From contig JADHMO010000001.1 in the NCBI GenBank assembly GCA_016779995.1, forward strand, positions 1-64,000: a DNA stretch of 64,000 nucleotides. Direction: 5' to 3'. Shown piece by piece: positions 1-64,000 of this stretch (within the stretch, counting starts at the first letter, position 1; each line of letters opens with the position of its first letter). The stretch comes from Flavobacteriales bacterium (lineage in GTDB: Bacteria > Bacteroidota > Bacteroidia > Flavobacteriales > UBA7312). The translations under genes were made by a program, and so were the position numbers. The notes beneath the pieces were generated by a model. That model was not told where the DNA came from, ran no database searches, and saw nothing but the letters and a program-made list of their open reading frames with translations.

Positions 1-202
1 AATAGTTTTCAGAAAGGATACCATGAAATGCCCCTAGTTCATACGACTTTGATAGGTTTATTACTGTATCACCAATTCGGCTTACTCCGAATTTACTGTT
101 GTTAATATTTGCTATTCCGAAAGGGATATTTTGTATTGGGAAGTCACTACTTTGTATTACCTCTAACCAAGTTTTTAAATTTGGATTATTAGCTTCAATC
201 AT
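1..202 (-). CDS. fahA: Fumarylacetoacetase, N-terminal fragment (runs off left edge)
   Basis: Only the first 67 codons lie in the window; the gene continues beyond base 1. The reading frame starts at the ATG at 202 with MIEANNPNLKTWLEV, followed by DFPIQNIPFGIA (about residues 20-31) and a GVSRIGDTVINLS stretch. This is the beginning of the N-terminal domain of fumarylacetoacetase, which hydrolyses fumarylacetoacetate to fumarate and acetoacetate in the last step of homogentisate/tyrosine breakdown. The catalytic domain is outside the window, so activity cannot be judged. A TAnnTTTG promoter element lies 22 bases upstream. Family assignment rests on the recognisable DFPIQN.PFG motif and is fairly secure. 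Confidence 0.85.
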   Translation of the reverse strand, partial: MIEANNPNLKTWLEVIQSSDFPIQNIPFGIANINNSKFGVSRIGDTVINLSKSYELGAFHGILSENY

Positions 203-223
203 TGCTTATTTTTTTTACTTAAG

Positions 224-231
224 CAAAGATA
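224..231 (-). promoter_or_regulatory. -7 promoter element for fahA
   Basis: TATCTTTG on the minus strand matches the Bacteroidota -7 consensus TAnnTTTG and ends 21 bases before the fahA ATG. No strong -33 element is obvious. Confidence 0.55.
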
Positions 232-277
232 TATAAACAATTCAAATCAAATAGTAAGATTTCAAAAAGGTACTAAC

Positions 278-285
278 TATATTTG
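278..285 (+). promoter_or_regulatory. -7 promoter element for the DUF2279 gene, 4 bases from the start codon
   Basis: TATATTTG is a full match to TAnnTTTG. Only four bases separate it from the ATG at 290, which would put the transcription start on or next to the start codon (a leaderless transcript), if this element is used. Confidence 0.55.
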
Positions 286-289
286 CACA

Positions 290-1141
290 ATGAGGAGCTT
301 GATAGTTTGTATATGTTTATTGAGTCAAATCAGTTTTGCTCAAAAGGCTGATAGTACTAGAGCATTCCACATTGCCCTTGGTACTGAAATAGTGCTGTAT
401 TCTACTACAATGTATGCTCTTAACGATTTGTGGTATAAGGACTATCCTAAGAGTAGTTTTCATTGGATTAATGATAATTCCAATTGGTTGCAAATGGATA
501 AAGTAGGACATGCTACAACTGCTTATCAAGTAGGTATGTTAGGTAAAGACCTAATGGAATGGGGTGGTGTAAGTGAAAAAAAAGCATTGTGGTATGGTGG
601 TTTGTATGGTGCATTTTTTCTAACCACCATTGAAACTTTAGATGGTTTTTCGGAAGAATGGGGAGCTTCTTGGGGAGATTTAATAGCAAATACAAGTGGA
701 ACTTTTGTATTTATTGGTCAAGAACTTCTGTGGAATGAACAAAGAATACAAATGAAGTATTCTTTTAAACCCAGTGAATACGCCAAATACAGACCGGATT
801 TATTAGGTTCAAATTTACTTCAACAGTCAATAAAAGATTATAACGGTCAAGTCTATTGGTTGTCGTTCAATATAAATGCTTTTAAAAACACATCATTGCC
901 AGATTGGTTGAATGTGGCTATTGGATATGGTGCCGATGGTATGTATAATGGCAACCCCCATGAAGAAGGAACGTACAGAGAATTTTATGCTAGTTTAGAT
1001 GTCAATTTGAGAAAGATAAAAACTGATAAAAAGTTTTTAGACAAAGCACTAAAAATATTGAGCTTTATTAAGGTACCTATGCCAGCATTTAAGTTATCAC
1101 AAAACAAACTGACTTTTTACCCCTTACATTATGGACAATAA
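290..1141 (+). CDS. DUF2279 family exported protein
   Basis: A 283-residue protein with a short signal peptide (hydrophobic core LIVCICLLSQISFA, likely cleaved before QKADS). Residues about 25-150 hold the DUF2279 region: a Y..DYP.SSFHWIND.NEW-like block, then WLQMDKVGHATTAYQVG and a glycine/aromatic-rich helical segment that includes DGFSEEWGASWGDLIAN. The family is described only as predicted periplasmic or envelope proteins and no reaction is known. Its last 11 bases overlap the Smr-domain gene downstream, so the two are probably co-transcribed and translationally coupled. Function not assigned. Confidence 0.75.
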   Translation: MRSLIVCICLLSQISFAQKADSTRAFHIALGTEIVLYSTTMYALNDLWYKDYPKSSFHWINDNSNWLQMDKVGHATTAYQVGMLGKDLMEWGGVSEKKALWYGGLYGAFFLTTIETLDGFSEEWGASWGDLIANTSGTFVFIGQELLWNEQRIQMKYSFKPSEYAKYRPDLLGSNLLQQSIKDYNGQVYWLSFNINAFKNTSLPDWLNVAIGYGADGMYNGNPHEEGTYREFYASLDVNLRKIKTDKKFLDKALKILSFIKVPMPAFKLSQNKLTFYPLHYGQ

Positions 1142-1661
1142 AATAAGAATAGGGGATAAAATAAAGTTTTTAGACTCTGAAGGAGGTGGCGAAGTCATTT
1201 CAATATTAGGTGATTTATACATAATATTAACTAATGAAGGTTTTGAAGAAAAACATTCATTAAATTCTATTATTAAAGTTAATGAAGACCTAGAGAAAAG
1301 TTTAAAAACAACCTATGTTCCTGATGGATTTAAAAAGTTAACTAAAAAAGTGCAAAAAGATTCCATTTTCAAATCTAAAACACCATTGGTTTGGGAAATT
1401 GATATTCATATTGAAAATTTAGTTGACAATTTTTATCACATGAGTAATTATGAAATAGTTAACTATCAATTGGATAAGTGTGAAAATATCATTCATAAAG
1501 CATTAAAAGCTAAAGTTCATAAATTAGTAATCATTCACGGAAAAGGCCAAGGTGTATTAAGAAAAGAAGTACATAATTTATTGTACTCATTTAGACTTGA
1601 TTTTAAAGACTCAGATTACATGAGGTATTCTGGTGGTGCTACTGATGTTTTCTTTAGATAA
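1131..1661 (+). CDS. Smr-domain protein (MutS2-like C-terminal nuclease/RNA-binding domain)
   Basis: A 176-residue soluble protein. Residues 1-60 form a small beta-rich module (GDKIKFLDSEGGGEVISI) like the DUF2027/KOW-type module often found in front of Smr in Bacteroidota. Residues about 88-176 are an Smr domain: EIDIHIENL takes the place of the usual LDLHG motif, and HGKGQGVLR at 136-144 is the HGKGxGxLR signature. Smr domains bind or nick nucleic acids and have roles in ribosome rescue or recombination control in other bacteria; which applies here is unknown. The start overlaps the DUF2279 gene by 11 bases. A hairpin with a T-run directly follows the stop codon. Confidence 0.85.
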   Translation: MDNKIRIGDKIKFLDSEGGGEVISILGDLYIILTNEGFEEKHSLNSIIKVNEDLEKSLKTTYVPDGFKKLTKKVQKDSIFKSKTPLVWEIDIHIENLVDNFYHMSNYEIVNYQLDKCENIIHKALKAKVHKLVIIHGKGQGVLRKEVHNLLYSFRLDFKDSDYMRYSGGATDVFFR

Positions 1662-1697
1662 AAAAAAGGCAAACATTTTTTGTTTGCCTTTTTTTTT
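1661..1697. terminator. Bidirectional intrinsic terminator between convergent genes
   Basis: Stem GGCAAAC (1668-1674) pairs with GTTTGCC (1682-1688) around a T-rich loop. It is flanked by seven A on the left and nine T on the right, so it can terminate both the Smr gene (+) and the OmpA gene (-). Confidence 0.85.
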
Positions 1698-1712
1698 ACT
1701 TCCAGTTAATTT

Positions 1713-2816
1713 TTAGTTATTAATCAATCTAAACTCTGTTCTTCTATTTACAGCATGTTCTCTTTCTGTACAAGATACTCCATCAGAACATCTATTTTTA
1801 AGTCTTTTCTCTCCGTAACCATTAGCAACTAATAAGCTTGAGTTTATACCTCTTTCTTGGAGATAGTTTACAACAGCTTGTGCTCTTCTTTCAGAAAGTA
1901 ATTGATTAGACTCATCAGTTCCTCTCGAGTCAGTATGAGAAGCAATTTCAAGTTTAGCAGTAGGGTTATTAGCTAAAATAGGGAGTAACTTGTTATCAAT
2001 TATGCTTTTAGCTTGATTGGTTAGTACATAACTATTTAAATCCCAATTGATTGGTAGTACTTGGTATTCAACCAAACTACAGTCAACCTCTTTCCATTGT
2101 GTTAAACCACCTTTTTCTTTTAAAACTTCTCTAGTAATAGTAACGTATTCTGCTGGTACTATTTCTTCAATAGTTTTAGCATCTTCAACTCTCACATTCT
2201 TAGTGATTGTTGCATATTCAGCCGGAATTATTTCTTCTACAACTCTTGCTGGTTCTGTTATTATCTTTCTAGTATATGTAGCTTTTTCAGATTCGATAGG
2301 GTTTCTATTTACATTTGCGTTTTGGTCTAGTTTTTTAATGTTAATGGTTTTAAATTCAGCAGGATATCCTTTGTAGCACCATATTTTACAATCATCTGGG
2401 TTGTTAGATTCACAATCAGGGTTTGAATCACCCATTTCCCATTGAGCGTATTTTGGCTTAATCTCAATAGTTTCAACGTCATTATTGAATTTTGCAGCTG
2501 TTGGAGTAAGTATAGATGAACCGTCTTTTTTTACATACTCTATCACTTCTTTACCCCATTTTGCAGGAATAACTTTTAATTTTTTCTCCTCTGCCTTTAC
2601 TAGAACTTTTTCTGTTCTTTTTTCAAATTTAGCGGGAATGGTTTTGATTATTTTGTAAGAGGGTTTGATTTGTACCTTTACTTCTTCATTGACGTATATG
2701 TCGGGAGTGGTACACCTAACATAACATTTACCAGGTTCTGGATTTTGAGGCAAGTCTTGTGCTAATAAACCAAGAGTGCCGAATGCCAATAGGCATAAGA
2801 GTAGTCGTTTTTTCAT
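1713..2816 (-). CDS. OmpA-family outer-membrane/peptidoglycan-binding protein with PAxY repeats
   Basis: A 367-residue protein with a signal peptide (MKKRLLLCLLAFGTLGLLA, cleavage near AQD). Residues about 50-235 carry degenerate repeats of roughly 20-22 residues that start with P-A-(K/E)-(F/Y/W): PAKFEKRTEKV, PAKWGKEVIEYV, PAEFKTINI, PAEYATITKNV and PAEYVTITREV. Residues about 255-365 form an OmpA C-terminal domain, with LEIASHTDSRGTDESN, LSERRAQAVVNYL and NRRTEFRL as the peptidoglycan-binding signatures. It should sit in the outer membrane or periplasm and anchor to peptidoglycan. The repeat region resembles other flavobacterial OmpA proteins whose role is unknown. It is a single gene, convergent with the Smr gene. 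Confidence 0.88.
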   Translation of the reverse strand: MKKRLLLCLLAFGTLGLLAQDLPQNPEPGKCYVRCTTPDIYVNEEVKVQIKPSYKIIKTIPAKFEKRTEKVLVKAEEKKLKVIPAKWGKEVIEYVKKDGSSILTPTAAKFNNDVETIEIKPKYAQWEMGDSNPDCESNNPDDCKIWCYKGYPAEFKTINIKKLDQNANVNRNPIESEKATYTRKIITEPARVVEEIIPAEYATITKNVRVEDAKTIEEIVPAEYVTITREVLKEKGGLTQWKEVDCSLVEYQVLPINWDLNSYVLTNQAKSIIDNKLLPILANNPTAKLEIASHTDSRGTDESNQLLSERRAQAVVNYLQERGINSSLLVANGYGEKRLKNRCSDGVSCTEREHAVNRRTEFRLINN

Positions 2817-2882
2817 GATTTAAAAATTAATTAATTAAGATTGTAAAGATATAACAACTTAATTATTAACATAACAAATCTG

Positions 2883-4343
2883 TTATTTTTTTGCCTCTTT
2901 AAGAACTACTTCAGACAATTGTTCTACTCCAATATTTCCTTTTATAGCATTAACCAAAATATTTTTATCCTTATCTAATAGATATACTTTTGGTGTTCCG
3001 TTTATATCGTACAACTGTTTAATATAAGGAAAGGGTGTAACATAAGGGTCGTTTTGTCTATTGAACTCACCATCAACAAAGGTTTTAAATTCGGCAACAT
3101 TTGTCCAATCGCCAATGTCGTATGTATTAATAAAATCAACCCATTTTTCTCGGTCTAACTCTACACTTACTGCTATGACTTCAATACTAATTCCATCATT
3201 TAACCATTCGTCATAATTTTGCTTTATTACAGGTATCTCTTTTTTACAATGTCCACAATCAGGGTCGTAGAAAATAACCATAGTTAAATCTTTGTTGACT
3301 TGATACATATTATGAATAATATCTGAGGAGTCTCTAAGCACTAAATTTGGAGCTTTAGAGCCAATCATCAGAGGTTCTATAGTTTCAGCTCTATCAATAA
3401 TTTTAAACATTTGAGCTTCATCAACCCAAGTTACCTCATTGGTTTTGTAATACTTATTTACTAGATGCACGAATACTTTCTCTAAACCCATTATTTTAGA
3501 ACGTTCATATGTGGAAGTCAGATACGAGACAACATATCTAAATACGTCTGGATTTGCTCGTGATTTTTCAATAAGGTAGTCACAAGAAACTATGAGAGAA
3601 TCTGGTGTTTTAGCTGTTAAGTTTTCTAAATAGGTATTTATTTTACTATGAAATACAGGGGTTCTTAGTAATCTATCATCAGAAAAATCAAAGGTGTCGA
3701 AAAAGTGAGATTTATAATATTTAAATTGTAAATCTTTATCGTCAGTACCATCAGCTAATAATGGGAGTTTCGGCATTTCAACATCTTTACTTGCATTTAA
3801 TATTTTGCTGAATAAGATATCAGGGTTATTAGATGTGAAATTAGTTTGAAAATCCATTACTACTTTGCCCATTTCTTCAATTTGTATATCAATACTTTTA
3901 GCTTCTTTTTCGCTAACATTTTCTTTTTTGGATTGTAGCTCTTTTAGGGCTTTTTGCTTTTCGGAGATAAACTGCATATATCCGTAAAACTTTTCATTTT
4001 CGTAAGAATTAGTAAATTTCATATCTCCAATCAAATTGTCTAGAGATGTGGTGAACGAAAAGCGATCTTCAGTCACTACCATTTCAAAATAATTTCCATC
4101 TGGTAATACTACCATATACATGCCGTGGTCTAAGGTTTCATCACCACTAAATACAAAGCGGCCTTCTTTATCTATTTCAGCAGTATCTTTTGCAAATTGC
4201 TTATCCCCATAATAATAAGCCAGCATACAAGTTGAATCTTGTAATCCTCTAACTTGACCTTCAAACCTGTAGGCATCTTGTGAAAAAGAATTATTACTAA
4301 TTACAACTAAAAACAATAGCGTATAAAACAAGTATTTTCTCAT
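2883..4343 (-). CDS. Exported thioredoxin-fold protein (DUF4369/DUF5106-type, TlpA-like)
   Basis: A 486-residue protein with a signal peptide (YLFYTLLFLVVISNNSFS). Residues 25-110 look like the beta-rich DUF4369 domain found in front of many Bacteroidota thioredoxin-like proteins. Residues about 115-325 are helical (a DUF5106-like region is likely). Residues about 326-486 form a TlpA/AhpC-type thioredoxin fold with the active site CGHC at 363-366 inside FYDPDCGHCKKEIP. It is expected to act in the periplasm as a thiol-disulfide reductase; the substrate is unknown. It is transcribed alone from a TAnnTTTG element. The DUF names are from recollection of the architecture. Confidence 0.82.
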   Translation of the reverse strand: MRKYLFYTLLFLVVISNNSFSQDAYRFEGQVRGLQDSTCMLAYYYGDKQFAKDTAEIDKEGRFVFSGDETLDHGMYMVVLPDGNYFEMVVTEDRFSFTTSLDNLIGDMKFTNSYENEKFYGYMQFISEKQKALKELQSKKENVSEKEAKSIDIQIEEMGKVVMDFQTNFTSNNPDILFSKILNASKDVEMPKLPLLADGTDDKDLQFKYYKSHFFDTFDFSDDRLLRTPVFHSKINTYLENLTAKTPDSLIVSCDYLIEKSRANPDVFRYVVSYLTSTYERSKIMGLEKVFVHLVNKYYKTNEVTWVDEAQMFKIIDRAETIEPLMIGSKAPNLVLRDSSDIIHNMYQVNKDLTMVIFYDPDCGHCKKEIPVIKQNYDEWLNDGISIEVIAVSVELDREKWVDFINTYDIGDWTNVAEFKTFVDGEFNRQNDPYVTPFPYIKQLYDINGTPKVYLLDKDKNILVNAIKGNIGVEQLSEVVLKEAKK

Positions 4344-4363
4344 AGTATTATAAAATTGAGGTT

Positions 4364-4371
4364 CAAAAATA
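4364..4371 (-). promoter_or_regulatory. -7 promoter element for the thioredoxin-fold gene
   Basis: TATTTTTG on the minus strand fits TAnnTTTG and lies 20 bases upstream of the ATG at 4343. Confidence 0.45.
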
Positions 4372-4398
4372 TAGAGTTATAACGAATATTACTAATTT

Positions 4399-5292
4399 CT
4401 ATTTTATAGATTTTTTATCTTCTTTTTTCTTTAAATAACCATCTAAACTGACTGCACCAATAATCAATACTGCTCCTAGATAAAAAGAAAAATTCATGCT
4501 CTCGGATTCTCCAAACAGCACCAATGCTAGTATTATACTATATATAGGTTCGAGGTTTACCGCCATTATTACATTATACGGAGATAAGAATTTCATAACT
4601 TCTATACTAACTACAAAGGCAAAGCTAGTACATAGCCCCCCTAGTATAATTAGGTAAAATATATCATTCCAACTAATAACTAAGTCGGCTAAAGAAAATG
4701 AATTAGAAAACAACATATATATACAGACAAAAAGAAAGCCGCCTAGCATTTCAATAGAAGTTATTTTTTCTGATTCTACTTTATCTACGTACAGAGCATT
4801 TAAAATTGTAAATAAAGTTGCTAAGAATGCTGCAGCAATACCATATACATATCCTTTAACATAAGAAAAGTCAGCATTCATAGCAATTCCGATTGCTATA
4901 AGTACTAAAACAGCTAATATAATCTCCCTAAGAAATATTTTTCTTTTGATAATTAGTGGCTCTAGAATAGAAGAAAATAGGGAAGAGGTACCCATACAAA
5001 CCACAGCTACAGAAACATTGGACACTTTTATGCTTTCAAAAAAGAATAACCAGTGCGCTGCAACAATACAACCAATACTAATGATTTGAATGAAATGTTT
5101 TCTTGAAACTCTTATTGAGTTTGTTTTAAAATATATGTAAATACTCAAAAATAAAAAGGCAATAAGCATACGATACCATACCAATACAGTAGAACCAGTA
5201 TCTATAAGCTTACCGAGAACACCAGTCAAGCCTAAAAGAACTACTATTAGGTGCATTGTCAACAAGCTATACTTTTGTGTAAAGTTTCTCAA
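4399..5292 (-). CDS. EamA/DMT-superfamily transporter
   Basis: A 297-residue membrane protein with about ten hydrophobic helices in two homologous halves, the EamA (drug/metabolite transporter) layout. Typical marks are GLTGVLGKLI in helix 1, YRMLIAFLFL in helix 2, and NLEPIYSIILALVLFGE in the second half. It probably exports or takes up a small metabolite; the substrate is unknown. The frame opens at a TTG at 5292. The next in-frame ATG is at 5256 and would give 285 residues. Relatives usually have about ten residues before the first helix, which favours the TTG, but this is not certain. Confidence 0.82.
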   Translation of the reverse strand: MRNFTQKYSLLTMHLIVVLLGLTGVLGKLIDTGSTVLVWYRMLIAFLFLSIYIYFKTNSIRVSRKHFIQIISIGCIVAAHWLFFFESIKVSNVSVAVVCMGTSSLFSSILEPLIIKRKIFLREIILAVLVLIAIGIAMNADFSYVKGYVYGIAAAFLATLFTILNALYVDKVESEKITSIEMLGGFLFVCIYMLFSNSFSLADLVISWNDIFYLIILGGLCTSFAFVVSIEVMKFLSPYNVIMAVNLEPIYSIILALVLFGESESMNFSFYLGAVLIIGAVSLDGYLKKKEDKKSIK

Positions 5293-5353
5293 AATTGTCT
5301 AATTTTAGCCTGCAAATGAAATCGTTTGTATTTTAAAAAACAAGTATAAATAT

Positions 5354-6124
5354 ATGATTAGTATTGTTTCTCCTGCAAAATCACTCGATTTTGACAATAA
5401 AGCCCCTATTTCTGATTACAGTTTGCCTTTATTTCTTGAAAAAAGTCAAAAGATAGTTAATGTATTGAAAAATTATTCGCCTGAAGATTTATCCAAATTG
5501 ATGAATATCAGTAAAGATTTAGGGCTTTTGAATGCCAATCGATACCAAGATTATAAAACTCCTTTTAATCTTGAAAATGCAAAGCAAGCTATTTTTGCTT
5601 TTACTGGAGATGTATATAAAGGCTTAGATGCTACATCATTATCATCAAATGCTATTGGTCATGCCCAAACTCATTTTAAAATACTATCAGGTTTATACGG
5701 CATACTCAAGCCATTAGATTTGATTCAAGCTTATAGACTTGAAATGGGCACAAAGATTAGTATAAACAATTCAATTTCACTTTATGATTTTTGGTCTAAT
5801 CATATTACTTCTGAACTAAATGCTAATTTAGAAAGCACTAACTCTCAATTTTTACTAAATCTAGCATCCAATGAGTATTCTAAATCTATAGATATGAAAT
5901 CACTAAATGCAGAAGTTATAACACCTGTATTTAAAGATTGGAAAAGTGGTCAGTATAAGATTATAAGTTTTTTTGCTAAAAAGGCTAGAGGTTTGATGAG
6001 CCGCTACGTTTTAGAGAATAAAATCAAAAACCCAAATGATTTAAAAGCATTTGATAGTGAGGGTTATGTTTTTAATGAGGATTTTTCGACTGAAAAATCA
6101 TTGGTTTTCACAAGGAAGTCATAA
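5354..6124 (+). CDS. yaaA: Peroxide stress protein YaaA
   Basis: A 256-residue cytoplasmic protein of the YaaA/DUF328 (UPF0246) family. The diagnostic N-terminus MISIVSPAKSLDF is present, as are LNANRYQDYK (about residue 57), AFTGDVYKGLDA (about 80), LSGLYGILKPLDLIQAYRLEMG (about 115-136) and the conserved C-terminal FFAKKARGLMSRY. Length matches the family. In E. coli YaaA limits free iron during hydrogen peroxide stress and can bind DNA. It stands alone, divergent from the EamA gene, with no obvious OxyR site. Confidence 0.93.
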   Translation: MISIVSPAKSLDFDNKAPISDYSLPLFLEKSQKIVNVLKNYSPEDLSKLMNISKDLGLLNANRYQDYKTPFNLENAKQAIFAFTGDVYKGLDATSLSSNAIGHAQTHFKILSGLYGILKPLDLIQAYRLEMGTKISINNSISLYDFWSNHITSELNANLESTNSQFLLNLASNEYSKSIDMKSLNAEVITPVFKDWKSGQYKIISFFAKKARGLMSRYVLENKIKNPNDLKAFDSEGYVFNEDFSTEKSLVFTRKS

Positions 6125-6621
6125 TTATATTAGCTTTCAATACTTCTTTTGAGTTATTTTTAGTGTAAAAAAATTGGATTAAATCGCTTTTTCTCTGTTG
6201 ATAACTTTTTTATTTGAGTAAGTTCTTTGTCCTTATCTAGTGCAATAACTTGAAATTTAATTAAGAGTTATTAGTATGGTTTTTTATATTTCATTTCAAT
6301 TTCAAAGATAAAATTCGGTCTAATTGTATAAATCACACTTATATATCTTAAAATATTGGTAATCAACAACTTATAAATTATAATTAGTATTTTCATCTGA
6401 AATAATTATTTAAAATTCATTTTCATATCTAGTAAATCAAGAAAGTCGAAATATTGATTTATAAATTTTAAAATGAAGATTCTTAAAATAGTCGATGAAT
6501 TAAATTTTATATTGTCAATAATTATTTTCTTAAAAAAGATATAAAAACATCTAGTAGAATCAATTTTTTTATAAATTGACCTCTGAATAAAAAACAAATA
6601 TTTAATTTAAAAACTTTAATT
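6125..6621. other. Non-coding stretch, very AT-rich
   Basis: This is the longest gene-free interval (497 bases). It has no convincing reading frame and no tRNA-like or recognisable RNA element. Two imperfect dyads are visible: AATAACT at 6244-6250 with AGTTATT at 6266-6272, and TCAATTT at 6560-6566 with AAATTGA at 6573-6579. Neither has a terminator T-run. No TAnnTTTG element is clear; TATATTTC near 6287 is one mismatch away. It may hold the promoter and leader of the small gene at 6622. Confidence 0.4.
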
Positions 6622-6822
6622 ATGGCATTTTCGCATACTAATAGTAAAGGAACAACTTATTACCTTAACTCAAAAGACGTAACTTTAAAATCAACAGGAA
6701 GAGTTCAAACTATTTATTATTTCTCAAAAGACGAGCGTAGTACTGGTTTAGATGCAGTTCCTGCTGGTAAAAAAGTAGTTGAAAACCCAAAAACTGGTCT
6801 TCCTTTCTTAAAGAAAGCTTAG
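6622..6822 (+). CDS. Small conserved hypothetical protein, 66 residues
   Basis: A 66-residue soluble, basic protein starting MAFSHTNSKGTTYYLNSKDV and ending with NPKTGLPFLKKA. It alternates short beta-type segments (TYYLNSKDVTLK, VQTIYYFSKDE) with turns. I recall similar short proteins with a YYL...K.V.LK...IYYF and a KTGLPFLKK tail in several bacterial phyla, but none with a defined function. Codon use looks like that of neighbouring genes. It has its own strong terminator and a long upstream gap, so it is a free-standing transcription unit. Reality of the gene is likely; function unknown. Confidence 0.75.
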   Translation: MAFSHTNSKGTTYYLNSKDVTLKSTGRVQTIYYFSKDERSTGLDAVPAGKKVVENPKTGLPFLKKA

Positions 6823-6844
6823 TTTTTTAGATTATTCTATCTAG

Positions 6845-6874
6845 AAAGCCTCTTTATTCGAAGAGGCTTTTTTT
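6845..6874 (+). terminator. Intrinsic terminator of the 66-residue gene
   Basis: AAAGCCTCTT (6845-6854) pairs with AAGAGGCTTT (6861-6870) across a six-base loop, and the stem runs into a T-run. Confidence 0.85.
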
Positions 6875-6912
6875 GTTTTATACTTTTATAGTTCTTTAGA
6901 GATAAAAAAGGG

Positions 6913-6920
6913 TACTTTTG
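6913..6920 (+). promoter_or_regulatory. -7 promoter element for helicase-typA
   Basis: TACTTTTG matches TAnnTTTG and ends 27 bases upstream of the TTG start of the helicase gene. Confidence 0.5.
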
Positions 6921-6947
6921 CAAAATATTTAATCAAGCTATTATAAT

Positions 6948-8654
6948 TTGAAAAGTTTCTCAGAATTAGGACTTTCAAAACCACTTTTACAAGTTCTTCC
7001 TGAACTCGGTTTCGAAAAGCCATCTCCCATACAAGAACAATCCATTCCTCTTTTAAGTGAAAAGCCACAGGATTTTATCGGTTTAGCACAAACTGGTACA
7101 GGTAAAACCGCTGCATTTGGTTTACCGTTACTCGATTGGATTAATACTGATGAAAGAACAACCCAAGCCTTAATTCTTGCGCCTACTAGAGAACTAGGCC
7201 AACAAATTGCTGGTCAACTAGAAATTTTTGCTAAGTATTTACCAAAAATTCAAATACAATCAGTTTATGGAGGTGCTTCTATTGTTGTTCAAATGAAGGA
7301 CATTAAAAAGAGAACTCCTCAAATTGTTATTGCTACTCCAGGTCGTTTGCTAGATTTAATAAGAAGAAATGTTTTGGATTTATCTTCAATAAGGTTTGTT
7401 GTTCTAGATGAAGCAGATGAAATGTTAAACATGGGCTTCAAAGAAGATTTAGACGACATTCTTTCATATACCGGTGATGCTAAAAACACGTGGTTGTTTT
7501 CAGCTACTATGCCAAAAGAAATAAGAAATATCGTTAAAAGCTATATGTCTAATCCAGTAGAAGTTAAAGTTTCTACAGGAAATCAACTGAACGAAAATAT
7601 AGAGCACCAATATGCTGTTGTTAAATCATCAGATAAATTTGAAGGACTTAAAAGAGTTCTTGATGTAGAAGAAGAATTTAGAGGGGTTATATTTTGTCGT
7701 ACTAGAATAAAAACCCAACAACTTGCAGATGACTTAAATAAGAGTGGCTATCAATCTGAAGCACTTCATGGTGATTTATCCCAAGCCCAAAGAGATAGAG
7801 TTATGAAGCGATTTAAAAACCATACTTTACAAGTTTTGGTTGCAACTGATGTCGCTGCAAGGGGAATAGATGTCAATGATTTGACACACGTTATACATTA
7901 TGCTCTTCCAGACGACCCGTCTTATTATACTCACAGAAGTGGTCGTACAGCTAGAGCTGGTAAGAAAGGTATTTCATTATCTTTACTTACTAATAGGGAT
8001 ATGAGAAAATTAGATGGACTGGAAAAAGCTCTAAAAATAACAATTGATAAAATAAGTATCCCAAGTGTTGAGGATATACTTAACATACGCCTTAGTAAAT
8101 GGGCTACCAATCTTTTAAATTCGCCTATTAGAAAAGATTTAAACGGTAAATTATTAACTGATATTCAAATGCTTTTAGGTTCTTTAAGTTATGAAGAACT
8201 CGTAGAAAAATTGGTTTCTAAGGAAATAGATGCCTTGAATTACAATAAAAAAAGTAAAGACTTAAATGAAAGTGAAAGAGCTTCAAAGCGTTCATCTAGT
8301 GTAGATTCTGATAAAAGAAGTAAAGGGCGCGAAAGAAAATCAGATAAAAGAGACCGCTCTAAGTCAGAGTTCAAAAGAAATGATAAAGCCGATAAAAAGA
8401 GTAAAAAATCCAATAAGAAAGGTGCCAGATTTTTTATTAATGTAGGTAAACTAGATGGTGTTAGTACATCTGATTTAGTAGATTTTATTTCGGAAACAGC
8501 AAAAATTCGCAAATCAGATGTGGGCGATGTTGATTTGCAAAAAAAATGTAGCTTTTTTGAGGTAGATGATCGCCATTCTAAAAATTTAGCCAACAGCTTT
8601 AAAGGAATATACATAGACGGTAGAGAACTTAGAGTTAATAGAGATTCAAGATAA
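6948..8654 (+). CDS. DEAD-box ATP-dependent RNA helicase with DbpA-type RNA-binding domain
   Basis: A 568-residue helicase. The Q motif (FSELGLSKPLLQ...GFEKPSPIQEQ) begins at residue 4. Walker A AQTGTGKT is at 47-54, PTRELGQQ at 79-86, the DEAD box at 154-157, SAT at 185-187, and HRSGRTARAG is near 330. A basic low-complexity linker (about 430-485, rich in Lys/Arg/Ser) leads to a C-terminal DbpA-like RRM domain (ARFFINVGKLDGVS...). This is the DeaD/CsdA layout: RNA unwinding in ribosome assembly or mRNA turnover, often at low temperature. The start is a TTG; no in-frame ATG exists between an upstream stop at 6930 and the Q motif. The stop codon abuts the typA ATG. Confidence 0.9.
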   Translation: MKSFSELGLSKPLLQVLPELGFEKPSPIQEQSIPLLSEKPQDFIGLAQTGTGKTAAFGLPLLDWINTDERTTQALILAPTRELGQQIAGQLEIFAKYLPKIQIQSVYGGASIVVQMKDIKKRTPQIVIATPGRLLDLIRRNVLDLSSIRFVVLDEADEMLNMGFKEDLDDILSYTGDAKNTWLFSATMPKEIRNIVKSYMSNPVEVKVSTGNQLNENIEHQYAVVKSSDKFEGLKRVLDVEEEFRGVIFCRTRIKTQQLADDLNKSGYQSEALHGDLSQAQRDRVMKRFKNHTLQVLVATDVAARGIDVNDLTHVIHYALPDDPSYYTHRSGRTARAGKKGISLSLLTNRDMRKLDGLEKALKITIDKISIPSVEDILNIRLSKWATNLLNSPIRKDLNGKLLTDIQMLLGSLSYEELVEKLVSKEIDALNYNKKSKDLNESERASKRSSSVDSDKRSKGRERKSDKRDRSKSEFKRNDKADKKSKKSNKKGARFFINVGKLDGVSTSDLVDFISETAKIRKSDVGDVDLQKKCSFFEVDDRHSKNLANSFKGIYIDGRELRVNRDSR

Positions 8655-10415
8655 ATGAAACAATCCATTCGCAACATTGCTATCATAGCACACGTTGATC
8701 ACGGTAAAACCACTTTAGTAGATAAAATAATCCAAGAGTGTGAAACTTTAGACAGTAGAAAAGATACTGGTGAACTTATACTTGACAATAACGATTTAGA
8801 GAGAGAAAGAGGAATTACTATACTTTCTAAAAATGTATCCGTTATGTATAATGATGTAAAAATTAACATCATTGATACACCAGGTCACGCCGACTTCGGA
8901 GGAGAGGTTGAACGTGTTTTAAAGATGGCCGATGGTGTTCTTTTACTAGTTGATGCCTTTGAAGGTCCAATGCCACAAACACGTTTTGTTTTGGGAAAAG
9001 CCATTGAGCTTGGACTAAAACCTATCGTTGTAGTTAATAAGGTAGATAAAGAAAACTGTACTCCAGACATTGTTCACGAAGCAGTTTTTGATTTAATGTT
9101 CAATTTAGATGCTAGTGAAGAGCAACTAGATTTTGCTACTATTTACGGCTCTTCCAAAATGGGTTGGATGAATACGGATTGGAAAGTTAAAAATGATAAC
9201 ATCATACCTCTAATGGATGCTATTCTAGAAAACATTCCAGAAGCACCCTATAATGAAGGAAGTGCTCAAATGCAAATTACATCTCTAGACTATTCGTCAT
9301 TTAAGGGAAGAATAGCTATTGGTAGAGTCTTTAGAGGAGATTTGATGACTGGCAAAGACTATATGCTTTTAAAAGATGGCGTACAAAAGAAAGTCCGTAT
9401 TAAAGAGTTATTTATTTTTAAGGGTCTTGGCAGAGAACAAGTGGATAAAGTGCGTAGCGGAGACTTATGTGCCATTATTGGTCTTGACGATTTTGAAATA
9501 GGTGACACGCTTTCAGATTTAGAAAATCCTGAAGCATTAAAACGAATTGAAGTTGATGAGCCAACAATGAGTATGTTATTTACTATCAACAACTCACCTT
9601 TTTTCGGAAAAGAAGGCAAGTTTGTTACCTCAAGGCATCTAAGAGATAGATTATATAAAGAGACAGAGAAAAACTTAGCATTAAGAGTTGAACCAACAGA
9701 TACTGAAGATAAATTCAATGTATTTGGTAGAGGAATTCTTCATTTATCTGTACTTATAGAAACAATGCGTCGTGAAGGTTATGAATTACAAGTGGGCAAA
9801 CCTCAAGTTATAGTTAAAGAAATTGATGGTATTCAATGTGAGCCATACGAAACTTTAGTCATTGACGTTCCTGAAGAATTTTCAGGCAAGGCTATAGAAT
9901 TAGTTACAATGAGAAAAGGTGATTTACTAGTAATGGAGCCAAAAGGTGATTTACAACATTTAGAATTTGATATTCCCTCACGTGGACTTATCGGATTGAG
10001 AAATAATATGTTGACTTCGACTTCTGGACAAGCAGTTATGACACATCGATTTAGAGAATTTAAAGCTCTCAAAGGAAATATTCCCTCTAGATTAAAAGGC
10101 TCTCTTATTTCATCTGAACAAGGACCAGCAACCCCTTTTGCTTTAAATAGGCTTCAAGATAGAGGACGCTTTTTTGTTGGACCAGCCGATGTTATTTATA
10201 AAGGTCAAGTAATTGGAGAACATTCTAGAGATAACGATTTAGAAGTCAATCTAGTAAAAGGAAAACAATTAACTAACATGAGAAAATCTGGCACTGATGA
10301 GGCGATGAAGATAGCACCTAAGACACAATTTTCTTTAGAAGAAGCTATGGAATACATTGCTGAAGATGAGTATTTGGAAGTAACTCCTCTGAGTCTAAGA
10401 ATGAGAAAAATTTAA
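8655..10415 (+). CDS. typA: Ribosome-associated GTPase TypA/BipA
   Basis: A 586-residue translational GTPase. G1 AHVDHGKT is at 12-19, the switch I region contains ERERGIT, G3 is [12 protein letters not shown] and G4 is NKVDKENC. These are followed by EF-Tu-like domain II, EF-G-like domains III and V ([22 protein letters not shown]) and the TypA-specific C-terminal domain ([22 protein letters not shown] contains its KxLTNxRxxxxDE motif). TypA binds 70S ribosomes and supports ribosome assembly, notably under cold stress. It starts at the base after the helicase stop codon, so the pair is probably one operon joining two ribosome-maturation functions. Confidence 0.96.
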
Positions 10416-10438
10416 TTCTTACTAGATATTCGGTTTAA

Positions 10439-10470
10439 AAAATGACGAGTCTTGCTCGTCATTTTCTTTT
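10439..10470 (+). terminator. Intrinsic terminator of typA
   Basis: AAAATGACGAG (10439-10449) pairs with CTCGTCATTTT (10455-10465) around TCTTG, followed by CTTTT. The CTTG at 10451-10454, partly in its loop, also sits 16 bases before the next -7 element, so the terminator and the following promoter overlap. Confidence 0.85.
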
Positions 10471-10478
10471 TATATTTG
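10471..10478 (+). promoter_or_regulatory. -7 promoter element for the flavoprotein-uup operon
   Basis: TATATTTG matches TAnnTTTG. A CTTG lies 16 bases upstream as a possible -33 element. The ATG is only seven bases downstream. Confidence 0.55.
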
Positions 10479-10485
10479 AACTGAT

Positions 10486-11679
10486 ATGAGAATAGCAGTA
10501 ATAGGAGGAGGGGCAGCAGGTTTTATGGCAGCCATAACAGCACAATCGTCTGATTCCAATTCAGAGGTTATTCTCTTTGAGAAATCCAACAAAGTTTTGA
10601 GCAAAGTAAAGATTTCTGGAGGGGGCAGGTGCAATGTTACAAATGCTTGTTTTAGCATTTCAGAACTAGCCAAAAACTATCCTAGAGGTGGCGGATTTTT
10701 AAAAAAAGCATTCAATCACTTTAATACAAAAGATACTGTTGAATGGTTTGAACAAAGGGGAGTAGAATTAAAAACAGAAGAGGATAACAGAATGTTTCCC
10801 CTCTCTAACAACTCACAAACTATTATCGACTGTCTAAAAAATGAATGTGATAAACACAAGATCTCAATTAAGTATCAAAACCCTGTTAAAAATATTAAGC
10901 CACTAGAAAGAGGTTATATGATTAATAATGATGTTATTGTAGATAAATTAATTATTGCATCAGGAGGAAGTCCGAAAATTGAAGGCTTAAAATGGCTTTT
11001 AGATATTGGTCTTGAAATTGAAAAACCTGTGCCTTCATTATTTACTTTCAATATGCCTAATGAAGATATTAAAGATTTAATGGGTGTTGTGGCACCAAAT
11101 GTAAGTGTACACATACAAGGTGATAAACTAAAACATTCTGGTCCTTTACTCATAACACATTGGGGTATGAGTGGCCCTGCAATTCTAAAGTGTTCTGCTT
11201 GGGGAGCAAGAATATTAGCAGACAAGAACTATAAATTTAACGTTCAAGTTAATTGGTCTAATTTGAATGAATTAGATTACTTAGAAAGTATAAAAGAAAT
11301 AAAAAAAAGTCAGCGAATTATAGCCAACAAAAACCCTTTTAACTTACCTAATCGATTATGGTTGTATCTTCTCAAAAAAATAGATATTGACAGTAATATT
11401 TCTTGGAATAAACTAGATAAAAAAAGTAGTAATAAGTTATTAAATGTACTTTTTAATGATAGTTATCAGGTGAATGGTAAGACAACATTCAAAGAAGAAT
11501 TTGTGACATGTGGAGGAATTTCATTACATCAGATTAACCCCATTACTATGGAAAGTAAAATTCATAAAGGCCTATATTTTTGTGGAGAAATATTAGATAT
11601 AGATGGTGTTACTGGCGGGTTTAATTTTCAATCAGCTTGGACTACTGGATATCTTGCTGGAAAAAACAGTGTAATATGA
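10486..11679 (+). CDS. HI0933/YhiN-family FAD-dependent oxidoreductase
   Basis: A 397-residue flavoprotein. The N-terminal Rossmann motif GGGAAGFMAA is at 7-16, and the family marker GGGRCNVTN is at 45-53. An FPLSNNSQTI block follows, then LLITHWGMSGPAIL near 225. The C-terminal motif is VTCGGISLHQINPITMESK, with GLYFCGEILDIDG and GGFNFQSAWTTGYLAG completing FAD binding. Length is typical. Members are soluble FAD enzymes of mostly unknown substrate; some relatives in gut Clostridia reduce bile acids, which need not apply here. The stop codon overlaps the uup start (ATGA), implying coupled translation. Confidence 0.9.
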   Translation: MRIAVIGGGAAGFMAAITAQSSDSNSEVILFEKSNKVLSKVKISGGGRCNVTNACFSISELAKNYPRGGGFLKKAFNHFNTKDTVEWFEQRGVELKTEEDNRMFPLSNNSQTIIDCLKNECDKHKISIKYQNPVKNIKPLERGYMINNDVIVDKLIIASGGSPKIEGLKWLLDIGLEIEKPVPSLFTFNMPNEDIKDLMGVVAPNVSVHIQGDKLKHSGPLLITHWGMSGPAILKCSAWGARILADKNYKFNVQVNWSNLNELDYLESIKEIKKSQRIIANKNPFNLPNRLWLYLLKKIDIDSNISWNKLDKKSSNKLLNVLFNDSYQVNGKTTFKEEFVTCGGISLHQINPITMESKIHKGLYFCGEILDIDGVTGGFNFQSAWTTGYLAGKNSVI

Positions 11680-13550
11680 ATTATTTATCGGTTGAAAATT
11701 TAGGTAAAAACTACGGAGAACGCATCTTATTTGAAGGGTTGACATTTGGACTAAGCCAAGGAGATAAAATGGCTTTAATAGCCAATAATGGTACTGGAAA
11801 ATCGAGTATGCTTAAGATTATAGCTGGTCAAGATATTACTGATGAAGGTACCGTAACACTCAGAAAAGGAATAAAAGTTGCATACCTAGCTCAAGAACCT
11901 AATTTTGATGCTAATCATTCTATTGAGGAGTTAATTAACGAAAACCAAACTGAAATTAGCTTGTTAATAACGCAATACCAAAACACCTTAAAACAAATTG
12001 AAGTTAATGATAACCCTCTGAATAATAAAGCTTTAGAAGATTTAACTAATAAAATGGATAAGGCAAATGCTTGGGATTATGAGCGTCGTATTAAACAAAT
12101 ATTATTTAGATTTAATATTAGTGATTTAACACAAAAAGTTGGTGATTTATCAGGAGGGCAAAAGAAACGTTTATCGTTAGCCTTGCTACTACTCAACGAA
12201 CCTGATTTACTTTTACTTGATGAGCCTACAAACCATTTAGATGTAGAAATGATTGAATGGTTAGAGAAGTATTTACAACAGCAAAAAATTACATTACTTA
12301 TGGTAACTCATGATAGGTACTTCCTAGATAGAGTTTGTAATCATATTTTAGAATTAGAAGATGGTAAGTTGTACCATCACACAGGTAATTACGCCTACTT
12401 TCTTGAAAAAAGAGCCGAAAGAGAAGCTATATACGACACTAATTTGTCAAAGACTGGTAAGTTGTTGAAAAAAGAATTGGAGTGGATGAGACACTCTCCA
12501 AAAGCACGTACTACCAAATCCAAGGCAAGAATAGCCAACTTCGATAAGATAAAAGAAAAAGCCTCCAGAAATAAAGTTAAGCATGAGCTTAATTTAGAAA
12601 TCAAAATGAGTAGGATAGGGGGTAAAATACTTGAACTAAAGAAAGTCTACAAAAGCTATGGTGACTTAAAAATACTTAATGGCTTTGACTATACTTTCAA
12701 AAAAGGAGAACGTATAGGTATAGTTGGTAAAAATGGTGTGGGGAAATCCACTTTTTTAGATATACTTACTCAAAATGAAACTGCTGATAGTGGTAAAGTA
12801 AATGTTGGAGAAACCATTGTTTATGGTTATTTCTCTCAAAAGGGTATACAATTAAAAGAAGATAAAAGAGTTGTTGATTCCTTAAAAGACATTGCAGAAG
12901 TAATTGTAATGGCTAATGGCACAAAAGTAACAGCATCACAAATGCTAACGCATTTTATGTTTCCACCTAAAACACAACATACTTTTGTGTCAAAACTAAG
13001 TGGAGGAGAAAAAAGAAGACTATATCTATTGATGGTACTGATGAAGAACCCTAACTTTTTAATTCTCGATGAGCCTACCAACGATTTAGATTTGTTAACC
13101 CTTAATAAATTAGAGGAGTTTTTACTACAGTTTTCTGGTTGCTTGATAATAGTGTCACATGATAGGTATTTTATGGATAAACTCACCGAACATCTTTTTG
13201 TTTTTGAAGGTGAAGGCATTATAAAAGACGAGTACTGCAGTTATTCTGAGTACAGAGAAAAACAACTAGAACAAGAAAAAAAGATTAAAACAAATTCTAG
13301 TTTAGAAGATAAACAACAAACAAAATCTAAAGGTTCTAATAAAGTTAGTTTTAAAGATAAATACGAATACGAACAATTAGAAAAAGAAATCGAGAAGTTA
13401 GAAACGACTAAAAAAGAACTGGAAGAAGATTTACTTCAAGAAGGTTTGTCCTTTCAAGAAATCAATCAAAAAAGTGAAAAATTAGGAGAAATAATCCAAG
13501 AATTAGATGATAAGACAATGCGTTGGTTAGAACTCGACGAATTGATGTAA
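11676..13550 (+). CDS. uup: ABC-F family ATPase, Uup-like
   Basis: A 624-residue cytosolic protein with two ABC ATPase domains and no membrane segments. Domain 1: Walker A ANNGTGKS (36-43), signature LSGGQKKR, Walker B LLLLDEPTNHLD. Domain 2: GKNGVGKS, LSGGEKRR and FLILDEPTNDLD. The C-terminal 60 residues form a charged coiled coil (YEQLEKEIEKLETTKKELEE...WLELDELM) characteristic of Uup rather than EttA. Uup proteins act on ribosomes and affect transposon excision and DNA-junction processing in E. coli. The start is the ATG at 11676, overlapping the previous stop and matching the family N-terminus; a longer frame opening at 11637 lies inside the upstream gene and is unlikely. Confidence 0.92.
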   Translation: MNYLSVENLGKNYGERILFEGLTFGLSQGDKMALIANNGTGKSSMLKIIAGQDITDEGTVTLRKGIKVAYLAQEPNFDANHSIEELINENQTEISLLITQYQNTLKQIEVNDNPLNNKALEDLTNKMDKANAWDYERRIKQILFRFNISDLTQKVGDLSGGQKKRLSLALLLLNEPDLLLLDEPTNHLDVEMIEWLEKYLQQQKITLLMVTHDRYFLDRVCNHILELEDGKLYHHTGNYAYFLEKRAEREAIYDTNLSKTGKLLKKELEWMRHSPKARTTKSKARIANFDKIKEKASRNKVKHELNLEIKMSRIGGKILELKKVYKSYGDLKILNGFDYTFKKGERIGIVGKNGVGKSTFLDILTQNETADSGKVNVGETIVYGYFSQKGIQLKEDKRVVDSLKDIAEVIVMANGTKVTASQMLTHFMFPPKTQHTFVSKLSGGEKRRLYLLMVLMKNPNFLILDEPTNDLDLLTLNKLEEFLLQFSGCLIIVSHDRYFMDKLTEHLFVFEGEGIIKDEYCSYSEYREKQLEQEKKIKTNSSLEDKQQTKSKGSNKVSFKDKYEYEQLEKEIEKLETTKKELEEDLLQEGLSFQEINQKSEKLGEIIQELDDKTMRWLELDELM

Positions 13551-13555
13551 ATGAT

Positions 13556-13563
13556 TATCTTTG
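13556..13563 (+). promoter_or_regulatory. -7 promoter element for the class V aminotransferase-fold gene
   Basis: TATCTTTG matches TAnnTTTG and lies 51 bases before the ATG at 13615. It covers the TTG at 13561 that would open a longer frame, which argues that translation starts at 13615. Confidence 0.5.
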
Positions 13564-13580
13564 CAGTATCTTAAAGCATG

Positions 13581-13594
13581 GGTGATTTATCACC
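13581..13594 (+). promoter_or_regulatory. Perfect inverted repeat in the leader of the PLP-enzyme gene
   Basis: GGTGAT and ATCACC face each other across two bases (TT). It lies about 18 bases downstream of the -7 element and 20 bases before the ATG. It could be a repressor operator or an RNA hairpin; no protein can be assigned. Confidence 0.35.
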
Positions 13595-13614
13595 TTAAAT
13601 ACATCTTAAAAACC

Positions 13615-15126
13615 ATGGAAAATCATTTCTCTAAATTTCGTGATAATATCGTTGGTATTAATCACACTCTACAAACTCCTTATCATAAATCAATTCCTAT
13701 TTTATATGCAGATTGGACAGCTAGTGGTAGATTATACAACACCATAGAAGAAAAATTAAATAACAACATTTATCCCTATGTAGCTAACACCCATACTGAT
13801 ACGAACGACACAGCTAAAATTACAACTCAAGCCTATCACAAGGCCAAAGAAATTATTAAACAGCATGTTGGAGCATCATATAAAGATATTTTAATATCAT
13901 CTGGTTCAGGAATGACTGATGTCATTAATAAGTTTCAACGAATTTTAGGGTTAAAAATTCATGAATCTCACCAGCAATTCATAAACATAAAAGAAAATGA
14001 CAAACCCGTTGTATTTATTTCTCATATGGAACACCATTCTAATCATACAACATGGCTAGAAACATTAGTGGATTTAGTGATAATTGAACCTAATGAAGAA
14101 GGTTTAGTTTGTGTCGATAATTTTAAAAAAATATTAACAAAATATTCTCATAAAAAAACTAAAATATTATCCATAACAGCCTGTTCTAATGTTACAGGAA
14201 TTAAAACACCTTATATGGATATGGCGGAAATAATACACCAGCATGGTGGAGTATGTTTTGTTGATTTTGCTTGTTCTGCACCCTATGTAGAAATTAATAT
14301 GCATGAAGACGATAAAAAAGGTCGATATCTTGATGCTATATTTTTTTCTCCCCATAAATTTTTAGGCGGACCTGGATCAAGTGGTATTTTAATTTTTAAC
14401 GAAAATTTATACACTAATCTTGTTCCTGATCATTCTGGAGGAGGAACAGTTGATTGGACAAACCCATGGGGAGGCAAAAAATATGTTGACAATATAGAAG
14501 AACGAGAAGATGGAGGAACACCTCCATTCCTCCAAACGATTCGAACTGCAATGTGTTTTCAGTTAAAAAGAGAAATGGGAGTAGAGCAAATTTCCTTGAG
14601 AGAAAAAGAGATAGTAGATTTAGTTTGGAGTGAATTAGAATCAATTAAAACGCTTCATATTTTAGCTAATAATACAAAAGAAAGGTTAGCTATATTTTCA
14701 TTTTATATTGATGACTTACACTATAACTTAGGAGTAAAAATGCTTAATGATAAATTCGGCATACAAACTCGAGGAGGCTGTTCGTGTGCTGGAACTTATG
14801 GTCATTATTTATTGAATGTAAATCAAGAACAATCAAAAGAAATAACATGTTCTATTGATAAAGGCGATGTTTCTCAAAAACCAGGTTGGATTAGAATGTC
14901 ATTTCATCCTACTACTACTAATCAAGAACTTGAATACGCCATAAATGCAATAAAAGAACTAGTCATAAATCATAAGGAATGGAGTAAGGATTATGACATT
15001 AATCAATTAAAAGGTAAAATAATGCCTAGACAAAACGATAATACCTTTGAGATTGAAAAATATATTGATTCATGTTTTGATTTTTCGACTAATTCAGAGA
15101 AAAAATATTTAAAAATTAGTCAATAA
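13615..15126 (+). CDS. Class V aminotransferase-fold PLP enzyme (cysteine desulfurase/selenocysteine lyase-like)
   Basis: A 503-residue PLP-dependent enzyme. The N-terminal part holds YADWTASGRLYNTIE (about 25-40) and LISSGSGMTDVINKF. The cofactor region has SITACSNVTGIKTP, VDFACSAPYVEI (Asp binding the pyridine N) and FFSPHKFLGGPGSSG, whose Lys forms the Schiff base. A cysteine-bearing loop RGGCSCAGTYGHYLL near 400 sits where SufS/CsdA enzymes carry their catalytic cysteine. The substrate is not known; cysteine or a related sulfur/selenium amino acid is a reasonable guess. The ATG at 13615 is preferred to the upstream TTG because the promoter element overlaps the latter. Its 3' end overlaps the convergent haemoglobin gene by 11 bases. 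Confidence 0.82.
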   Translation: MENHFSKFRDNIVGINHTLQTPYHKSIPILYADWTASGRLYNTIEEKLNNNIYPYVANTHTDTNDTAKITTQAYHKAKEIIKQHVGASYKDILISSGSGMTDVINKFQRILGLKIHESHQQFINIKENDKPVVFISHMEHHSNHTTWLETLVDLVIIEPNEEGLVCVDNFKKILTKYSHKKTKILSITACSNVTGIKTPYMDMAEIIHQHGGVCFVDFACSAPYVEINMHEDDKKGRYLDAIFFSPHKFLGGPGSSGILIFNENLYTNLVPDHSGGGTVDWTNPWGGKKYVDNIEEREDGGTPPFLQTIRTAMCFQLKREMGVEQISLREKEIVDLVWSELESIKTLHILANNTKERLAIFSFYIDDLHYNLGVKMLNDKFGIQTRGGCSCAGTYGHYLLNVNQEQSKEITCSIDKGDVSQKPGWIRMSFHPTTTNQELEYAINAIKELVINHKEWSKDYDINQLKGKIMPRQNDNTFEIEKYIDSCFDFSTNSEKKYLKISQ

Positions 15127-15490
15127 TCTTTAATGTTTTTTGAATTCCATTAGCCATATTAACTGCTCTTTGCTTAGCTAAGTCTGCTTTAATACCAACA
15201 AATTGCTCGTCAATGGTTTCTTCCCAAAGACTAAGCCATTGTTTAAAATGAACAGGAGAAAGAGGCTCATTTTTATTTACATAAAAATGCTTTAACATAG
15301 GATTGCCTTTATAAGACATTACACCAAATAAAACGGTATGCCAAAATGAATACATTTGAGATAAATGAAAATTCCAATTTACCTTTTGAACATCTTGAAA
15401 TATATAACCTATTGTTTCGTCTTTAACAACTTTACTGTAAAATGAATCAACTAATGATTTAATTTCATCAATTCCCTCTATATCTTTCAT
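15116..15490 (-). CDS. Group III truncated haemoglobin
   Basis: A 124-residue 2-on-2 globin. Features of group III (Ctb-like) proteins are visible: an aromatic B helix DSFYSKV, FWHTVLFGVMSYKGNP in the E-helix region, and HFKQWLSLWEETID, whose His81 should be the proximal haem ligand, with Trp85 the conserved tryptophan. Such globins bind O2 and NO and are linked to nitrosative or low-oxygen stress in Campylobacter. It lies six bases after a small membrane protein gene in the same direction, and the pair is divergent from a Crp/Fnr regulator with a palindromic box between them. Confidence 0.88.
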   Translation of the reverse strand: MKDIEGIDEIKSLVDSFYSKVVKDETIGYIFQDVQKVNWNFHLSQMYSFWHTVLFGVMSYKGNPMLKHFYVNKNEPLSPVHFKQWLSLWEETIDEQFVGIKADLAKQRAVNMANGIQKTLKIID

Positions 15491-15496
15491 TAATTT

Positions 15497-15793
15497 CTAG
15501 ATGAAAAATGCGTAAAAAATAAAGAAAATAGATAGAAATACAGATGAAGTAAAAATGGTAACAACCCATTTTAACGGAGATTGAGCAATGGCAGCGGCAT
15601 TTGCACCCATGGCAAAGAAAGAAACTATAGCAACAGGTATAAAGTAAGCTGAATTTTGAAGCTCAAATAAATAATATAAGGCAACGGAAGCTAATGCTGT
15701 ACCAAATGTTATAGTAAACATCATAATAGAAAATCTGTAAAATTCCATTCTTTCCCAAAAATGATTATCGTTGTATCTTTGAAGTAAGTTCAT
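15497..15793 (-). CDS. Small membrane protein, first gene of the haemoglobin operon
   Basis: A 98-residue protein with a short polar start (MNLLQRYNDNHFWERMEF) and three predicted membrane helices: FSIMMFTITFGTALASVALYYLF, YFIPVAIVSFFAMGANAAA (part of the second) and WVVTIFTSSVFLSIFFIFYAFF. No named family is recognised. It precedes the truncated haemoglobin gene by six bases, so the two are almost certainly co-transcribed and may act together at the membrane, but that is inference. A palindromic site and a near-consensus -7 element (GAAGTTTG at 15822-15829, minus strand) precede it. Confidence 0.7.
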   Translation of the reverse strand: MNLLQRYNDNHFWERMEFYRFSIMMFTITFGTALASVALYYLFELQNSAYFIPVAIVSFFAMGANAAAIAQSPLKWVVTIFTSSVFLSIFFIFYAFFI

Positions 15794-15849
15794 AATATTA
15801 ATTTTGATTAATTTTGTTTACCAAACTTCTTAGTTTTAAAGCCAATTTT

Positions 15850-15867
15850 TTATGATATAAATCATAA
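15850..15867. promoter_or_regulatory. Fnr/Crp-like palindromic operator in the divergent haemoglobin/regulator promoter
   Basis: TTATGAT and ATCATAA form a perfect inverted repeat separated by ATAA. The core TGAT-N4-ATCA is that of the FNR box TTGAT-N4-ATCAA with one base changed per half. The centre (15858.5) is about 40 bases upstream of the transcription start predicted for the leftward operon, the class II activator position, and 12 bases separate it from the regulator's own ATG, a position fit for autoregulation. Assigning it to the adjacent regulator is inference. Confidence 0.6.
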
Positions 15868-15878
15868 AGCCAAAATCT

Positions 15879-16475
15879 ATGATTGAAGAAAACTTACTTA
15901 TTAAATACCAAGCTAAACTTGTTGAATTCCAAAAAGGTGATTGTTTATTCAAAAAAAATGCAATTCCAAGGTTTTATTATCAGATTCAACAAGGTGAAGT
16001 CAAATTATATAATTGTAGCTCAGATGGTAAAGAATTTATTCAATCTATTTATTCTGACAATAGAGGAATAGGAGAGGCAGCTATACTGGGTAGTTTTAAT
16101 TATTTAGCAGATGGAAAAATAACTAAAGATAGTAGAATATGGCTACTGACAAAAAGTAATTTTTTAAAGCTTATTAAAGAGAATAACAATGAGTTTTTAA
16201 ATGTATCTAAAACTATTGCTGAACAGTTATATTATATTTCTATGATGGCTTATGAAAATTCAACAGAAAACTCTGAACATAGAATTTTGACTTTATTAAA
16301 CTATCTCAAAAAAGAAATCTATCAATTAAAAGAACCTTTTGAATATAAAGTAGATTTAAGCAGGAAAGAAATAGGTGAACTTACGGGTCTTAGAGTAGAA
16401 ACAGTTATTCGAAGCATTAAAAAACTAGAGAAGAACAAAAAATTAAAGTTAATAAATCACAAAGTATATATTTAA
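15879..16475 (+). CDS. Crp/Fnr-family transcriptional regulator
   Basis: A 198-residue protein. Residues about 10-115 form a cyclic-nucleotide-binding-like beta barrel (QQGEVKLYNCSSDGKEFIQ, GIGEAAILG). A long dimer helix (about 105-130) leads to a winged helix-turn-helix at 155-198 with LSRKEIGELTGLRVETVIRSIKKLEK. Only two cysteines (22 and 46) are present, so an FNR-type iron-sulfur cluster with four ligands is not possible. Glu174 and Arg178 of the recognition helix match the FNR pair that reads TGAT; the intervening Ser of FNR is Ile177. Position beside a truncated haemoglobin suggests a nitrosative- or redox-stress regulator. Confidence 0.88.
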   Translation: MIEENLLIKYQAKLVEFQKGDCLFKKNAIPRFYYQIQQGEVKLYNCSSDGKEFIQSIYSDNRGIGEAAILGSFNYLADGKITKDSRIWLLTKSNFLKLIKENNNEFLNVSKTIAEQLYYISMMAYENSTENSEHRILTLLNYLKKEIYQLKEPFEYKVDLSRKEIGELTGLRVETVIRSIKKLEKNKKLKLINHKVYI

Positions 16476-16482
16476 AAGTAAG

Positions 16483-16490
16483 TACATTTG
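16483..16490 (+). promoter_or_regulatory. -7 promoter element for the M48 protease gene
   Basis: TACATTTG matches TAnnTTTG and ends 25 bases upstream of the ATG at 16516. Confidence 0.5.
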
Positions 16491-16515
16491 TAATCAATCT
16501 TAAAACCTCTATATC

Positions 16516-17340
16516 ATGAAAAAACATACATTAAAATTAGTTTCTATCTTATCCTTATTAATTTTCCTAAACTCTTGTAAAGTCAATCCATTTACTGGAA
16601 AAAGCACTTTAAATATGTATCAGTCTAGCGATCAGATTTTTCCTATGGCATTTAGGGAATATGAAACATTTTTATCTGAACATGAAGTAATAAAAGGGAC
16701 TAAAGAAAGTCAAATGATAAGTACTGTCGGAGCAAAAATAGCTCAAGCAGCAGAAAAATGGTTAACTGCCAACGGATATGAAGGATATTTAAAAGATTAC
16801 CAATGGGAATATAACTTAGTAAATGAAGAAACAGTCAATGCTTGGTGTATGCCTGGAGGTAAAATCGTCTTTTATACTGGCATACTCCCAATTACACAAA
16901 CAGAGACCGGTGTGGCAGTCGTTATGGGACACGAAGTAGCACATGCTTTAGCTGACCATGGAGCACAAAGAATGAGTGCTGGTGTATTACAACAAGCAGT
17001 TGCTGTGGCTGGAAATGTAGCTTTAAGTGAAAAAGAAGTTGAACGTCAAAAGTTTAATGCTGTTTACGGTATTGGCACAACTTTAGGTGTAATGTTGCCA
17101 TTTAGCAGAAGCCATGAGTCTGAAGCCGATAAAATAGGACTAGATATAATGGCAATAGCAGGATATAACCCTGATGAAGCAGCTGAGTTGTGGAAACGCA
17201 TGAAAGCTAAAAACGGCAGTACAACACCCGAGTTTTTAAGCACACATCCTTCAAATGATACTCGAATTGCTAATCTCACTAAATGGGCACCAGCTGCCAA
17301 AGCTGAAGCTAAGAAATTTGGAGTTACTTCATTTAAATAA
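16516..17340 (+). CDS. M48-family metalloprotease lipoprotein (LoiP/YcaL-like)
   Basis: A 274-residue lipoprotein: signal peptide ending LIFLNSC, with Cys21 as the lipid-attachment residue. The catalytic zinc motif HEVAH lies in VVMGHEVAHALADHGAQRM, and the third ligand is probably the Glu of SHESEADKIGLDIMAIAGY. The N-terminal NPFTGKSTLN segment is typical of small periplasmic M48 proteases. It should cleave misfolded envelope proteins from a membrane-anchored position. It has its own promoter element and is not in an operon. Confidence 0.92.
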   Translation: MKKHTLKLVSILSLLIFLNSCKVNPFTGKSTLNMYQSSDQIFPMAFREYETFLSEHEVIKGTKESQMISTVGAKIAQAAEKWLTANGYEGYLKDYQWEYNLVNEETVNAWCMPGGKIVFYTGILPITQTETGVAVVMGHEVAHALADHGAQRMSAGVLQQAVAVAGNVALSEKEVERQKFNAVYGIGTTLGVMLPFSRSHESEADKIGLDIMAIAGYNPDEAAELWKRMKAKNGSTTPEFLSTHPSNDTRIANLTKWAPAAKAEAKKFGVTSFK

Positions 17341-17521
17341 TTTTTATTTATCGTATATATTTTCAGCTTGTTTTCAAAAATGCGATTCTCAGCATTTTGA
17401 GCGTGAGAATTATAACAACAAAAAATGAGAGTAAATATCAAATACCATACATACGTTCTAATCTGATAATCAGCATAACTTGAACGATAATTAATATTAT
17501 GTTAAGTAAAGAATTAAGTAA

Positions 17522-17549
17522 TAAGGGGAAACATAAAAGAATCCCCTAC
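17522..17549 (-). terminator. Weak candidate terminator for the M16-TPR operon
   Basis: TAAGGGGA (17522-17529) can pair with TCCCCTA (17542-17548) over a 12-base loop. On the minus strand the stem is followed by TTATTACTTAATTC rather than a clean T-run, so this is tentative. Confidence 0.4.
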
Positions 17550-17557
17550 TTAAGTTG

Positions 17558-18718
17558 TTATTTAAGTTTACTCATTACATCTTTATATTTAGCATCATCT
17601 CCATTTCTATAATATAATTCTTTAAGTACTAGTAATATATTTTTATCAGAGGGATCAATATCATTACACTTTTCTATATAAGGTAATCCTTTTAACATTG
17701 TATTATCAGCGTTAGTTTTAGCAATGTCATATTTTTTAAAATCTTTTATGTTATTAGCTTCTTTAAGCATATCACCACCTTTATTATAATACATAACACC
17801 TAAATTGTAAAGAGCATCATAAAAATCTGGTTTGATATTAATGGCTTCTAAATAAGCATTTTCAGCCTTTTCAAAGTCATTTAATTCATCGTAACTACTA
17901 CCTAATGCAAAAAACAATTGATGATTATTGGGGTCTTCTTCTACAGCTAATGTTAATAGTTTTTCAGCTTTAACAAAATCATTTTGTCCTAAATAATAAT
18001 TTAATTCAGCAATAATTAAATTAACATCTGATTCGAAAAATTCTCGTCCATATTTGATTACTTCTAAAGCCCCTTCACTATCTTTTTCTTCTAGTAAAAT
18101 ATTAGCCATATAAGAGTATATCTGTGGGTCTTGATAGTTAATATCTATGAGCTTTTGTAAAAATTCCTTAGATGTATTATTATTTCCTTCAGCTGATGAT
18201 ACATAGAATAAATTTAACCAAATACTCTCTTTAGTAACATTACTCCTTTCAAGGTTGTTTTTTTCATCTAAAGGAAATAAATCAAAAATTTTGTTAAACA
18301 TTTTTTTGGAAGATGAATAATCTTTAGAATTATACAAGTTTATTCCAGAATTAAACAATCCAACTCCCGCTTTTGCAATATTTCCACTTAGTTCGTCCTT
18401 ATCAAACCATTTTTTTGCTTTTGGGTGCTGATACACAGCAATCCAACTTTCAGCACATTTCATAATGGCCATTGGATCCATAGCTTTATAATCAGCATTC
18501 GAGTAAATTTCATAATAGATTTTTCCTCGATAATTATGCATTTTAACATCATCAGCCGTACTAGAATTGGCAGCAGCCATTTCTATGTATTCTACGGCTT
18601 CTTCTATTTTCTTCTTTTCTAAAGCTTTGTAAGCATTTTGAACATTACTTTTTTGAGCATAAGCACTAATACTAGAAAAAAGAATTAGTGAACAAACAAT
18701 AATCTTAGATACTTTCAT
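17558..18718 (-). CDS. Exported TPR-repeat protein
   Basis: A 386-residue protein with a signal peptide (IIVCSLILFSSISAYA, cleavage before QKSN). The rest is helical, with tetratricopeptide repeats recognisable by A/G-Y-P spacing, for example NHQLFFALGSSYDELNDFEKAENAYLEAI and DFYDALYNLGVMYYNKGGDM (given here only as landmarks near residues 270-325). It is probably periplasmic and a protein-interaction scaffold. Its ATG directly follows the stop codon of the M16 protease gene, so the two are co-transcribed and may work together. Specific role unknown. Confidence 0.82.
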   Translation of the reverse strand: MKVSKIIVCSLILFSSISAYAQKSNVQNAYKALEKKKIEEAVEYIEMAAANSSTADDVKMHNYRGKIYYEIYSNADYKAMDPMAIMKCAESWIAVYQHPKAKKWFDKDELSGNIAKAGVGLFNSGINLYNSKDYSSSKKMFNKIFDLFPLDEKNNLERSNVTKESIWLNLFYVSSAEGNNNTSKEFLQKLIDINYQDPQIYSYMANILLEEKDSEGALEVIKYGREFFESDVNLIIAELNYYLGQNDFVKAEKLLTLAVEEDPNNHQLFFALGSSYDELNDFEKAENAYLEAINIKPDFYDALYNLGVMYYNKGGDMLKEANNIKDFKKYDIAKTNADNTMLKGLPYIEKCNDIDPSDKNILLVLKELYYRNGDDAKYKDVMSKLK

Positions 18719-21523
18719 TTATTTAATTTTTAATTCTGTTACTTTTCCGAATTTCTGTAGTTTATCTTTCAAAGCATATTTATTACCAACAACGACAACA
18801 ATATGGTCATCCATTTTTAAGTATTTATTTGCTATTGATTTAACATCTGCTACAGTCATATCATTTAACATTTCTTTTTGCTTTTTAGTATAATTGCCAT
18901 CAAGACCATATCGCTGTATTCGAGCTAAGAATCTTGACTTCTGAAATGCTGTTTCATACTTTAAGGCATCAGAATTAGCAATTGAGTTCTTTGTAAACGC
19001 TAATTCTTCTTCATTTATTCCTTCAGTTATATAGTTTTCGAATTCTTTATAGATTTCGGTAAGGGCACTATCTGTCGCTTCAGAACGTACAGACGTACTT
19101 ATACTAAACATACCGTCAGTATCATTTCCATCAAAGCCTGAACGAATACCGTAGGTATATCCTTTATCTTCTCTTAAATTAAGGTTTAAACGACTACTAA
19201 AAGCTCCTCCTAGGGGAAAATTCATAACTCCAGCTTTGTAATAATCGCCATCGACATCATACTTTAAACCTTTATGGGCAAGTGTAATAATAGATTGAGG
19301 ACCAGGTTTATGAATTAAATAAATGGTTTTACCATTAATTTCTTCAATTGGTAAGTTCTTATTAATGACAACATCACTACCCTCCCATTTATTCAAAAAT
19401 TGTAATCTTGGTAACATTTCTTCTTTAGTTACATCACCAACTACAACAACACTAGCAAGTCTTGAATTGTATTGCTTTTTATAAAATTCTTTTACTTCAG
19501 AAAGTTTGATTTTCTCAACTCCTTTGACAGATGGCATAGTACCTCTGATAGAATTACCATACATCAATTCTGCCACAGCTTGTCTAGCCATATTTTGAGC
19601 TGACTTCTTACTGTTATTGATAGACTCTTTAAATTGTTTATTAATTCGTTTATAGTCTTCCTCATTAAAGGCTGGGTTAAATAGTTTTTCTTCAAGAAGT
19701 GATATCGTTTCGTCTATTTTACCAACAAGACTTGAAACAAAAATCGAAGATGTTCTATCTCCTGAGCTGAAAGAAATTGAACTACCCAAGTTATCAAGTT
19801 TGGCACTCATCTCTTCTGTTGTAAAGTTTTCCGTACTTTCATTAAGAAGCATAGCAGTTAGTTGCGACAATCCAGCTTTTTTAGGATTATCAATAAGTAA
19901 ATCTCCACCTTCTAGTGTAATCAAAATATTCACTTTGGGAACTTCATTATTTTCTGCACCAATTACTGGGATACTATTTTTGTTTTCGCCAGCTAATTGA
20001 TTAACATTAAACTCGTAATATACAGGTACAGAAACCGCTTTAGCAGCTGGTGCCGTAGGTCTTACAGAACGATCAAATGTATCAGTAGGCTTAGTATAAG
20101 TTAGACCATCATACTGAGGGTCTTTTTTATATGGAACGTTAGCAAAAGGATTTATACTTTGAACGGAGTCTTCAGAAAATGGAGGTAATGGAAAGTAATC
20201 TATACCTACTGAATTTTTATTCATTATGTACTTTCTATAGACTTTCTTAACATCTTCAATCGTAACTGCTTCGTACCTTTCAATTTCTTTACTAAAATTG
20301 TGTGGTTCATCTAATAAATAGGCCCATGAAGTCAATTGAGAGGCTTTGCCTCTGACACTAGAAAGACCATCAATAATATCAGACCTCATTGTCGATTTAA
20401 AGCGTTCTAATGCCTCTTCAGTAATATATTCTTCAAAGTTATTAATTAGAGTATTGATTTTTTCTTCAGTTTCAGCAAATGTATAATCTGGATAAGAAAT
20501 AACTTGAATTAAAAATTCTCCTGATAATTCAGAACATGGATGACTAACAGAGGCTTGTACAGCTCTTTCTGTTTTAACAAATTCTTTATAAAATAAAGAG
20601 TTGTTCCCCCCTCCCATCATATCAGCTAAAGCGTCTAAAGCAGGTTCGTCTTTGTGAAAATTTGGTATAGTTGGATACACAAAAGCAGCCATTGGAAAAT
20701 ATATTCTATCGGCAAATTTTCTATACTTATTTTGAGGTAAATTTACTCTAGGCAATCTTAAATCTCTTACTTCTTGACCTCTTGGAATTGAACCAAAGTA
20801 TTTTTTTGATAGTTCTAAAACATTTTCTGTCTTAACATCTCCTGCAACTACTAAATAGGCGTTGTTTGGTCCATACCAACGCATAAAAAAGTCTTTAAGG
20901 TCATCAACAGTAACTCTATCTAAATCATCAACATATCCTATAGTAGGCCATGAATAAGGATGTCCTTCTGGATATAATGTTTGATCTTTGATTTCCCAAA
21001 ACATGCCGTATGGTACATTGACCTGATTCTGCATTTTTTCATTTTTTACAGCATCCCTTTGATTCTCAAATTTCTTTACAGTTACTGCATCTAAAAGAAA
21101 GCCCATTCTATCGGCTTCTAACCATAAAGCTGTTTCAAGTTGATTACTAGGGACTGTTTCAAAATAGTTAGTTCTGTCTCTGTTGGTAGTACCATTCATA
21201 GTACCTCCACTTTCAGAAATTATTTTAAAATGCTCGTCATCACCCACATTGTCAGAACCTTGAAACATCATATGCTCAAAGAAGTGTGCAAAGCCTGTAA
21301 TACCTATTTGTTCTCTATTAGAACCAACATGATAGGTCACTTCTACGTGTACCATAGGGTCAGAATCATCTTCATGTACTATTATTGTGAGCCCATTATC
21401 TAATTCCCATACTTCGTAAGCTATATCGTAATCGTTTGCGGGAGTAATTTTGTTTATCAATGTTTGTGGATACATCACAGATGAAGTGAATAACAAACAA
21501 AATAGCAATAAAAATTTTTTCAT
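18719..21523 (-). CDS. Exported M16-family (pitrilysin-type) zinc metalloprotease
   Basis: A 934-residue protein with a signal peptide (FLLLFCLLFTSSVMYP). It holds two M16 halves. The N-terminal half carries the inverted zinc motif HFFEH at 80-84, with the downstream Glu expected in the ENQRDAVKNEK block. The C-terminal half (from about residue 510) has the inactive-partner features RASVVVVGDV-like and LNLNLREDKGYTYGIRSGF. Length fits a full two-halves enzyme acting as a peptide-degrading clamshell in the periplasm. The stop codon abuts the TPR gene start. No TAnnTTTG element is visible upstream. Confidence 0.92.
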   Translation of the reverse strand: MKKFLLLFCLLFTSSVMYPQTLINKITPANDYDIAYEVWELDNGLTIIVHEDDSDPMVHVEVTYHVGSNREQIGITGFAHFFEHMMFQGSDNVGDDEHFKIISESGGTMNGTTNRDRTNYFETVPSNQLETALWLEADRMGFLLDAVTVKKFENQRDAVKNEKMQNQVNVPYGMFWEIKDQTLYPEGHPYSWPTIGYVDDLDRVTVDDLKDFFMRWYGPNNAYLVVAGDVKTENVLELSKKYFGSIPRGQEVRDLRLPRVNLPQNKYRKFADRIYFPMAAFVYPTIPNFHKDEPALDALADMMGGGNNSLFYKEFVKTERAVQASVSHPCSELSGEFLIQVISYPDYTFAETEEKINTLINNFEEYITEEALERFKSTMRSDIIDGLSSVRGKASQLTSWAYLLDEPHNFSKEIERYEAVTIEDVKKVYRKYIMNKNSVGIDYFPLPPFSEDSVQSINPFANVPYKKDPQYDGLTYTKPTDTFDRSVRPTAPAAKAVSVPVYYEFNVNQLAGENKNSIPVIGAENNEVPKVNILITLEGGDLLIDNPKKAGLSQLTAMLLNESTENFTTEEMSAKLDNLGSSISFSSGDRTSSIFVSSLVGKIDETISLLEEKLFNPAFNEEDYKRINKQFKESINNSKKSAQNMARQAVAELMYGNSIRGTMPSVKGVEKIKLSEVKEFYKKQYNSRLASVVVVGDVTKEEMLPRLQFLNKWEGSDVVINKNLPIEEINGKTIYLIHKPGPQSIITLAHKGLKYDVDGDYYKAGVMNFPLGGAFSSRLNLNLREDKGYTYGIRSGFDGNDTDGMFSISTSVRSEATDSALTEIYKEFENYITEGINEEELAFTKNSIANSDALKYETAFQKSRFLARIQRYGLDGNYTKKQKEMLNDMTVADVKSIANKYLKMDDHIVVVVGNKYALKDKLQKFGKVTELKIK

Positions 21524-21551
21524 TTTTTTTAATTTTTGAGCTGTAAATTTA

Positions 21552-21579
21552 AAACAAAAAACGGCACTAAGTGCCGTTT
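21552..21579 (-). terminator. Intrinsic terminator of gyrA
   Basis: AAACGGCAC (21559-21567) pairs with GTGCCGTTT (21571-21579) across a three-base loop. On the minus strand the stem runs into TTTTTTG and TTTT, a proper terminator for the upstream gyrA. Confidence 0.85.
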
Positions 21580-21620
21580 AATTGTGTGATATAATAAATT
21601 TAAAGAATTATATTTTTAAT

Positions 21621-24137
21621 TTATTCTTCAGAAGTTGAACTTTCAGTGTTGTCTATTGAATCTGTTTGACTATCATTCAATTCACTTTCTTCTTCATTAC
21701 TTACTGCTGGTACTTTTGCAACGGCAGCAATAGAATCCTTTTCTCTGAGTTTGATAATTCGAACACCTTGAGTAGCTCTACCCATTTGACGCAAGTCAGC
21801 AACTGAAATCCTAATAGTAATTCCTGATTTATTAACAATCATAAGATCGTTTTCATCAGTTACATTTTTCAATGCAATAAGGTTACCTGTCTTGTCAGTT
21901 ACGTTGATAGTCTTTACTCCTTTCCCTCCTCTGTTGGTAATTCTATAATCTTCAATACTTGAACGTTTACCGTATCCATTTTCAGAAACCACCAATACAT
22001 CAGATTCAAAATCGTTGACACAAATCATTCCAACCACTTCGTCCTTATCATTAGCTAAAGTGACACCTCTTACTCCAGAAGCAGTTCTTCCCATTGGTCT
22101 TACTTTCTCTTCTTCAAATCGAATAGCTTTACCAGATTTAACTGCTAACATAATTTGAGAGTTACCAGTTGTTAATTTTGCTTCCAATAACTGATCTCCA
22201 TCTCTAACAGTAATGGCATTGATACCATTTTGTCGAGGTCTAGAATACGATTCTAAAGAAGTCTTTTTAATTACTCCTTTTTTAGTGCACATAACAACAC
22301 AATGACTATTAACATAGTCTTCATCTTTTAAGTCTTTGGTATTTATAAATGCCATCACCTTGTCATCAGATGGAATATTTATCATATTCTGAATAGCTCT
22401 TCCTTTAGTAGCTTTAGCTCCTTCAGGGATTTCAAATACTCTTAACCAGAAACATCTACCTTTTTCTGTAAAGAAAAGCATATAATCGTGGTTGTTTGCC
22501 ACAAACATATCTTCTAAGAAATCAGCATCTCTAGTGGAAGCTCCTTTAGAACCAACCCCTCCTCTATTTTGAGATTTGTATTCAGTAAGTTTAGTTCTTT
22601 TAATATAACCTAGATGTGAAATTGTAATAACAACTTCTTCATCTGGAATCATATCTTCAATTCTGAAATCACCACCACCATATTCAATGGTAGAGCGTCT
22701 ATCATCACCATATTTTTCTTTTACTTCATTCAATTCTGTTTTGATGATATCCATTCTAACATCTTCATTTTCTAAGATGTTTTTCAAAAAGGCAATGGTT
22801 TTCATCAATTCATCGTATTCTTCTTTGAGTTTATCTCTTTCAAGACCGGTTAATTTTTGAAGTCTTAAATCGAGAATAGCTCTAGCTTGAATTTCTGATA
22901 AATTAAAACTCGTCATCAATCCATTTCTAGCATCTTCAGGGGTTCTAGAATCCCTAATCATTTTGATAATAGCGTCTAAATTGTCTAAAGCTATTAATAA
23001 GCCTTCAAGAACGTGAGCTCTTTTCTCTGCTTGTTCAAGTTCGTATTGTGTTCTTCTTACTACAACTTCATGCCTATGATCTACAAAATGACCTATAATT
23101 TGCTTAAGGTTTAACTGTTCAGGACGTCCATTAACTAGAGCAATATTATTGACACTAAACGAAGATTGTAATTGTGTGTATTTGAATAACTTATTTAATA
23201 CAATATTAGGAATGGCATCTCTTTTGAGTTCATAAACAATTCGCATACCATTTCTATCGGATTCGTCTCGTATATCGTGAATGCCATCAAGTTTTTTATC
23301 GTTGATTAAGTCTGCTGTTTTCTTAATCATTTCAGCTTTATTAACCATGTAAGGAATTTCGGAAACAATAATTGCTTCTCTGTTTCCTACTTCTTCAAAA
23401 GATGTTTTGGCACGCATCACTACTTTTCCTCGTCCAGTTTCAAAGGCATCTCTAACACCTTCATAGCCATATATAATACCACCTGTTGGAAAATCAGGAG
23501 CCTTAATATGTTCCATCAGACCTTGTGTGTCAATATCTCTGTTGTCGATGTATGCAATGGTAGCGTCAACGACCTCTGAAAGGTTGTGAGGTGCCATATT
23601 GGTAGCCATACCAACTGCAATACCAGAAGTACCATTACATAGTAAATTAGGAATCCTAGCAGGTAATACAACAGGTTCTTTTATGGTATCATCAAAATTA
23701 AGTTGATAATCAACCGTATCTTTATCAATATCAGAGAGTAACTCTTCAGCAGTTTTTCTCAAACGTGCTTCAGTATAACGCATAGCAGCAGGACTATCAC
23801 CGTCAATAGAGCCAAAGTTTCCTTGTCCATCTACTAACATATAACGTAATGACCATTCTTGAGCCATTCTTACCATAGTATCATAAACAGAAGTGTCTCC
23901 ATGTGGGTGAAATTTACCGAGAACTTCACCGACAATACGAGCTGATTTTTTATACGCTTTTGTAGAGGTTACACCCAATTCGTGCATACCAAACAACACC
24001 CTTCGATGAACAGGTTTTAGACCATCTCTTACGTCAGGCAAGGCTCTTGAAACAATTACAGACATCGAATAATCGATGTACTTTGACTTCATTTCTTCTT
24101 CTATGTTAATTGGAATGATTTTCTCTCCGTCAGCCAT
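21621..24137 (-). CDS. gyrA: DNA gyrase subunit A
   Basis: An 838-residue type IIA topoisomerase subunit. The start region [17 protein letters not shown] (30-46), quinolone-resistance region [20 protein letters not shown] (74-93) and catalytic Tyr121 in [10 protein letters not shown] are all present. The C-terminal beta-pinwheel holds the GyrA box as QNRGGVG and several related blade motifs ([25 protein letters not shown]), which indicates gyrase rather than topoisomerase IV. The tail is acidic and Ser-rich. With GyrB it introduces negative supercoils. At the position of E. coli GyrA Ser83 the residue is Thr82, with Ser83 next to it. It is a single gene with its own terminator; gyrB is not in the window. 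Confidence 0.97.
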
Positions 24138-24217
24138 AAAAATTAAATTTTATTGTTTATATTTAATTGACGAATTTAACTAATCACACTTTGCATAGCC
24201 TTAAAAAAAATCAATAA

Positions 24218-24257
24218 TTATCAACACTTTGAATGTTGATAAATCAAAGGTTGATTT
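24218..24257. promoter_or_regulatory. Two adjacent inverted repeats between gyrA and clpC
   Basis: TTATCAACA (24218-24226) faces TGTTGATAA (24234-24242) across seven bases. AAATCAA (24241-24247) faces TTGATTT (24251-24257) across three bases, sharing two bases with the first. TTATCAACA is one base from the DnaA-box consensus TTATCCACA. The dyads lie in the divergent promoter region of two housekeeping genes, so an operator is plausible; the binding protein is unknown. Confidence 0.4.
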
Positions 24258-24317
24258 ATTGTCAAATTCTCAATCTAATTATTAATTTGTGCATGTTAAG
24301 CAAACCCTTTAAAAGAT

Positions 24318-26891
24318 ATGGATTCTAAATTTTCACCACGACTAAATGATGTTCTTAGCTTTAGCCGAGAAGAAGCTCTTCGACTAGGTCATAATGCTAT
24401 AGGTCCTGAACACTTTTTACTTGGAATTTTGAGAGAAGGTCAAGGTTCTGCTGTGATTATTCTCAAAGCTTTAGATGTAGATTTAACAGCTCTTAGGAAG
24501 GTTGTTGAGAGTTCAATTGTCAACAATGAAAAAAGTGAGTATTCAAATTCAAGTAATTTAGAGTTGAAAAAACAAGCAGCTAGAGCTGTTAAATTAGCAC
24601 ATTTAGAGTTAATGATATTTAAAAGTGTCGAAATTAAAACCATACACTTACTTCTATCTATGCTTAAAGACGAGGATAGTATCGTAACCTTATCTCTAAA
24701 TCAGTTTAATGTGGATTATGAAACGGTAAAAAATGAGTTTGCTTCAATGATAGATATAAATGGAGAAGAATCTGATGATGACACTTCAGACTTTAGTTCT
24801 AGCCCACGTGCCGAATTAGGTGGCTCTGAACCAGATGACGAAGAGCTTTTTTCCAATAAACCAAAACAATCAAGAGGAAATACTAAGTCCTCTACACCTG
24901 TTTTAGATAATTTTGGTAGAGACTTAACAAAAATGGCATCCGATGATAAACTCGATCCCATTGTTGGTAGAGAAAAGGAAATTGAACGAGTTTCTCAAAT
25001 TTTAAGTCGTAGAAAAAAGAATAATCCTATTCTTATTGGAGAGCCTGGTGTCGGTAAGTCGGCAATTGCTGAAGGTTTAGCTCTTAGAATAGTACAACGC
25101 AAAGTGTCTCGTGTTCTGTTTAACAAAAGAATAATTTCTTTGGATTTGGCTGCATTAGTAGCTGGTACTAAATATAGAGGTCAATTTGAGGAACGTATGA
25201 AAGCTATTCTAAACGAATTAGAAACAAATAGCGATATCATACTCTTTATTGATGAAATACATACTATTGTTGGTGCTGGTGGAGCCTCAGGTTCATTGGA
25301 CGCTTCTAATATGTTCAAGCCAGCATTAGCTCGAGGAGAACTGCAATGTATAGGAGCTACTACCTTAGACGAATACAGACAAAACATAGAAAAAGACGGC
25401 GCATTAGAAAGACGTTTTCAAAAAGTTTTAGTTGAACCAACCTCTATTGATGAAACACTCCAAATTCTTCATAACATAAAAGAAAGATATGAAGAGCATC
25501 ATAATGTTTCTTATACTGAAGAAGCCCTCGAATCTTGTGTTGCACTTACTAACCGATATATGAGTGACAGACACCTTCCAGACAAAGCAATCGATGCATT
25601 AGACGAAGCAGGCTCAAGAGTTCATATCAACAACATCAATGTTCCTGAAAACATCTTAAAACTTGAAAAAGAGTTAGATGCTATCAAATCTCAAAAAGGT
25701 AATGTCATCAAAAAACAACGTTTTGAAGAGGCTGCCAAGTTAAGAGATGAAGAAAGAAAAATTGAAAATAATCTTAAACAGGCTAAACTTGTTTGGGAAG
25801 AAGAGTTAAAAAATCAAAGAGAAACGGTTACTGAGGATAATGTTGCAGAAGTCGTAGCTATGATGACAGGAGTTCCTGTACAAAGAATTGCAGAACAAGA
25901 GAGTAAAAAGCTTGTTCAGATGGAAAAGGAGCTTCAAAAACGCGTTATCGGACAAGATGAAGCTATCAGCAAAATAGTCAAAGCTATAAGAAGAAATAGA
26001 GTTGGTTTGAAAGATCCTGAAAAACCAATTGGCTCATTCATATTCTTAGGTCCTACTGGTGTTGGAAAAACCCAGTTAGCTAAAGAGTTATCCAAAATTA
26101 TGTTTGATACCAATGATTCACTTATTAGAATTGATATGAGTGAATATATGGAAAAATTTGCTGTCACTCGTCTAGTGGGTTCACCTCCAGGATATGTTGG
26201 CTACGAAGAAGGCGGTCAGCTTACTGAAAAAGTAAGAAGAAAGCCCTACTCTATTATATTATTAGATGAAGTAGAAAAAGCACATCCTGATGTATTCAAT
26301 TTATTACTTCAAGTATTAGACGATGGTTATATGACTGATAGTTTAGGAAGAAAAATAAACTTCAAGAATACTATTATCATAATGACTTCTAACATAGGTT
26401 CTCGTCAGCTCAAAGATTTTGGTCAAGGTGTTGGATTTTCAACAACTGCTAGAAAAGAATCATATCAATCAGACGCTAAAGGCGTTATTGCTAAAGCGCT
26501 TAAAAAAGCATTTGCCCCTGAGTTCTTAAATCGTATTGATGACGTAGTCATGTTTAATTCATTAAGCAGTGAGCATATTCATGAAATTATTGATATTGAA
26601 CTAAAAATGCTGTTTGAAAGAATTACACAACTTGGATATTCTTTGAGTCTAGATAAAAAGGCTAAAGATTTTATTGCAGATAAAGGTTATGATTCTCAAT
26701 TTGGTGCTAGACCACTAAAAAGAGCAATACAAAAGTATTTAGAAGATGTTATTGCCGAGGAAATTGTTAATGCTAACCTTGCAGAAGGTGATGACATAAA
26801 AATTAGCCTAGATGAAGAAAAAGGTGAGTTAAAGGTTAAAATTAATAAGCCCAAGAAAGAGAAACCTCAAAAACCTAAAGAAGAGGAATAA
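24318..26891 (+). CDS. clpC: ATP-dependent Clp protease ATP-binding subunit ClpC
   Basis: An 857-residue AAA+ unfoldase. Residues 1-145 form the Clp N-terminal repeat domain ([31 protein letters not shown]). An acidic linker (150-190) leads to AAA domain 1 with GEPGVGKS at 241-248. The UVR/M-domain segment [19 protein letters not shown] identifies ClpC rather than ClpA or ClpB. AAA domain 2 has GPTGVGKT near 577 and the C-terminal D2-small domain [16 protein letters not shown]. It feeds substrates to ClpP, which is not in this window. The tail is Lys/Glu/Pro-rich ([14 protein letters not shown]). It is divergent from gyrA and ends in a strong bidirectional terminator. Confidence 0.95.
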
Positions 26892-26900
26892 ACCTAAACT

Positions 26901-26928
26901 AAAAAAAGCTCCTTTTGGAGCTTTTTTT
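26901..26928. terminator. Bidirectional intrinsic terminator between clpC and fabI
   Basis: AAAAAAAGCTCC (26901-26912) pairs with GGAGCTTTTTTT (26917-26928) around TTTT, symmetric and flanked by A- and T-runs, so it can serve both convergent genes. Confidence 0.9.
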
Positions 26929-26947
26929 ATGTGTAATTATTTAAACT

Positions 26948-27760
26948 TTACTTTAGAAAATTCTCTAGTACCTCTTCGCTAACACCTGTATTTGAAAACC
27001 CTCCGTCATGGAACAAGTTCTGCATAGTTACAGACTGTGTTAAATCAGAAAATAAAGAAACACAGTATTTAGCACAATCGTCTGCAGAAGCATTTCCAAG
27101 TGGTGATATTTGCTCTGCATATTTGAAGAAACCATCAAAGCCTTTTACCCCACTTCCAGCAGTAGTAATAGTAGGTGATTGAGAAATCGTATTTACTCTT
27201 ACTTTATTTCTTTTACCAAAATGATAACCAAAACTTCTTGCAATACTTTCTAGAAAAGATTTATTGTCAGCCATATCGTTATAATCTGGAAAAGTACGTT
27301 GTGCTGCAATGTAAGAAAGAGCTAAAATAGAGCCATAATCGTTCATAGCTTCTAATTTCCATGCCGATTGCATGACTTTATGAAAAGACATAGCAGAAAC
27401 ATCTAAGCCTTTAACAGTGAAATCATAATTTTGGTCAGTATAGTGCCTTCCTTTTCTTACATTAACAGACATACCTATTGAATGTAATATAAAGTCAATC
27501 TTACCACCTAATATTTCCATTGATTTAGTAATAAGGTTGTCAATATCCTCTACAGATGTTGCATCTGCAGGAATGATGGTAGAATTTGTTTTTTCTGCTA
27601 ATTCGTTAATTGTACCCATTCGCATTGCAATAGGGGCGTTTGTTAATACAAATTCGGCACCTTGTTCTTTACAATGTTCTGCTACTTTCCAAGCTATAGA
27701 TTTGCTATCTAAAGCACCAAAAATTATACCTCTTTTTCCTTTTAATAAATTATTTGACAT
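26948..27760 (-). CDS. fabI: Enoyl-[acyl-carrier-protein] reductase (NADH), FabI type
   Basis: A 270-residue short-chain dehydrogenase. The N-terminal cofactor loop GKRGIIFGALDSKSIAWKVA is the FabI form of the glycine-rich motif. HSIGMS near 93-98 is the conserved block, and the active site has Tyr150, Tyr160 and Lys167 (Y-X6-K), as in E. coli FabI. The C-terminus contains QNLFHDGGFSNTG, where most FabI proteins read YVDGG. The enzyme catalyses the last reduction in each cycle of type II fatty acid synthesis. It is transcribed alone from a TAnnTTTG promoter element, convergent with clpC. Confidence 0.95.
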   Translation of the reverse strand: MSNNLLKGKRGIIFGALDSKSIAWKVAEHCKEQGAEFVLTNAPIAMRMGTINELAEKTNSTIIPADATSVEDIDNLITKSMEILGGKIDFILHSIGMSVNVRKGRHYTDQNYDFTVKGLDVSAMSFHKVMQSAWKLEAMNDYGSILALSYIAAQRTFPDYNDMADNKSFLESIARSFGYHFGKRNKVRVNTISQSPTITTAGSGVKGFDGFFKYAEQISPLGNASADDCAKYCVSLFSDLTQSVTMQNLFHDGGFSNTGVSEEVLENFLK

Positions 27761-27783
27761 TTTATAAATTGGTTTGTTGGTTA

Positions 27784-27791
27784 CAAATATA
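27784..27791 (-). promoter_or_regulatory. -7 promoter element for fabI
   Basis: TATATTTG on the minus strand matches TAnnTTTG, 23 bases before the ATG at 27760. Confidence 0.55.
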
Positions 27792-27800
27792 AACGAATTA

Positions 27801-29459
27801 TCAAGTATTTAATAAATCTCGTGCGTTACTCAATGAAGAATCCGTAATCGTTTTACCACTAAGCATTTTTGCTAATTCAACGATTCGCTCTTCTGGTAAT
27901 AATTCTTTAATATTAGTTTGTGCTTTTTCTGATGTTTCCAATTTAGATACTAGTAACTGAACGCTACCTTTAGCGGCAACTTGTGGAAGATGCGTTATGC
28001 TAATAACTTGCATAGATTTAGACATTTGACTCATAAGATCTGCCATTTTATGAGCTATTTCTCCAGAAACACCAGAGTCAATTTCATCAAAAATTACACT
28101 GGGTAAACTCGTTTTTTGAGCAAGAATATATTTAAAACATAACATCAATCTAGATAGCTCTCCTCCAGAAGCAATACTAGAGATTTGCTTAGGCTCTATA
28201 CCCTTGTTTGATGTAAAACAAAATGTAAAATCTTCATATCCCTTAGCATTAAGTTTATCATAAGAGTTAGTTGAAATTTTTACTCTAGCATTCGGCATAC
28301 CTAAATTGGTAAGTAAGCCTTGTAATTCCTTTTGAATATTTGGTAAAATTGATAATCTATTTTTACTCAATAATTGAGCAGTTTTAGATACCATTTTAAA
28401 AGTCTTGTCGCATTCATTTCTTAGGGACTCTATGGTCTTGTCCATAGAATGAAACTGCTCTAAATCTTTTGATAGATTGGAGTGGATTTCTAATAAATCT
28501 TCAATAGTATTTGCATTATGTTTTTGAAGCAACTTGTTGATTATGCTAAATCGTTCTTGAAGAAATAACAATTGTTTTGCATCAAAGTCAATATTGTAAT
28601 TAGAAGCTAAATGTTCAAGGTCAGAAACACAATCTTTAAACTCAATCCAAATACTATTAAACCTTGAATTCAAAATATCAATCTTTGAGTCGTTTTTTCG
28701 AATACTGTCTAGAGTAACTACTATGTTTGACAACAAGGAGCTAACTGAAAATTCATTGTTCTCTGAAATCATCATAATTTGATTCAGTTTTTGTTGAATT
28801 TCTTCAAAATTTTCAAGTTTATTAACTTCTTCTTCTATTGAGTTATCCTCAAGACTTAATTTAGCTTCTTCTAGTTCATCGAATAAAAACTGTTTATAAT
28901 CTAACTCTCTTGAAAAATGATTTTCATTTTCAATCATTTCATCTAGCTCTTTTTGTTTAGAAAGAAAAGACTGGTACTCAGTTTTAAACTGTGACAGTAT
29001 ATCTTGATGATTACAATAAGCATCAACCAATTTTAGTTGATAATCTTGAGAATTTAATAGAAGTGTTTGATGTTGAGAATGAATATCTATTAGAAAAGAA
29101 CCCAGTTCTTTTAATAGATTGAGACTTACAGGGGTATCATTCACAAAAGCTCTACTTCTACCCGTAGGCGTTATTTCCCTTCTTATTAGAGTTGGATTTG
29201 TGAAGTCTAAGTCATTGTTCTCAAAAAAGGACTCTAAATTATAGTTTGCAATATTAAATTCACCTTCAACTATACATTTCTTGTCAATATCGGCAATGGC
29301 TTTAAAATCAGCCCTTTCACCTAATATGAGACATAGTGCGGAAATTAAAATAGACTTACCTGCACCTGTTTCACCAGTAATTGCCGTAAAACCTTTTTTT
29401 AAATCGATGGATAATTCATCAATAAGCGCATAGTTATTAATGGATAAACGATTTAGCAT
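27801..29459 (-). CDS. recN: DNA repair protein RecN
   Basis: A 552-residue SMC-like ATPase. The N-terminal Walker A ITGETGAGKSILI (about 28-40) and the C-terminal signature LMLCFKYIL with ASGGELSR and Walker B VIFDEIDSGVSGEIA are separated by a long coiled coil (about 155-370). It helps hold and repair DNA double-strand breaks. It is the last gene of the bamD-rpoZ-coaBC-DUF4835 operon, three bases after DUF4835. No SOS box is visible in front of it, so regulation seems to follow the operon. Confidence 0.95.
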   Translation of the reverse strand: MLNRLSINNYALIDELSIDLKKGFTAITGETGAGKSILISALCLILGERADFKAIADIDKKCIVEGEFNIANYNLESFFENNDLDFTNPTLIRREITPTGRSRAFVNDTPVSLNLLKELGSFLIDIHSQHQTLLLNSQDYQLKLVDAYCNHQDILSQFKTEYQSFLSKQKELDEMIENENHFSRELDYKQFLFDELEEAKLSLEDNSIEEEVNKLENFEEIQQKLNQIMMISENNEFSVSSLLSNIVVTLDSIRKNDSKIDILNSRFNSIWIEFKDCVSDLEHLASNYNIDFDAKQLLFLQERFSIINKLLQKHNANTIEDLLEIHSNLSKDLEQFHSMDKTIESLRNECDKTFKMVSKTAQLLSKNRLSILPNIQKELQGLLTNLGMPNARVKISTNSYDKLNAKGYEDFTFCFTSNKGIEPKQISSIASGGELSRLMLCFKYILAQKTSLPSVIFDEIDSGVSGEIAHKMADLMSQMSKSMQVISITHLPQVAAKGSVQLLVSKLETSEKAQTNIKELLPEERIVELAKMLSGKTITDSSLSNARDLLNT

Positions 29460-29462
29460 GAT

Positions 29463-30407
29463 TTATTTTGAATTAGGCATAGTATTAATTGGCTCATTAT
29501 TTGAGTTTTGCTCTTTTATCTTATTGTATTTATTGATGTTAGCAGGGTCAATCTGAGTTAGAAGTTTGTAAACCCTATTCTTTTCATCTTGAAAAGCGTT
29601 AGAATAAATACTAGCTATTTCATCTGCTTTGGCGTTAAAAAATAACTGTAAAATAAATGCCGTAGGATTAAGCTGTTTTACCTTTCTCATATTTTCAATA
29701 CTTTCAGTTACAAAGCCTCTACCCTTTTCATTATCTTCATGCATTAAATCTAGACCGCTTCTATGATAACTGTACAAAACTGATTGAAATGTACTGTATT
29801 TAGCATCAAGTAGTTCTTCTGCTAACCAATATCTATTCATATTACTTTCAAATGCTTTCCATCCATTTTCAGGTGCAGACTGAGCATTTTCCACAATCTT
29901 TTTAGCTTTTTGAAAATACATATTGCCACCATTGTAGCTGAAAGTAGAATAATCTAATCCTATGATTATGTATGTATAAAAGGATAAAATAGCCGATAAG
30001 TTTGAAGTGTGCGTGTTTTCATTAAAATCAAGCGGTTGAGTATCTATGAAATCAAACTCTATTTCTTTATCGAGGTAATTTAAAAGTGGTGAATAATAAG
30101 AACTATTAAAAACAGGCCGAGAAAATTGCACTTGTAAAGTTCCAGCGTACCTATCAGTTGACACTTTTTCAAGAATATTAAAAGAAAGATTGAATTCAAT
30201 TCGTTCCTCATCTTTAAATATCTCATTGGTCCACTTTCTATTATTTATGAATTCTCTAGCAGATTTTTGAAGTGTTTGAAGCTTCTGTCTATCACTCATT
30301 GGAAGATCGTTCTTTGGCATAACTCTAATGTTACATAATACTTCTTGAGAGTATGACATACAAAAAGAAGTCAGTAAAATCACTAGTGTAAATAAGAGTC
30401 TAATCAT
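29463..30407 (-). CDS. DUF4835 protein, candidate type IX secretion component PorD
   Basis: A 314-residue exported protein (signal peptide LLFTLVILLTSFCMSYS). It begins with the family mark QEVLCNIRVMPKNDLP and contains YIIIGLDYSTFSYNGGNMYFQKAK (split landmark near 145-165), GWKAFESNMNRYWLAEELL and QLFFNAKADEIASIYS. This is the Bacteroidota DUF4835 family, which I recall being annotated as PorD of the type IX secretion system; that link is from memory and not visible in the sequence. It overlaps coaBC by eight bases and is followed three bases later by recN. Confidence 0.8.
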   Translation of the reverse strand: MIRLLFTLVILLTSFCMSYSQEVLCNIRVMPKNDLPMSDRQKLQTLQKSAREFINNRKWTNEIFKDEERIEFNLSFNILEKVSTDRYAGTLQVQFSRPVFNSSYYSPLLNYLDKEIEFDFIDTQPLDFNENTHTSNLSAILSFYTYIIIGLDYSTFSYNGGNMYFQKAKKIVENAQSAPENGWKAFESNMNRYWLAEELLDAKYSTFQSVLYSYHRSGLDLMHEDNEKGRGFVTESIENMRKVKQLNPTAFILQLFFNAKADEIASIYSNAFQDEKNRVYKLLTQIDPANINKYNKIKEQNSNNEPINTMPNSK

Positions 30408-31611
30408 TGTAATTTTCTACGATATGGTTAATAATATCATCAGCCACTTCTTGCTTTGATTTTAACTCAAATTTATACAATTTATTGCTGTTATCAATGA
30501 TGGTTATCTTATTTGTATCGTGTTTAAAACCAGCCCCTTTATCATTCATTGAATTCAAAACAATAAAATCTAAGTTTTTATCAGAGAGTTTCTTTTTGGC
30601 ATTTTCTATTTCATCATTAGTTTCTAATGCAAAACCAATAAGCACTTGTTTATTAGATTTGACTTCACCTAAGCTTTTAAGAATATCTTGTGTTTTAACA
30701 AATTCAATGTTTAGACTTTCTGTATGCTTTTTCATTTTGGTAGTAGAAACAACTTTGGGTGTATAATCCGATACTGCTGCACTCATTATAGCTATGTCTG
30801 TCAACTTAAAATGGTCAAAACAAGCATCATACATCTCTTTTGCGCTGACTACATTAACTAGCTTAATACTATTATTTATAAGTTGTTGGTTTGTTGGTCC
30901 AGTTACTAAAGTAACATTAGCTCCAGCATTTGCCGCAGCCTCAGCAATTGAGAATCCCATTTTACCTGAAGATTGATTGCCTATAAAACGTACTGGATCG
31001 ATAGCTTCAAAAGTAGGCCCTGCTGTGATAAGAATGTTTTTGTTTTTAAGAGGAAGTTGTACAGATAAATTTTCTTCTATGGCCAAAACAATATCTTCAG
31101 GTTCTGCCATTCTTCCCTTGCCACTCAAACCACTAGCCAATTCGCCATCTCCTGGAGGGATATAGACATTACCATAAGAAGTGAGCTTATCAATATTGTC
31201 TTGCGTACTTTGATGCTTAAACATATCTAAGTCCATTGCTGGAGCAAAAAACACTGGGCATTGAGCAGATAGATAGGTAGTAAGCAATAAATTGTCACAC
31301 TCACCATTTGCCATCTTAGAAAGTGTTTTAGCCGTTGCAGGTGCAATAACAAATAAATCGGCCCAAAGACCGATTTCTACGTGGTTGTTCCAGACGTCCT
31401 TATCTTCCTCTTTAACTAGACCACTAAGAACTGGATTTTTAGATAAAGTCGATAAGGTCAGAGGAGTAATAAATTGTTGGGATTCAGGAGTTTGTATTAC
31501 CCTAACATTGGCACCTTGTTTTACAAACTCTCTTACTAAAAATGCAGATTTGTATGCTGCAATACTTGCAGTCACACCAACAATTACATTTTTCCCCTTA
31601 AAGAAAGACAT
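30400..31611 (-). CDS. coaBC: Bifunctional phosphopantothenoylcysteine decarboxylase/phosphopantothenate-cysteine ligase
   Basis: A 403-residue fusion. The CoaC half (1-180) is a flavoprotein with GVTASIAAYKS, active-site His in NNHVEIGLW, APATAKTLSKMANG and FFAPAMDLDMF. The CoaB half (about 187-403) starts NILITAGPTFEAIDPVRFIGN and includes SSGKMGFSIAEAA and AAVSDYTPK. Together they turn 4'-phosphopantothenate into 4'-phosphopantetheine for coenzyme A synthesis. The start overlaps the rpoZ stop by one base and the end overlaps DUF4835 by eight, so translation is tightly coupled. Confidence 0.96.
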   Translation of the reverse strand: MSFFKGKNVIVGVTASIAAYKSAFLVREFVKQGANVRVIQTPESQQFITPLTLSTLSKNPVLSGLVKEEDKDVWNNHVEIGLWADLFVIAPATAKTLSKMANGECDNLLLTTYLSAQCPVFFAPAMDLDMFKHQSTQDNIDKLTSYGNVYIPPGDGELASGLSGKGRMAEPEDIVLAIEENLSVQLPLKNKNILITAGPTFEAIDPVRFIGNQSSGKMGFSIAEAAANAGANVTLVTGPTNQQLINNSIKLVNVVSAKEMYDACFDHFKLTDIAIMSAAVSDYTPKVVSTTKMKKHTESLNIEFVKTQDILKSLGEVKSNKQVLIGFALETNDEIENAKKKLSDKNLDFIVLNSMNDKGAGFKHDTNKITIIDNSNKLYKFELKSKQEVADDIINHIVENYND

Positions 31612-31952
31612 TAGATGCTGTCCTCTTCGTTATCTAACTTAGCGTTTCTGTGGTAAATGTTTTCTTCTAAAAATTCTTGTACGGCAATAAGTGTTCCTTT
31701 TGGAAGTCTTTCATAAAACTTAGAAACTTCTATTTGCTCACTGTTTTCAAAAATTTCTTCTATAGATTCACTAGGAGTAGCGAATTCTGCTAGTTTAGAA
31801 AGCAATTCTTCTTTGATGTCTTTATTTATTTGAACAGCACGTTTAGACATTATTGCTACGGCTTCGTACATATTTCCAGTACGCTGAGCCATATCTTTAA
31901 TGTTTCTTGTTTCTGTAGTATTTGCTGCTTTTGATTTTTTAAAATCTGTCAT
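31611..31952 (-). CDS. rpoZ: RNA polymerase omega subunit (Rpb6/RpoZ family)
   Basis: A 113-residue protein with the omega core RTGNMYEAVAIMSKRAVQINKDIKEELLSKL (landmark residues about 25-55), matching the conserved helix that embraces the beta-prime C-terminus. The N- and C-terminal extensions (TTETRNIKDMAQ; IFENSEQIEVSKFYERLPKGT...) are of the Bacteroidota kind. Lying between bamD and coaBC is the usual place of this gene in the phylum, and it overlaps both (four bases and one base). Confidence 0.85.
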   Translation of the reverse strand: MTDFKKSKAANTTETRNIKDMAQRTGNMYEAVAIMSKRAVQINKDIKEELLSKLAEFATPSESIEEIFENSEQIEVSKFYERLPKGTLIAVQEFLEENIYHRNAKLDNEEDSI

Positions 31953-32740
31953 TGTTGAAACTTTTCTAGTTGTTTAATTGATTTTTCATAAATGTTATTT
32001 GCCTCTTTTAACCTATTATCTTCTGGAAAATTTTTGACAAAATATCGATAAGATGCTATTGTATTGTTTAAACGTTCTATTTTCTTACTAGAAACACTAT
32101 TTGTAGCCAATTTGTAATTAGCATCTAATATTAAAAATTGTATTTCGGATTGATTATCAATAGTTGGATAGTCAGTTATAACGTTATTTAAGGCAGTAAT
32201 TGCAGCATTATAATCTTCGATATCATAATATAACTTCGCAATACCGTAAACTTTCTTATGAACTTTCAAAGTTAAATCATCTATGAGAGAATTACATTTT
32301 TCAACTTTCTCACTTTCAGGATATTTATCTATGAATGTTTGTAACTCTTGAATCGCTTTCAGGGTATTCGTTTTATCTAGAGAATATTTAGGAGATTCTA
32401 AATAGTAACAATAAGCTGCCATATAAGCCAACTCTTCGTTGTGTTTGCTGAATGGATAAGTTAGAGTAAATAGTTTGAATTTATAACTAGCTAACATATT
32501 AGCACCTAACCCATAATGAGTGTATGCAAGTAAATAATCTACTTCTTCTGCTTTCTTGGTTCCTTTAAACAAGGTGTGCAATTCATCAAGAAGTGGTAAG
32601 GCCTTAAAGTATTCGTTCTCTTCATAATACTTTTTAGCCATTATATACTTTAACTCGATATCGTTACTCTTTACTATCTTCTGATAGCCATTACAAGAGA
32701 ACAAGACTGCTAATAAAACGATATATAAGAAATTTTTCAT
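31949..32740 (-). CDS. bamD: Outer-membrane assembly lipoprotein BamD
   Basis: A 263-residue lipoprotein (signal peptide VLLAVLFSC, lipidated Cys16) made of TPR-like helices: KYYEENEYFKALPLLDELH, YLLAYTHYGLGANMLASYKFK and YPESEKVEKCNSLIDDL. The Tyr-X-Ala-Phe-like hook motifs of BamD/YfiO are present in the form SYKFKLFTLTYPFS. It partners BamA in beta-barrel insertion. It is the first gene of a five-gene operon (bamD-rpoZ-coaBC-DUF4835-recN) with a good promoter element 17 bases upstream. Confidence 0.92.
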   Translation of the reverse strand: MKNFLYIVLLAVLFSCNGYQKIVKSNDIELKYIMAKKYYEENEYFKALPLLDELHTLFKGTKKAEEVDYLLAYTHYGLGANMLASYKFKLFTLTYPFSKHNEELAYMAAYCYYLESPKYSLDKTNTLKAIQELQTFIDKYPESEKVEKCNSLIDDLTLKVHKKVYGIAKLYYDIEDYNAAITALNNVITDYPTIDNQSEIQFLILDANYKLATNSVSSKKIERLNNTIASYRYFVKNFPEDNRLKEANNIYEKSIKQLEKFQQ

Positions 32741-32757
32741 CTAAAATAATCAGTTGC

Positions 32758-32765
32758 AAAGATAG
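32758..32765 (-). promoter_or_regulatory. -7 promoter element for the bamD operon
   Basis: TATCTTTG on the minus strand matches TAnnTTTG, 17 bases upstream of the bamD ATG. Confidence 0.55.
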
Positions 32766-32869
32766 TAATTGGAACGACTTTTGAAATATTTTATTTTACA
32801 TAGTTTAAAATGTATTTTGTAAGATAAATACTATTGATTATTTTAGCCAACTTAAACGGACAAGTTAGT

Positions 32870-34111
32870 ATGGATCTTTTTGATAAGATAAAAAACAATA
32901 GAGGACCCTTAGGAAAACATGCCAAAGATGCACATGGCTATTTTACATTTCCTAAACTAGAAGGCGAAATTTCTAACAAAATGTTTTTCAGGGGAAAAGA
33001 AGTTTTAGTTTGGAGTATTAATAACTATATAGGACTTTCAAACCACGAAGAAGTTAGACGTGTTGATGAACAAGCTTCTAAAGATTGGGGTTTAGGTTAC
33101 CCTATGGGTTCTAGAATGATGTCTGGTAACACCAACTACCATGAGCAACTAGAAAATGAACTTTCTTCTTTTATGAAAAAAGAAGATACTATACTACTTA
33201 ACTTTGGATACCAGGGAATAATGTCATCAATTGATGCATTAGTAGATAGAAAAGATGTTATTGTTTATGATAGTGAATGTCACGCTTGTATAATTGACGG
33301 CGTTAGATTACATCAAGGAAAACGCTTTGTTTTTCCTCATAACAATATTGAAAATTTTGAAAAGCAATTACAAAGAGCTCAAAAGATTACTGATGAAACA
33401 GATGGTGGAATACTAGTTATTACTGAAGGTGTTTTTGGAATGTCTGGCGACTTAGGTAAACTTAAAGAGATAACAGCTTTAAAAGCAAAATATAATTTCC
33501 GTCTGTTAGTTGATGATGCACATGGTTTTGGAACTATGGGAAAAACTGGATATGGCGCAGGCGAGCACTTAGGTTGCCACGATGAAATTGATGTTTACTT
33601 TGGTACATTTGCTAAATCTATGGCAAGTATTGGTGCCTTCATTTCCTCTACCGAAGATGTTATAGAATACTTGAGATACAATATGCGTTCTCAAATTTTC
33701 GCTAAATCTTTACCTATGCCAATTACAATTGGTGCTATCAAGCGTTTAGAACTTCTTCAATCTAAACCAGAGCTAAAAGCTAATCTTTGGAATATAGCAA
33801 ATAGCTTACAGTCTGGACTTAGAAAAGCTGGTTTTAATCTAGGCAATACTGAATCTGCCGTTACGCCTGTTTATTTGTCTGGTGGTGTTGGTGAAGCAAC
33901 TAACTTAACCTTAGATTTAAGGGAAAATTTCGGCATATTCTGTTCTATTGTAACCTATCCTGTTGTTCCTAAGGGAGTAATTCTTTTAAGACTGATTCCT
34001 ACTGCTGTTCATACAATAGAAGATGTAAACTATACAATAGAGTCCTTTAGTGCTATTAAAGATAAGTTAGAAAAAGGAGAATATGTTTCTGAGAAGTTAG
34101 CTAGTTTCTAG
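32870..34111 (+). CDS. Alpha-oxoamine synthase family PLP enzyme (serine palmitoyltransferase/cysteate acyltransferase/KBL-like)
   Basis: A 413-residue PLP enzyme of the alpha-oxoamine synthase family, which condenses an amino acid with an acyl-CoA. Visible marks are SINNYIGLSNH (about 49-59), GSRMMSGNTNYHEQLE, ECHAC with stacking His138, VDDAHGFG (214-221) and TFAKSMASIG with Schiff-base Lys249. Members in this phylum make sphingolipid (serine palmitoyltransferase), sulfonolipid (cysteate acyltransferase) or 2-amino-3-ketobutyrate; the sequence alone does not tell which. The ATG at 32870 gives the usual family N-terminus MDLFDKI; a TTG at 32834 is in frame but less likely. It ends in a CTAG shared with the convergent dapA stop. 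Confidence 0.85.
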   Translation: MDLFDKIKNNRGPLGKHAKDAHGYFTFPKLEGEISNKMFFRGKEVLVWSINNYIGLSNHEEVRRVDEQASKDWGLGYPMGSRMMSGNTNYHEQLENELSSFMKKEDTILLNFGYQGIMSSIDALVDRKDVIVYDSECHACIIDGVRLHQGKRFVFPHNNIENFEKQLQRAQKITDETDGGILVITEGVFGMSGDLGKLKEITALKAKYNFRLLVDDAHGFGTMGKTGYGAGEHLGCHDEIDVYFGTFAKSMASIGAFISSTEDVIEYLRYNMRSQIFAKSLPMPITIGAIKRLELLQSKPELKANLWNIANSLQSGLRKAGFNLGNTESAVTPVYLSGGVGEATNLTLDLRENFGIFCSIVTYPVVPKGVILLRLIPTAVHTIEDVNYTIESFSAIKDKLEKGEYVSEKLASF

Positions 34112-34989
34112 ACTAATTTATTCAATTCTTTTTCAAAGATAGATTTTAATTTTGCCGAAGACTTGACCAATGGCAATCTCACTTCCTCCTTGCAAATACC
34201 TTGTAAACTGAGAAGTGTCTTTACTCCCGCTGGATTTCCTTCTATAAATAGTGGTTTAACAAAACTCAATATCTTGTAATGTAATTCTTTGGAGGCTTTT
34301 AAATCTCCTTCAAGACCATATTTTACCATAGAAGAAAAATCTTTTGGTAAGGCTTGACCCAATACTGAAATAACACCATCACCTCCCATAAGAATAATAG
34401 GAAGTGTAATAGCATCATCACCAGAAAGAACCTTAAAATCAATGGGTTTTTTAGAGATGATTTCCATAATCTGCTCCATATCACCACTCGCTTCTTTTAT
34501 TGCAATAATATTTTCAAAATCATTAGCTAATCTTAGAGTAGTTTCAGAAGTCATATTAGAAGATGTCCTACCCGGAACATTGTATAAAATTATAGGTAGT
34601 GGCGAACTTTTAGAAATCGCTTTGAAATGTTGATATATACCCTCTTGTGTAGGCTTGTTATAAGCTGGTGAAACAGATAAAATAGCATCAACTCCATCAA
34701 GATTAAAAGAAGAAAAAGACTGGGTAATGTAATCTGTGTTATTTCCACCAATACCTAAAACAATGGGTAATCTATTATTGTTTGCCTTTTTGACACAATC
34801 TAATGCTGCATTTTTTTCTTCTAATGAAAGTGTTACACTTTCACCGGTTGTTCCCATGACGACAAGAAAATCTATGTTACCATCAACACAATGATTGACC
34901 AAAGAAGTTAATGCTTCAAAGTCAATACTTAAGTCAGATTTGAAAGGAGTTACTAAAGCTACACCAGTTCCACTTATTTTATGAAGCAT
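34108..34989 (-). CDS. dapA: 4-hydroxy-tetrahydrodipicolinate synthase
   Basis: A 293-residue TIM-barrel aldolase. Catalytic residues are visible: Thr47-Thr48 in MGTTGES, Tyr110 in VSPAYNKP, Tyr136 in ILYNVPGRTS and the Schiff-base Lys165 in AIKEASGD. It condenses pyruvate with aspartate semialdehyde to start the diaminopimelate/lysine branch, feeding peptidoglycan. It overlaps DUF6913 upstream by 11 bases and is the last gene of the prmC-ligA-DUF6913-dapA run. dapF lies 25 kb away. Confidence 0.96.
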   Translation of the reverse strand: MLHKISGTGVALVTPFKSDLSIDFEALTSLVNHCVDGNIDFLVVMGTTGESVTLSLEEKNAALDCVKKANNNRLPIVLGIGGNNTDYITQSFSSFNLDGVDAILSVSPAYNKPTQEGIYQHFKAISKSSPLPIILYNVPGRTSSNMTSETTLRLANDFENIIAIKEASGDMEQIMEIISKKPIDFKVLSGDDAITLPIILMGGDGVISVLGQALPKDFSSMVKYGLEGDLKASKELHYKILSFVKPLFIEGNPAGVKTLLSLQGICKEEVRLPLVKSSAKLKSIFEKELNKLV

Positions 34990-35535
34990 TTTTTTTGTTG
35001 ATTAAGTTAAGGTAATGTTTTACTTCAGTTATCAAAGCTGATAAGGTTTCTTGTTTAACATCTATCATCATATCATAGATGGATAAATCTTGTTCGTATT
35101 TGCCAACCTTAAACTTAGCTTTTGAACCACCCGCTAAATATTTGACAGGCACACAATTACTCGTACACAAATTGATAAGTATATCGTAATCCTTTTCCAA
35201 GAAATTTTTGATGATATAATTTTGAGGTTTATAGTACCAATTCAAATCTTTCAAAAAGAAAAAATCGAATTGAAGCATAGGCATATGATGATGTGTAAGT
35301 TCATTTCTATTCACAAAACCTAAGGCCTTAACATCTTTTTTAGTTTTAAATAGTTCGTTTGCAAACTCGCTTACAAGCATCATATCTTTCAAATCGGTAG
35401 CATCATAAAGAATGCCAATAGATTTAGCTGTATGTAAATTATGAACTTCACGTTTTCTGTCGTTGTGTTTCAAATCACGTTTAAAAACATAATCACCAAC
35501 TTTCTGCTTTATATTTTCTACAAATTGAATATGCA

Positions 35536-35536
<1 letters not shown>
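34979..35536 (-). CDS. DUF6913 family protein
   Basis: A 185-residue cytoplasmic protein without membrane segments. Landmarks are a basic N-terminal helix (FKRDLKHNDRKREVHNL), SIGILYDATD (about 39-48), VKALGFVNR, and FLEKDYDILINLCTSN followed by the glycine/lysine block AGGSKAKFKVG. I recognise it as the Bacteroidota family DUF6913, which has no known function. Its place between ligA (one-base overlap) and dapA (11-base overlap) is what is usually seen for this family. The alternating beta/alpha pattern suggests a Rossmann-like fold, as inference. Confidence 0.75.
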
Positions 35537-37539
<2,003 letters not shown>

Positions 37540-38379
37540 TTACGATTTCCTAACGGCTTTTACCATTCTATTTTTGCCTTGCATATCTTTTTTTATTAAG
37601 ACATTTTTAAAGCCGTTATTCTCTAGCAATTCCTTTATTTCAAATGATTTTTGTTCATTTATTTCTAAAAACAACAAGCCTTCTTTTTGTAAATGGACTT
37701 TTGAAAAATCTATGATACGCTTGTAGTATATTAAAGCGTCATTATCCGAAACAAACAAAGCTAAATGTGGCTCATAGTCCAATACATTATGTTTCATCAA
37801 TGCCTTTTCACTTTCTAAAACATAAGGAGGATTACTAACAATTAAATCAAAGGAAGTTTTCAAATCAATATCATTAAAAATATCGTGTTCAATAAAATGA
37901 ATATCCACTGTGTTTTTTTTAGCATTTTCTCTAGCTATTGACAAAGCATCAGATGAAATATCCAAAGCCGTAATTTGAGACTCTTTATGCTTAGCTAATG
38001 CTATTGGAATACAAGCACTGCCAGTACCTATATCTAGTGCTTTTGTAAAATTATGTTGTAATATCCAATGAACTAACTCTTCAGTTTCAGGGCGAGGTAT
38101 CAAACAGGATGGAGAAACTTTTAACGATAAGCCGTAAAATTCACATTCTCCCAATATGTATTGCAAAGGTTCAAAATTTTGTAATCTACTAACTACTGAC
38201 TGATAAAAACTTACTGTGTCTTTTGATAATGGACTATTCGACGACAATAGGTATTCAGAACGACTTAGTTTTGATATTGAATGAATACACCAAAAAGCCA
38301 TGTTTTGAGCTTCTTTCTTAGAGTAAAATTGCGTTAACTCCCTTTCAAAATAAGGCAATATATCATGAATCATTTTCAT
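37540..38379 (-). CDS. prmC: Peptide chain release factor N5-glutamine methyltransferase
   Basis: A 279-residue methyltransferase. The N-terminal helical domain is followed by YILGECEFYGLSLKVSPSCLIPRPETEELV (landmark near 95-125), the SAM-binding motif ALDIGTGSACIPIALA and the catalytic NPPY motif in DLIVSNPPYVLESE near residue 184. It methylates the GGQ glutamine of release factors RF1/RF2. It is the first gene of the prmC-ligA-DUF6913-dapA run and divergent from ribD, with only 31 bases between the two start codons. Confidence 0.95.
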   Translation of the reverse strand: MKMIHDILPYFERELTQFYSKKEAQNMAFWCIHSISKLSRSEYLLSSNSPLSKDTVSFYQSVVSRLQNFEPLQYILGECEFYGLSLKVSPSCLIPRPETEELVHWILQHNFTKALDIGTGSACIPIALAKHKESQITALDISSDALSIARENAKKNTVDIHFIEHDIFNDIDLKTSFDLIVSNPPYVLESEKALMKHNVLDYEPHLALFVSDNDALIYYKRIIDFSKVHLQKEGLLFLEINEQKSFEIKELLENNGFKNVLIKKDMQGKNRMVKAVRKS

Positions 38380-38393
38380 CTGAGCAATTTAGT

Positions 38394-38401
38394 TAAATTT
38401 G
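38394..38401 (+). promoter_or_regulatory. -7 promoter element for ribD
   Basis: TAAATTTG matches TAnnTTTG. It ends nine bases before the ATG at 38411 and covers an in-frame TTG at 38399, which supports the ATG as the start. Confidence 0.55.
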
Positions 38402-38410
38402 TACGTGTTG

Positions 38411-39421
38411 ATGGACAAAAAATACATGCAAGTTTGTATAGATTTAGCGTTAAAGGGCTTCCCTTTAGCCTTTCCTAACCCAATGGTTGGTTGTGTTATT
38501 GTTCACAACGATAGTATAATTGGTCAAGGATATCACCAACAATTCGGCTCTCATCATGCTGAAGTCAACGCTATTGCGAGTGTAGAAAATAAAGAATTAC
38601 TAGAACAGTCCACCTTATACGTTAGCCTTGAACCTTGTGCCCATTTTGGCAAAACCCCTCCTTGTGCAGATTTAATAATAAAGAGTAAAATACCTCGAGT
38701 AGTTATAGGCAGTTTAGATACTTTTTCAGAAGTCAATGGCAAAGGTATTCAGCGATTGAAAGAGGCTGGTATTGAAGTGCTTACTAAGGTTTTAGAAAAA
38801 GAATGTCGAGCTATCAATAAGAGATTTTTCACTTTTCATGAGAAAAAACGTCCTTATGTCATTTTAAAATGGGCGCAAACATCAGATGGATATATTGCCC
38901 CTTTAAATCAAAAAGAACCCCTTTGGATTAGCTCTCCTGAATCCAAAATTTTAGTCCACCAATGGCGTAGTCAAGAACAGGCTATAATGGTTGGTCGCAA
39001 AACAGCAGAACTTGACAATCCTTTACTTACCACTAGAGAAGTTGAAGGTAAAAATCCAATTCGAATAGTGTTAGACAGAAAATTATCTTTAAATAAAGAC
39101 CTCCTTATTTTTAATGATGACGCCCCTACTCTAGTTGTTAATGACAAGCTATCATCTGAAAATCATTTGAAAATAGATTTTGACAATCTTGCACCATCTC
39201 TTTTAGAAGAGTTACACAGTCGTAATATTCAATCTATCATAATTGAGGGTGGTGCTCAAACATTAAATACATTTATTGATGCTAAAGTGTGGGATGAGGC
39301 TCGAGTTTTTACATCAAAAAAGACATTAGGAAAAGGAATTCAATCTCCTTTAATTCAGTCATTTATAAATCACTCAGAAATTGTTGGTGACGATAAATTA
39401 ACTTATTTCATTAACTCATGA
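38411..39421 (+). CDS. ribD: Bifunctional riboflavin biosynthesis deaminase/reductase RibD
   Basis: A 336-residue two-domain enzyme. The N-terminal cytidine-deaminase-like domain has zinc ligands His49 (HAE, 49-51), Cys76 and Cys85 in LEPCAHFGKTPPCADL. The C-terminal DHFR-like reductase domain (about 145-336) includes RPYVILKWAQTSDGYIA and IIIEGGAQTLNTFI. It converts the 2,5-diaminopyrimidine intermediate of riboflavin synthesis in two steps. The leader is about ten bases, too short for an FMN riboswitch. It overlaps the next transporter gene by four bases. Confidence 0.95.
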   Translation: MDKKYMQVCIDLALKGFPLAFPNPMVGCVIVHNDSIIGQGYHQQFGSHHAEVNAIASVENKELLEQSTLYVSLEPCAHFGKTPPCADLIIKSKIPRVVIGSLDTFSEVNGKGIQRLKEAGIEVLTKVLEKECRAINKRFFTFHEKKRPYVILKWAQTSDGYIAPLNQKEPLWISSPESKILVHQWRSQEQAIMVGRKTAELDNPLLTTREVEGKNPIRIVLDRKLSLNKDLLIFNDDAPTLVVNDKLSSENHLKIDFDNLAPSLLEELHSRNIQSIIIEGGAQTLNTFIDAKVWDEARVFTSKKTLGKGIQSPLIQSFINHSEIVGDDKLTYFINS

Positions 39422-40257
39422 TTGAATTAGGATTATCCATATTATTTACCATATGTCTATTTCTTTTTTTTAAAGAATTTGACAGAAGAAAGGTTGATAC
39501 TCTGGAAGCAATTACATTCAATTATCTTTCTGCTGGAGTCTTATCAATAGCTTTTGGTAGTTCAGGCTACACTATTGAAAATACCATTTATGCCGATTGG
39601 TTTATCCCTACTGTCTTTTTGGGGATGTTTTTTATAGTAATGTTCAATATTATGGCCTTGACCACTCAGAAATTGGGCGTTACCATAGGCTCATTAGCAA
39701 GTAAAATGTCTTTGATAATTCCTGTTATTGCTGCTTTGTTATTTCAAGGGGATTCATGGACAATACTAAAATCGGTAGGTATTGTTATCGCACTATTATC
39801 GGTTTATCTGACTGTCAAAAAAGATGAAAATAAAAACGGACCTATATATCTAGCTATTCTCTTATTTGTAGGTGCAGGATTATTAGATACAGTCTTATCC
39901 CATATACAATTCAAATACCTTGAAACACAAGCCGCTAAAGACTATTTTACGAGTACGGTATTTTTAGTTGCTTTTTGTGTGGGCTTTATTATACTAATCG
40001 TTAAGAAACAAGGATTCAAAATGAGGAATGTGATTTATGGATTATCTCTAGGTATTCCTAATTACTTGAGCATCTTATTTGTTTTGAAAAGTTTGAATAA
40101 AATGGATTCTAGTTTAGTTTTTCCTATCTTGAATATTGGTGTAGTGGTTTTATCGGCACTTATCGGTTGGGGATACTACAAAGAACATTTATCCAAACTA
40201 AATTGGCTAGGTGTCATATTGGCTATCACTTCTATTTGCATCCTTATCTATTCATAA
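39418..40257 (+). CDS. EamA/DMT-superfamily transporter (second copy in window)
   Basis: A 279-residue membrane protein with about ten hydrophobic helices in two halves. Marks: FNIMALTTQKLGVTIGSLASKMSLIIPVIAA (near 80-110) and SLVFPILNIGVVVLSALIGWGYYKEHLS near the end are typical for DMT carriers. Substrate unknown. Because it overlaps ribD by four bases (ATGA), a link to flavin or precursor transport is possible but unproven; the downstream neighbours yigZ and the M42 peptidase do not support one pathway. It is not a close match to the EamA protein at 4.4 kb. Confidence 0.8.
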   Translation: MIELGLSILFTICLFLFFKEFDRRKVDTLEAITFNYLSAGVLSIAFGSSGYTIENTIYADWFIPTVFLGMFFIVMFNIMALTTQKLGVTIGSLASKMSLIIPVIAALLFQGDSWTILKSVGIVIALLSVYLTVKKDENKNGPIYLAILLFVGAGLLDTVLSHIQFKYLETQAAKDYFTSTVFLVAFCVGFIILIVKKQGFKMRNVIYGLSLGIPNYLSILFVLKSLNKMDSSLVFPILNIGVVVLSALIGWGYYKEHLSKLNWLGVILAITSICILIYS

Positions 40258-40872
40258 ATGCTTTTCGAGGATTCATATTTAGAAGTTGTCGGCTCATCTC
40301 AGGGGCTTTTTAAAGACAAGGGAAGTAAGTTTATTGCCTATACTTTTCATATCAAAGATGAAGATGATGTGAAAACTAGAATGGCAGAAATTAGAAAGAA
40401 AGAATATGCAGCACGTCACCATTGCTATGCATACATTCTAAATCCAGATAAATCTATACAAAAAGATAGCGATGATGGCGAACCATCCAATACGGCTGGA
40501 AAGCCCATTTTAGGTCAGCTTTTATCTAATGACTTAACCAATACTCTAATCATTGTAGTTCGTTATTTTGGTGGAGTGAAACTGGGCGTAGGTGGACTCA
40601 TCAACGCCTACAGAAGTGCTGCACAAGATGCTTTACAAAATATTGCTATCGAAAAACGCTACATAAAGGAAGTTTTTGTGGTGCATTTTCAATATCCAGA
40701 AATGAATAATGTCATGCGAATAGTTAAGGATTTAAATCTAGACGTTATGCGGCAAAAGTTTGAAATAGAATGTGAATTAACTTTTAGTATTAGAAAAAGT
40801 CAATCTGAACAAATGCAAAGTATATTTGCACTCAATCATAAAGTAAAATTAGTTTATCAAAAAACCATTTAA
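40258..40872 (+). CDS. YigZ/IMPACT-family protein
   Basis: A 204-residue soluble protein. The N-terminal UPF0029 domain is clear: [46 protein letters not shown] and [20 protein letters not shown] short ferredoxin-like C-terminal domain (from about 140) follows. IMPACT relatives affect translation stress signalling in eukaryotes; bacterial YigZ may bind nucleic acid, with no set function. It starts at the base after the upstream transporter stop codon and is followed after one base by the M42 gene. Confidence 0.93.
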
Positions 40873-40873
40873 T

Positions 40874-41794
40874 ATGGAATTATTAAAAACACTTTGCCAC
40901 ATAGAAGCCCCATCAGGTTCTGAACAAAATATGACTGAATTTGTATTGGATTATATCAAAAGTAATCAAGACAGTTGGAAAGTAAAACCTGAATTGTTTT
41001 ATGGCGATGGTTTTCAGGATTGTATTGTTTTGGTCTTTGGTAAACCTACCACAGCCATTTTTGCTCACCTAGATAGTATTGGCTATACCGTAAAGTATAA
41101 CAATGAAGTAGTAAAAATTGGAGGCCCTAGCACCAAAGAAGGCATTGTGTTAGTGGGACAAGATAGCCAAGGAAGGATTGAAGAAAAACTACAACACAAA
41201 ACCGATAAAGATGGAAATAAAACTCTTTTTATCGGAGGTAGAGAAGTTGAAAGAGGTACAACACTAACGTTTAAAGCTGATTTTAGAGAAACTGACGACT
41301 TTGTTCAATGTTGTTATATGGACAACCGTTTGGGTGTGTGGAATGCCCTTAAAGTGGCTGAAAAGCTAGAAAATGGCATAATTTGTTTTTCAGCTTGGGA
41401 AGAACATGGCGGTGGTTCAGTAGGATACTTAGCTAAATTCATCTACGAAAAATACGGAGTCAAACAAGCCCTTATTTCTGATATAACTTGGGTTACGGAA
41501 GGGGTTAAACACGCTAAAGGCGTAGCCATATCAATTAGAGATAGCGGTATTCCTAGAAGGTCTTACATCAATCGAATTATTGATTTGGCAAAATCTAGTA
41601 ACATTCCTTTTCAATTGGAAGTAGAAAATGCTGGAGGTAGCGATGGTAACGCCCTACAGCGTTCGCCCTACCCTTTTGATTGGTGTTTTATTGGTGCTCC
41701 CGAAGATTTCGTACATACACCCGACGAGAAAGTGCATAAATCAGATATAGAATCCATGACTCAGATGTACGATTATTTGATGATTAATCTTTAA
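40874..41794 (+). CDS. M42-like aminopeptidase
   Basis: A 306-residue dinuclear-metal peptidase of the M20/M28/M42 group. Visible ligand motifs: His and Asp in FAHLDSIG, Asp in [13 protein letters not shown], the Glu pair in [11 protein letters not shown], Asp in ALISDITWV and the C-terminal His in [10 protein letters not shown]. The N-terminus [18 protein letters not shown] is typical of M42 enzymes. It should trim amino acids from peptides in the cytoplasm. Slightly shorter than the usual 340-360 residues. Its end overlaps the convergent aquaporin gene by 11 bases. Confidence 0.85.
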
Positions 41795-42419
41795 TCAACC
41801 TTACGGCATAAACAGAAGCAATAGCTCCTAGCGTGGTAGCAACCACATACAGCCACAAGTAAGTCAAATGACCAGAAACTACTGCTGGAGCAATAGAACG
41901 TGCTGGATTCATAGAAGCACCAGAAACAGGCCCTGCAAAAATAGCCTCAAAAGCTACTACTGACCCAATAACCAAGCCCGTCATCACTCCCACTTCTTTA
42001 CTACCTTGTGAAAGCAACAGAATAACAAACATCAGAATAAAGGTTAGGATAAATTCTAATACAAAAGATTGTTGCCAACTATCAACAGGTATAGTAGCAC
42101 CTAAAAATTCATGCTCTGGAAACATTATTTTGAGAGATAAACTAGCCAAAAAAGCACCAAGCAACTGAACGCCTATATATGGCAAGACCTCTTTAGTTTC
42201 AAAGCGTTTAGCTACCCAAAAGGCAATACTAACTGCTGGATTGATATGTGCTCCAGAAATACTACCAATGGAATATATAACTGCCATAACTACCAAACCA
42301 AAAGTTAAGCCAATACCTAGATGAGAAACGCTAGCATACAAGTCGTTAATAATGATAGCTCCTGTACCAGCAAATACCATCATAAAAGTGCCTAAAAACT
42401 CCGCCCAATACTTTTTCAT
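41784..42419 (-). CDS. Aquaporin-family channel, NIP-like
   Basis: A 211-residue major intrinsic protein with six helices and two NPA loops: [10 protein letters not shown] (NPA 60-62) and [10 protein letters not shown] (NPA 171-173). Aligning to AqpZ, the selectivity filter is Phe40, Ala159, Ala168 and Arg174 in place of F/H/T/R. The [14 protein letters not shown] loop is characteristic of the nodulin-26-like (NIP/AqpN) branch. Small uncharged solutes such as glycerol, or metalloid acids, are possible cargo. The ATG at 42419 matches the family start; an in-frame ATG at 42467 would lie inside the thioesterase gene. It overlaps that gene by four bases. Confidence 0.9.
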
Positions 42420-42823
42420 AATCCGAAAGATTTTAACTGAGATACAAGTTCCTGTGGAGCAGAACACGGTTTATTTTTTTCCATATCAACAAAAACTAAA
42501 ACGACTTCTGCTTGATTAATTTTCACTTCCGATTCGTTATAAGTTTCAAAATAAAAATGAATACGAGCTTGTGGCAATTCTTTGATGAATAACTTAATGG
42601 TCAATTCTTCATCGTAAAAAGCCGGTTTAAAAAACTTAGTGGAATAAGAAAGGACAGGGAGCATCACTCCCTTATCCTCCATTTCTTTGTAATTAATACC
42701 TAAACTCCTTAGGGCTTCTACCCTAGCTACTTCAAAGTAAGTAGCATAATTACCATAATAGACGTAACCCATTTTGTCCGTCTCGGCATAGCGAACTCGT
42801 ATTTTGGTTTGGTGGGAAAACAT
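42416..42823 (-). CDS. YbgC/FadM-family acyl-CoA thioesterase
   Basis: A 135-residue hotdog-fold protein. The N-terminal motif RYAETDKMGYVYYGNYATYFEVAR (split landmark, residues 10-33) holds the catalytic Asp and the helix start of the 4-hydroxybenzoyl-CoA thioesterase family. Length is typical. It hydrolyses an acyl-CoA or acyl-ACP thioester; the substrate is unknown. The stop codon overlaps the aquaporin start (ATGA), and the gene begins three bases after the SPFH gene, so all three form one operon. Confidence 0.88.
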   Translation of the reverse strand: MFSHQTKIRVRYAETDKMGYVYYGNYATYFEVARVEALRSLGINYKEMEDKGVMLPVLSYSTKFFKPAFYDEELTIKLFIKELPQARIHFYFETYNESEVKINQAEVVLVFVDMEKNKPCSAPQELVSQLKSFGL

Positions 42824-42826
42824 ACT

Positions 42827-43765
42827 CTAATCTTCTGTGTCAGTAGTTGAATTTTTCTTCTTGTCTTGCTTCTTCATGGCTTCACCTATCTGATTACTTG
42901 CAGTAAATGAGGCTACCATATTATTCAACATATCAGAACCTGCTTGTGGAGAATTAGGTAATAATATCAAGTTACTATTAGTATCAGCACCAATAGCTTG
43001 TAAGGTGTCATAATGTTGAGTGACTACAATTAATGCTGATGCTTCTTGTGAGTTTATTCCTACTTTGTTTAATACTTCAACAGATTCTTCCAAACCTCTA
43101 GCAATTTCCCTTCTTTGGTCGGCTATACCTTGACCTTGCAAACGCTTACTTTCGGCTTCTGCTTTAGCCTTTTCTACAATTAAAATACGTGCCGCATCAC
43201 CTTCATATTGAGCTGCTACTTTTTCACGCTCAGCAGCATTAATTCGGTTCATTGCATTTTTAACCTGTGCATCTGGGTCAATGTCAGTAACTAAAGTCTT
43301 AATAATGTCGTAACCGTACTCTATCATAGCATCATTCAGCTCTGACTTTACGGCTATAGCAATATCGTTCTTCTTCTCAAAGACATCATCTAACTTCATC
43401 TTGGGAACTTCTGCTCTAATAACATCAAACACATAAGAAGTAATCTGATCGTGTGGATAGTCTAGCTTGTAAAAAGCCTCATATACTTTATCCTTAATCA
43501 CCTGAAATTGAACAGAAACTTTGAGCTTAACAAACACATCGTCTTTAGTTTTGGTTTCTACAACTACATCTAATTGTTGAATCTTTAAACTCAATTTTCC
43601 TGCTATTCTATCCACAACAGGGATTTTTAATTGAAGCCCTGAATGTCTAATTGAGGTAAACTTACCAAAACGCTCTATTATAGCAGCCGATTGTTGCTTA
43701 ACTACAAAAAAAGCAAGGGGAACTAAAATTATAATTAAAGGTAAAATGAAGAAAAATGTGTTCAT
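42827..43765 (-). CDS. SPFH/band-7 membrane protein (stomatin/QmcA-like)
   Basis: A 312-residue protein with a single N-terminal membrane helix (TFFFILPLIIILVPLAFFVV), then an SPFH domain: AAIIERFGKFTSIRHSG, LKIQQLDVVVETKTKDDVFV and YVFDVIRAEVPKMKLDDVF. A long charged coiled coil follows (AAEREKVAAQYEGDAARI...), and the tail is Lys/Asp-rich. Such proteins form large membrane cages or microdomains. The ATG at 43765 is chosen because the -7 element at 43793-43800 covers the alternative ATG at 43795. It is the first gene of the SPFH-thioesterase-aquaporin operon. Confidence 0.9.
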   Translation of the reverse strand: MNTFFFILPLIIILVPLAFFVVKQQSAAIIERFGKFTSIRHSGLQLKIPVVDRIAGKLSLKIQQLDVVVETKTKDDVFVKLKVSVQFQVIKDKVYEAFYKLDYPHDQITSYVFDVIRAEVPKMKLDDVFEKKNDIAIAVKSELNDAMIEYGYDIIKTLVTDIDPDAQVKNAMNRINAAEREKVAAQYEGDAARILIVEKAKAEAESKRLQGQGIADQRREIARGLEESVEVLNKVGINSQEASALIVVTQHYDTLQAIGADTNSNLILLPNSPQAGSDMLNNMVASFTASNQIGEAMKKQDKKKNSTTDTED

Positions 43766-43792
43766 GATTTTTAGTTTTAGATTAATTGATAT

Positions 43793-43800
43793 CAAATTTA
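43793..43800 (-). promoter_or_regulatory. -7 promoter element for the SPFH operon
   Basis: TAAATTTG on the minus strand matches TAnnTTTG, 27 bases upstream of the ATG at 43765. Confidence 0.5.
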
Positions 43801-43877
43801 GCGAATTAGTTTATTGATGATATTTTCAAACGATTAATTAATCAATAATTTTTTAACAATAATTAAAGTATAAATTT

Positions 43878-43885
43878 TAGATTTG
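43878..43885 (+). promoter_or_regulatory. -7 promoter element for the 5'-nucleotidase pair, 4 bases from the start codon
   Basis: TAGATTTG matches TAnnTTTG, with four bases to the ATG at 43890, the same close spacing as at 278 and 60054. Confidence 0.5.
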
Positions 43886-43889
43886 TGCT

Positions 43890-44567
43890 ATGCAGTTCAT
43901 TTACCTTTTATTAGCCCTTGCGCTATCCAGCCCAACTACTAGCAACTACACTAGCGTAAATCGTGAAGTTTACGACGTACAATCTTTAGATGTTGATAGT
44001 AATATGTATTATACTATTCTTCCTTACAAAACTGAGCTTGATGCTCAAATGAATGCTGTTTTGTGTCATTCTACACAAGAGATGAAAAAAACAAAACCAG
44101 AAAGTTTGCTTGGCAATTGGACTTCTGACGTTTGCTTAGAAATGGCTCAAGAAATGTATGAAGATGATATTGACCTTGGTTTTTTCAATACTGGCGGTCT
44201 AAGAAGTCCAATACCGCAAGGAGATATCACTAAAAGGGATTTATATCAGCTCATGCCTTTCGAAAACGAATTAGTCGTTTTAGAGTTGAATAAAACTGAA
44301 ATGCTTGATTTAAAAGCCTATTTCAATTTCACCAAAGGACAACCTGTAGCTTTTGCTGATGACTTTTCATTAAACGATAGCTTATTTTTAGTTCTTACAA
44401 CAGACTATTTGGCTAATGGTGGTGATAAAATGAAATTCTTTAAAGACAAAACACAACATAAAGTAGGCGTCAAAATGAGAGATGCTCTCATAAACTATTG
44501 TATTAAAAAAGATACCATTTCGTCAAAGCTAGACCAAAGACATTTAATTCTATTCGATGAAAACTAG
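43890..44567 (+). CDS. 5'-nucleotidase C-terminal (substrate-binding) domain protein
   Basis: A 225-residue protein with a Sec-type signal peptide (FIYLLLALALSSP). The rest matches the C-terminal domain of UshA-type 5'-nucleotidases: GNWTSDVCLEMAQ, GFFNTGGLRSPIPQGDITKRDLYQLMPFENELV (split landmark) and TTDYLANGGDKMKFF, which give the nucleotide-binding part. The metal-binding phosphatase domain is not here but in the next gene, which overlaps this one by 11 bases. The two should act together in the periplasm as a split nucleotidase or phosphohydrolase. Confidence 0.87.
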   Translation: MQFIYLLLALALSSPTTSNYTSVNREVYDVQSLDVDSNMYYTILPYKTELDAQMNAVLCHSTQEMKKTKPESLLGNWTSDVCLEMAQEMYEDDIDLGFFNTGGLRSPIPQGDITKRDLYQLMPFENELVVLELNKTEMLDLKAYFNFTKGQPVAFADDFSLNDSLFLVLTTDYLANGGDKMKFFKDKTQHKVGVKMRDALINYCIKKDTISSKLDQRHLILFDEN

Positions 44568-45486
44568 AAGAACATTCATAAAACAAATTGGACTAGGTAC
44601 TGCTCTAGTAGGCTTATCCCCTTTACAAGCATTTTCTACCGATGCTAAAAAACCAATTAAATTAACCATTCTTCATACCAACGATATGCACAGTCATATC
44701 GAAGCTTTTTCTTCAGGTAGGAATAAAGGTTTAGGAGGTATGTTTCAATTGTCCTCTCTAGTTAAGAAGATAAGACAAGAAGAAGAAAACATACTTTTAT
44801 TAGACGCTGGAGATATTTTTCAAGGTACTCCCTACTTCAATCTGTTTGGCGGAGAACTGGAATTTAGACTAATGAGCGATATCGGCTATGATGCTGTAAC
44901 TATTGGAAATCATGACTTTGACAATGGTATCGATGGACTAGCTCGTCAAATGCATCATGCTAATTTCCAATTCATATCTTCAAACTATGACTTTAGCAAT
45001 ACTATACTAGAGGATAAGGTAATACCTCATAAAGTATTTAATAAAGGAGGAATAAAAGTAGGAGTATTGGGAATAGGTATAGAATTAAAAGGTCTTGTTG
45101 ACTCAAAGCTTTATGGCAACACACAATATTTAGACCCCATAACTGTAGCCAATAAAAAAGCTCATTATCTTAAGAAAAAGTTGAATTGTGATTTGGTTAT
45201 TTGTTTGTCTCATTTAGGCTTTGAATACAAAAACAGTAAAGTCAGTGATATGAAATTAGCAGCTCAAACTAAAAACATCGATTTGATAATTGGTGGACAC
45301 ACACATTCCTTTCTCAATGAGCCCGTAATTGTAAAAAATAGTGTTAATAAAGATGTACTTATCAGCCAAGTTGGATTTGGCGCCATTAAATTAGGTAAAA
45401 TTGACTTTTATTTTGATAAAAATAGGTCAAATTATCGTAATTTTGAACACGCATTTGATAGCAATGTATTAGATGTGATAGCCTAA
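44557..45486 (+). CDS. Metallophosphatase domain of a 5'-nucleotidase, with twin-arginine signal
   Basis: A 309-residue calcineurin-like phosphoesterase. The metal motifs are complete: LHTNDMHSHIE, LLDAGDIFQGTPYF, IGNHDFDNG, a CLSHLGFE block and GGHTHSF. The N-terminus KTRRTFIKQIGLGTALVGL fits a Tat signal (RRxFIK, then a mildly hydrophobic stretch). It ends just after the phosphatase domain (about residue 300), so it lacks the C-terminal domain present in E. coli UshA; that domain is encoded by the overlapping upstream gene. Likely substrates are nucleotides or other phosphate esters. Confidence 0.88.
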   Translation: MKTRRTFIKQIGLGTALVGLSPLQAFSTDAKKPIKLTILHTNDMHSHIEAFSSGRNKGLGGMFQLSSLVKKIRQEEENILLLDAGDIFQGTPYFNLFGGELEFRLMSDIGYDAVTIGNHDFDNGIDGLARQMHHANFQFISSNYDFSNTILEDKVIPHKVFNKGGIKVGVLGIGIELKGLVDSKLYGNTQYLDPITVANKKAHYLKKKLNCDLVICLSHLGFEYKNSKVSDMKLAAQTKNIDLIIGGHTHSFLNEPVIVKNSVNKDVLISQVGFGAIKLGKIDFYFDKNRSNYRNFEHAFDSNVLDVIA

Positions 45487-45660
45487 AAAAAAGTTTTTGA
45501 TTTTCCTTTCAGATAAAATCCATAAAAAAAATCATATCTGTAAAAAAAACATTAAAATCAAGGGCTCTAAAATTTTTTTTTAAACTTTTTTATTAACACA
45601 TTTGCCTTTCAATTTTAACAAAGAATAAAAGCGTATTTAATTTTTAAATTAACAAGTTAA

Positions 45661-47094
45661 ATGACAGAAGATAAAGTTTTCGAGATTGTATGGAATAATT
45701 GTCTTAGCATTATTAAAGATAATGTCAGCCCACAATCTTTTAAAACTTGGTTCGAACCTATTAAGCCAATTCGCTTGAAAGGTGATGTACTAACAATACA
45801 AGTACCATCTCAATTTTTCTACGAGTGGCTTGAACAACATTATATTGATTTACTAAAGAAGACAGTAAAGAAAGAATTAGGTGATGAAGGCAAGTTAGAA
45901 TATAGTATAGTAATGGATAACAACTACAATACAAAACCTTATGTCACTAAGGTTCCTAGTAGTAGCAAAGGTAATTTAAAGAATACCCCCATCCATATGC
46001 CCATTAACATCAATGAGACTTCTATAAGAAATCCATTTGTTATACCAGGTTTAAAAAAGATACAAGTAGATCCACAACTAAATGCCAATTTTTCCTTTAA
46101 CACATTTGTTGAAGGCGATTGCAACAGATTAGCTCGTTCGGCAGGTTATGCCGTAGCACAAAAGCCTGGTGGCACATCTTTTAATCCATTACTCATATAT
46201 GGTAATGGTGGTTTAGGAAAAACTCACCTTGCCAATGCTATTGGAATTGAAGTAAAAAACTTGGACCCAGACAAAACGGTTCTGTATGTTTCAGCTGACA
46301 AATTCCAAACTCAGTTTGTAGATGCTATCATGGACAACAAGAAAAATGATTTTATTCACTTCTACCAGTCCATTGACGTATTAATAATAGATGATGTACA
46401 ATTCTTTGCTGGAAAAGAAAAAACTCAAGACGCTTTCTTCCACATCTTCAATCACCTACATCAAAATGGCAAACAAATTATCCTAACATCAGACAAAGCA
46501 CCTGTAGATATGCAAGGTGTTGAACAACGCTTATTGTCTCGATTTAAATGGGGATTGTCAGCAGACTTACAGTCACCTGATTTAGAAACTCGTATTGCTA
46601 TCCTTAAAAAGAAATTATATAACGATGGTATTGAAATGCCATACGAAGTAGTAGAATACATCGCCTACTCTATCACAACCAATGTGAGAGAATTAGAAGG
46701 CGCTCTAATATCTTTACTTGCTCAATCTTCACTCAACAAGAAGAATATTACTATTGACTTAGCTAAGGAAATGTTAGATAAGTTTGTGAAGAATACTGCT
46801 AGAGAAATTTCTATTGATTACATTCAAAAAGTAGTATGCGACTATTTCGATATTCCTATCGAATTGATGAAATCTAAGACTAGAAAAAGAGAAATTGTTC
46901 AAGCCCGACAATTGGCTATGTACTTCTCTAAACAGCTAACCAAAAACTCTCTAGCTAATATCGGAATTCATTGTGGCAACAAAGACCATGCAACAGTATT
47001 ACACGCCTGTAAAACAGTCAATAACCTCATTGATACCGACAAACAGTTTAGAGCTTTTGTGAACGATATTGAGAAGAAGTTAACGCTTAACTAA
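45661..47094 (+). CDS. dnaA: Chromosomal replication initiator DnaA
   Basis: A 477-residue initiator. Domain I (1-85: FEIVWNNCLSIIKDNVSPQSFKTWFEPI), a linker (85-140), then the AAA+ domain III with YGNGGLGKTHLANAIG (Walker A near 180) and VLIIDDVQFFAGKEKTQ (Walker B). Domain IV carries the DNA-binding signature NIGIHCGNKDHATVLHACKTV, where many bacteria read GGRDHSTVxxA. The 174-base upstream interval is AT-rich with long A- and T-tracts but has no clear DnaA-box cluster, and dnaN/recF do not follow, so a replication origin here is not supported. Confidence 0.97.
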   Translation: MTEDKVFEIVWNNCLSIIKDNVSPQSFKTWFEPIKPIRLKGDVLTIQVPSQFFYEWLEQHYIDLLKKTVKKELGDEGKLEYSIVMDNNYNTKPYVTKVPSSSKGNLKNTPIHMPININETSIRNPFVIPGLKKIQVDPQLNANFSFNTFVEGDCNRLARSAGYAVAQKPGGTSFNPLLIYGNGGLGKTHLANAIGIEVKNLDPDKTVLYVSADKFQTQFVDAIMDNKKNDFIHFYQSIDVLIIDDVQFFAGKEKTQDAFFHIFNHLHQNGKQIILTSDKAPVDMQGVEQRLLSRFKWGLSADLQSPDLETRIAILKKKLYNDGIEMPYEVVEYIAYSITTNVRELEGALISLLAQSSLNKKNITIDLAKEMLDKFVKNTAREISIDYIQKVVCDYFDIPIELMKSKTRKREIVQARQLAMYFSKQLTKNSLANIGIHCGNKDHATVLHACKTVNNLIDTDKQFRAFVNDIEKKLTLN

Positions 47095-47114
47095 TATTTT
47101 CAAAACAAAGCAAG

Positions 47115-47549
47115 GTGAAAATACTGTTCGTTTGCCTAGGAAATATTTGCCGCTCACCTCTTGCTGAAGGTATTTTTAGGCACATCAACCCTGATATTAT
47201 AGTCGATTCTGCTGGGACTTCCAATTATCACATTGGCAGCCCACCTGACAGACGAATGATTGAAACAGCAAAATCTTACGGCATAGACATCTCAAATCTA
47301 GCTGCCAGACAATTTACAACAGAAGATTTCAATCGCTTTGATAAGATTTTCATTATGGATGATGAAAATTACAGAAATGTTGTATCTCTAGCCGAAAATG
47401 AATCCCATATTGAAAAAGTACATTATACTTTATCAAAGCAAAATAATGTCCCAGACCCCTATTTCGGTGAAAAAGATGGCTTTATTCAAGTCTATGAGAT
47501 GTTGTATGAAGCTTGCCAAACGATAAATGATGAAATCCAACAAAGGTAA
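47115..47549 (+). CDS. Low-molecular-weight protein-tyrosine phosphatase
   Basis: A 144-residue enzyme with the CX5R active site CLGNICRSPL at residues 7-16, VDSAGTSNYHIGSPPDRR, and the general-acid DP motif in VPDPYFGEKDGF. Length is typical. The start is a GTG at 47115; it gives MKILFVCLGN, the usual beginning, and no ATG lies upstream in frame. It follows dnaA by 20 bases and overlaps the next gene by 23, a gene order common in this phylum. Substrate unknown. Confidence 0.92.
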   Translation: MKILFVCLGNICRSPLAEGIFRHINPDIIVDSAGTSNYHIGSPPDRRMIETAKSYGIDISNLAARQFTTEDFNRFDKIFIMDDENYRNVVSLAENESHIEKVHYTLSKQNNVPDPYFGEKDGFIQVYEMLYEACQTINDEIQQR

Positions 47550-48246
47550 GCTCATACTCATTCCCTGCACACTAGCTGACACAGAGATAAACAAAGTGCT
47601 TCCGTTAGAAAATACAACTTATATCAATTCTTGTTCTGAATTCATTGTAGAAAATTTACGCTCGGCAAGACGCTTTCTTATAAAATCAAATATAAATACA
47701 GCTATTGAAGATTTAAAATTTCATTTACTCAATAAGCACACTAAGGAACATGAATTATGTACTATGCTAAAAAGCATTGAAGATGGTAAAAATATTGGAT
47801 TACTTTCAGAAGCTGGCTGCCCTGGCATTGCAGACCCGGGCGCAGATATTGTCAAATTGGCTCACTCTAAAGGTGTTACTGTTCTACCTTTAGTCGGTCC
47901 ATCGTCAATTTTGATGGCACTTATGGCGTCAGGACTTAATGGTCAAAACTTCGCTTTTAACGGTTATTTACCAAAAGAAAAAACAGAACGTAAAAAACGC
48001 ATACTTTTTTTAGAGAATTTGTCGTTTAAACAACAACAAACACAAATATTTATAGAAACACCTTTTCGAAACAATCATATGCTAGAAGATTTATGTAAAT
48101 ATTGCCAAGCTAATACTGTACTAGTAATAGCAACTAATATTAGCACAGAATCGGAAAGTATTACAAGAGACAGCATTAAAAATTTTAGAAAAAAGACCCT
48201 AGACTTGAACAAAAAGCCTAGTGTTTTTTTAATTCATAAATATTAA
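47527..48246 (+). CDS. RsmI-like SAM-dependent methyltransferase (tetrapyrrole methylase fold)
   Basis: A 239-residue protein with the tetrapyrrole-methylase fold: GKLILIPCTLADTEINKVLP at the start, LLSEAGCPGIADPGADIV, VLPLVGPSSILMALMASGLNGQNFAFNGYLP (split landmark) and FIETPFRN. It resembles RsmI, which 2'-O-methylates C1402 of 16S rRNA, but replaces the usual E/DAGxPxxSDPG with EAGCPGIADPG and lacks RsmI's C-terminal extension. It is probably the second, shorter RsmI-like paralogue of Bacteroidota; its target is unknown. It starts inside the phosphatase gene, which suggests coupled translation. Confidence 0.85.
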   Translation: MMKSNKGKLILIPCTLADTEINKVLPLENTTYINSCSEFIVENLRSARRFLIKSNINTAIEDLKFHLLNKHTKEHELCTMLKSIEDGKNIGLLSEAGCPGIADPGADIVKLAHSKGVTVLPLVGPSSILMALMASGLNGQNFAFNGYLPKEKTERKKRILFLENLSFKQQQTQIFIETPFRNNHMLEDLCKYCQANTVLVIATNISTESESITRDSIKNFRKKTLDLNKKPSVFLIHKY

Positions 48247-48304
48247 AAACTTGTCATTGTAAATTATTTGCATATATTGAGCTCGAAGCTTAAAAAAATA
48301 TCCA

Positions 48305-48679
48305 ATGTTATATCAACTAGAATACCCTTTACAATCCTCTATAAAAATACTTTACGAACGTTTGAGCACTATTAGTGGCTTATCAGAATGGTTCGCTGAC
48401 GATGTCAATATCAACAGAGAAGGCATTTATACTTTTACATGGGAAGGCAGCTCACAAGAAGCTGAGTTAATCAGTAAGAAAAAAGGGGAGCATATCCGAT
48501 TCAGATGGTTAGACTCTGAAGCCGATGAATATTTTGAATTTAGAATACAAATTGATGAATTAACTTCTGATGTTTCTCTTATAATTTCGGATTTTGCCGA
48601 AGACGAAGAAGACAGAGAAGACGCTACCAACCTTTGGGATGCTCAAATTGACAATTTGAAACACATTATTGGCTCATAA
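48305..48679 (+). CDS. START-like domain protein
   Basis: A 124-residue acidic cytoplasmic protein. Its sequence follows the START/AHSA1 helix-grip pattern: LYERLSTISGLSEWFADDVNI at the start, TFTWEGSSQEAELISKKKGEHIRFRW, and a C-terminal helix NLWDAQIDNLKHIIG. This is the Bacteroidota START-like family, with no defined ligand. It lies 15 bases before an LptF/LptG permease in the same direction, an arrangement I recall as common, so co-transcription is likely. Confidence 0.82.
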   Translation: MLYQLEYPLQSSIKILYERLSTISGLSEWFADDVNINREGIYTFTWEGSSQEAELISKKKGEHIRFRWLDSEADEYFEFRIQIDELTSDVSLIISDFAEDEEDREDATNLWDAQIDNLKHIIGS

Positions 48680-48694
48680 AGTATTTACGACCGA

Positions 48695-50071
48695 ATGAAA
48701 AAGCTAAATCTTTTCATTATAAAATCTTTTATCGGTCCTTTTATTTTCACTTTTCTGATAGCTATCTTCCTATTGCTTATGCAATTTTTATGGAAGTACA
48801 TTGACGACTTAGTTGGCAAGGGCTTAGACTTCTTGACCATATCCAAACTGTTGTTTTATGCTGCTGCTCGTTTTGTACCTATGGCATTACCTATTTCGGT
48901 ATTGTTATCTTCAATAATGACTTTTGGAAATATTGCAGAGAAAAATGAACTTATGGCCATTAAATCGGCTGGTATATCCTTAAAAAAATGCATGAGACCG
49001 TTATTAATGTTCATTATTATTATTTCAGCATCCTCTTTTCTTTTCTCTAACTATTTTATGCCTTATGCTAACCTTAAAGCTGGTTCGCTATTATACGATA
49101 TCAGAAAACAAAAACCTGCCCTTAACATCAAGGAAGGTATGTTTTACAATGAATTGAGTGGTTATAGCATAAAGATTGATAAAAAGCTGGAAAATGGCAT
49201 CGATTTGGAAGGTGTAATGATTTACGACCATACCTCAGAAGAAGGCAACGATAAAGTAATTATTGCTGAAAAGGGCCAAATGTACCTTTCTGAAAATGAA
49301 AACTATTTCATCATTTCACTGGAAAATGGCTATAGCTATTACGAGATGAACATCAATAAAAAAGACGAAAAACGTCCCTTACAACGTAGCCAATTCAAAC
49401 AAGATATTTTGAGGTTTGATATGTCTGATTTTGGTATGAAACGAACTAGCGAAGAATTGTATCGTAATCATTACGCTATGATGAACAATGCCCAACTTAC
49501 TGTTGCAATAGATTCTATATACTCTAAGAGTTATGCTAAATTACATCTTTTTAAATCTAATATTTCGGATAAAATAGATGTTGATTTTCAACAGCTAGAA
49601 AGCAATTTCAGCAGAAAAGATAATAATATGACCTATTATCCATCGAAAGTTTACGCCAATGCTATTTCTTCTGTCAAGTATTTAAAATCGATGTTAAGCA
49701 ATACCATCTCAGATCAAAGTTACTCTCACAAAATTGCGATAAAACACAAAGTAGAATGGCATAGAAAATGGTCTCTTGCAGTGGCTTGTATTATTTTCTT
49801 TTTGATAGGTGCTCCATTAGGTGCTATTATTAGGAAAGGTGGGTTTGGTATGCCCGTAATTGTATCCGTAGGCTTTTTCATCACCTATCACATCGTATCT
49901 GTAACTGCTGAAAAGATGGTCAAAGAATCTGAAATATCTGTAACAGAAGGCATGTGGATTGCTAATTTTATCCTTTTACCTGTGGGGCTGTTCTTGAGTT
50001 ATAAAGCCAATACAGACTCTCAGTCGTTTAGTTTGCCCTCCATCAAGCAATTATTTGTAAGAAAAAACTAG
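48695..50071 (+). CDS. LptF/LptG-family permease (lipopolysaccharide export)
   Basis: A 458-residue inner-membrane protein. Three N-terminal helices start with the family motif FIIKSFIGPFIFTFLIAIFLLLMQFLW (landmark 7-33) and FVPMALPISVLLSSIMTFGNIAEKNELMA. A periplasmic beta-jellyroll spans about 140-340, and three C-terminal helices include ACIIFFLIGAPLGAIIRKGGFGMP. It forms the LPS-export channel with LptB and a partner permease; whether it is LptF or LptG is not decided by sequence. Its stop codon shares a CTAG with the convergent EttA stop. Confidence 0.9.
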   Translation: MKKLNLFIIKSFIGPFIFTFLIAIFLLLMQFLWKYIDDLVGKGLDFLTISKLLFYAAARFVPMALPISVLLSSIMTFGNIAEKNELMAIKSAGISLKKCMRPLLMFIIIISASSFLFSNYFMPYANLKAGSLLYDIRKQKPALNIKEGMFYNELSGYSIKIDKKLENGIDLEGVMIYDHTSEEGNDKVIIAEKGQMYLSENENYFIISLENGYSYYEMNINKKDEKRPLQRSQFKQDILRFDMSDFGMKRTSEELYRNHYAMMNNAQLTVAIDSIYSKSYAKLHLFKSNISDKIDVDFQQLESNFSRKDNNMTYYPSKVYANAISSVKYLKSMLSNTISDQSYSHKIAIKHKVEWHRKWSLAVACIIFFLIGAPLGAIIRKGGFGMPVIVSVGFFITYHIVSVTAEKMVKESEISVTEGMWIANFILLPVGLFLSYKANTDSQSFSLPSIKQLFVRKN

Positions 50072-51753
50072 CGTACTAACTTCTTATAACGAATACGGCT
50101 TGGGCCAACATCACCCAAACGTTTTTTACGATTTTCTTCGTAATCGCTATAACCGCCTTCAAAGAAATACACTTGCGAATCGCCTTCAAATGCTAAAATA
50201 TGTGTACACACTCTATCTAAGAACCAACGGTCATGAGAGATGATGACTGCACAGCCACCAAAATTTTCTAAACCTTCTTCTAAAGCACGTAAAGTATTGA
50301 CGTCTAAATCGTTGGTAGGCTCATCTAAAAGCAACACATTACCCTCATCTCTAAGTGTCATAGCCAAATGCAGTCTGTTTCTTTCACCACCAGATAAAAC
50401 GCCTACTTTTTTATTTTGGTCAGAACCTTGAAAATTAAATTTAGCTACATAAGAACGAGAATTTACTTTTTTACCAGAAACTTCTAGCAATTCATTACCA
50501 CCTGTTACTTGCTCCCAAATGGTTTTTTCTGGGTCTATATCGGCGTGTTGTTGGTCTACATAAGACACTTTTACAGTTTCTCCAATACTGAATGAACCGC
50601 CATCGGCTTCTTCTTGTCCCATTATCATTCTAAAAAGTGTTGTTTTTCCAGCTCCATTAGGGCCTACAATACCCACTATACCTGCTGGGGGCAACTTAAA
50701 GTTCAAGTCTTCATACAATAACTTATCTCCAAAGGCTTTAGAAACTCCTTTTGCTTCAATAACGTTTGTACCCAAACGAGGCCCTGGCGGTATGTATAAT
50801 TCTATTTTTTCTTCTTGCTGTCTATTTTCTTCACTAAGCAATTTATCATAATTACTCAAACGAGCTTTGGATTTAGATTGTCTTCCTTTGGGACTCATTC
50901 GTACCCATTCCAACTCACGTTCTAATGTTTTTCTTCGTTTACTAGCTTGTTTTTCTTCTTGAGCCAATCGTTTCGATTTTTGATCTAACCAAGAAGAATA
51001 ATTCCCTTTCCAAGGAATACCTTCTCCTCTATCCAATTCTAATATCCAACCTGCAACGTTATCTAGGAAATACCTATCGTGAGTTATAGCAATTACGGTT
51101 CCTTTGTATTGTTGTAGGTGTTGCTCTAGCCAATGTACCGATTCGGCATCTAAATGGTTTGTTGGCTCATCGAGTAATAAAATATCTGGCTCTTTTAATA
51201 GTAAACGGCAAAGTGCTACTCGTCTTTTTTCTCCTCCTGACAATACAGAAACCGATTTTTCGCCTTCTGGACATCTTAGGGCGTCCATAGCTATATTCAA
51301 TTTAGTTTCTAAATCCCAAGCACCAGCAGCATCTATTTGGTCTTGCAATTCCCCTTGTTTGGCCATCAGCTTCTCCATTTTGTCGGCATCTTCATAGACT
51401 TCAGGTAGAGCAAACTGATTATTTATGTCGTTGTATTCAGTAATAAGGTCAACAGCTTCTTGCATACCTTCTTTGACGATATCCATTACCGTTTTAGAAT
51501 CGTCCATTTCTGGCTCTTGAGCTAGATAACCTATGGTGTGTTCTTTAGAAAAATGAACATCGCCTTGAAAAGACTTATCCAAACCAGCAATAATCTTCAA
51601 TAATGTCGATTTACCCGAGCCATTAAGACCAATAATGCCAATTTTAGCACCGTAAAAAAAGGACAAGTGGATATCTTTTAAAACTTGTTTGTTATTAGAA
51701 GGGAAAGTCTTACTGACCCTATTCATAGAAAATATAATTTGCTGATCGGACAT
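50068..51753 (-). CDS. ettA: ABC-F protein EttA (energy-dependent translational throttle)
   Basis: A 561-residue ABC-F ATPase. The start MSDQQIIFSMNRVSKTFP is typical for EttA. Domain 1: Walker A GLNGSGKS, LSGGEKRRVAL and LLLDEPTNHLD; the arm region lies between (YNDINNQFALPEVYEDADK). Domain 2: GPNGAGKT, LSGGERNRLHLA and LLLDEPTNDLD. The C-terminus lacks the Uup coiled coil and ends GPSRIRYKKL, where EttA carries EDxGxxxxRPHRIKYKKL-like residues. It gates early elongation according to energy level. The ATG at 51753 is preferred to a GTG at 51771. This is the second ABC-F protein in the window. Confidence 0.95.
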   Translation of the reverse strand: MSDQQIIFSMNRVSKTFPSNNKQVLKDIHLSFFYGAKIGIIGLNGSGKSTLLKIIAGLDKSFQGDVHFSKEHTIGYLAQEPEMDDSKTVMDIVKEGMQEAVDLITEYNDINNQFALPEVYEDADKMEKLMAKQGELQDQIDAAGAWDLETKLNIAMDALRCPEGEKSVSVLSGGEKRRVALCRLLLKEPDILLLDEPTNHLDAESVHWLEQHLQQYKGTVIAITHDRYFLDNVAGWILELDRGEGIPWKGNYSSWLDQKSKRLAQEEKQASKRRKTLERELEWVRMSPKGRQSKSKARLSNYDKLLSEENRQQEEKIELYIPPGPRLGTNVIEAKGVSKAFGDKLLYEDLNFKLPPAGIVGIVGPNGAGKTTLFRMIMGQEEADGGSFSIGETVKVSYVDQQHADIDPEKTIWEQVTGGNELLEVSGKKVNSRSYVAKFNFQGSDQNKKVGVLSGGERNRLHLAMTLRDEGNVLLLDEPTNDLDVNTLRALEEGLENFGGCAVIISHDRWFLDRVCTHILAFEGDSQVYFFEGGYSDYEENRKKRLGDVGPSRIRYKKLVR

Positions 51754-51837
51754 AATTAGAATATTTGCCACAAATATCGTTATTTTGAAAATATGCTAAT
51801 GAAAAAAATATTTTAGTTTTTAACCAATACTAAATCA

Positions 51838-52410
51838 ATGAAAAAACGTTGTCAATGGCCTTCAGAAATAGAACTAGACTACCACGATACAGAATGGGGC
51901 GTTCCTGTTACAGATGATAAAAAATGGTTTGAATTCTTGCTACTAGATACCTTTCAAGCCGGACTAAGCTGGAAGATTATTCTTCAAAAAAGAGAAGGTT
52001 TTAGAAAGGCTTTTTTCAATTTTGATGTGTATAAGGTGGCTCAAATGTCGGATGAGCAAATAGCTGAATTAAGAGAAAACCCTAATATCATTAGAAATCG
52101 ACTTAAAATAAAAGCAAGTGTGACTAATGCCCAAGCTTTTATTAAAATTCAAGAAGAATTTGGGAGTTTCAACAGCTATATATGGCAATTTACTGATGGT
52201 AAAACTATCCACAACCAATTCAAAAAGCTTTCAGAAATTCCTAGCACATCTACCCAATCAGACAAAATGAGTAAAGAATTAAGATCTAGAGGATTCAAAT
52301 TTGTGGGTAGTACCATCTGCTATGCTTTTATGCAAGCTTCTGGTATGGTCAATGACCATACGGTAGATTGTTTTAGGCATCAAGAAATAAAGAAAATAAG
52401 TTTTAAATAA
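51838..52410 (+). CDS. tag: DNA-3-methyladenine glycosylase I
   Basis: A 190-residue base-excision enzyme. It follows E. coli Tag closely: RCQWP at the N-terminus, YHDTEWGVPVTDDKKWFE, LDTFQAGLSWKIILQKRE (Glu as base-recognition residue), LKIKASVTNAQAF, GFKFVGSTICYAFMQASGMVNDH and the final Cys. Zinc ligands Cys5, His16, His and Cys near 174-178 are present. It removes 3-methyladenine from alkylated DNA. It is a single gene, divergent from ettA. Confidence 0.95.
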   Translation: MKKRCQWPSEIELDYHDTEWGVPVTDDKKWFEFLLLDTFQAGLSWKIILQKREGFRKAFFNFDVYKVAQMSDEQIAELRENPNIIRNRLKIKASVTNAQAFIKIQEEFGSFNSYIWQFTDGKTIHNQFKKLSEIPSTSTQSDKMSKELRSRGFKFVGSTICYAFMQASGMVNDHTVDCFRHQEIKKISFK

Positions 52411-52424
52411 CAGTACTTTATGCT

Positions 52425-52432
52425 TAAATTTG
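52425..52432 (+). promoter_or_regulatory. -7 promoter element for the peroxiredoxin gene
   Basis: TAAATTTG matches TAnnTTTG, 40 bases upstream of the ATG at 52473. Confidence 0.5.
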
Positions 52433-52472
52433 TACCAAAATTAAAGAATCACATTAAACTAAATTTTAAAAC

Positions 52473-53102
52473 ATGGTATTAGTAGGAAAAAAAGCACCGA
52501 ATTTCAGCACTAAAGCTGTAGTAAATGGCGGTGAAATCGTAGACGGTTTCTCATTAGAACAATTCATCGGTAAAAAACACGTTTTGTTTTTCTTTTACCC
52601 TAAGGATTTTACATTTGTTTGTCCATCAGAATTACACGCTTTCCAAGCCAAATTGGAAGACTTCAAAGCTAAGGGTGTTGAGGTTGTCGCTTGTTCCACT
52701 GACACTCCTGAGAGTCACTGGGGTTGGCTGCAAGTCGCCAAAGAAAATGGTGGTATTAAAGGTATTACTTACCCTATCGTTGCTGATGTAGCTAAGACAG
52801 TTGCCGAAAACTTCGGTGTATTGGCTGGTGACTATTTCGTGAATGAAAATGACGAATTAGAAGCTGACGGTCCAATGATAGCTTACAGAGGTCTTTTCTT
52901 AATTGACAAAGCAGGTGTTGTACAACACCAAATCGTAAATAACTTCCCTCTTGGAAGAAATGTAGATGAAGCTTTAAGAATGGTTGATGCTCTTCAACAT
53001 TTTGAAGACGAAGGTGAGGTTTGCCCTGCCAATTGGTCTAAAGGAAAAGAGGCTATGAAAGAAAGTTTTGCTGGTGTAGCAGACTACCTTTCTAAGCACT
53101 AA
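52473..53102 (+). CDS. Typical 2-Cys peroxiredoxin (AhpC/TSA family)
   Basis: A 209-residue peroxidase. The peroxidatic Cys50 sits in FYPKDFTFVCPSEL; the resolving Cys184 is in EVCPANWSKG. The GGIKG-type loop (ENGGIKGITYP) and a long C-terminal tail ending YLSKH correspond to the YF-type, oxidation-sensitive class. It reduces H2O2 and organic peroxides with thioredoxin-type donors in the cytoplasm. It is a single gene with its own promoter element and strong terminator, and its codons are relatively GC-rich compared with neighbours, which fits high expression. Confidence 0.95.
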   Translation: MVLVGKKAPNFSTKAVVNGGEIVDGFSLEQFIGKKHVLFFFYPKDFTFVCPSELHAFQAKLEDFKAKGVEVVACSTDTPESHWGWLQVAKENGGIKGITYPIVADVAKTVAENFGVLAGDYFVNENDELEADGPMIAYRGLFLIDKAGVVQHQIVNNFPLGRNVDEALRMVDALQHFEDEGEVCPANWSKGKEAMKESFAGVADYLSKH

Positions 53103-53121
53103 GGATTAGTTTTATACAAAC

Positions 53122-53152
53122 AAAAAAGCCCGAGCATTTGCTCGGGCTTTTT
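53122..53152. terminator. Strong bidirectional terminator after the peroxiredoxin gene
   Basis: AAAAAAGCCCGAGC (53122-53135) pairs with GCTCGGGCTTTTT (53140-53152) around ATTT. The A- and T-runs on both sides let it serve the convergent DUF2141 gene as well. Confidence 0.92.
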
Positions 53153-53159
53153 ATTTGCT

Positions 53160-53594
53160 TTACTTTCCTATCAGACTAATGTGAATTTCTTGATTTTCAG
53201 ACACAAAAAAATGACAATCTTCAAAGTTAGGTTGTCTAATTAGTGGCTTAAAATTATTAGAAAAGCCATAGGGCTCTTTAGGGATTCCTATTACATTCAG
53301 ATTACATTCTTTATCCCCATTGACATCGTGATACAAGGATACAGCATAATGACCTTCAGGGAGGTCTTCAACCTTAATTATTATGCTATTTCCTATCACA
53401 GGTTTAGAATACTTTCTAATCGATTTATCCTTTTGCAAAAACACTTCAGACTTGTCAAAGACAGCCAATTCAATGTTACCTTGTTGAGTGTTAATATTAC
53501 TCACCACAACTTCAATATCGTATTTTTTAGCCTTGGGGTATAAGATAATTAGTAAGGCAACAGAAACAATAAGTAGGTAGCGTATGATTTGCAT
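53160..53594 (-). CDS. DUF2141 family exported protein
   Basis: A 144-residue protein with an N-terminal membrane helix or uncleaved signal (IIRYLLIVSVALLIILYP) and a beta-rich DUF2141 domain. Its marks are GNIELAVFDKSEVFLQK, GHYAVSLYHDVNGDKECN and GIPKEPYGFSNN. Function unknown; an envelope protein. The ATG at 53594 overlaps the stop codon of the upstream lipoprotein gene by one base (TAATG), so that start is preferred to an ATG at 53621, and coupled translation is likely. Confidence 0.85.
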   Translation of the reverse strand: MQIIRYLLIVSVALLIILYPKAKKYDIEVVVSNINTQQGNIELAVFDKSEVFLQKDKSIRKYSKPVIGNSIIIKVEDLPEGHYAVSLYHDVNGDKECNLNVIGIPKEPYGFSNNFKPLIRQPNFEDCHFFVSENQEIHISLIGK

Positions 53595-54349
53595 TATTCC
53601 TCTTGGTATTCGCCGAGCCAAAAGACACCGACAGGAATCACTTCATAAGACATTAACTCGGCTTGGATAAAGCCCATACTATCACACAAAGCTTTAGCAT
53701 CTTCCTTATTGTTGGTATTAATGAAGAAAACAAAGTCGGTTATGTTATTCGTTCGACGCTTATAAGCATCCTCCTCGCCAGACATTTCCCAATAAACATT
53801 TTCTATATCACCAGATTGGTATAAGTTTTTGATACTACTAGCTTGGGTATTTATTAAATCACCATACTCCTCTACATTGATATCTGTAAGCGTCTTCCAT
53901 ACCGATACGTATGATTTAGTAAGACCTTTATCTTGTATAACATCGGCATTTCTTCCAAACCATTTGCTACCAACGGGGAATACGCTGAAGGTAGCAATAC
54001 CGTTTTTTACAACCGCCAATTCATTAAGTCTTTCTCTAGCTGATTTATAAGATTCAGCTTTTAGGAAGTAACAAATGTTTGGCAAATTTTCTACGCTAGA
54101 AATCTCAGAATTTGCATTATAATAAGCGTTTTCTATTTCGCCATTGCGCCACATTTCTAGCATATCATCATTGATACATTCGAGGTGGGTTCTTATCATA
54201 TCGGCATCAGTAACTGCCCATTGCCATACTACAGCATAATTTTTGAGTTGAGTTGTTGTAATGCTGTTTTCGGAACATTCTTGTTTGCTAGGATTAGCAC
54301 AAGAAAATAACAGCACAAAAGCTGTTAGACTAAAGTAAATGTTTTTCAT
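53594..54349 (-). CDS. Lipoprotein with two tandem muconolactone-isomerase/YCII-like domains
   Basis: A 251-residue lipoprotein (FVLLFSCANP, lipidated Cys17). The mature part holds two homologous domains of about 100 residues: 38-132 and 147-246. Matching landmarks are NGEIENAYYN (69-78) with SGDIENVYWE (179-188), and VFPVGSKWFG (123-132) with VIPVGVFWLG (237-246). The pattern of strand, helix, G.(I/V)..aY and a C-terminal VxPVG...WLG fits the dimeric alpha/beta-barrel superfamily (YCII, muconolactone isomerase, Dabb). No catalytic residue is recognised. It is co-transcribed with DUF2141. Function unknown; fold assignment is inference. Confidence 0.78.
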   Translation of the reverse strand: MKNIYFSLTAFVLLFSCANPSKQECSENSITTTQLKNYAVVWQWAVTDADMIRTHLECINDDMLEMWRNGEIENAYYNANSEISSVENLPNICYFLKAESYKSARERLNELAVVKNGIATFSVFPVGSKWFGRNADVIQDKGLTKSYVSVWKTLTDINVEEYGDLINTQASSIKNLYQSGDIENVYWEMSGEEDAYKRRTNNITDFVFFINTNNKEDAKALCDSMGFIQAELMSYEVIPVGVFWLGEYQEE

Positions 54350-54375
54350 CGTTTAAAGTTTTAAAAAAGTTTATT

Positions 54376-54383
54376 CAAAGTTA
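54376..54383 (-). promoter_or_regulatory. -7 promoter element for the duplicated-domain lipoprotein
   Basis: TAACTTTG on the minus strand matches TAnnTTTG, 26 bases upstream of the ATG at 54349. Confidence 0.45.
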
Positions 54384-54432
54384 GGAAAAATGACTTAAGT
54401 TTTGTGCTAATAATAACATTATTAACTAAAAA

Positions 54433-54460
54433 TAAAGCCCGAGTGAATACTCGGGCTTTA
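54433..54460 (-). terminator. Intrinsic terminator of the dapF-to-phosphohexomutase operon
   Basis: TAAAGCCCGAGT (54433-54444) pairs with ACTCGGGCTTTA (54449-54460) around GAAT. On the minus strand it is followed by TTTTTAG. Its core GCCCGAG is shared with the terminator at 53122. Confidence 0.85.
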
Positions 54461-54481
54461 TAATATCTATTTAGCTCAATA

Positions 54482-55867
54482 CTAATCCAATAAGGCTTGG
54501 TGTACCTTCTTGAGTATTTCGAAGCACTTGTCTTGATTTTTGGCTTCGGCATAAGTACGCAGTACAGGTTCAGTACCAGAGGGTCTTATCATTATCCAGC
54601 TATCTTCATCGAAGTAGAACTTATAGCCATCAATGCTTTCTGTTTTGACAATTGGCATATCGCCAAAGGCGGTATATACTCCATTCTTGCAGTTTTCTAC
54701 TATCTCGACTTTCTTAGCTTCTTCCAAGTGTAAGTCAATACGCTCAAAAGCAAACTCCCCTACTATATCGTACACTTCTTGAATAAGGTCATCTAAACTC
54801 TTTCCTGTTTTTGCCATATATTCCCATATAACTAAGCCCATCCAAATACCGTCTCTTTCTGGAATATGTCCTTTAATAGCCACACCACCAGATTCTTCTC
54901 CTCCTAGTAGAACGTCTTCTTTGAGCATTACGCCTGCTACGTACTTAAAGCCAACTTTTACAGTTTCATGCTCCAATCCGTAGTGAGCACACATCTGAGC
55001 CACTTTTACCGAACACGAAAAGGCAGTAACAACCTTACCACTCATGCCCTTATATTTAACTAAGTAATGTATTAACAACAGGATAATATGGTGAGAGTCT
55101 ATAAATTGACCTTTAGCATTATATAATCCTATCCTATCGGCATCGCCATCGGTAGCTAAACCACAATCTATTTGACCGCTTTCACGGATAAGGTCAGAAA
55201 ATTCAATTAGATTTCTATGAATAGGTTCTGGTGCTGTTCCCATAAAACTAGGGTTTTTTGAACAATGCAATAGCGTAGTTTTTGGCAATAACGCTGGTAC
55301 AGTTTCTCTACCCGCTCCATACATGGCATCATAACCCCAATTGAAATCAGAATTATTTATAGCGTCAATATCAAAACTTGCTCTAGCCTTATCGAGATAC
55401 ATTTTTACTAAATCGGCCGTTTGCACACCTTCCATTGTCAAAGACTGCAAATCTAAACCATGAGCATCAGGAATAATGTCTTCTACATCTTGTATATCAT
55501 CAGGCAATAAAGGTCCTCCAAAGTTTCCTTTTAACTTATAACCGTTGTATTCTGGTGGATTGTGACTAGCAGTAATAACTACACCCAAATCGGCTTTTAA
55601 TTCCAATACACCTAGTGAAAGCATTGGCGTAGTGACAAATCGGTCAGCTAAAGTCACTTTAATACCAAAGTGATTAAAAACCTTAGCGGCTGTTTCAGCA
55701 AATAGCGAACCAGCAAAACGGCAATCGTGACCTATTACTACCGAAGGCTTATCAAAATTATTGTTCAACCATTGGGCAGCTCCTACTGTTACTCGTGCCA
55801 CATTATCTACTGTGTATTCTTCTGCAATAATGGCTCTCCAGCCATCTGTTCCAAATTTAATTTTCAT
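54482..55867 (-). CDS. Phosphoglucomutase/phosphomannomutase family enzyme
   Basis: A 461-residue alpha-D-phosphohexomutase. The four family motifs are present: catalytic phosphoserine Ser101 in TASHNPPEYNGYK, metal-binding DGDADRIGLY near 240, sugar-binding GGEESGGVAIKGH near 320, and phosphate-binding RPSGTEPVLRTYAEA near 430. It interconverts 1- and 6-phosphosugars for envelope polysaccharide or LPS precursors; glucose versus mannose specificity is not decided. It is the last gene of the dapF operon, six bases after mltG, ending at a good terminator. Confidence 0.93.
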   Translation of the reverse strand: MKIKFGTDGWRAIIAEEYTVDNVARVTVGAAQWLNNNFDKPSVVIGHDCRFAGSLFAETAAKVFNHFGIKVTLADRFVTTPMLSLGVLELKADLGVVITASHNPPEYNGYKLKGNFGGPLLPDDIQDVEDIIPDAHGLDLQSLTMEGVQTADLVKMYLDKARASFDIDAINNSDFNWGYDAMYGAGRETVPALLPKTTLLHCSKNPSFMGTAPEPIHRNLIEFSDLIRESGQIDCGLATDGDADRIGLYNAKGQFIDSHHIILLLIHYLVKYKGMSGKVVTAFSCSVKVAQMCAHYGLEHETVKVGFKYVAGVMLKEDVLLGGEESGGVAIKGHIPERDGIWMGLVIWEYMAKTGKSLDDLIQEVYDIVGEFAFERIDLHLEEAKKVEIVENCKNGVYTAFGDMPIVKTESIDGYKFYFDEDSWIMIRPSGTEPVLRTYAEAKNQDKCFEILKKVHQALLD

Positions 55868-55873
55868 AAATAA

Positions 55874-56926
55874 TTATCGTTTAATGTTTCTATCGTTTAG
55901 GGCTTTTCTATACTTAGCAGCATTGATGTTATGTTGAATTGCTGTTTGGGCAAAGTTATGATATCCTGAAAAATCTTCCCTAGCACACATGAATAAATAA
56001 TTGTGCTGTTGATAATTCAAAACGGCATCAATGGCTCGAATTGAAGGGAGAGAAATCGGGCCAATGGGTAGCCCTTTGTATTTGTATGTATTATAGGGTG
56101 AGTCGTATTTTAAGTCTTTCTTTAAAACACGTCTTATGGAGAAGTCGCCAATAGCGAAAATAACCGTTGGATCGGATTGTAACTTCATACCTTTTTTTAA
56201 ACGGTTGAGGTACAAACCTGCAACTACTGGCTGTTCGCTTTTTTGTAAGGTTTCTTTTTCTACTATGGAAGCTAAAGTAACTACTTCTTCTTTAGTCAGA
56301 TTCAAACGTTTGGCCTTTTCTTGTCGGCTTTCGTTCCAAAAATGATGGTGCTCTGCTACCATACGAGATAAAAAACTTGTTACGGTAGTATTCCAATAAA
56401 ATTCGTAGGTGTTAGGAATAAACAAACTACTAACAGTAAAGGCATCAAGACCTAAAGGATTTAAAAAGGCCGTATCTAGCATAGCCTCTAAAATTTGTAC
56501 TGAATCTAATTCTATCTGATGGGCTATTTTACCAGCAAATTCTTCTTTAGTACGAACATTATTAAAAACTACATTGACTGGAGTTTGACGACCAGAACGT
56601 AATAAATTGACCAACTCATTATTATTCATACCATCTTGAAGTAGGTATCGCCCCGATTTGATGTTTTTTGTATAATGCTTTCTTTCTGAAATCCAACGAA
56701 ATGATGATGAACTAATAATAATTCCCTCATCAGTAAGCTGTTGTAGGACATCTTCAAAACTTGCACCAGTAGGTATATAAATAAATACTTCTTTTTGGTA
56801 GTCTAAAGAAACATTGGACTGGTAAATTCTTCCATAAAAGACAGAAGCCGTAATAGCACCACTCAAAAATAGAACTCCTACTAAGCTCCAAATAAATTTC
56901 TTAAAAAAACTTTTCTTTTTTCTCAT
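55874..56926 (-). CDS. mltG: Endolytic transglycosylase MltG
   Basis: A 350-residue protein with a single N-terminal membrane helix (FIWSLVGVLFLSGAITASVF). A LysM-like subdomain (about 45-110: IPTGASFEDVLQQLTDEGII) precedes the YceG catalytic domain: FIPNTYEFYWNTT, LASIVEKETLQKSEQPVVAGLYLNRLKKGMKLQSDPTVIF (split landmark; Glu223 catalytic) and a C-terminal NPY-like SPYNTYKYKGLPIGPISLPS. It cleaves nascent glycan strands to set their length. It overlaps the cytochrome gene by one base, in an operon with other envelope genes. Confidence 0.94.
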   Translation of the reverse strand: MRKKKSFFKKFIWSLVGVLFLSGAITASVFYGRIYQSNVSLDYQKEVFIYIPTGASFEDVLQQLTDEGIIISSSSFRWISERKHYTKNIKSGRYLLQDGMNNNELVNLLRSGRQTPVNVVFNNVRTKEEFAGKIAHQIELDSVQILEAMLDTAFLNPLGLDAFTVSSLFIPNTYEFYWNTTVTSFLSRMVAEHHHFWNESRQEKAKRLNLTKEEVVTLASIVEKETLQKSEQPVVAGLYLNRLKKGMKLQSDPTVIFAIGDFSIRRVLKKDLKYDSPYNTYKYKGLPIGPISLPSIRAIDAVLNYQQHNYLFMCAREDFSGYHNFAQTAIQHNINAAKYRKALNDRNIKR

Positions 56927-58776
56927 TAAAGTGTGCTCAATAAATATAGCGCTTTGCTGTTGTTAGGCTCTATATCTAAAATTCGTTTCAAATATAACTT
57001 TCCTTTGTTAAAATCACCATCTAAAATCAGTAAACTTGCCTTGTTGAGTAAGGATTGTATGTGTGTAGGATTCAACTGTAAGGCTTTATCATAGCATTCC
57101 ATAGCCGATTGGTTTTGACCTTGTTTTAGCAAAACATATCCTAAATTACACCAAGCACTTTCGTGTTTGGAAAACTGAGCTAAAAGTGTCCGGTATTCTT
57201 TTTCGGCTAATGCAAATGAATTGGTGTTAGAATACATATCAGCTAACTTTAAACGAAAATCCAAAACATAAGGTGCTAATTCTACCGCTTTTTTATAGTA
57301 AAAAAGAGTTTGACTAATTCCTAACTCTTGATTTTGATGAGCCTGAGCAATGCGATAGGCAGTCCAAGCGTCGCTATTATCGTAGGACATTTTATCTAGA
57401 CTCAAATCTTCCATAGAATTACAAATGTTCAGGATAGCTATATCGTCTTGCTTCAAGAAATACAGATGTATTCGTTCTTTATAAGATTTTTCTAATGCTA
57501 TACTATTCAAAAGGTTTAAAGCAGAGTCTAATAAATAAGGTTGTGCATCGAATTTTTCATACTGATACAAATAGGCTTTAGCTCGTATTAATTTAGAAGG
57601 GTTGGCGTTATTTATCGCCTCTAAACCGATGAATTTGCCTTTTGTTACTATTGTATCCTCAGTGTTATGAATACCAATTTTATGATCGTGTATGCTAACG
57701 TGAGGGATATCAATTGTACTTGATGACGGCATATGACAAGCTATACAATTATCATTCTCTCTAAATTCGTCTTTGCAATTGTCGTGACAAGACAAACACT
57801 TATCATTAAAAAAGTTAGGACTCTCCTTTTGTACAGAATGATGTGGATTGTGGCAAGTAATGCAATTCATTTCAGAGTTGGTAAAACAAGCACTTTGCTT
57901 GAGTCTATCTACGTGCGATGCCATTATGAAGGTGTTATCGTCTTCATACCTTGGCACAAATACAGTCATTACTTCAGACAAGTCCATACCCGGTTTAAAG
58001 TTTAAAAAGCTTTTGCCTTCTGAAAGTACGGTATTACCCTGTAAATGACAACGCATACAAATTTGAAATTGGGCTTCTAATGACAGTTTTTTAGGATTAA
58101 CAATAGAGTAGTCAATCTGAGTTGAGGTATCTACCAATTCGCCATTTAGCATACGCTGAACATGTAGTTCTCCGGGTCCATGACAACGTTCACAATCTAT
58201 CCCTTGAGCTACGCTATGATACTTATTCTCTGAACCCAAAACAAAATCTGGAGTAGCGTTATGACAACTCATACATTCTAGTCCTATTTTTCTAGAGAAA
58301 CGGCTATTGTAACCGTCTTCAAATCCAGGAGGAAAATCCAAATGACCATCTTGGGTATAATAAGTAAAAGGCATCTGATGAACATAACCCCCTTCTTCCC
58401 ACAAATGTGAATTGGTATGGTGTCCAGAGCCAACAATAAAATCTACATCTTCTATGCGTTCACCATAAGCGTGCAACTCCTTTAATTTCAGCACACTATC
58501 TTTCCAAAACGGATGGTAGCGAAACTGATTAAATGTATCTGTAAGTATGGAATTCTCAGTAAAAATAGCCTCACTGTTTTGTAGCGTAGCTAAGGACATA
58601 GACTGCCCCATTCCTGTTTGTACATACGTTTGATAAATATCGTAATGACAAGCCATACAACTCTCCTTGCCCACATAAGCAACCGTATCGTGGTGATTTA
58701 GATAAGTGGTGTAAGGCTCTATCCTTGAGGTACATCCTACTAAAGTAATAAATATGGAAATGTATATTATTCGCAC
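56926..58776 (-). CDS. Heptahaem c-type cytochrome lipoprotein with C-terminal TPR repeats
   Basis: A 616-residue lipoprotein (LVGC, lipidated Cys15). Seven CXXCH haem-attachment motifs are present: CMACH 40, CMSCH 168, CERCH 195, CMRCH 240, CITCH 305, CLSCH 327 and CIACH 344. The region resembles the cytochrome c554/NrfA-related multihaem fold, with MPFTYYTQDGHLDFPPGF and a long haem-free gap between haems 1 and 2. From about residue 400 the protein is helical with TPR units (AWCNLGYVLLKQGQNQSAMECYDKALQLNP at about 540-570). It should face the periplasm or outer surface. It overlaps the GNAT gene by ten bases and mltG by one. No enzyme activity is assigned. Confidence 0.9.
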   Translation of the reverse strand: MRIIYISIFITLVGCTSRIEPYTTYLNHHDTVAYVGKESCMACHYDIYQTYVQTGMGQSMSLATLQNSEAIFTENSILTDTFNQFRYHPFWKDSVLKLKELHAYGERIEDVDFIVGSGHHTNSHLWEEGGYVHQMPFTYYTQDGHLDFPPGFEDGYNSRFSRKIGLECMSCHNATPDFVLGSENKYHSVAQGIDCERCHGPGELHVQRMLNGELVDTSTQIDYSIVNPKKLSLEAQFQICMRCHLQGNTVLSEGKSFLNFKPGMDLSEVMTVFVPRYEDDNTFIMASHVDRLKQSACFTNSEMNCITCHNPHHSVQKESPNFFNDKCLSCHDNCKDEFRENDNCIACHMPSSSTIDIPHVSIHDHKIGIHNTEDTIVTKGKFIGLEAINNANPSKLIRAKAYLYQYEKFDAQPYLLDSALNLLNSIALEKSYKERIHLYFLKQDDIAILNICNSMEDLSLDKMSYDNSDAWTAYRIAQAHQNQELGISQTLFYYKKAVELAPYVLDFRLKLADMYSNTNSFALAEKEYRTLLAQFSKHESAWCNLGYVLLKQGQNQSAMECYDKALQLNPTHIQSLLNKASLLILDGDFNKGKLYLKRILDIEPNNSKALYLLSTL

Positions 58777-59282
58777 AATAACTGAAACATCAATTCATCT
58801 TCCCAACCGTTTGGCGACTTATTCCATTTTTTCTTAACACCAATAAGCACAAAGTCTAAAGAACTGAATAAATTAATACTGGCTTGATTATTGGCAGAAA
58901 TATTACAATATAATTGATTGAGTTGCAATTTAAAAAAGGCGTATTCTATGATAAGTCTTAAGGCTTCCTTGGCATAACCTTGTCTTCTATTGGACTCTTG
59001 CACTATCCAAATTCCTAAACCTGCTCGGGCATGCATAGGCTCATAATCAAACAAATCAATCGTTCCTATAGCAACTCCCTCCCTTTCAATCATTAAACGC
59101 AACTGCTTAACGGTAAAAATATCTTGGTGAGCATTTTCCAAATATTGTTTTAAAAGATACCTTGAAAAGGGTTTATAAGTTTGGCTTATCTTCCATATAC
59201 TAGAGTCGTTTTCCCATTTGTAAAACAAATCTAAATCCTCTGGCTCTAAAGCCCTTAACCTGATGTTTTCGCCTACTAACAT
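58767..59282 (-). CDS. GNAT-family N-acetyltransferase (RimJ/RimL-like)
   Basis: A 171-residue GNAT protein: start LVGENIRLRALEPEDLDLFYKWEND, then IGTIDLFDYEPMHARAGLGIWI and the acetyl-CoA-binding segment VQESNRRQGYAKEALRLIIEYAF (R/QxxGxG/A form), with NQLYCNISANNQASINLFSSLDF. These are typical of RimJ/RimL/SpeG-like enzymes that acetylate protein N-termini or small amines. Substrate unknown. It overlaps dapF by seven bases and the cytochrome gene by ten. Confidence 0.88.
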   Translation of the reverse strand: MLVGENIRLRALEPEDLDLFYKWENDSSIWKISQTYKPFSRYLLKQYLENAHQDIFTVKQLRLMIEREGVAIGTIDLFDYEPMHARAGLGIWIVQESNRRQGYAKEALRLIIEYAFFKLQLNQLYCNISANNQASINLFSSLDFVLIGVKKKWNKSPNGWEDELMFQLLCE

Positions 59283-60049
59283 TTTATTTCACCTTTGAAT
59301 ACACAATTGTAAGGACCTACTAAATCTATAGTGTGATAATGGTCTTTTTTCTCAAAATTTACTTTTAAATCACCACCCAAAGCTATTACTTCAACAGTAT
59401 TATTAGTAATTAACTTAGCGTCAAATGCCGATAGTACAGAAGCAACAACACCTGTACCACAAGCCAAGGTTTCATCTTCAACTCCTCTTTCATAAGTTCT
59501 AACATAAAGTTTCTTGTCTTTTATCTGAACAAAATTGACATTAGTACCCTCATTTTTAAATCGTTCATTGTAACGTATTTTCTGACCTTCTTCAAACACA
59601 TTAACAGACTCTATGTCTTCAACAAATTTGACATAATGTGGAGAGCCCGTATCTAGAAAAAAATAATCCTCACCACTTTCTATTTCTTCTACATTTTGCA
59701 TTCTTAAAGAAACAAAAGAGCTAGTCCAAGTGGCTAAATGTGGGCCATCGCATGCTAAAAAATGACATTCTTTTTCGAAGATATTCAGTTGTTTAGCAAA
59801 GTCAACGATACATCTACCACCATTACCACACATAGAACCTAAATGACCGTCTGCATTGTAATACACCATCTCAAAGTCATAGTTTGTGGCATTTTGCAAT
59901 AAGATAAGTCCATCAGCACCAATTCCCAACTTTCTATCGCACAAATTTTGAATGAGCTTATGATTAGAATCGTCAAATAACAATCCTCTGTTATCGATAA
60001 TTATAAAATCATTACCCGCACCTTGATATTTTTGAAATTGGATATTCAT
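59276..60049 (-). CDS. dapF: Diaminopimelate epimerase
   Basis: A 257-residue epimerase with a two-fold repeated fold. Both catalytic cysteines are present: Cys74 in GSMCGNGGRC and Cys197 in TLACGTGV, with the start KYQGAGNDFIIIDNR and the RTYERGVEDETLACG block. It converts LL- to meso-diaminopimelate for peptidoglycan and lysine. It is the first gene of a five-gene operon (dapF-GNAT-cytochrome-mltG-phosphohexomutase) and its -7 element is only four bases before the ATG. Confidence 0.96.
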   Translation of the reverse strand: MNIQFQKYQGAGNDFIIIDNRGLLFDDSNHKLIQNLCDRKLGIGADGLILLQNATNYDFEMVYYNADGHLGSMCGNGGRCIVDFAKQLNIFEKECHFLACDGPHLATWTSSFVSLRMQNVEEIESGEDYFFLDTGSPHYVKFVEDIESVNVFEEGQKIRYNERFKNEGTNVNFVQIKDKKLYVRTYERGVEDETLACGTGVVASVLSAFDAKLITNNTVEVIALGGDLKVNFEKKDHYHTIDLVGPYNCVFKGEIKC

Positions 60050-60053
60050 GCCT

Positions 60054-60061
60054 CAAATTTA
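60054..60061 (-). promoter_or_regulatory. -7 promoter element for the dapF operon, 4 bases from the start codon
   Basis: TAAATTTG on the minus strand matches TAnnTTTG; four bases separate it from the dapF ATG at 60049. Confidence 0.5.
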
Positions 60062-60130
60062 CGTAATACAATCGTATTTTGTACGCTTTTCATTTTTGTA
60101 AAATTTTATTGCTTGTGAATATCAAATCTG

Positions 60131-60138
60131 TAAATTTG
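60131..60138 (+). promoter_or_regulatory. Promoter for the GAPDH gene
   Basis: TAAATTTG matches TAnnTTTG, 32 bases before the ATG. A TTG at 60109-60111 lies 19 bases upstream, matching the Bacteroidota -33 position, so this is the best-formed promoter seen here. Confidence 0.65.
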
Positions 60139-60170
60139 CCGAAACTAACTAACATTCCTTACACCTCAAT

Positions 60171-61613
60171 ATGAAAACTGAAAATTACGAAAACGAACTG
60201 TCCCTTTGGATAGATAAAGAAAAGACCACTTCAGAACTATCTGACGTTGTGAGCCGTTTGATTCTAGAATATGCCACAGAATTAGTTATGTTCAGAAATA
60301 GAATGACACATATCACTAAAAGTGAAATCTTAAACCTCCATGATTATGCTGCTAAATTTGTCAAGCAGGATATTAGCGTTCATCAAACCCTACCTCTAGC
60401 CAAAGCCATACTTGAATTGGGTATTAAAAATGCCAAAATTGATTTAGGAAAGTTAGCTTATGAATGGAATAAAGAAGGATCCTCAAAAAATAAAATTAAT
60501 GACTTCGTAAAGATTAAATTGTCCGCATTTATTAAAAAAGAAAATAACTTAGTCCCAAAAGACGTCATTCTTTATGGTTTTGGTCGTATTGGTAGATTGG
60601 TAGCTAGGGAGTTATTTTTGCAAGATAATGCAGGCGGTCAATTGAGATTAAGAGCTATTGTCACTCGTAGCAATTCTGAAAAAGATATTACTAAAAGAGC
60701 TTCTTTACTTCGTACGGATTCTGTTCACGGTGTTTTTACTGGAACGGTCAAAGAAGATTTTGAAAATAAAGCCCTCATCATAAACGGTCGTACAGTAAAT
60801 ATGATTGCTGCAAAAAGTCCTGATACCATAGACTATACTGCTTATGGCATTCAAGATGCTTTAGTGATAGATAATACGGGTGTATTTAGAGATAAAGAGG
60901 CTTTGAGTCTTCATCTACAATCCAAAGGAGTCGATAAAGTATTATTGACTGCTCCAGGAAAAGGTGTTCCAAACATTGTTTTTGGAGTAAATCATAAAGT
61001 AGATGTTGACAATACTTCTATTTTTTCGGCAGCTTCATGTACCACTAATGCCATCACTCCTATCTTGGAAGTTGTAGAAAAGCAATTAGGTGTAGTAAAA
61101 GGTCACCTTGAAACTATTCACGCCTATACCAACGACCAAAACTTAGTGGATAATATGCATAGCAAGTATCGTCGTGGACGTGCTGCTGCCTTAAATATGG
61201 TAATTACTGAAACTGGTGCAGGTAAAGCGGTTACAAAGGCTATTCCTTCTTTAGAAGGCAAACTCACTTCTAGTGCTATTCGTGTACCAACACCAAATGG
61301 TTCCTTAGCTATTCTGAATTTAACGGTAGAAAAGAAAACGAACTTAGAAGCCATCAATAAATTAATGTACGATGCGGCTTTTGACTCTGAATTGGTAGAA
61401 CAAATTCGATTTTCAGTAAATAACGAACTCGTGTCATCGGATATCGTTGGCGATAGTTGTCCTTCTATTTATGACAGTCCAGCCACACAAATTTCCAATG
61501 ATGGTAAATCCATAGTGTTATACATTTGGTACGACAACGAATATGGCTACACTCGTCAAGTGCTAAGACTAGCCAAGCATATTTCTAAAGTGCGAAGAAA
61601 CTGTTACTACTAA
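60171..61613 (+). CDS. Glyceraldehyde-3-phosphate dehydrogenase, long form with N-terminal extension
   Basis: A 480-residue GAPDH. Residues 1-130 are a helical extension not found in standard enzymes of about 335 residues. The Rossmann motif GFGRIGR lies at 136-142, the catalytic Cys290 in SAASCTTNAITP, His in HAYTNDQNLVD, and the C-terminal YDNEYGYTRQVLRLAKH. Where NAD-specific enzymes have Asn-Asp (the ND of VNDLTD), this protein has Val164-Thr165 followed by Arg166, which suggests NADP use. It may therefore serve an anabolic or gluconeogenic role. It has a good promoter and stands before a membrane protein gene. Confidence 0.93.
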   Translation: MKTENYENELSLWIDKEKTTSELSDVVSRLILEYATELVMFRNRMTHITKSEILNLHDYAAKFVKQDISVHQTLPLAKAILELGIKNAKIDLGKLAYEWNKEGSSKNKINDFVKIKLSAFIKKENNLVPKDVILYGFGRIGRLVARELFLQDNAGGQLRLRAIVTRSNSEKDITKRASLLRTDSVHGVFTGTVKEDFENKALIINGRTVNMIAAKSPDTIDYTAYGIQDALVIDNTGVFRDKEALSLHLQSKGVDKVLLTAPGKGVPNIVFGVNHKVDVDNTSIFSAASCTTNAITPILEVVEKQLGVVKGHLETIHAYTNDQNLVDNMHSKYRRGRAAALNMVITETGAGKAVTKAIPSLEGKLTSSAIRVPTPNGSLAILNLTVEKKTNLEAINKLMYDAAFDSELVEQIRFSVNNELVSSDIVGDSCPSIYDSPATQISNDGKSIVLYIWYDNEYGYTRQVLRLAKHISKVRRNCYY

Positions 61614-61616
61614 ATA

Positions 61617-62195
61617 ATGTTATCCAATATTAACCTCAATCAAAGTGCTTTTATCCTATACAAATGGTTTAACTCTTTGTTTTTGGGCGTTTCTATTGGT
61701 AGTGTATTTACGATTTATGAGCCTTTAGAACCTTCGGTTTATTCATTAGGTGGAATTGCTTTGGCAGCAGCCATGATAATCGTGGCTAAATTTTATCATA
61801 AAATCTTAAATGCATATTACTTTTTTAGACTATCGTTAGCTGTAGAGCTAATCGTAATGCTTATGCTGATAGCCTTTCTAATTTTTTCATACAGTTATCA
61901 AACAGCACTTTTCATATACATCGGATATCAGATAACTTTTGTCTTTGGTTCGTATTTGGTAAGAGCAGAAACTTTGGTATTCAAAGAAGACCACATTCTT
62001 ACCAAAATAGATATGGCCAAACAAATAGGCTATTTAGTTGGTATGGCTATTTCCTATGCTTTTTACAAAGGAGTAGAATATTTTGAATTACTTTCTGACA
62101 AACAAGAGCAAGTCTATTTCATTCACTTTCTTTTAGTTGCTATCGAGCTAATCGTTATTATTTTACTCTGGAAAGCCTTTAATGATAAAAGCTAA
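61617..62195 (+). CDS. Integral membrane protein of unknown function
   Basis: A 192-residue hydrophobic protein with about six predicted membrane helices (for example LFLGVSIGSVFTIYE, SLGGIALAAAMIIVAKFY, LAVELIVMLMLIAFLIFSY, ALFIYIGYQITFVFGSYLV and FIHFLLVAIELIVIILLW). The motif YLVRAETLVFKEDHILTKIDMAKQIGYLVGM resembles the cytoplasmic loop between helices of major-facilitator proteins, and the size is about half of one (landmark 114-144), but no family is certain. It begins three bases after the GAPDH stop codon and abuts the methyltransferase gene. Confidence 0.65.
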   Translation: MLSNINLNQSAFILYKWFNSLFLGVSIGSVFTIYEPLEPSVYSLGGIALAAAMIIVAKFYHKILNAYYFFRLSLAVELIVMLMLIAFLIFSYSYQTALFIYIGYQITFVFGSYLVRAETLVFKEDHILTKIDMAKQIGYLVGMAISYAFYKGVEYFELLSDKQEQVYFIHFLLVAIELIVIILLWKAFNDKS

Positions 62196-62897
62196 ATGAG
62201 GTTTCATTTCAAATCCTTTAGCATTAAGCAAGAGCAATCGGCTATGAAAGTAGGCACAGATGGCGTATTACTTGGTGCTTGGACAAAGCCCTCGTCATAT
62301 CCACATCAAATACTAGATATAGGGACTGGCACAGGTCTTGTAGCAATTATGTTAGCACAACGCTTTACAAGAAGTCAAATACACGCTATTGAGATTGACC
62401 AAGCAAGTGCTGAAGAAGCTCTATTTAACGCTCAATCCTCGCCTTGGTCAGAACGATTAAACATTAGTCATTGTGCCTTACAAAATTATAATCCCTCTAT
62501 TAAATATGACTTAATTGTCAGTAATCCCCCCTATTTTAGAAATACCACTCCATCTCAAAACTTAGCACGAGCAACCGCTAGAAATAACGATAACTTAAGT
62601 CTTGAATATTTGGTAGAGAAAAGCCATAAATTACTCAATGAAAATGGAGAATTAGATTTAATAATACCCTCCAATGAATTTGCAACTATACAATCCTTAG
62701 CTGAAAAATTCAACTTTTACATTAATAAATTGTGCTGGGTAAGAGGTAACCACCAAAGCCCTATAAAACGACTGCTGATTGCCCTAAATAAGAACAAAGA
62801 AATTCTTGAAGAGAAAAATTTAACGATTGAAAAAAGTAGACATAATTATACACAAGACTATAAAAATTTGTGTCAGGATTTTTATCTTAAACTATAA
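62196..62897 (+). CDS. tRNA1(Val) (adenine37-N6)-methyltransferase, TrmN6-like
   Basis: A 233-residue class I methyltransferase. The N-terminus FSIKQEQSAMKVGTDGVLLGAW is the family signature, the SAM-binding motif is ILDIGTGTGLVAIMLAQR, and the catalytic motif is NPPYF in YDLIVSNPPYFRNTTPS. It methylates A37 of tRNA1(Val) in E. coli (YfiC); the same target here is an inference. Its start immediately follows the membrane-protein stop codon, and its end overlaps the convergent saccharopine dehydrogenase gene by 11 bases. Confidence 0.9.
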   Translation: MRFHFKSFSIKQEQSAMKVGTDGVLLGAWTKPSSYPHQILDIGTGTGLVAIMLAQRFTRSQIHAIEIDQASAEEALFNAQSSPWSERLNISHCALQNYNPSIKYDLIVSNPPYFRNTTPSQNLARATARNNDNLSLEYLVEKSHKLLNENGELDLIIPSNEFATIQSLAEKFNFYINKLCWVRGNHQSPIKRLLIALNKNKEILEEKNLTIEKSRHNYTQDYKNLCQDFYLKL

Positions 62898-64000
62898 ATT
62901 CCTCTTCGACAAAATCTATATCAAACTCTTTTAGCCTCTCTAGTACAGGAAGATATATTTCTTTGTCTGTAGGAATCCTTACACCTGTTAGTGTAATCTC
63001 GCCATTGAGGATAAGTTCAGTAGCAATAGCAACAGGTAAACCTACCGTCATACTCATAGCCGTATGAACTTGGTCTTTACCCCTAAGTACTAATGAAGAT
63101 TTTAAATGGTAATTGGTGTTATTTAGGGTATAATCAAATAAATGCTGCATTACAATCATATCTTTATCTTCAGATTGTAAAGCCCATTTCTGCTCTAATA
63201 AATGCTGTAAAACTTGTGCAGGACTACCCTCATCTAAGCCAATCTTGGTTTTTTCAAACAATCCAAGCCAAGCTATTTTTTCCATAATGGTAGCGTCAAC
63301 AGATAAGTAGTCTTGTAATTTATCTTCGACAGACATTTCCTTATCATAGACTAAAAACGAATTCGTGAAATCTCTCCAAGTCATTTCAGAAAGATTAGAT
63401 ATAGTAAAAGAGTCATCCGTCATACCCAAACGGACAAATACATCCCAAGCCTCAGAAAAACCTGGCCTTCTAAGTGTACCCCTAAACATAGTAGGTATAT
63501 TTTCTAGACCATATATTTCTCTGTATGATAAGGAATCTCTATTGGCATAACCTTCAAATTGTCCTTCATCCAAAACTTCAATTAATTCAGTTCTTCTAAA
63601 TAGCTTGTTATAGGATATAAATTTGGGCTGGTTGTTTCGAATAAATTGTGCCGTTCCTTGTCCTGCTAAGACTACATTTCTAGGATTCCAAGTGAATTTA
63701 TAATTCCATGGATTGTTGTCGTACTCTGGAGCTACTAAGCCACCACAAAAAGATTTAAAAAGTGTAATCTCTCCACCCTTTGCTTGAATTTCATCTATAA
63801 TTTTCTTTGCTGACAAATGATCAATCCCTGGGTCTAAACCCATTTCATTGAGCAATAAAACACCTTTTTCTTGTGCTTTTTCATTCAAGGCTTTTATATC
63901 ATTTGAAACATAGGAAGCTGTTATCATATTTACACCCTGAATAACACAGTCTTCAGCCAATAATACGTGCATACTAGCTGGTAGCATAGACACCACAATG
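62887..64000 (-). CDS. Saccharopine dehydrogenase family protein, C-terminal part (runs off right edge)
   Basis: At least 371 residues lie in the window; the reading frame is open at base 64000, so the N-terminal Rossmann nucleotide-binding motif is missing only because the window ends. Landmarks of the LYS9-type saccharopine dehydrogenase (L-glutamate-forming) are MLPASMHVLLAEDCVI, NMITASYVSND, LLNEMGLDPGIDHLSAKKIID, SFCGGLVAPE and NPWNYKFTWNPRNVVLAGQG. It acts in lysine or saccharopine metabolism, probably breakdown, as DapA/DapF supply synthesis. Its 3' end overlaps the TrmN6-like gene by 11 bases. Confidence 0.88.
   Translation of the reverse strand, partial: IVVSMLPASMHVLLAEDCVIQGVNMITASYVSNDIKALNEKAQEKGVLLLNEMGLDPGIDHLSAKKIIDEIQAKGGEITLFKSFCGGLVAPEYDNNPWNYKFTWNPRNVVLAGQGTAQFIRNNQPKFISYNKLFRRTELIEVLDEGQFEGYANRDSLSYREIYGLENIPTMFRGTLRRPGFSEAWDVFVRLGMTDDSFTISNLSEMTWRDFTNSFLVYDKEMSVEDKLQDYLSVDATIMEKIAWLGLFEKTKIGLDEGSPAQVLQHLLEQKWALQSEDKDMIVMQHLFDYTLNNTNYHLKSSLVLRGKDQVHTAMSMTVGLPVAIATELILNGEITLTGVRIPTDKEIYLPVLERLKEFDIDFVEEEFIV

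Follow-up and report, generated by a model that had tools for sequence, protein, structure and literature searches.

What is known of multihaem cytochromes comes largely from anaerobic respiration and metal reduction. One such cytochrome is OcwA (PDB 6I5B), a terminal reductase with nine haems from Thermincola potens, which reduces nitrite and hydroxylamine (PMC6703420). Its beta-sheet domain is found at residues 75-156, one of its haems has a His-Met pair of ligands, and its haems 2 and 5 each present an open side beneath His-His motifs (PMC6703420). NrfA, the pentahaem nitrite reductase (PF02335), and the decahaem GSU2203 and DmsE families (NF041028 and TIGR03508) are the other described systems that come closest to the protein that we examine here. 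In this protein, a haem domain with seven CXXCH motifs is joined to a TPR domain. No relevant study on multihaem proteins with TPR parts was found in the literature that we searched, so the preliminary description of this DNA was right to propose an unstudied redox protein; the databases may well list its kind under generic TPR or multihaem names.

The window, that is, the whole stretch of 64,000 nucleotides that was analysed, comes from a Flavobacteriales bacterium. The gene order in the region of interest is dapF-GNAT-cytochrome-mltG-phosphohexomutase, and Pfam confirms the identities that had been given to the four genes around the cytochrome:

54482..55867, minus strand: phosphohexomutase (PGM_PMM, domains I-IV)
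55874..56926, minus strand: mltG, endolytic transglycosylase (YceG)
56926..58776, minus strand: heptahaem cytochrome-TPR lipoprotein gene, 616 amino acids, GTG start
58767..59282, minus strand: GNAT acetyltransferase (Acetyltransf_3)
59276..60049, minus strand: dapF, diaminopimelate epimerase (DAP_epimerase)

The cytochrome gene is read from 58776 to 56926, and its GTG start is also present in congeners. As had been noticed, it overlaps both of its neighbours, by 10 bases for the GNAT gene (58767-58776) and by the single base that its stop shares with the mltG start (TTTAATG, 56926). A gap of 6 bp, without overlap, separates mltG from the phosphohexomutase gene. On the same strand, the window also encodes a lipoprotein-like protein of 251 residues (53594-54349) that has no Pfam match, adjoins a DUF2141 protein and has tblastn matches in some relatives only.

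The cytochrome itself is built as follows:

58732..58776, minus strand: signal peptide and lipobox with lipidated Cys15 (LVGC), Cys15 being invariant in 22 orthologues
57637..58689, minus strand: haem domain, residues 30-380, from profiles and models
58645..58659, minus strand: CXXCH 1 (C40-H44)
58609..58611, minus strand: Met56, the probable sixth ligand of a haem, from comparison of this slot across subfamilies
58336..58545, minus strand: beta-domain, residues 78-147, between haems 1 and 2, from AlphaFold models (OcwA counterpart 75-156)
58405..58419, minus strand: HTNSH motif (H120, H124) inside the beta-domain, invariant in subfamily a only
58261..58275, minus strand: CXXCH 2 (C168-H172)
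58180..58194, minus strand: CXXCH 3 (C195-H199), followed by GPG..H205
58045..58059, minus strand: CXXCH 4 (C240-H244)
57850..57864, minus strand: CXXCH 5 (C305-H309), within CHNPH312
57784..57798, minus strand: CXXCH 6 (C327-H331)
57733..57747, minus strand: CXXCH 7 (C344-H348), within CHMPxSxSxDIPHxxIxDH
56929..57594, minus strand: TPR domain, residues 395-616, about six helical pairs and a cap, from Pfam and AlphaFold

This anatomy bears out the lipobox, the seven CXXCH motifs and the C-terminal TPR part of the preliminary description. The lipoprotein call is a judgement made on the sequence, from the short signal peptide that ends in the lipobox and the invariant cysteine. The possibility that the CXXCH motifs arose by chance was ruled out by shuffling the protein 20,000 times, which gave a mean of 0.027 motifs and a maximum of 2 against the 7 real ones. 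All seven are CXXCH, and none is CXXCK. In the first third of the protein, Pfam finds generic multihaem models and nothing more specific, and it matches residues ~510-613 with TPR_1 (1.1e-14) and other TPR models above cut-off. In the AlphaFold model, the TPR part consists of paired helices over residues 395-615, with a pLDDT mostly above 90.

The fold of the haem domain places the protein in a known class. The AlphaFold model of residues 20-395, made with 81 sequences, contains no haem and has a mean pLDDT of 76.5, with parts below 50, and a pTM of 0.75. The fold search was rerun with the haem domain alone because the search with the full-length model had been swamped by TPR proteins. The sole PDB entry matched at E<=0.001 is then OcwA, a partial match (Foldseek E 1.4e-6, probability 1.00, TM 0.47). 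In the profile search, OcwA ranks first (3e-13), followed by MtrA, multihaem cytochrome cf, NrfA (7e-6) and MccA; these labels are those of the depositors, and 6i5b was named OcwA through the fold search. No curated NCBIfam model scores above its cut-off with the window protein. The class, an OcwA/NrfA-type redox protein, is well supported; OcwA belongs to the NrfA/c554/HAO group.

Relatives of this protein are widespread. Scanning a single genome for each species gave at least 576 of them; the best 80 of these are almost all labelled Bacteroidota, one being labelled Chlorobiota, and every one of these 80 has exactly seven CXXCH motifs in the haem domain. Departures from seven were met in a sequence with undetermined residues, which has six, and in two distant relatives, which have eight. 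Several hundred genomes thus carry a relative, yet the Pfam and NCBIfam models that match are all generic. A full-length orthologue was found in 30 of 60 relatives, and when 148 genomes were drawn evenly from the order, 45 of them had the gene, in a single copy each. The carriers include streamlined genomes of 1.0-2 Mb, several of them from ocean samples, where a strictly conserved multihaem protein is unexpected. Such genomes also argue against an extracellular terminal reductase exposed at the cell surface, a reading that OcwA, as the nearest solved structure, would suggest. No recurrent porin-cytochrome partner was seen among the neighbours, and the residues after Cys15 (TSRIEP), which we take to be unlike the acidic surface-export signal of Bacteroidota, count in the same direction, so that we hold this reading to be very improbable.

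Apart from subfamily a, to which the window protein belongs, two groups with seven haem motifs occur elsewhere in the phylum: subfamily b, a sister subfamily that also has TPR, and group c, made of TPR-less proteins of ~405 residues. In one family of the phylum, subfamily a and subfamily b cytochromes are found as adjacent tandem pairs (three loci). One subfamily-b cytochrome adjoins a CCP_MauG di-haem peroxidase (L210:7789-8841). Some group c genes lie near SusD, cellulase or FG-GAP/UnbV_ASPIC genes (four loci, among them L211:5562-12690), which hints at polysaccharide-use loci.

For the seven motifs to carry haem, the cell needs a maturation system, and the search for one that had been advised gave a positive answer. 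The source genome encodes a ResB-CcsA fusion of 1034 residues (System II maturation), and a PF01578 protein is present in 16 of the 17 carriers checked, which rules out missing haem maturation as an objection. Within the order, maturation splits between System II (the ResB-CcsA fusion, ~1030 aa) and an apparent System I (a CcmF-like protein of ~820 aa and a second PF01578 gene). Against three congeneric orthologues, dN/dS is ~0.09, a sign of strong purifying selection, with the lowest value in the haem part; the median pairwise identity is 56% for the haem part versus 31% for the TPR part. From the maturation genes and the purifying selection, we conclude that the cytochrome is in use and that covalent attachment of haem to it is plausible.

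The haem ligands were assigned from the alignment because the AlphaFold models are haem-free and moderately confident in the haem region. Met56 stands 12 residues past His44, in what is probably the sixth-ligand slot of haem 1. This position is Met in all members of subfamily a, His in all of group c and Met or sometimes Lys in most of subfamily b; the four subfamily-b members with Lys may possess a Lys-ligated haem. Replacing His by Met as the sixth ligand raises the potential of a haem. The distal candidates common to subfamilies a and b are 56, 205, 288, 312, 359 and 365, which makes six slots for seven haems. The conserved distal ligands would thus number only five or six, suggesting that at least one haem lacks a sixth ligand of its own. 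H120 and H124 are invariant in subfamily a; in subfamily b, the corresponding positions are mostly Ala and always Tyr, respectively. Together they are plausible active-site residues over an open haem, by analogy with the His pair of OcwA.

The same two histidines can be read otherwise. If H120 or H124 were an axial ligand, they could, with the five or six conserved distal ligands, fill every haem; with seven six-coordinate haems and no catalysis, the protein would be a pure periplasmic electron carrier, or a branch between a quinol oxidoreductase and another acceptor, a task for which His/Met ligation is well suited. However, subfamily b also has seven haems and does without these histidines, which makes an essential ligand role unlikely for them, and the invariant residues that crowd around HTNSH without being ligands point to a substrate site. 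We therefore regard the pure carrier as rather unlikely, and we give catalysis by the heptahaem cytochrome about an even chance.

The place of the gene has a history of its own. For the 148 genomes, the tables of cytochrome and MltG positions were set side by side, an adjacent pair being on the same contig and strand with MltG ~700-850 bases past the haem domain. In 42 of the 45 carriers of the even sample, MltG is the next gene downstream, and in the other three it lies on a different contig. This rules out scattered homologues without a link to mltG. In a tree of 115 haem domains, the mltG/dapF context is seen in 75 of the 94 rows of one large clade, within which the aroB/typA-context genes nest among the mltG-context ones, while the relatives outside it have neither context. 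Where the mltG-context loci could be tested, the gene immediately before the cytochrome encodes GNAT in 62 of 73, the one immediately after it encodes MltG in 57 of 67, and the cytochrome and its cluster neighbours are on the same strand, usually less than 300 bp apart. Since the link is conserved and the maturation genes are present, neither of the two situations that the preliminary description saw as fatal to it, scattered homologues and absent maturation genes, is what we find.

The cluster does not depend on the cytochrome. Of the relatives that lack a close orthologue, 20 were checked: all of them keep mltG, and dapF, GNAT or both adjoin it in nearly all. Conversely, the cytochrome has been relocated several times and then neighbours aroB, typA, smpB, carB or the gene for phosphatidylserine decarboxylase; the alternative contexts (these, a radical SAM and a sortilin/BNR protein) show no consistent partner. 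At the loci examined, neither the sister subfamilies nor the relatives outside the clade were found beside mltG. The most fitting reading of the place in the cluster is a single old arrangement passed on vertically. The simplest history is a single early entry into a conserved dapF-GNAT-mltG cluster in this Bacteroidota lineage, which explains why the cytochrome sits between GNAT and mltG, followed by inheritance with occasional loss or relocation; the cytochrome may also have been in the cluster from the start and then been lost in the relatives that are free of it.

These observations bear directly on a redox protein coupled to envelope growth, in which the TPR part would bind MltG or another wall enzyme, the haems would sense or tune the periplasmic redox state, and operon co-expression would be selected. 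GNAT-cytochrome-mltG persists in nearly all carriers within the order and through most of the wider clade, and this persistence, like the overlapping reading frames in the window, speaks for such a coupling. Nevertheless, the dapF-(GNAT)-mltG cluster is maintained where the cytochrome is missing, in some carriers the gene lies elsewhere, the sister subfamilies were not found near mltG, and the TPR part, the supposed partner binder, evolves faster than the haem part, so that we judge this coupling unlikely. A more elaborate version is more doubtful still: a heptahaem enzyme common among Bacteroidota, possessing a His/Met haem and an HxxxH site peculiar to its subfamily, would act on the inner side of the envelope and, via its TPR part, couple the periplasmic redox state to the glycan-strand length controlled by MltG, hence the lasting adjacency of the genes. 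The place in the cluster implies co-transcription but no role in wall synthesis: with cytochrome-free clusters, relocated carriers and outside relatives away from mltG, the place is inherited and does not establish such a role. The adjacency makes a wall role possible, and the cytochrome looks like a passenger in a cell-wall cluster, probably a small-molecule reductase. What stands of the preliminary description is an unstudied multihaem TPR lipoprotein with a conserved mltG/dapF link; its tie to envelope growth is unsupported.

We thus favor a lipid-anchored, periplasm-facing heptahaem reductase with one open haem and an inherited place in the cluster, a model that, taken as a whole, we consider as probable as not. 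Electrons from a periplasmic c-type chain would enter via the haems. An alternative-complex-III-like cluster with a multihaem protein and an NrfD-like subunit is present in the source genome; its multihaem subunit (C3:6364-7629) reaches six CXXCH motifs through the fusion of a mono-haem cytochrome c domain to its N-terminus. One haem would have a raised potential owing to its His/Met pair (Met56). The electrons would then reach one haem, probably haem 2, that would lack a sixth protein ligand of its own and face His120 and His124 of the beta-domain, and a small molecule such as an N-oxide or a peroxide would be reduced there. The TPR domain takes the position of the usual C-terminal three-helix bundle and might dock the cytochrome to a partner. 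The partial nature of the match to OcwA (TM 0.47) and the moderate confidence of the haem region (mean pLDDT 76) weigh against this model.

As for the substrate, the source genome contains a narGHJI-like cluster (C4:119828-127468; L060:7828-15468) with a two-haem cytochrome c, an MFS transporter and a moaA-like gene nearby, which prompted us to consider a partner in nitrate or nitrite respiration. NarG occurs in 2 of the 21 carriers tested, the source genome and a single other one, so the cluster looks sporadic; a full NrfA was found in none of the carriers tested, and the source genome has no PF02335 match. This partner was therefore rejected, and no nitrogen-oxide pathway points to the substrate.

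Many Bacteroidota thus carry, wedged in a cell-wall cluster, the gene of a membrane-anchored redox protein with seven putative haems. It offers a test case for multihaem roles outside anaerobic respiration, as well as a test of whether a conserved operon place reflects function or inheritance.

Compared with the described systems, the GSU2203 and DmsE decahaem families are the best NCBIfam matches, and all 81 members match them via the haem motifs, but they score 49 and 44 bits where the cut-offs are 325 and 192, and the haem number differs. NrfA shares a CHMP motif and, in the profile search, bears a weak resemblance along the C-terminal haems (7e-6 for Shewanella NrfA); however, the window protein has no CXXCK catalytic haem and has extra haems, a beta-domain and TPR, and Pfam Cytochrom_C552 (PF02335) matches only 1 of the 81 members at E<=0.001. 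Group c has its seven CXXCH motifs in the same order as the window protein and shares the distal His 205, 312 and 365, but it is shorter, has neither TPR nor HTNSH, and has His at position 56. OcwA has in common with the window protein the haem-domain fold, the N-terminal haem 1 motif, the beta-sheet domain after haem 1, the CxxCHGPGxxH motif and a His-rich motif proposed to lie above an open haem. Unlike the window protein, it has nine haems instead of seven, His instead of Met in the slot 12 residues past haem 1 (profile alignment) and a C-terminal three-helix bundle where the window protein has TPR pairs; the latter is, moreover, a lipoprotein of Gram-negative bacteria, which OcwA is not.
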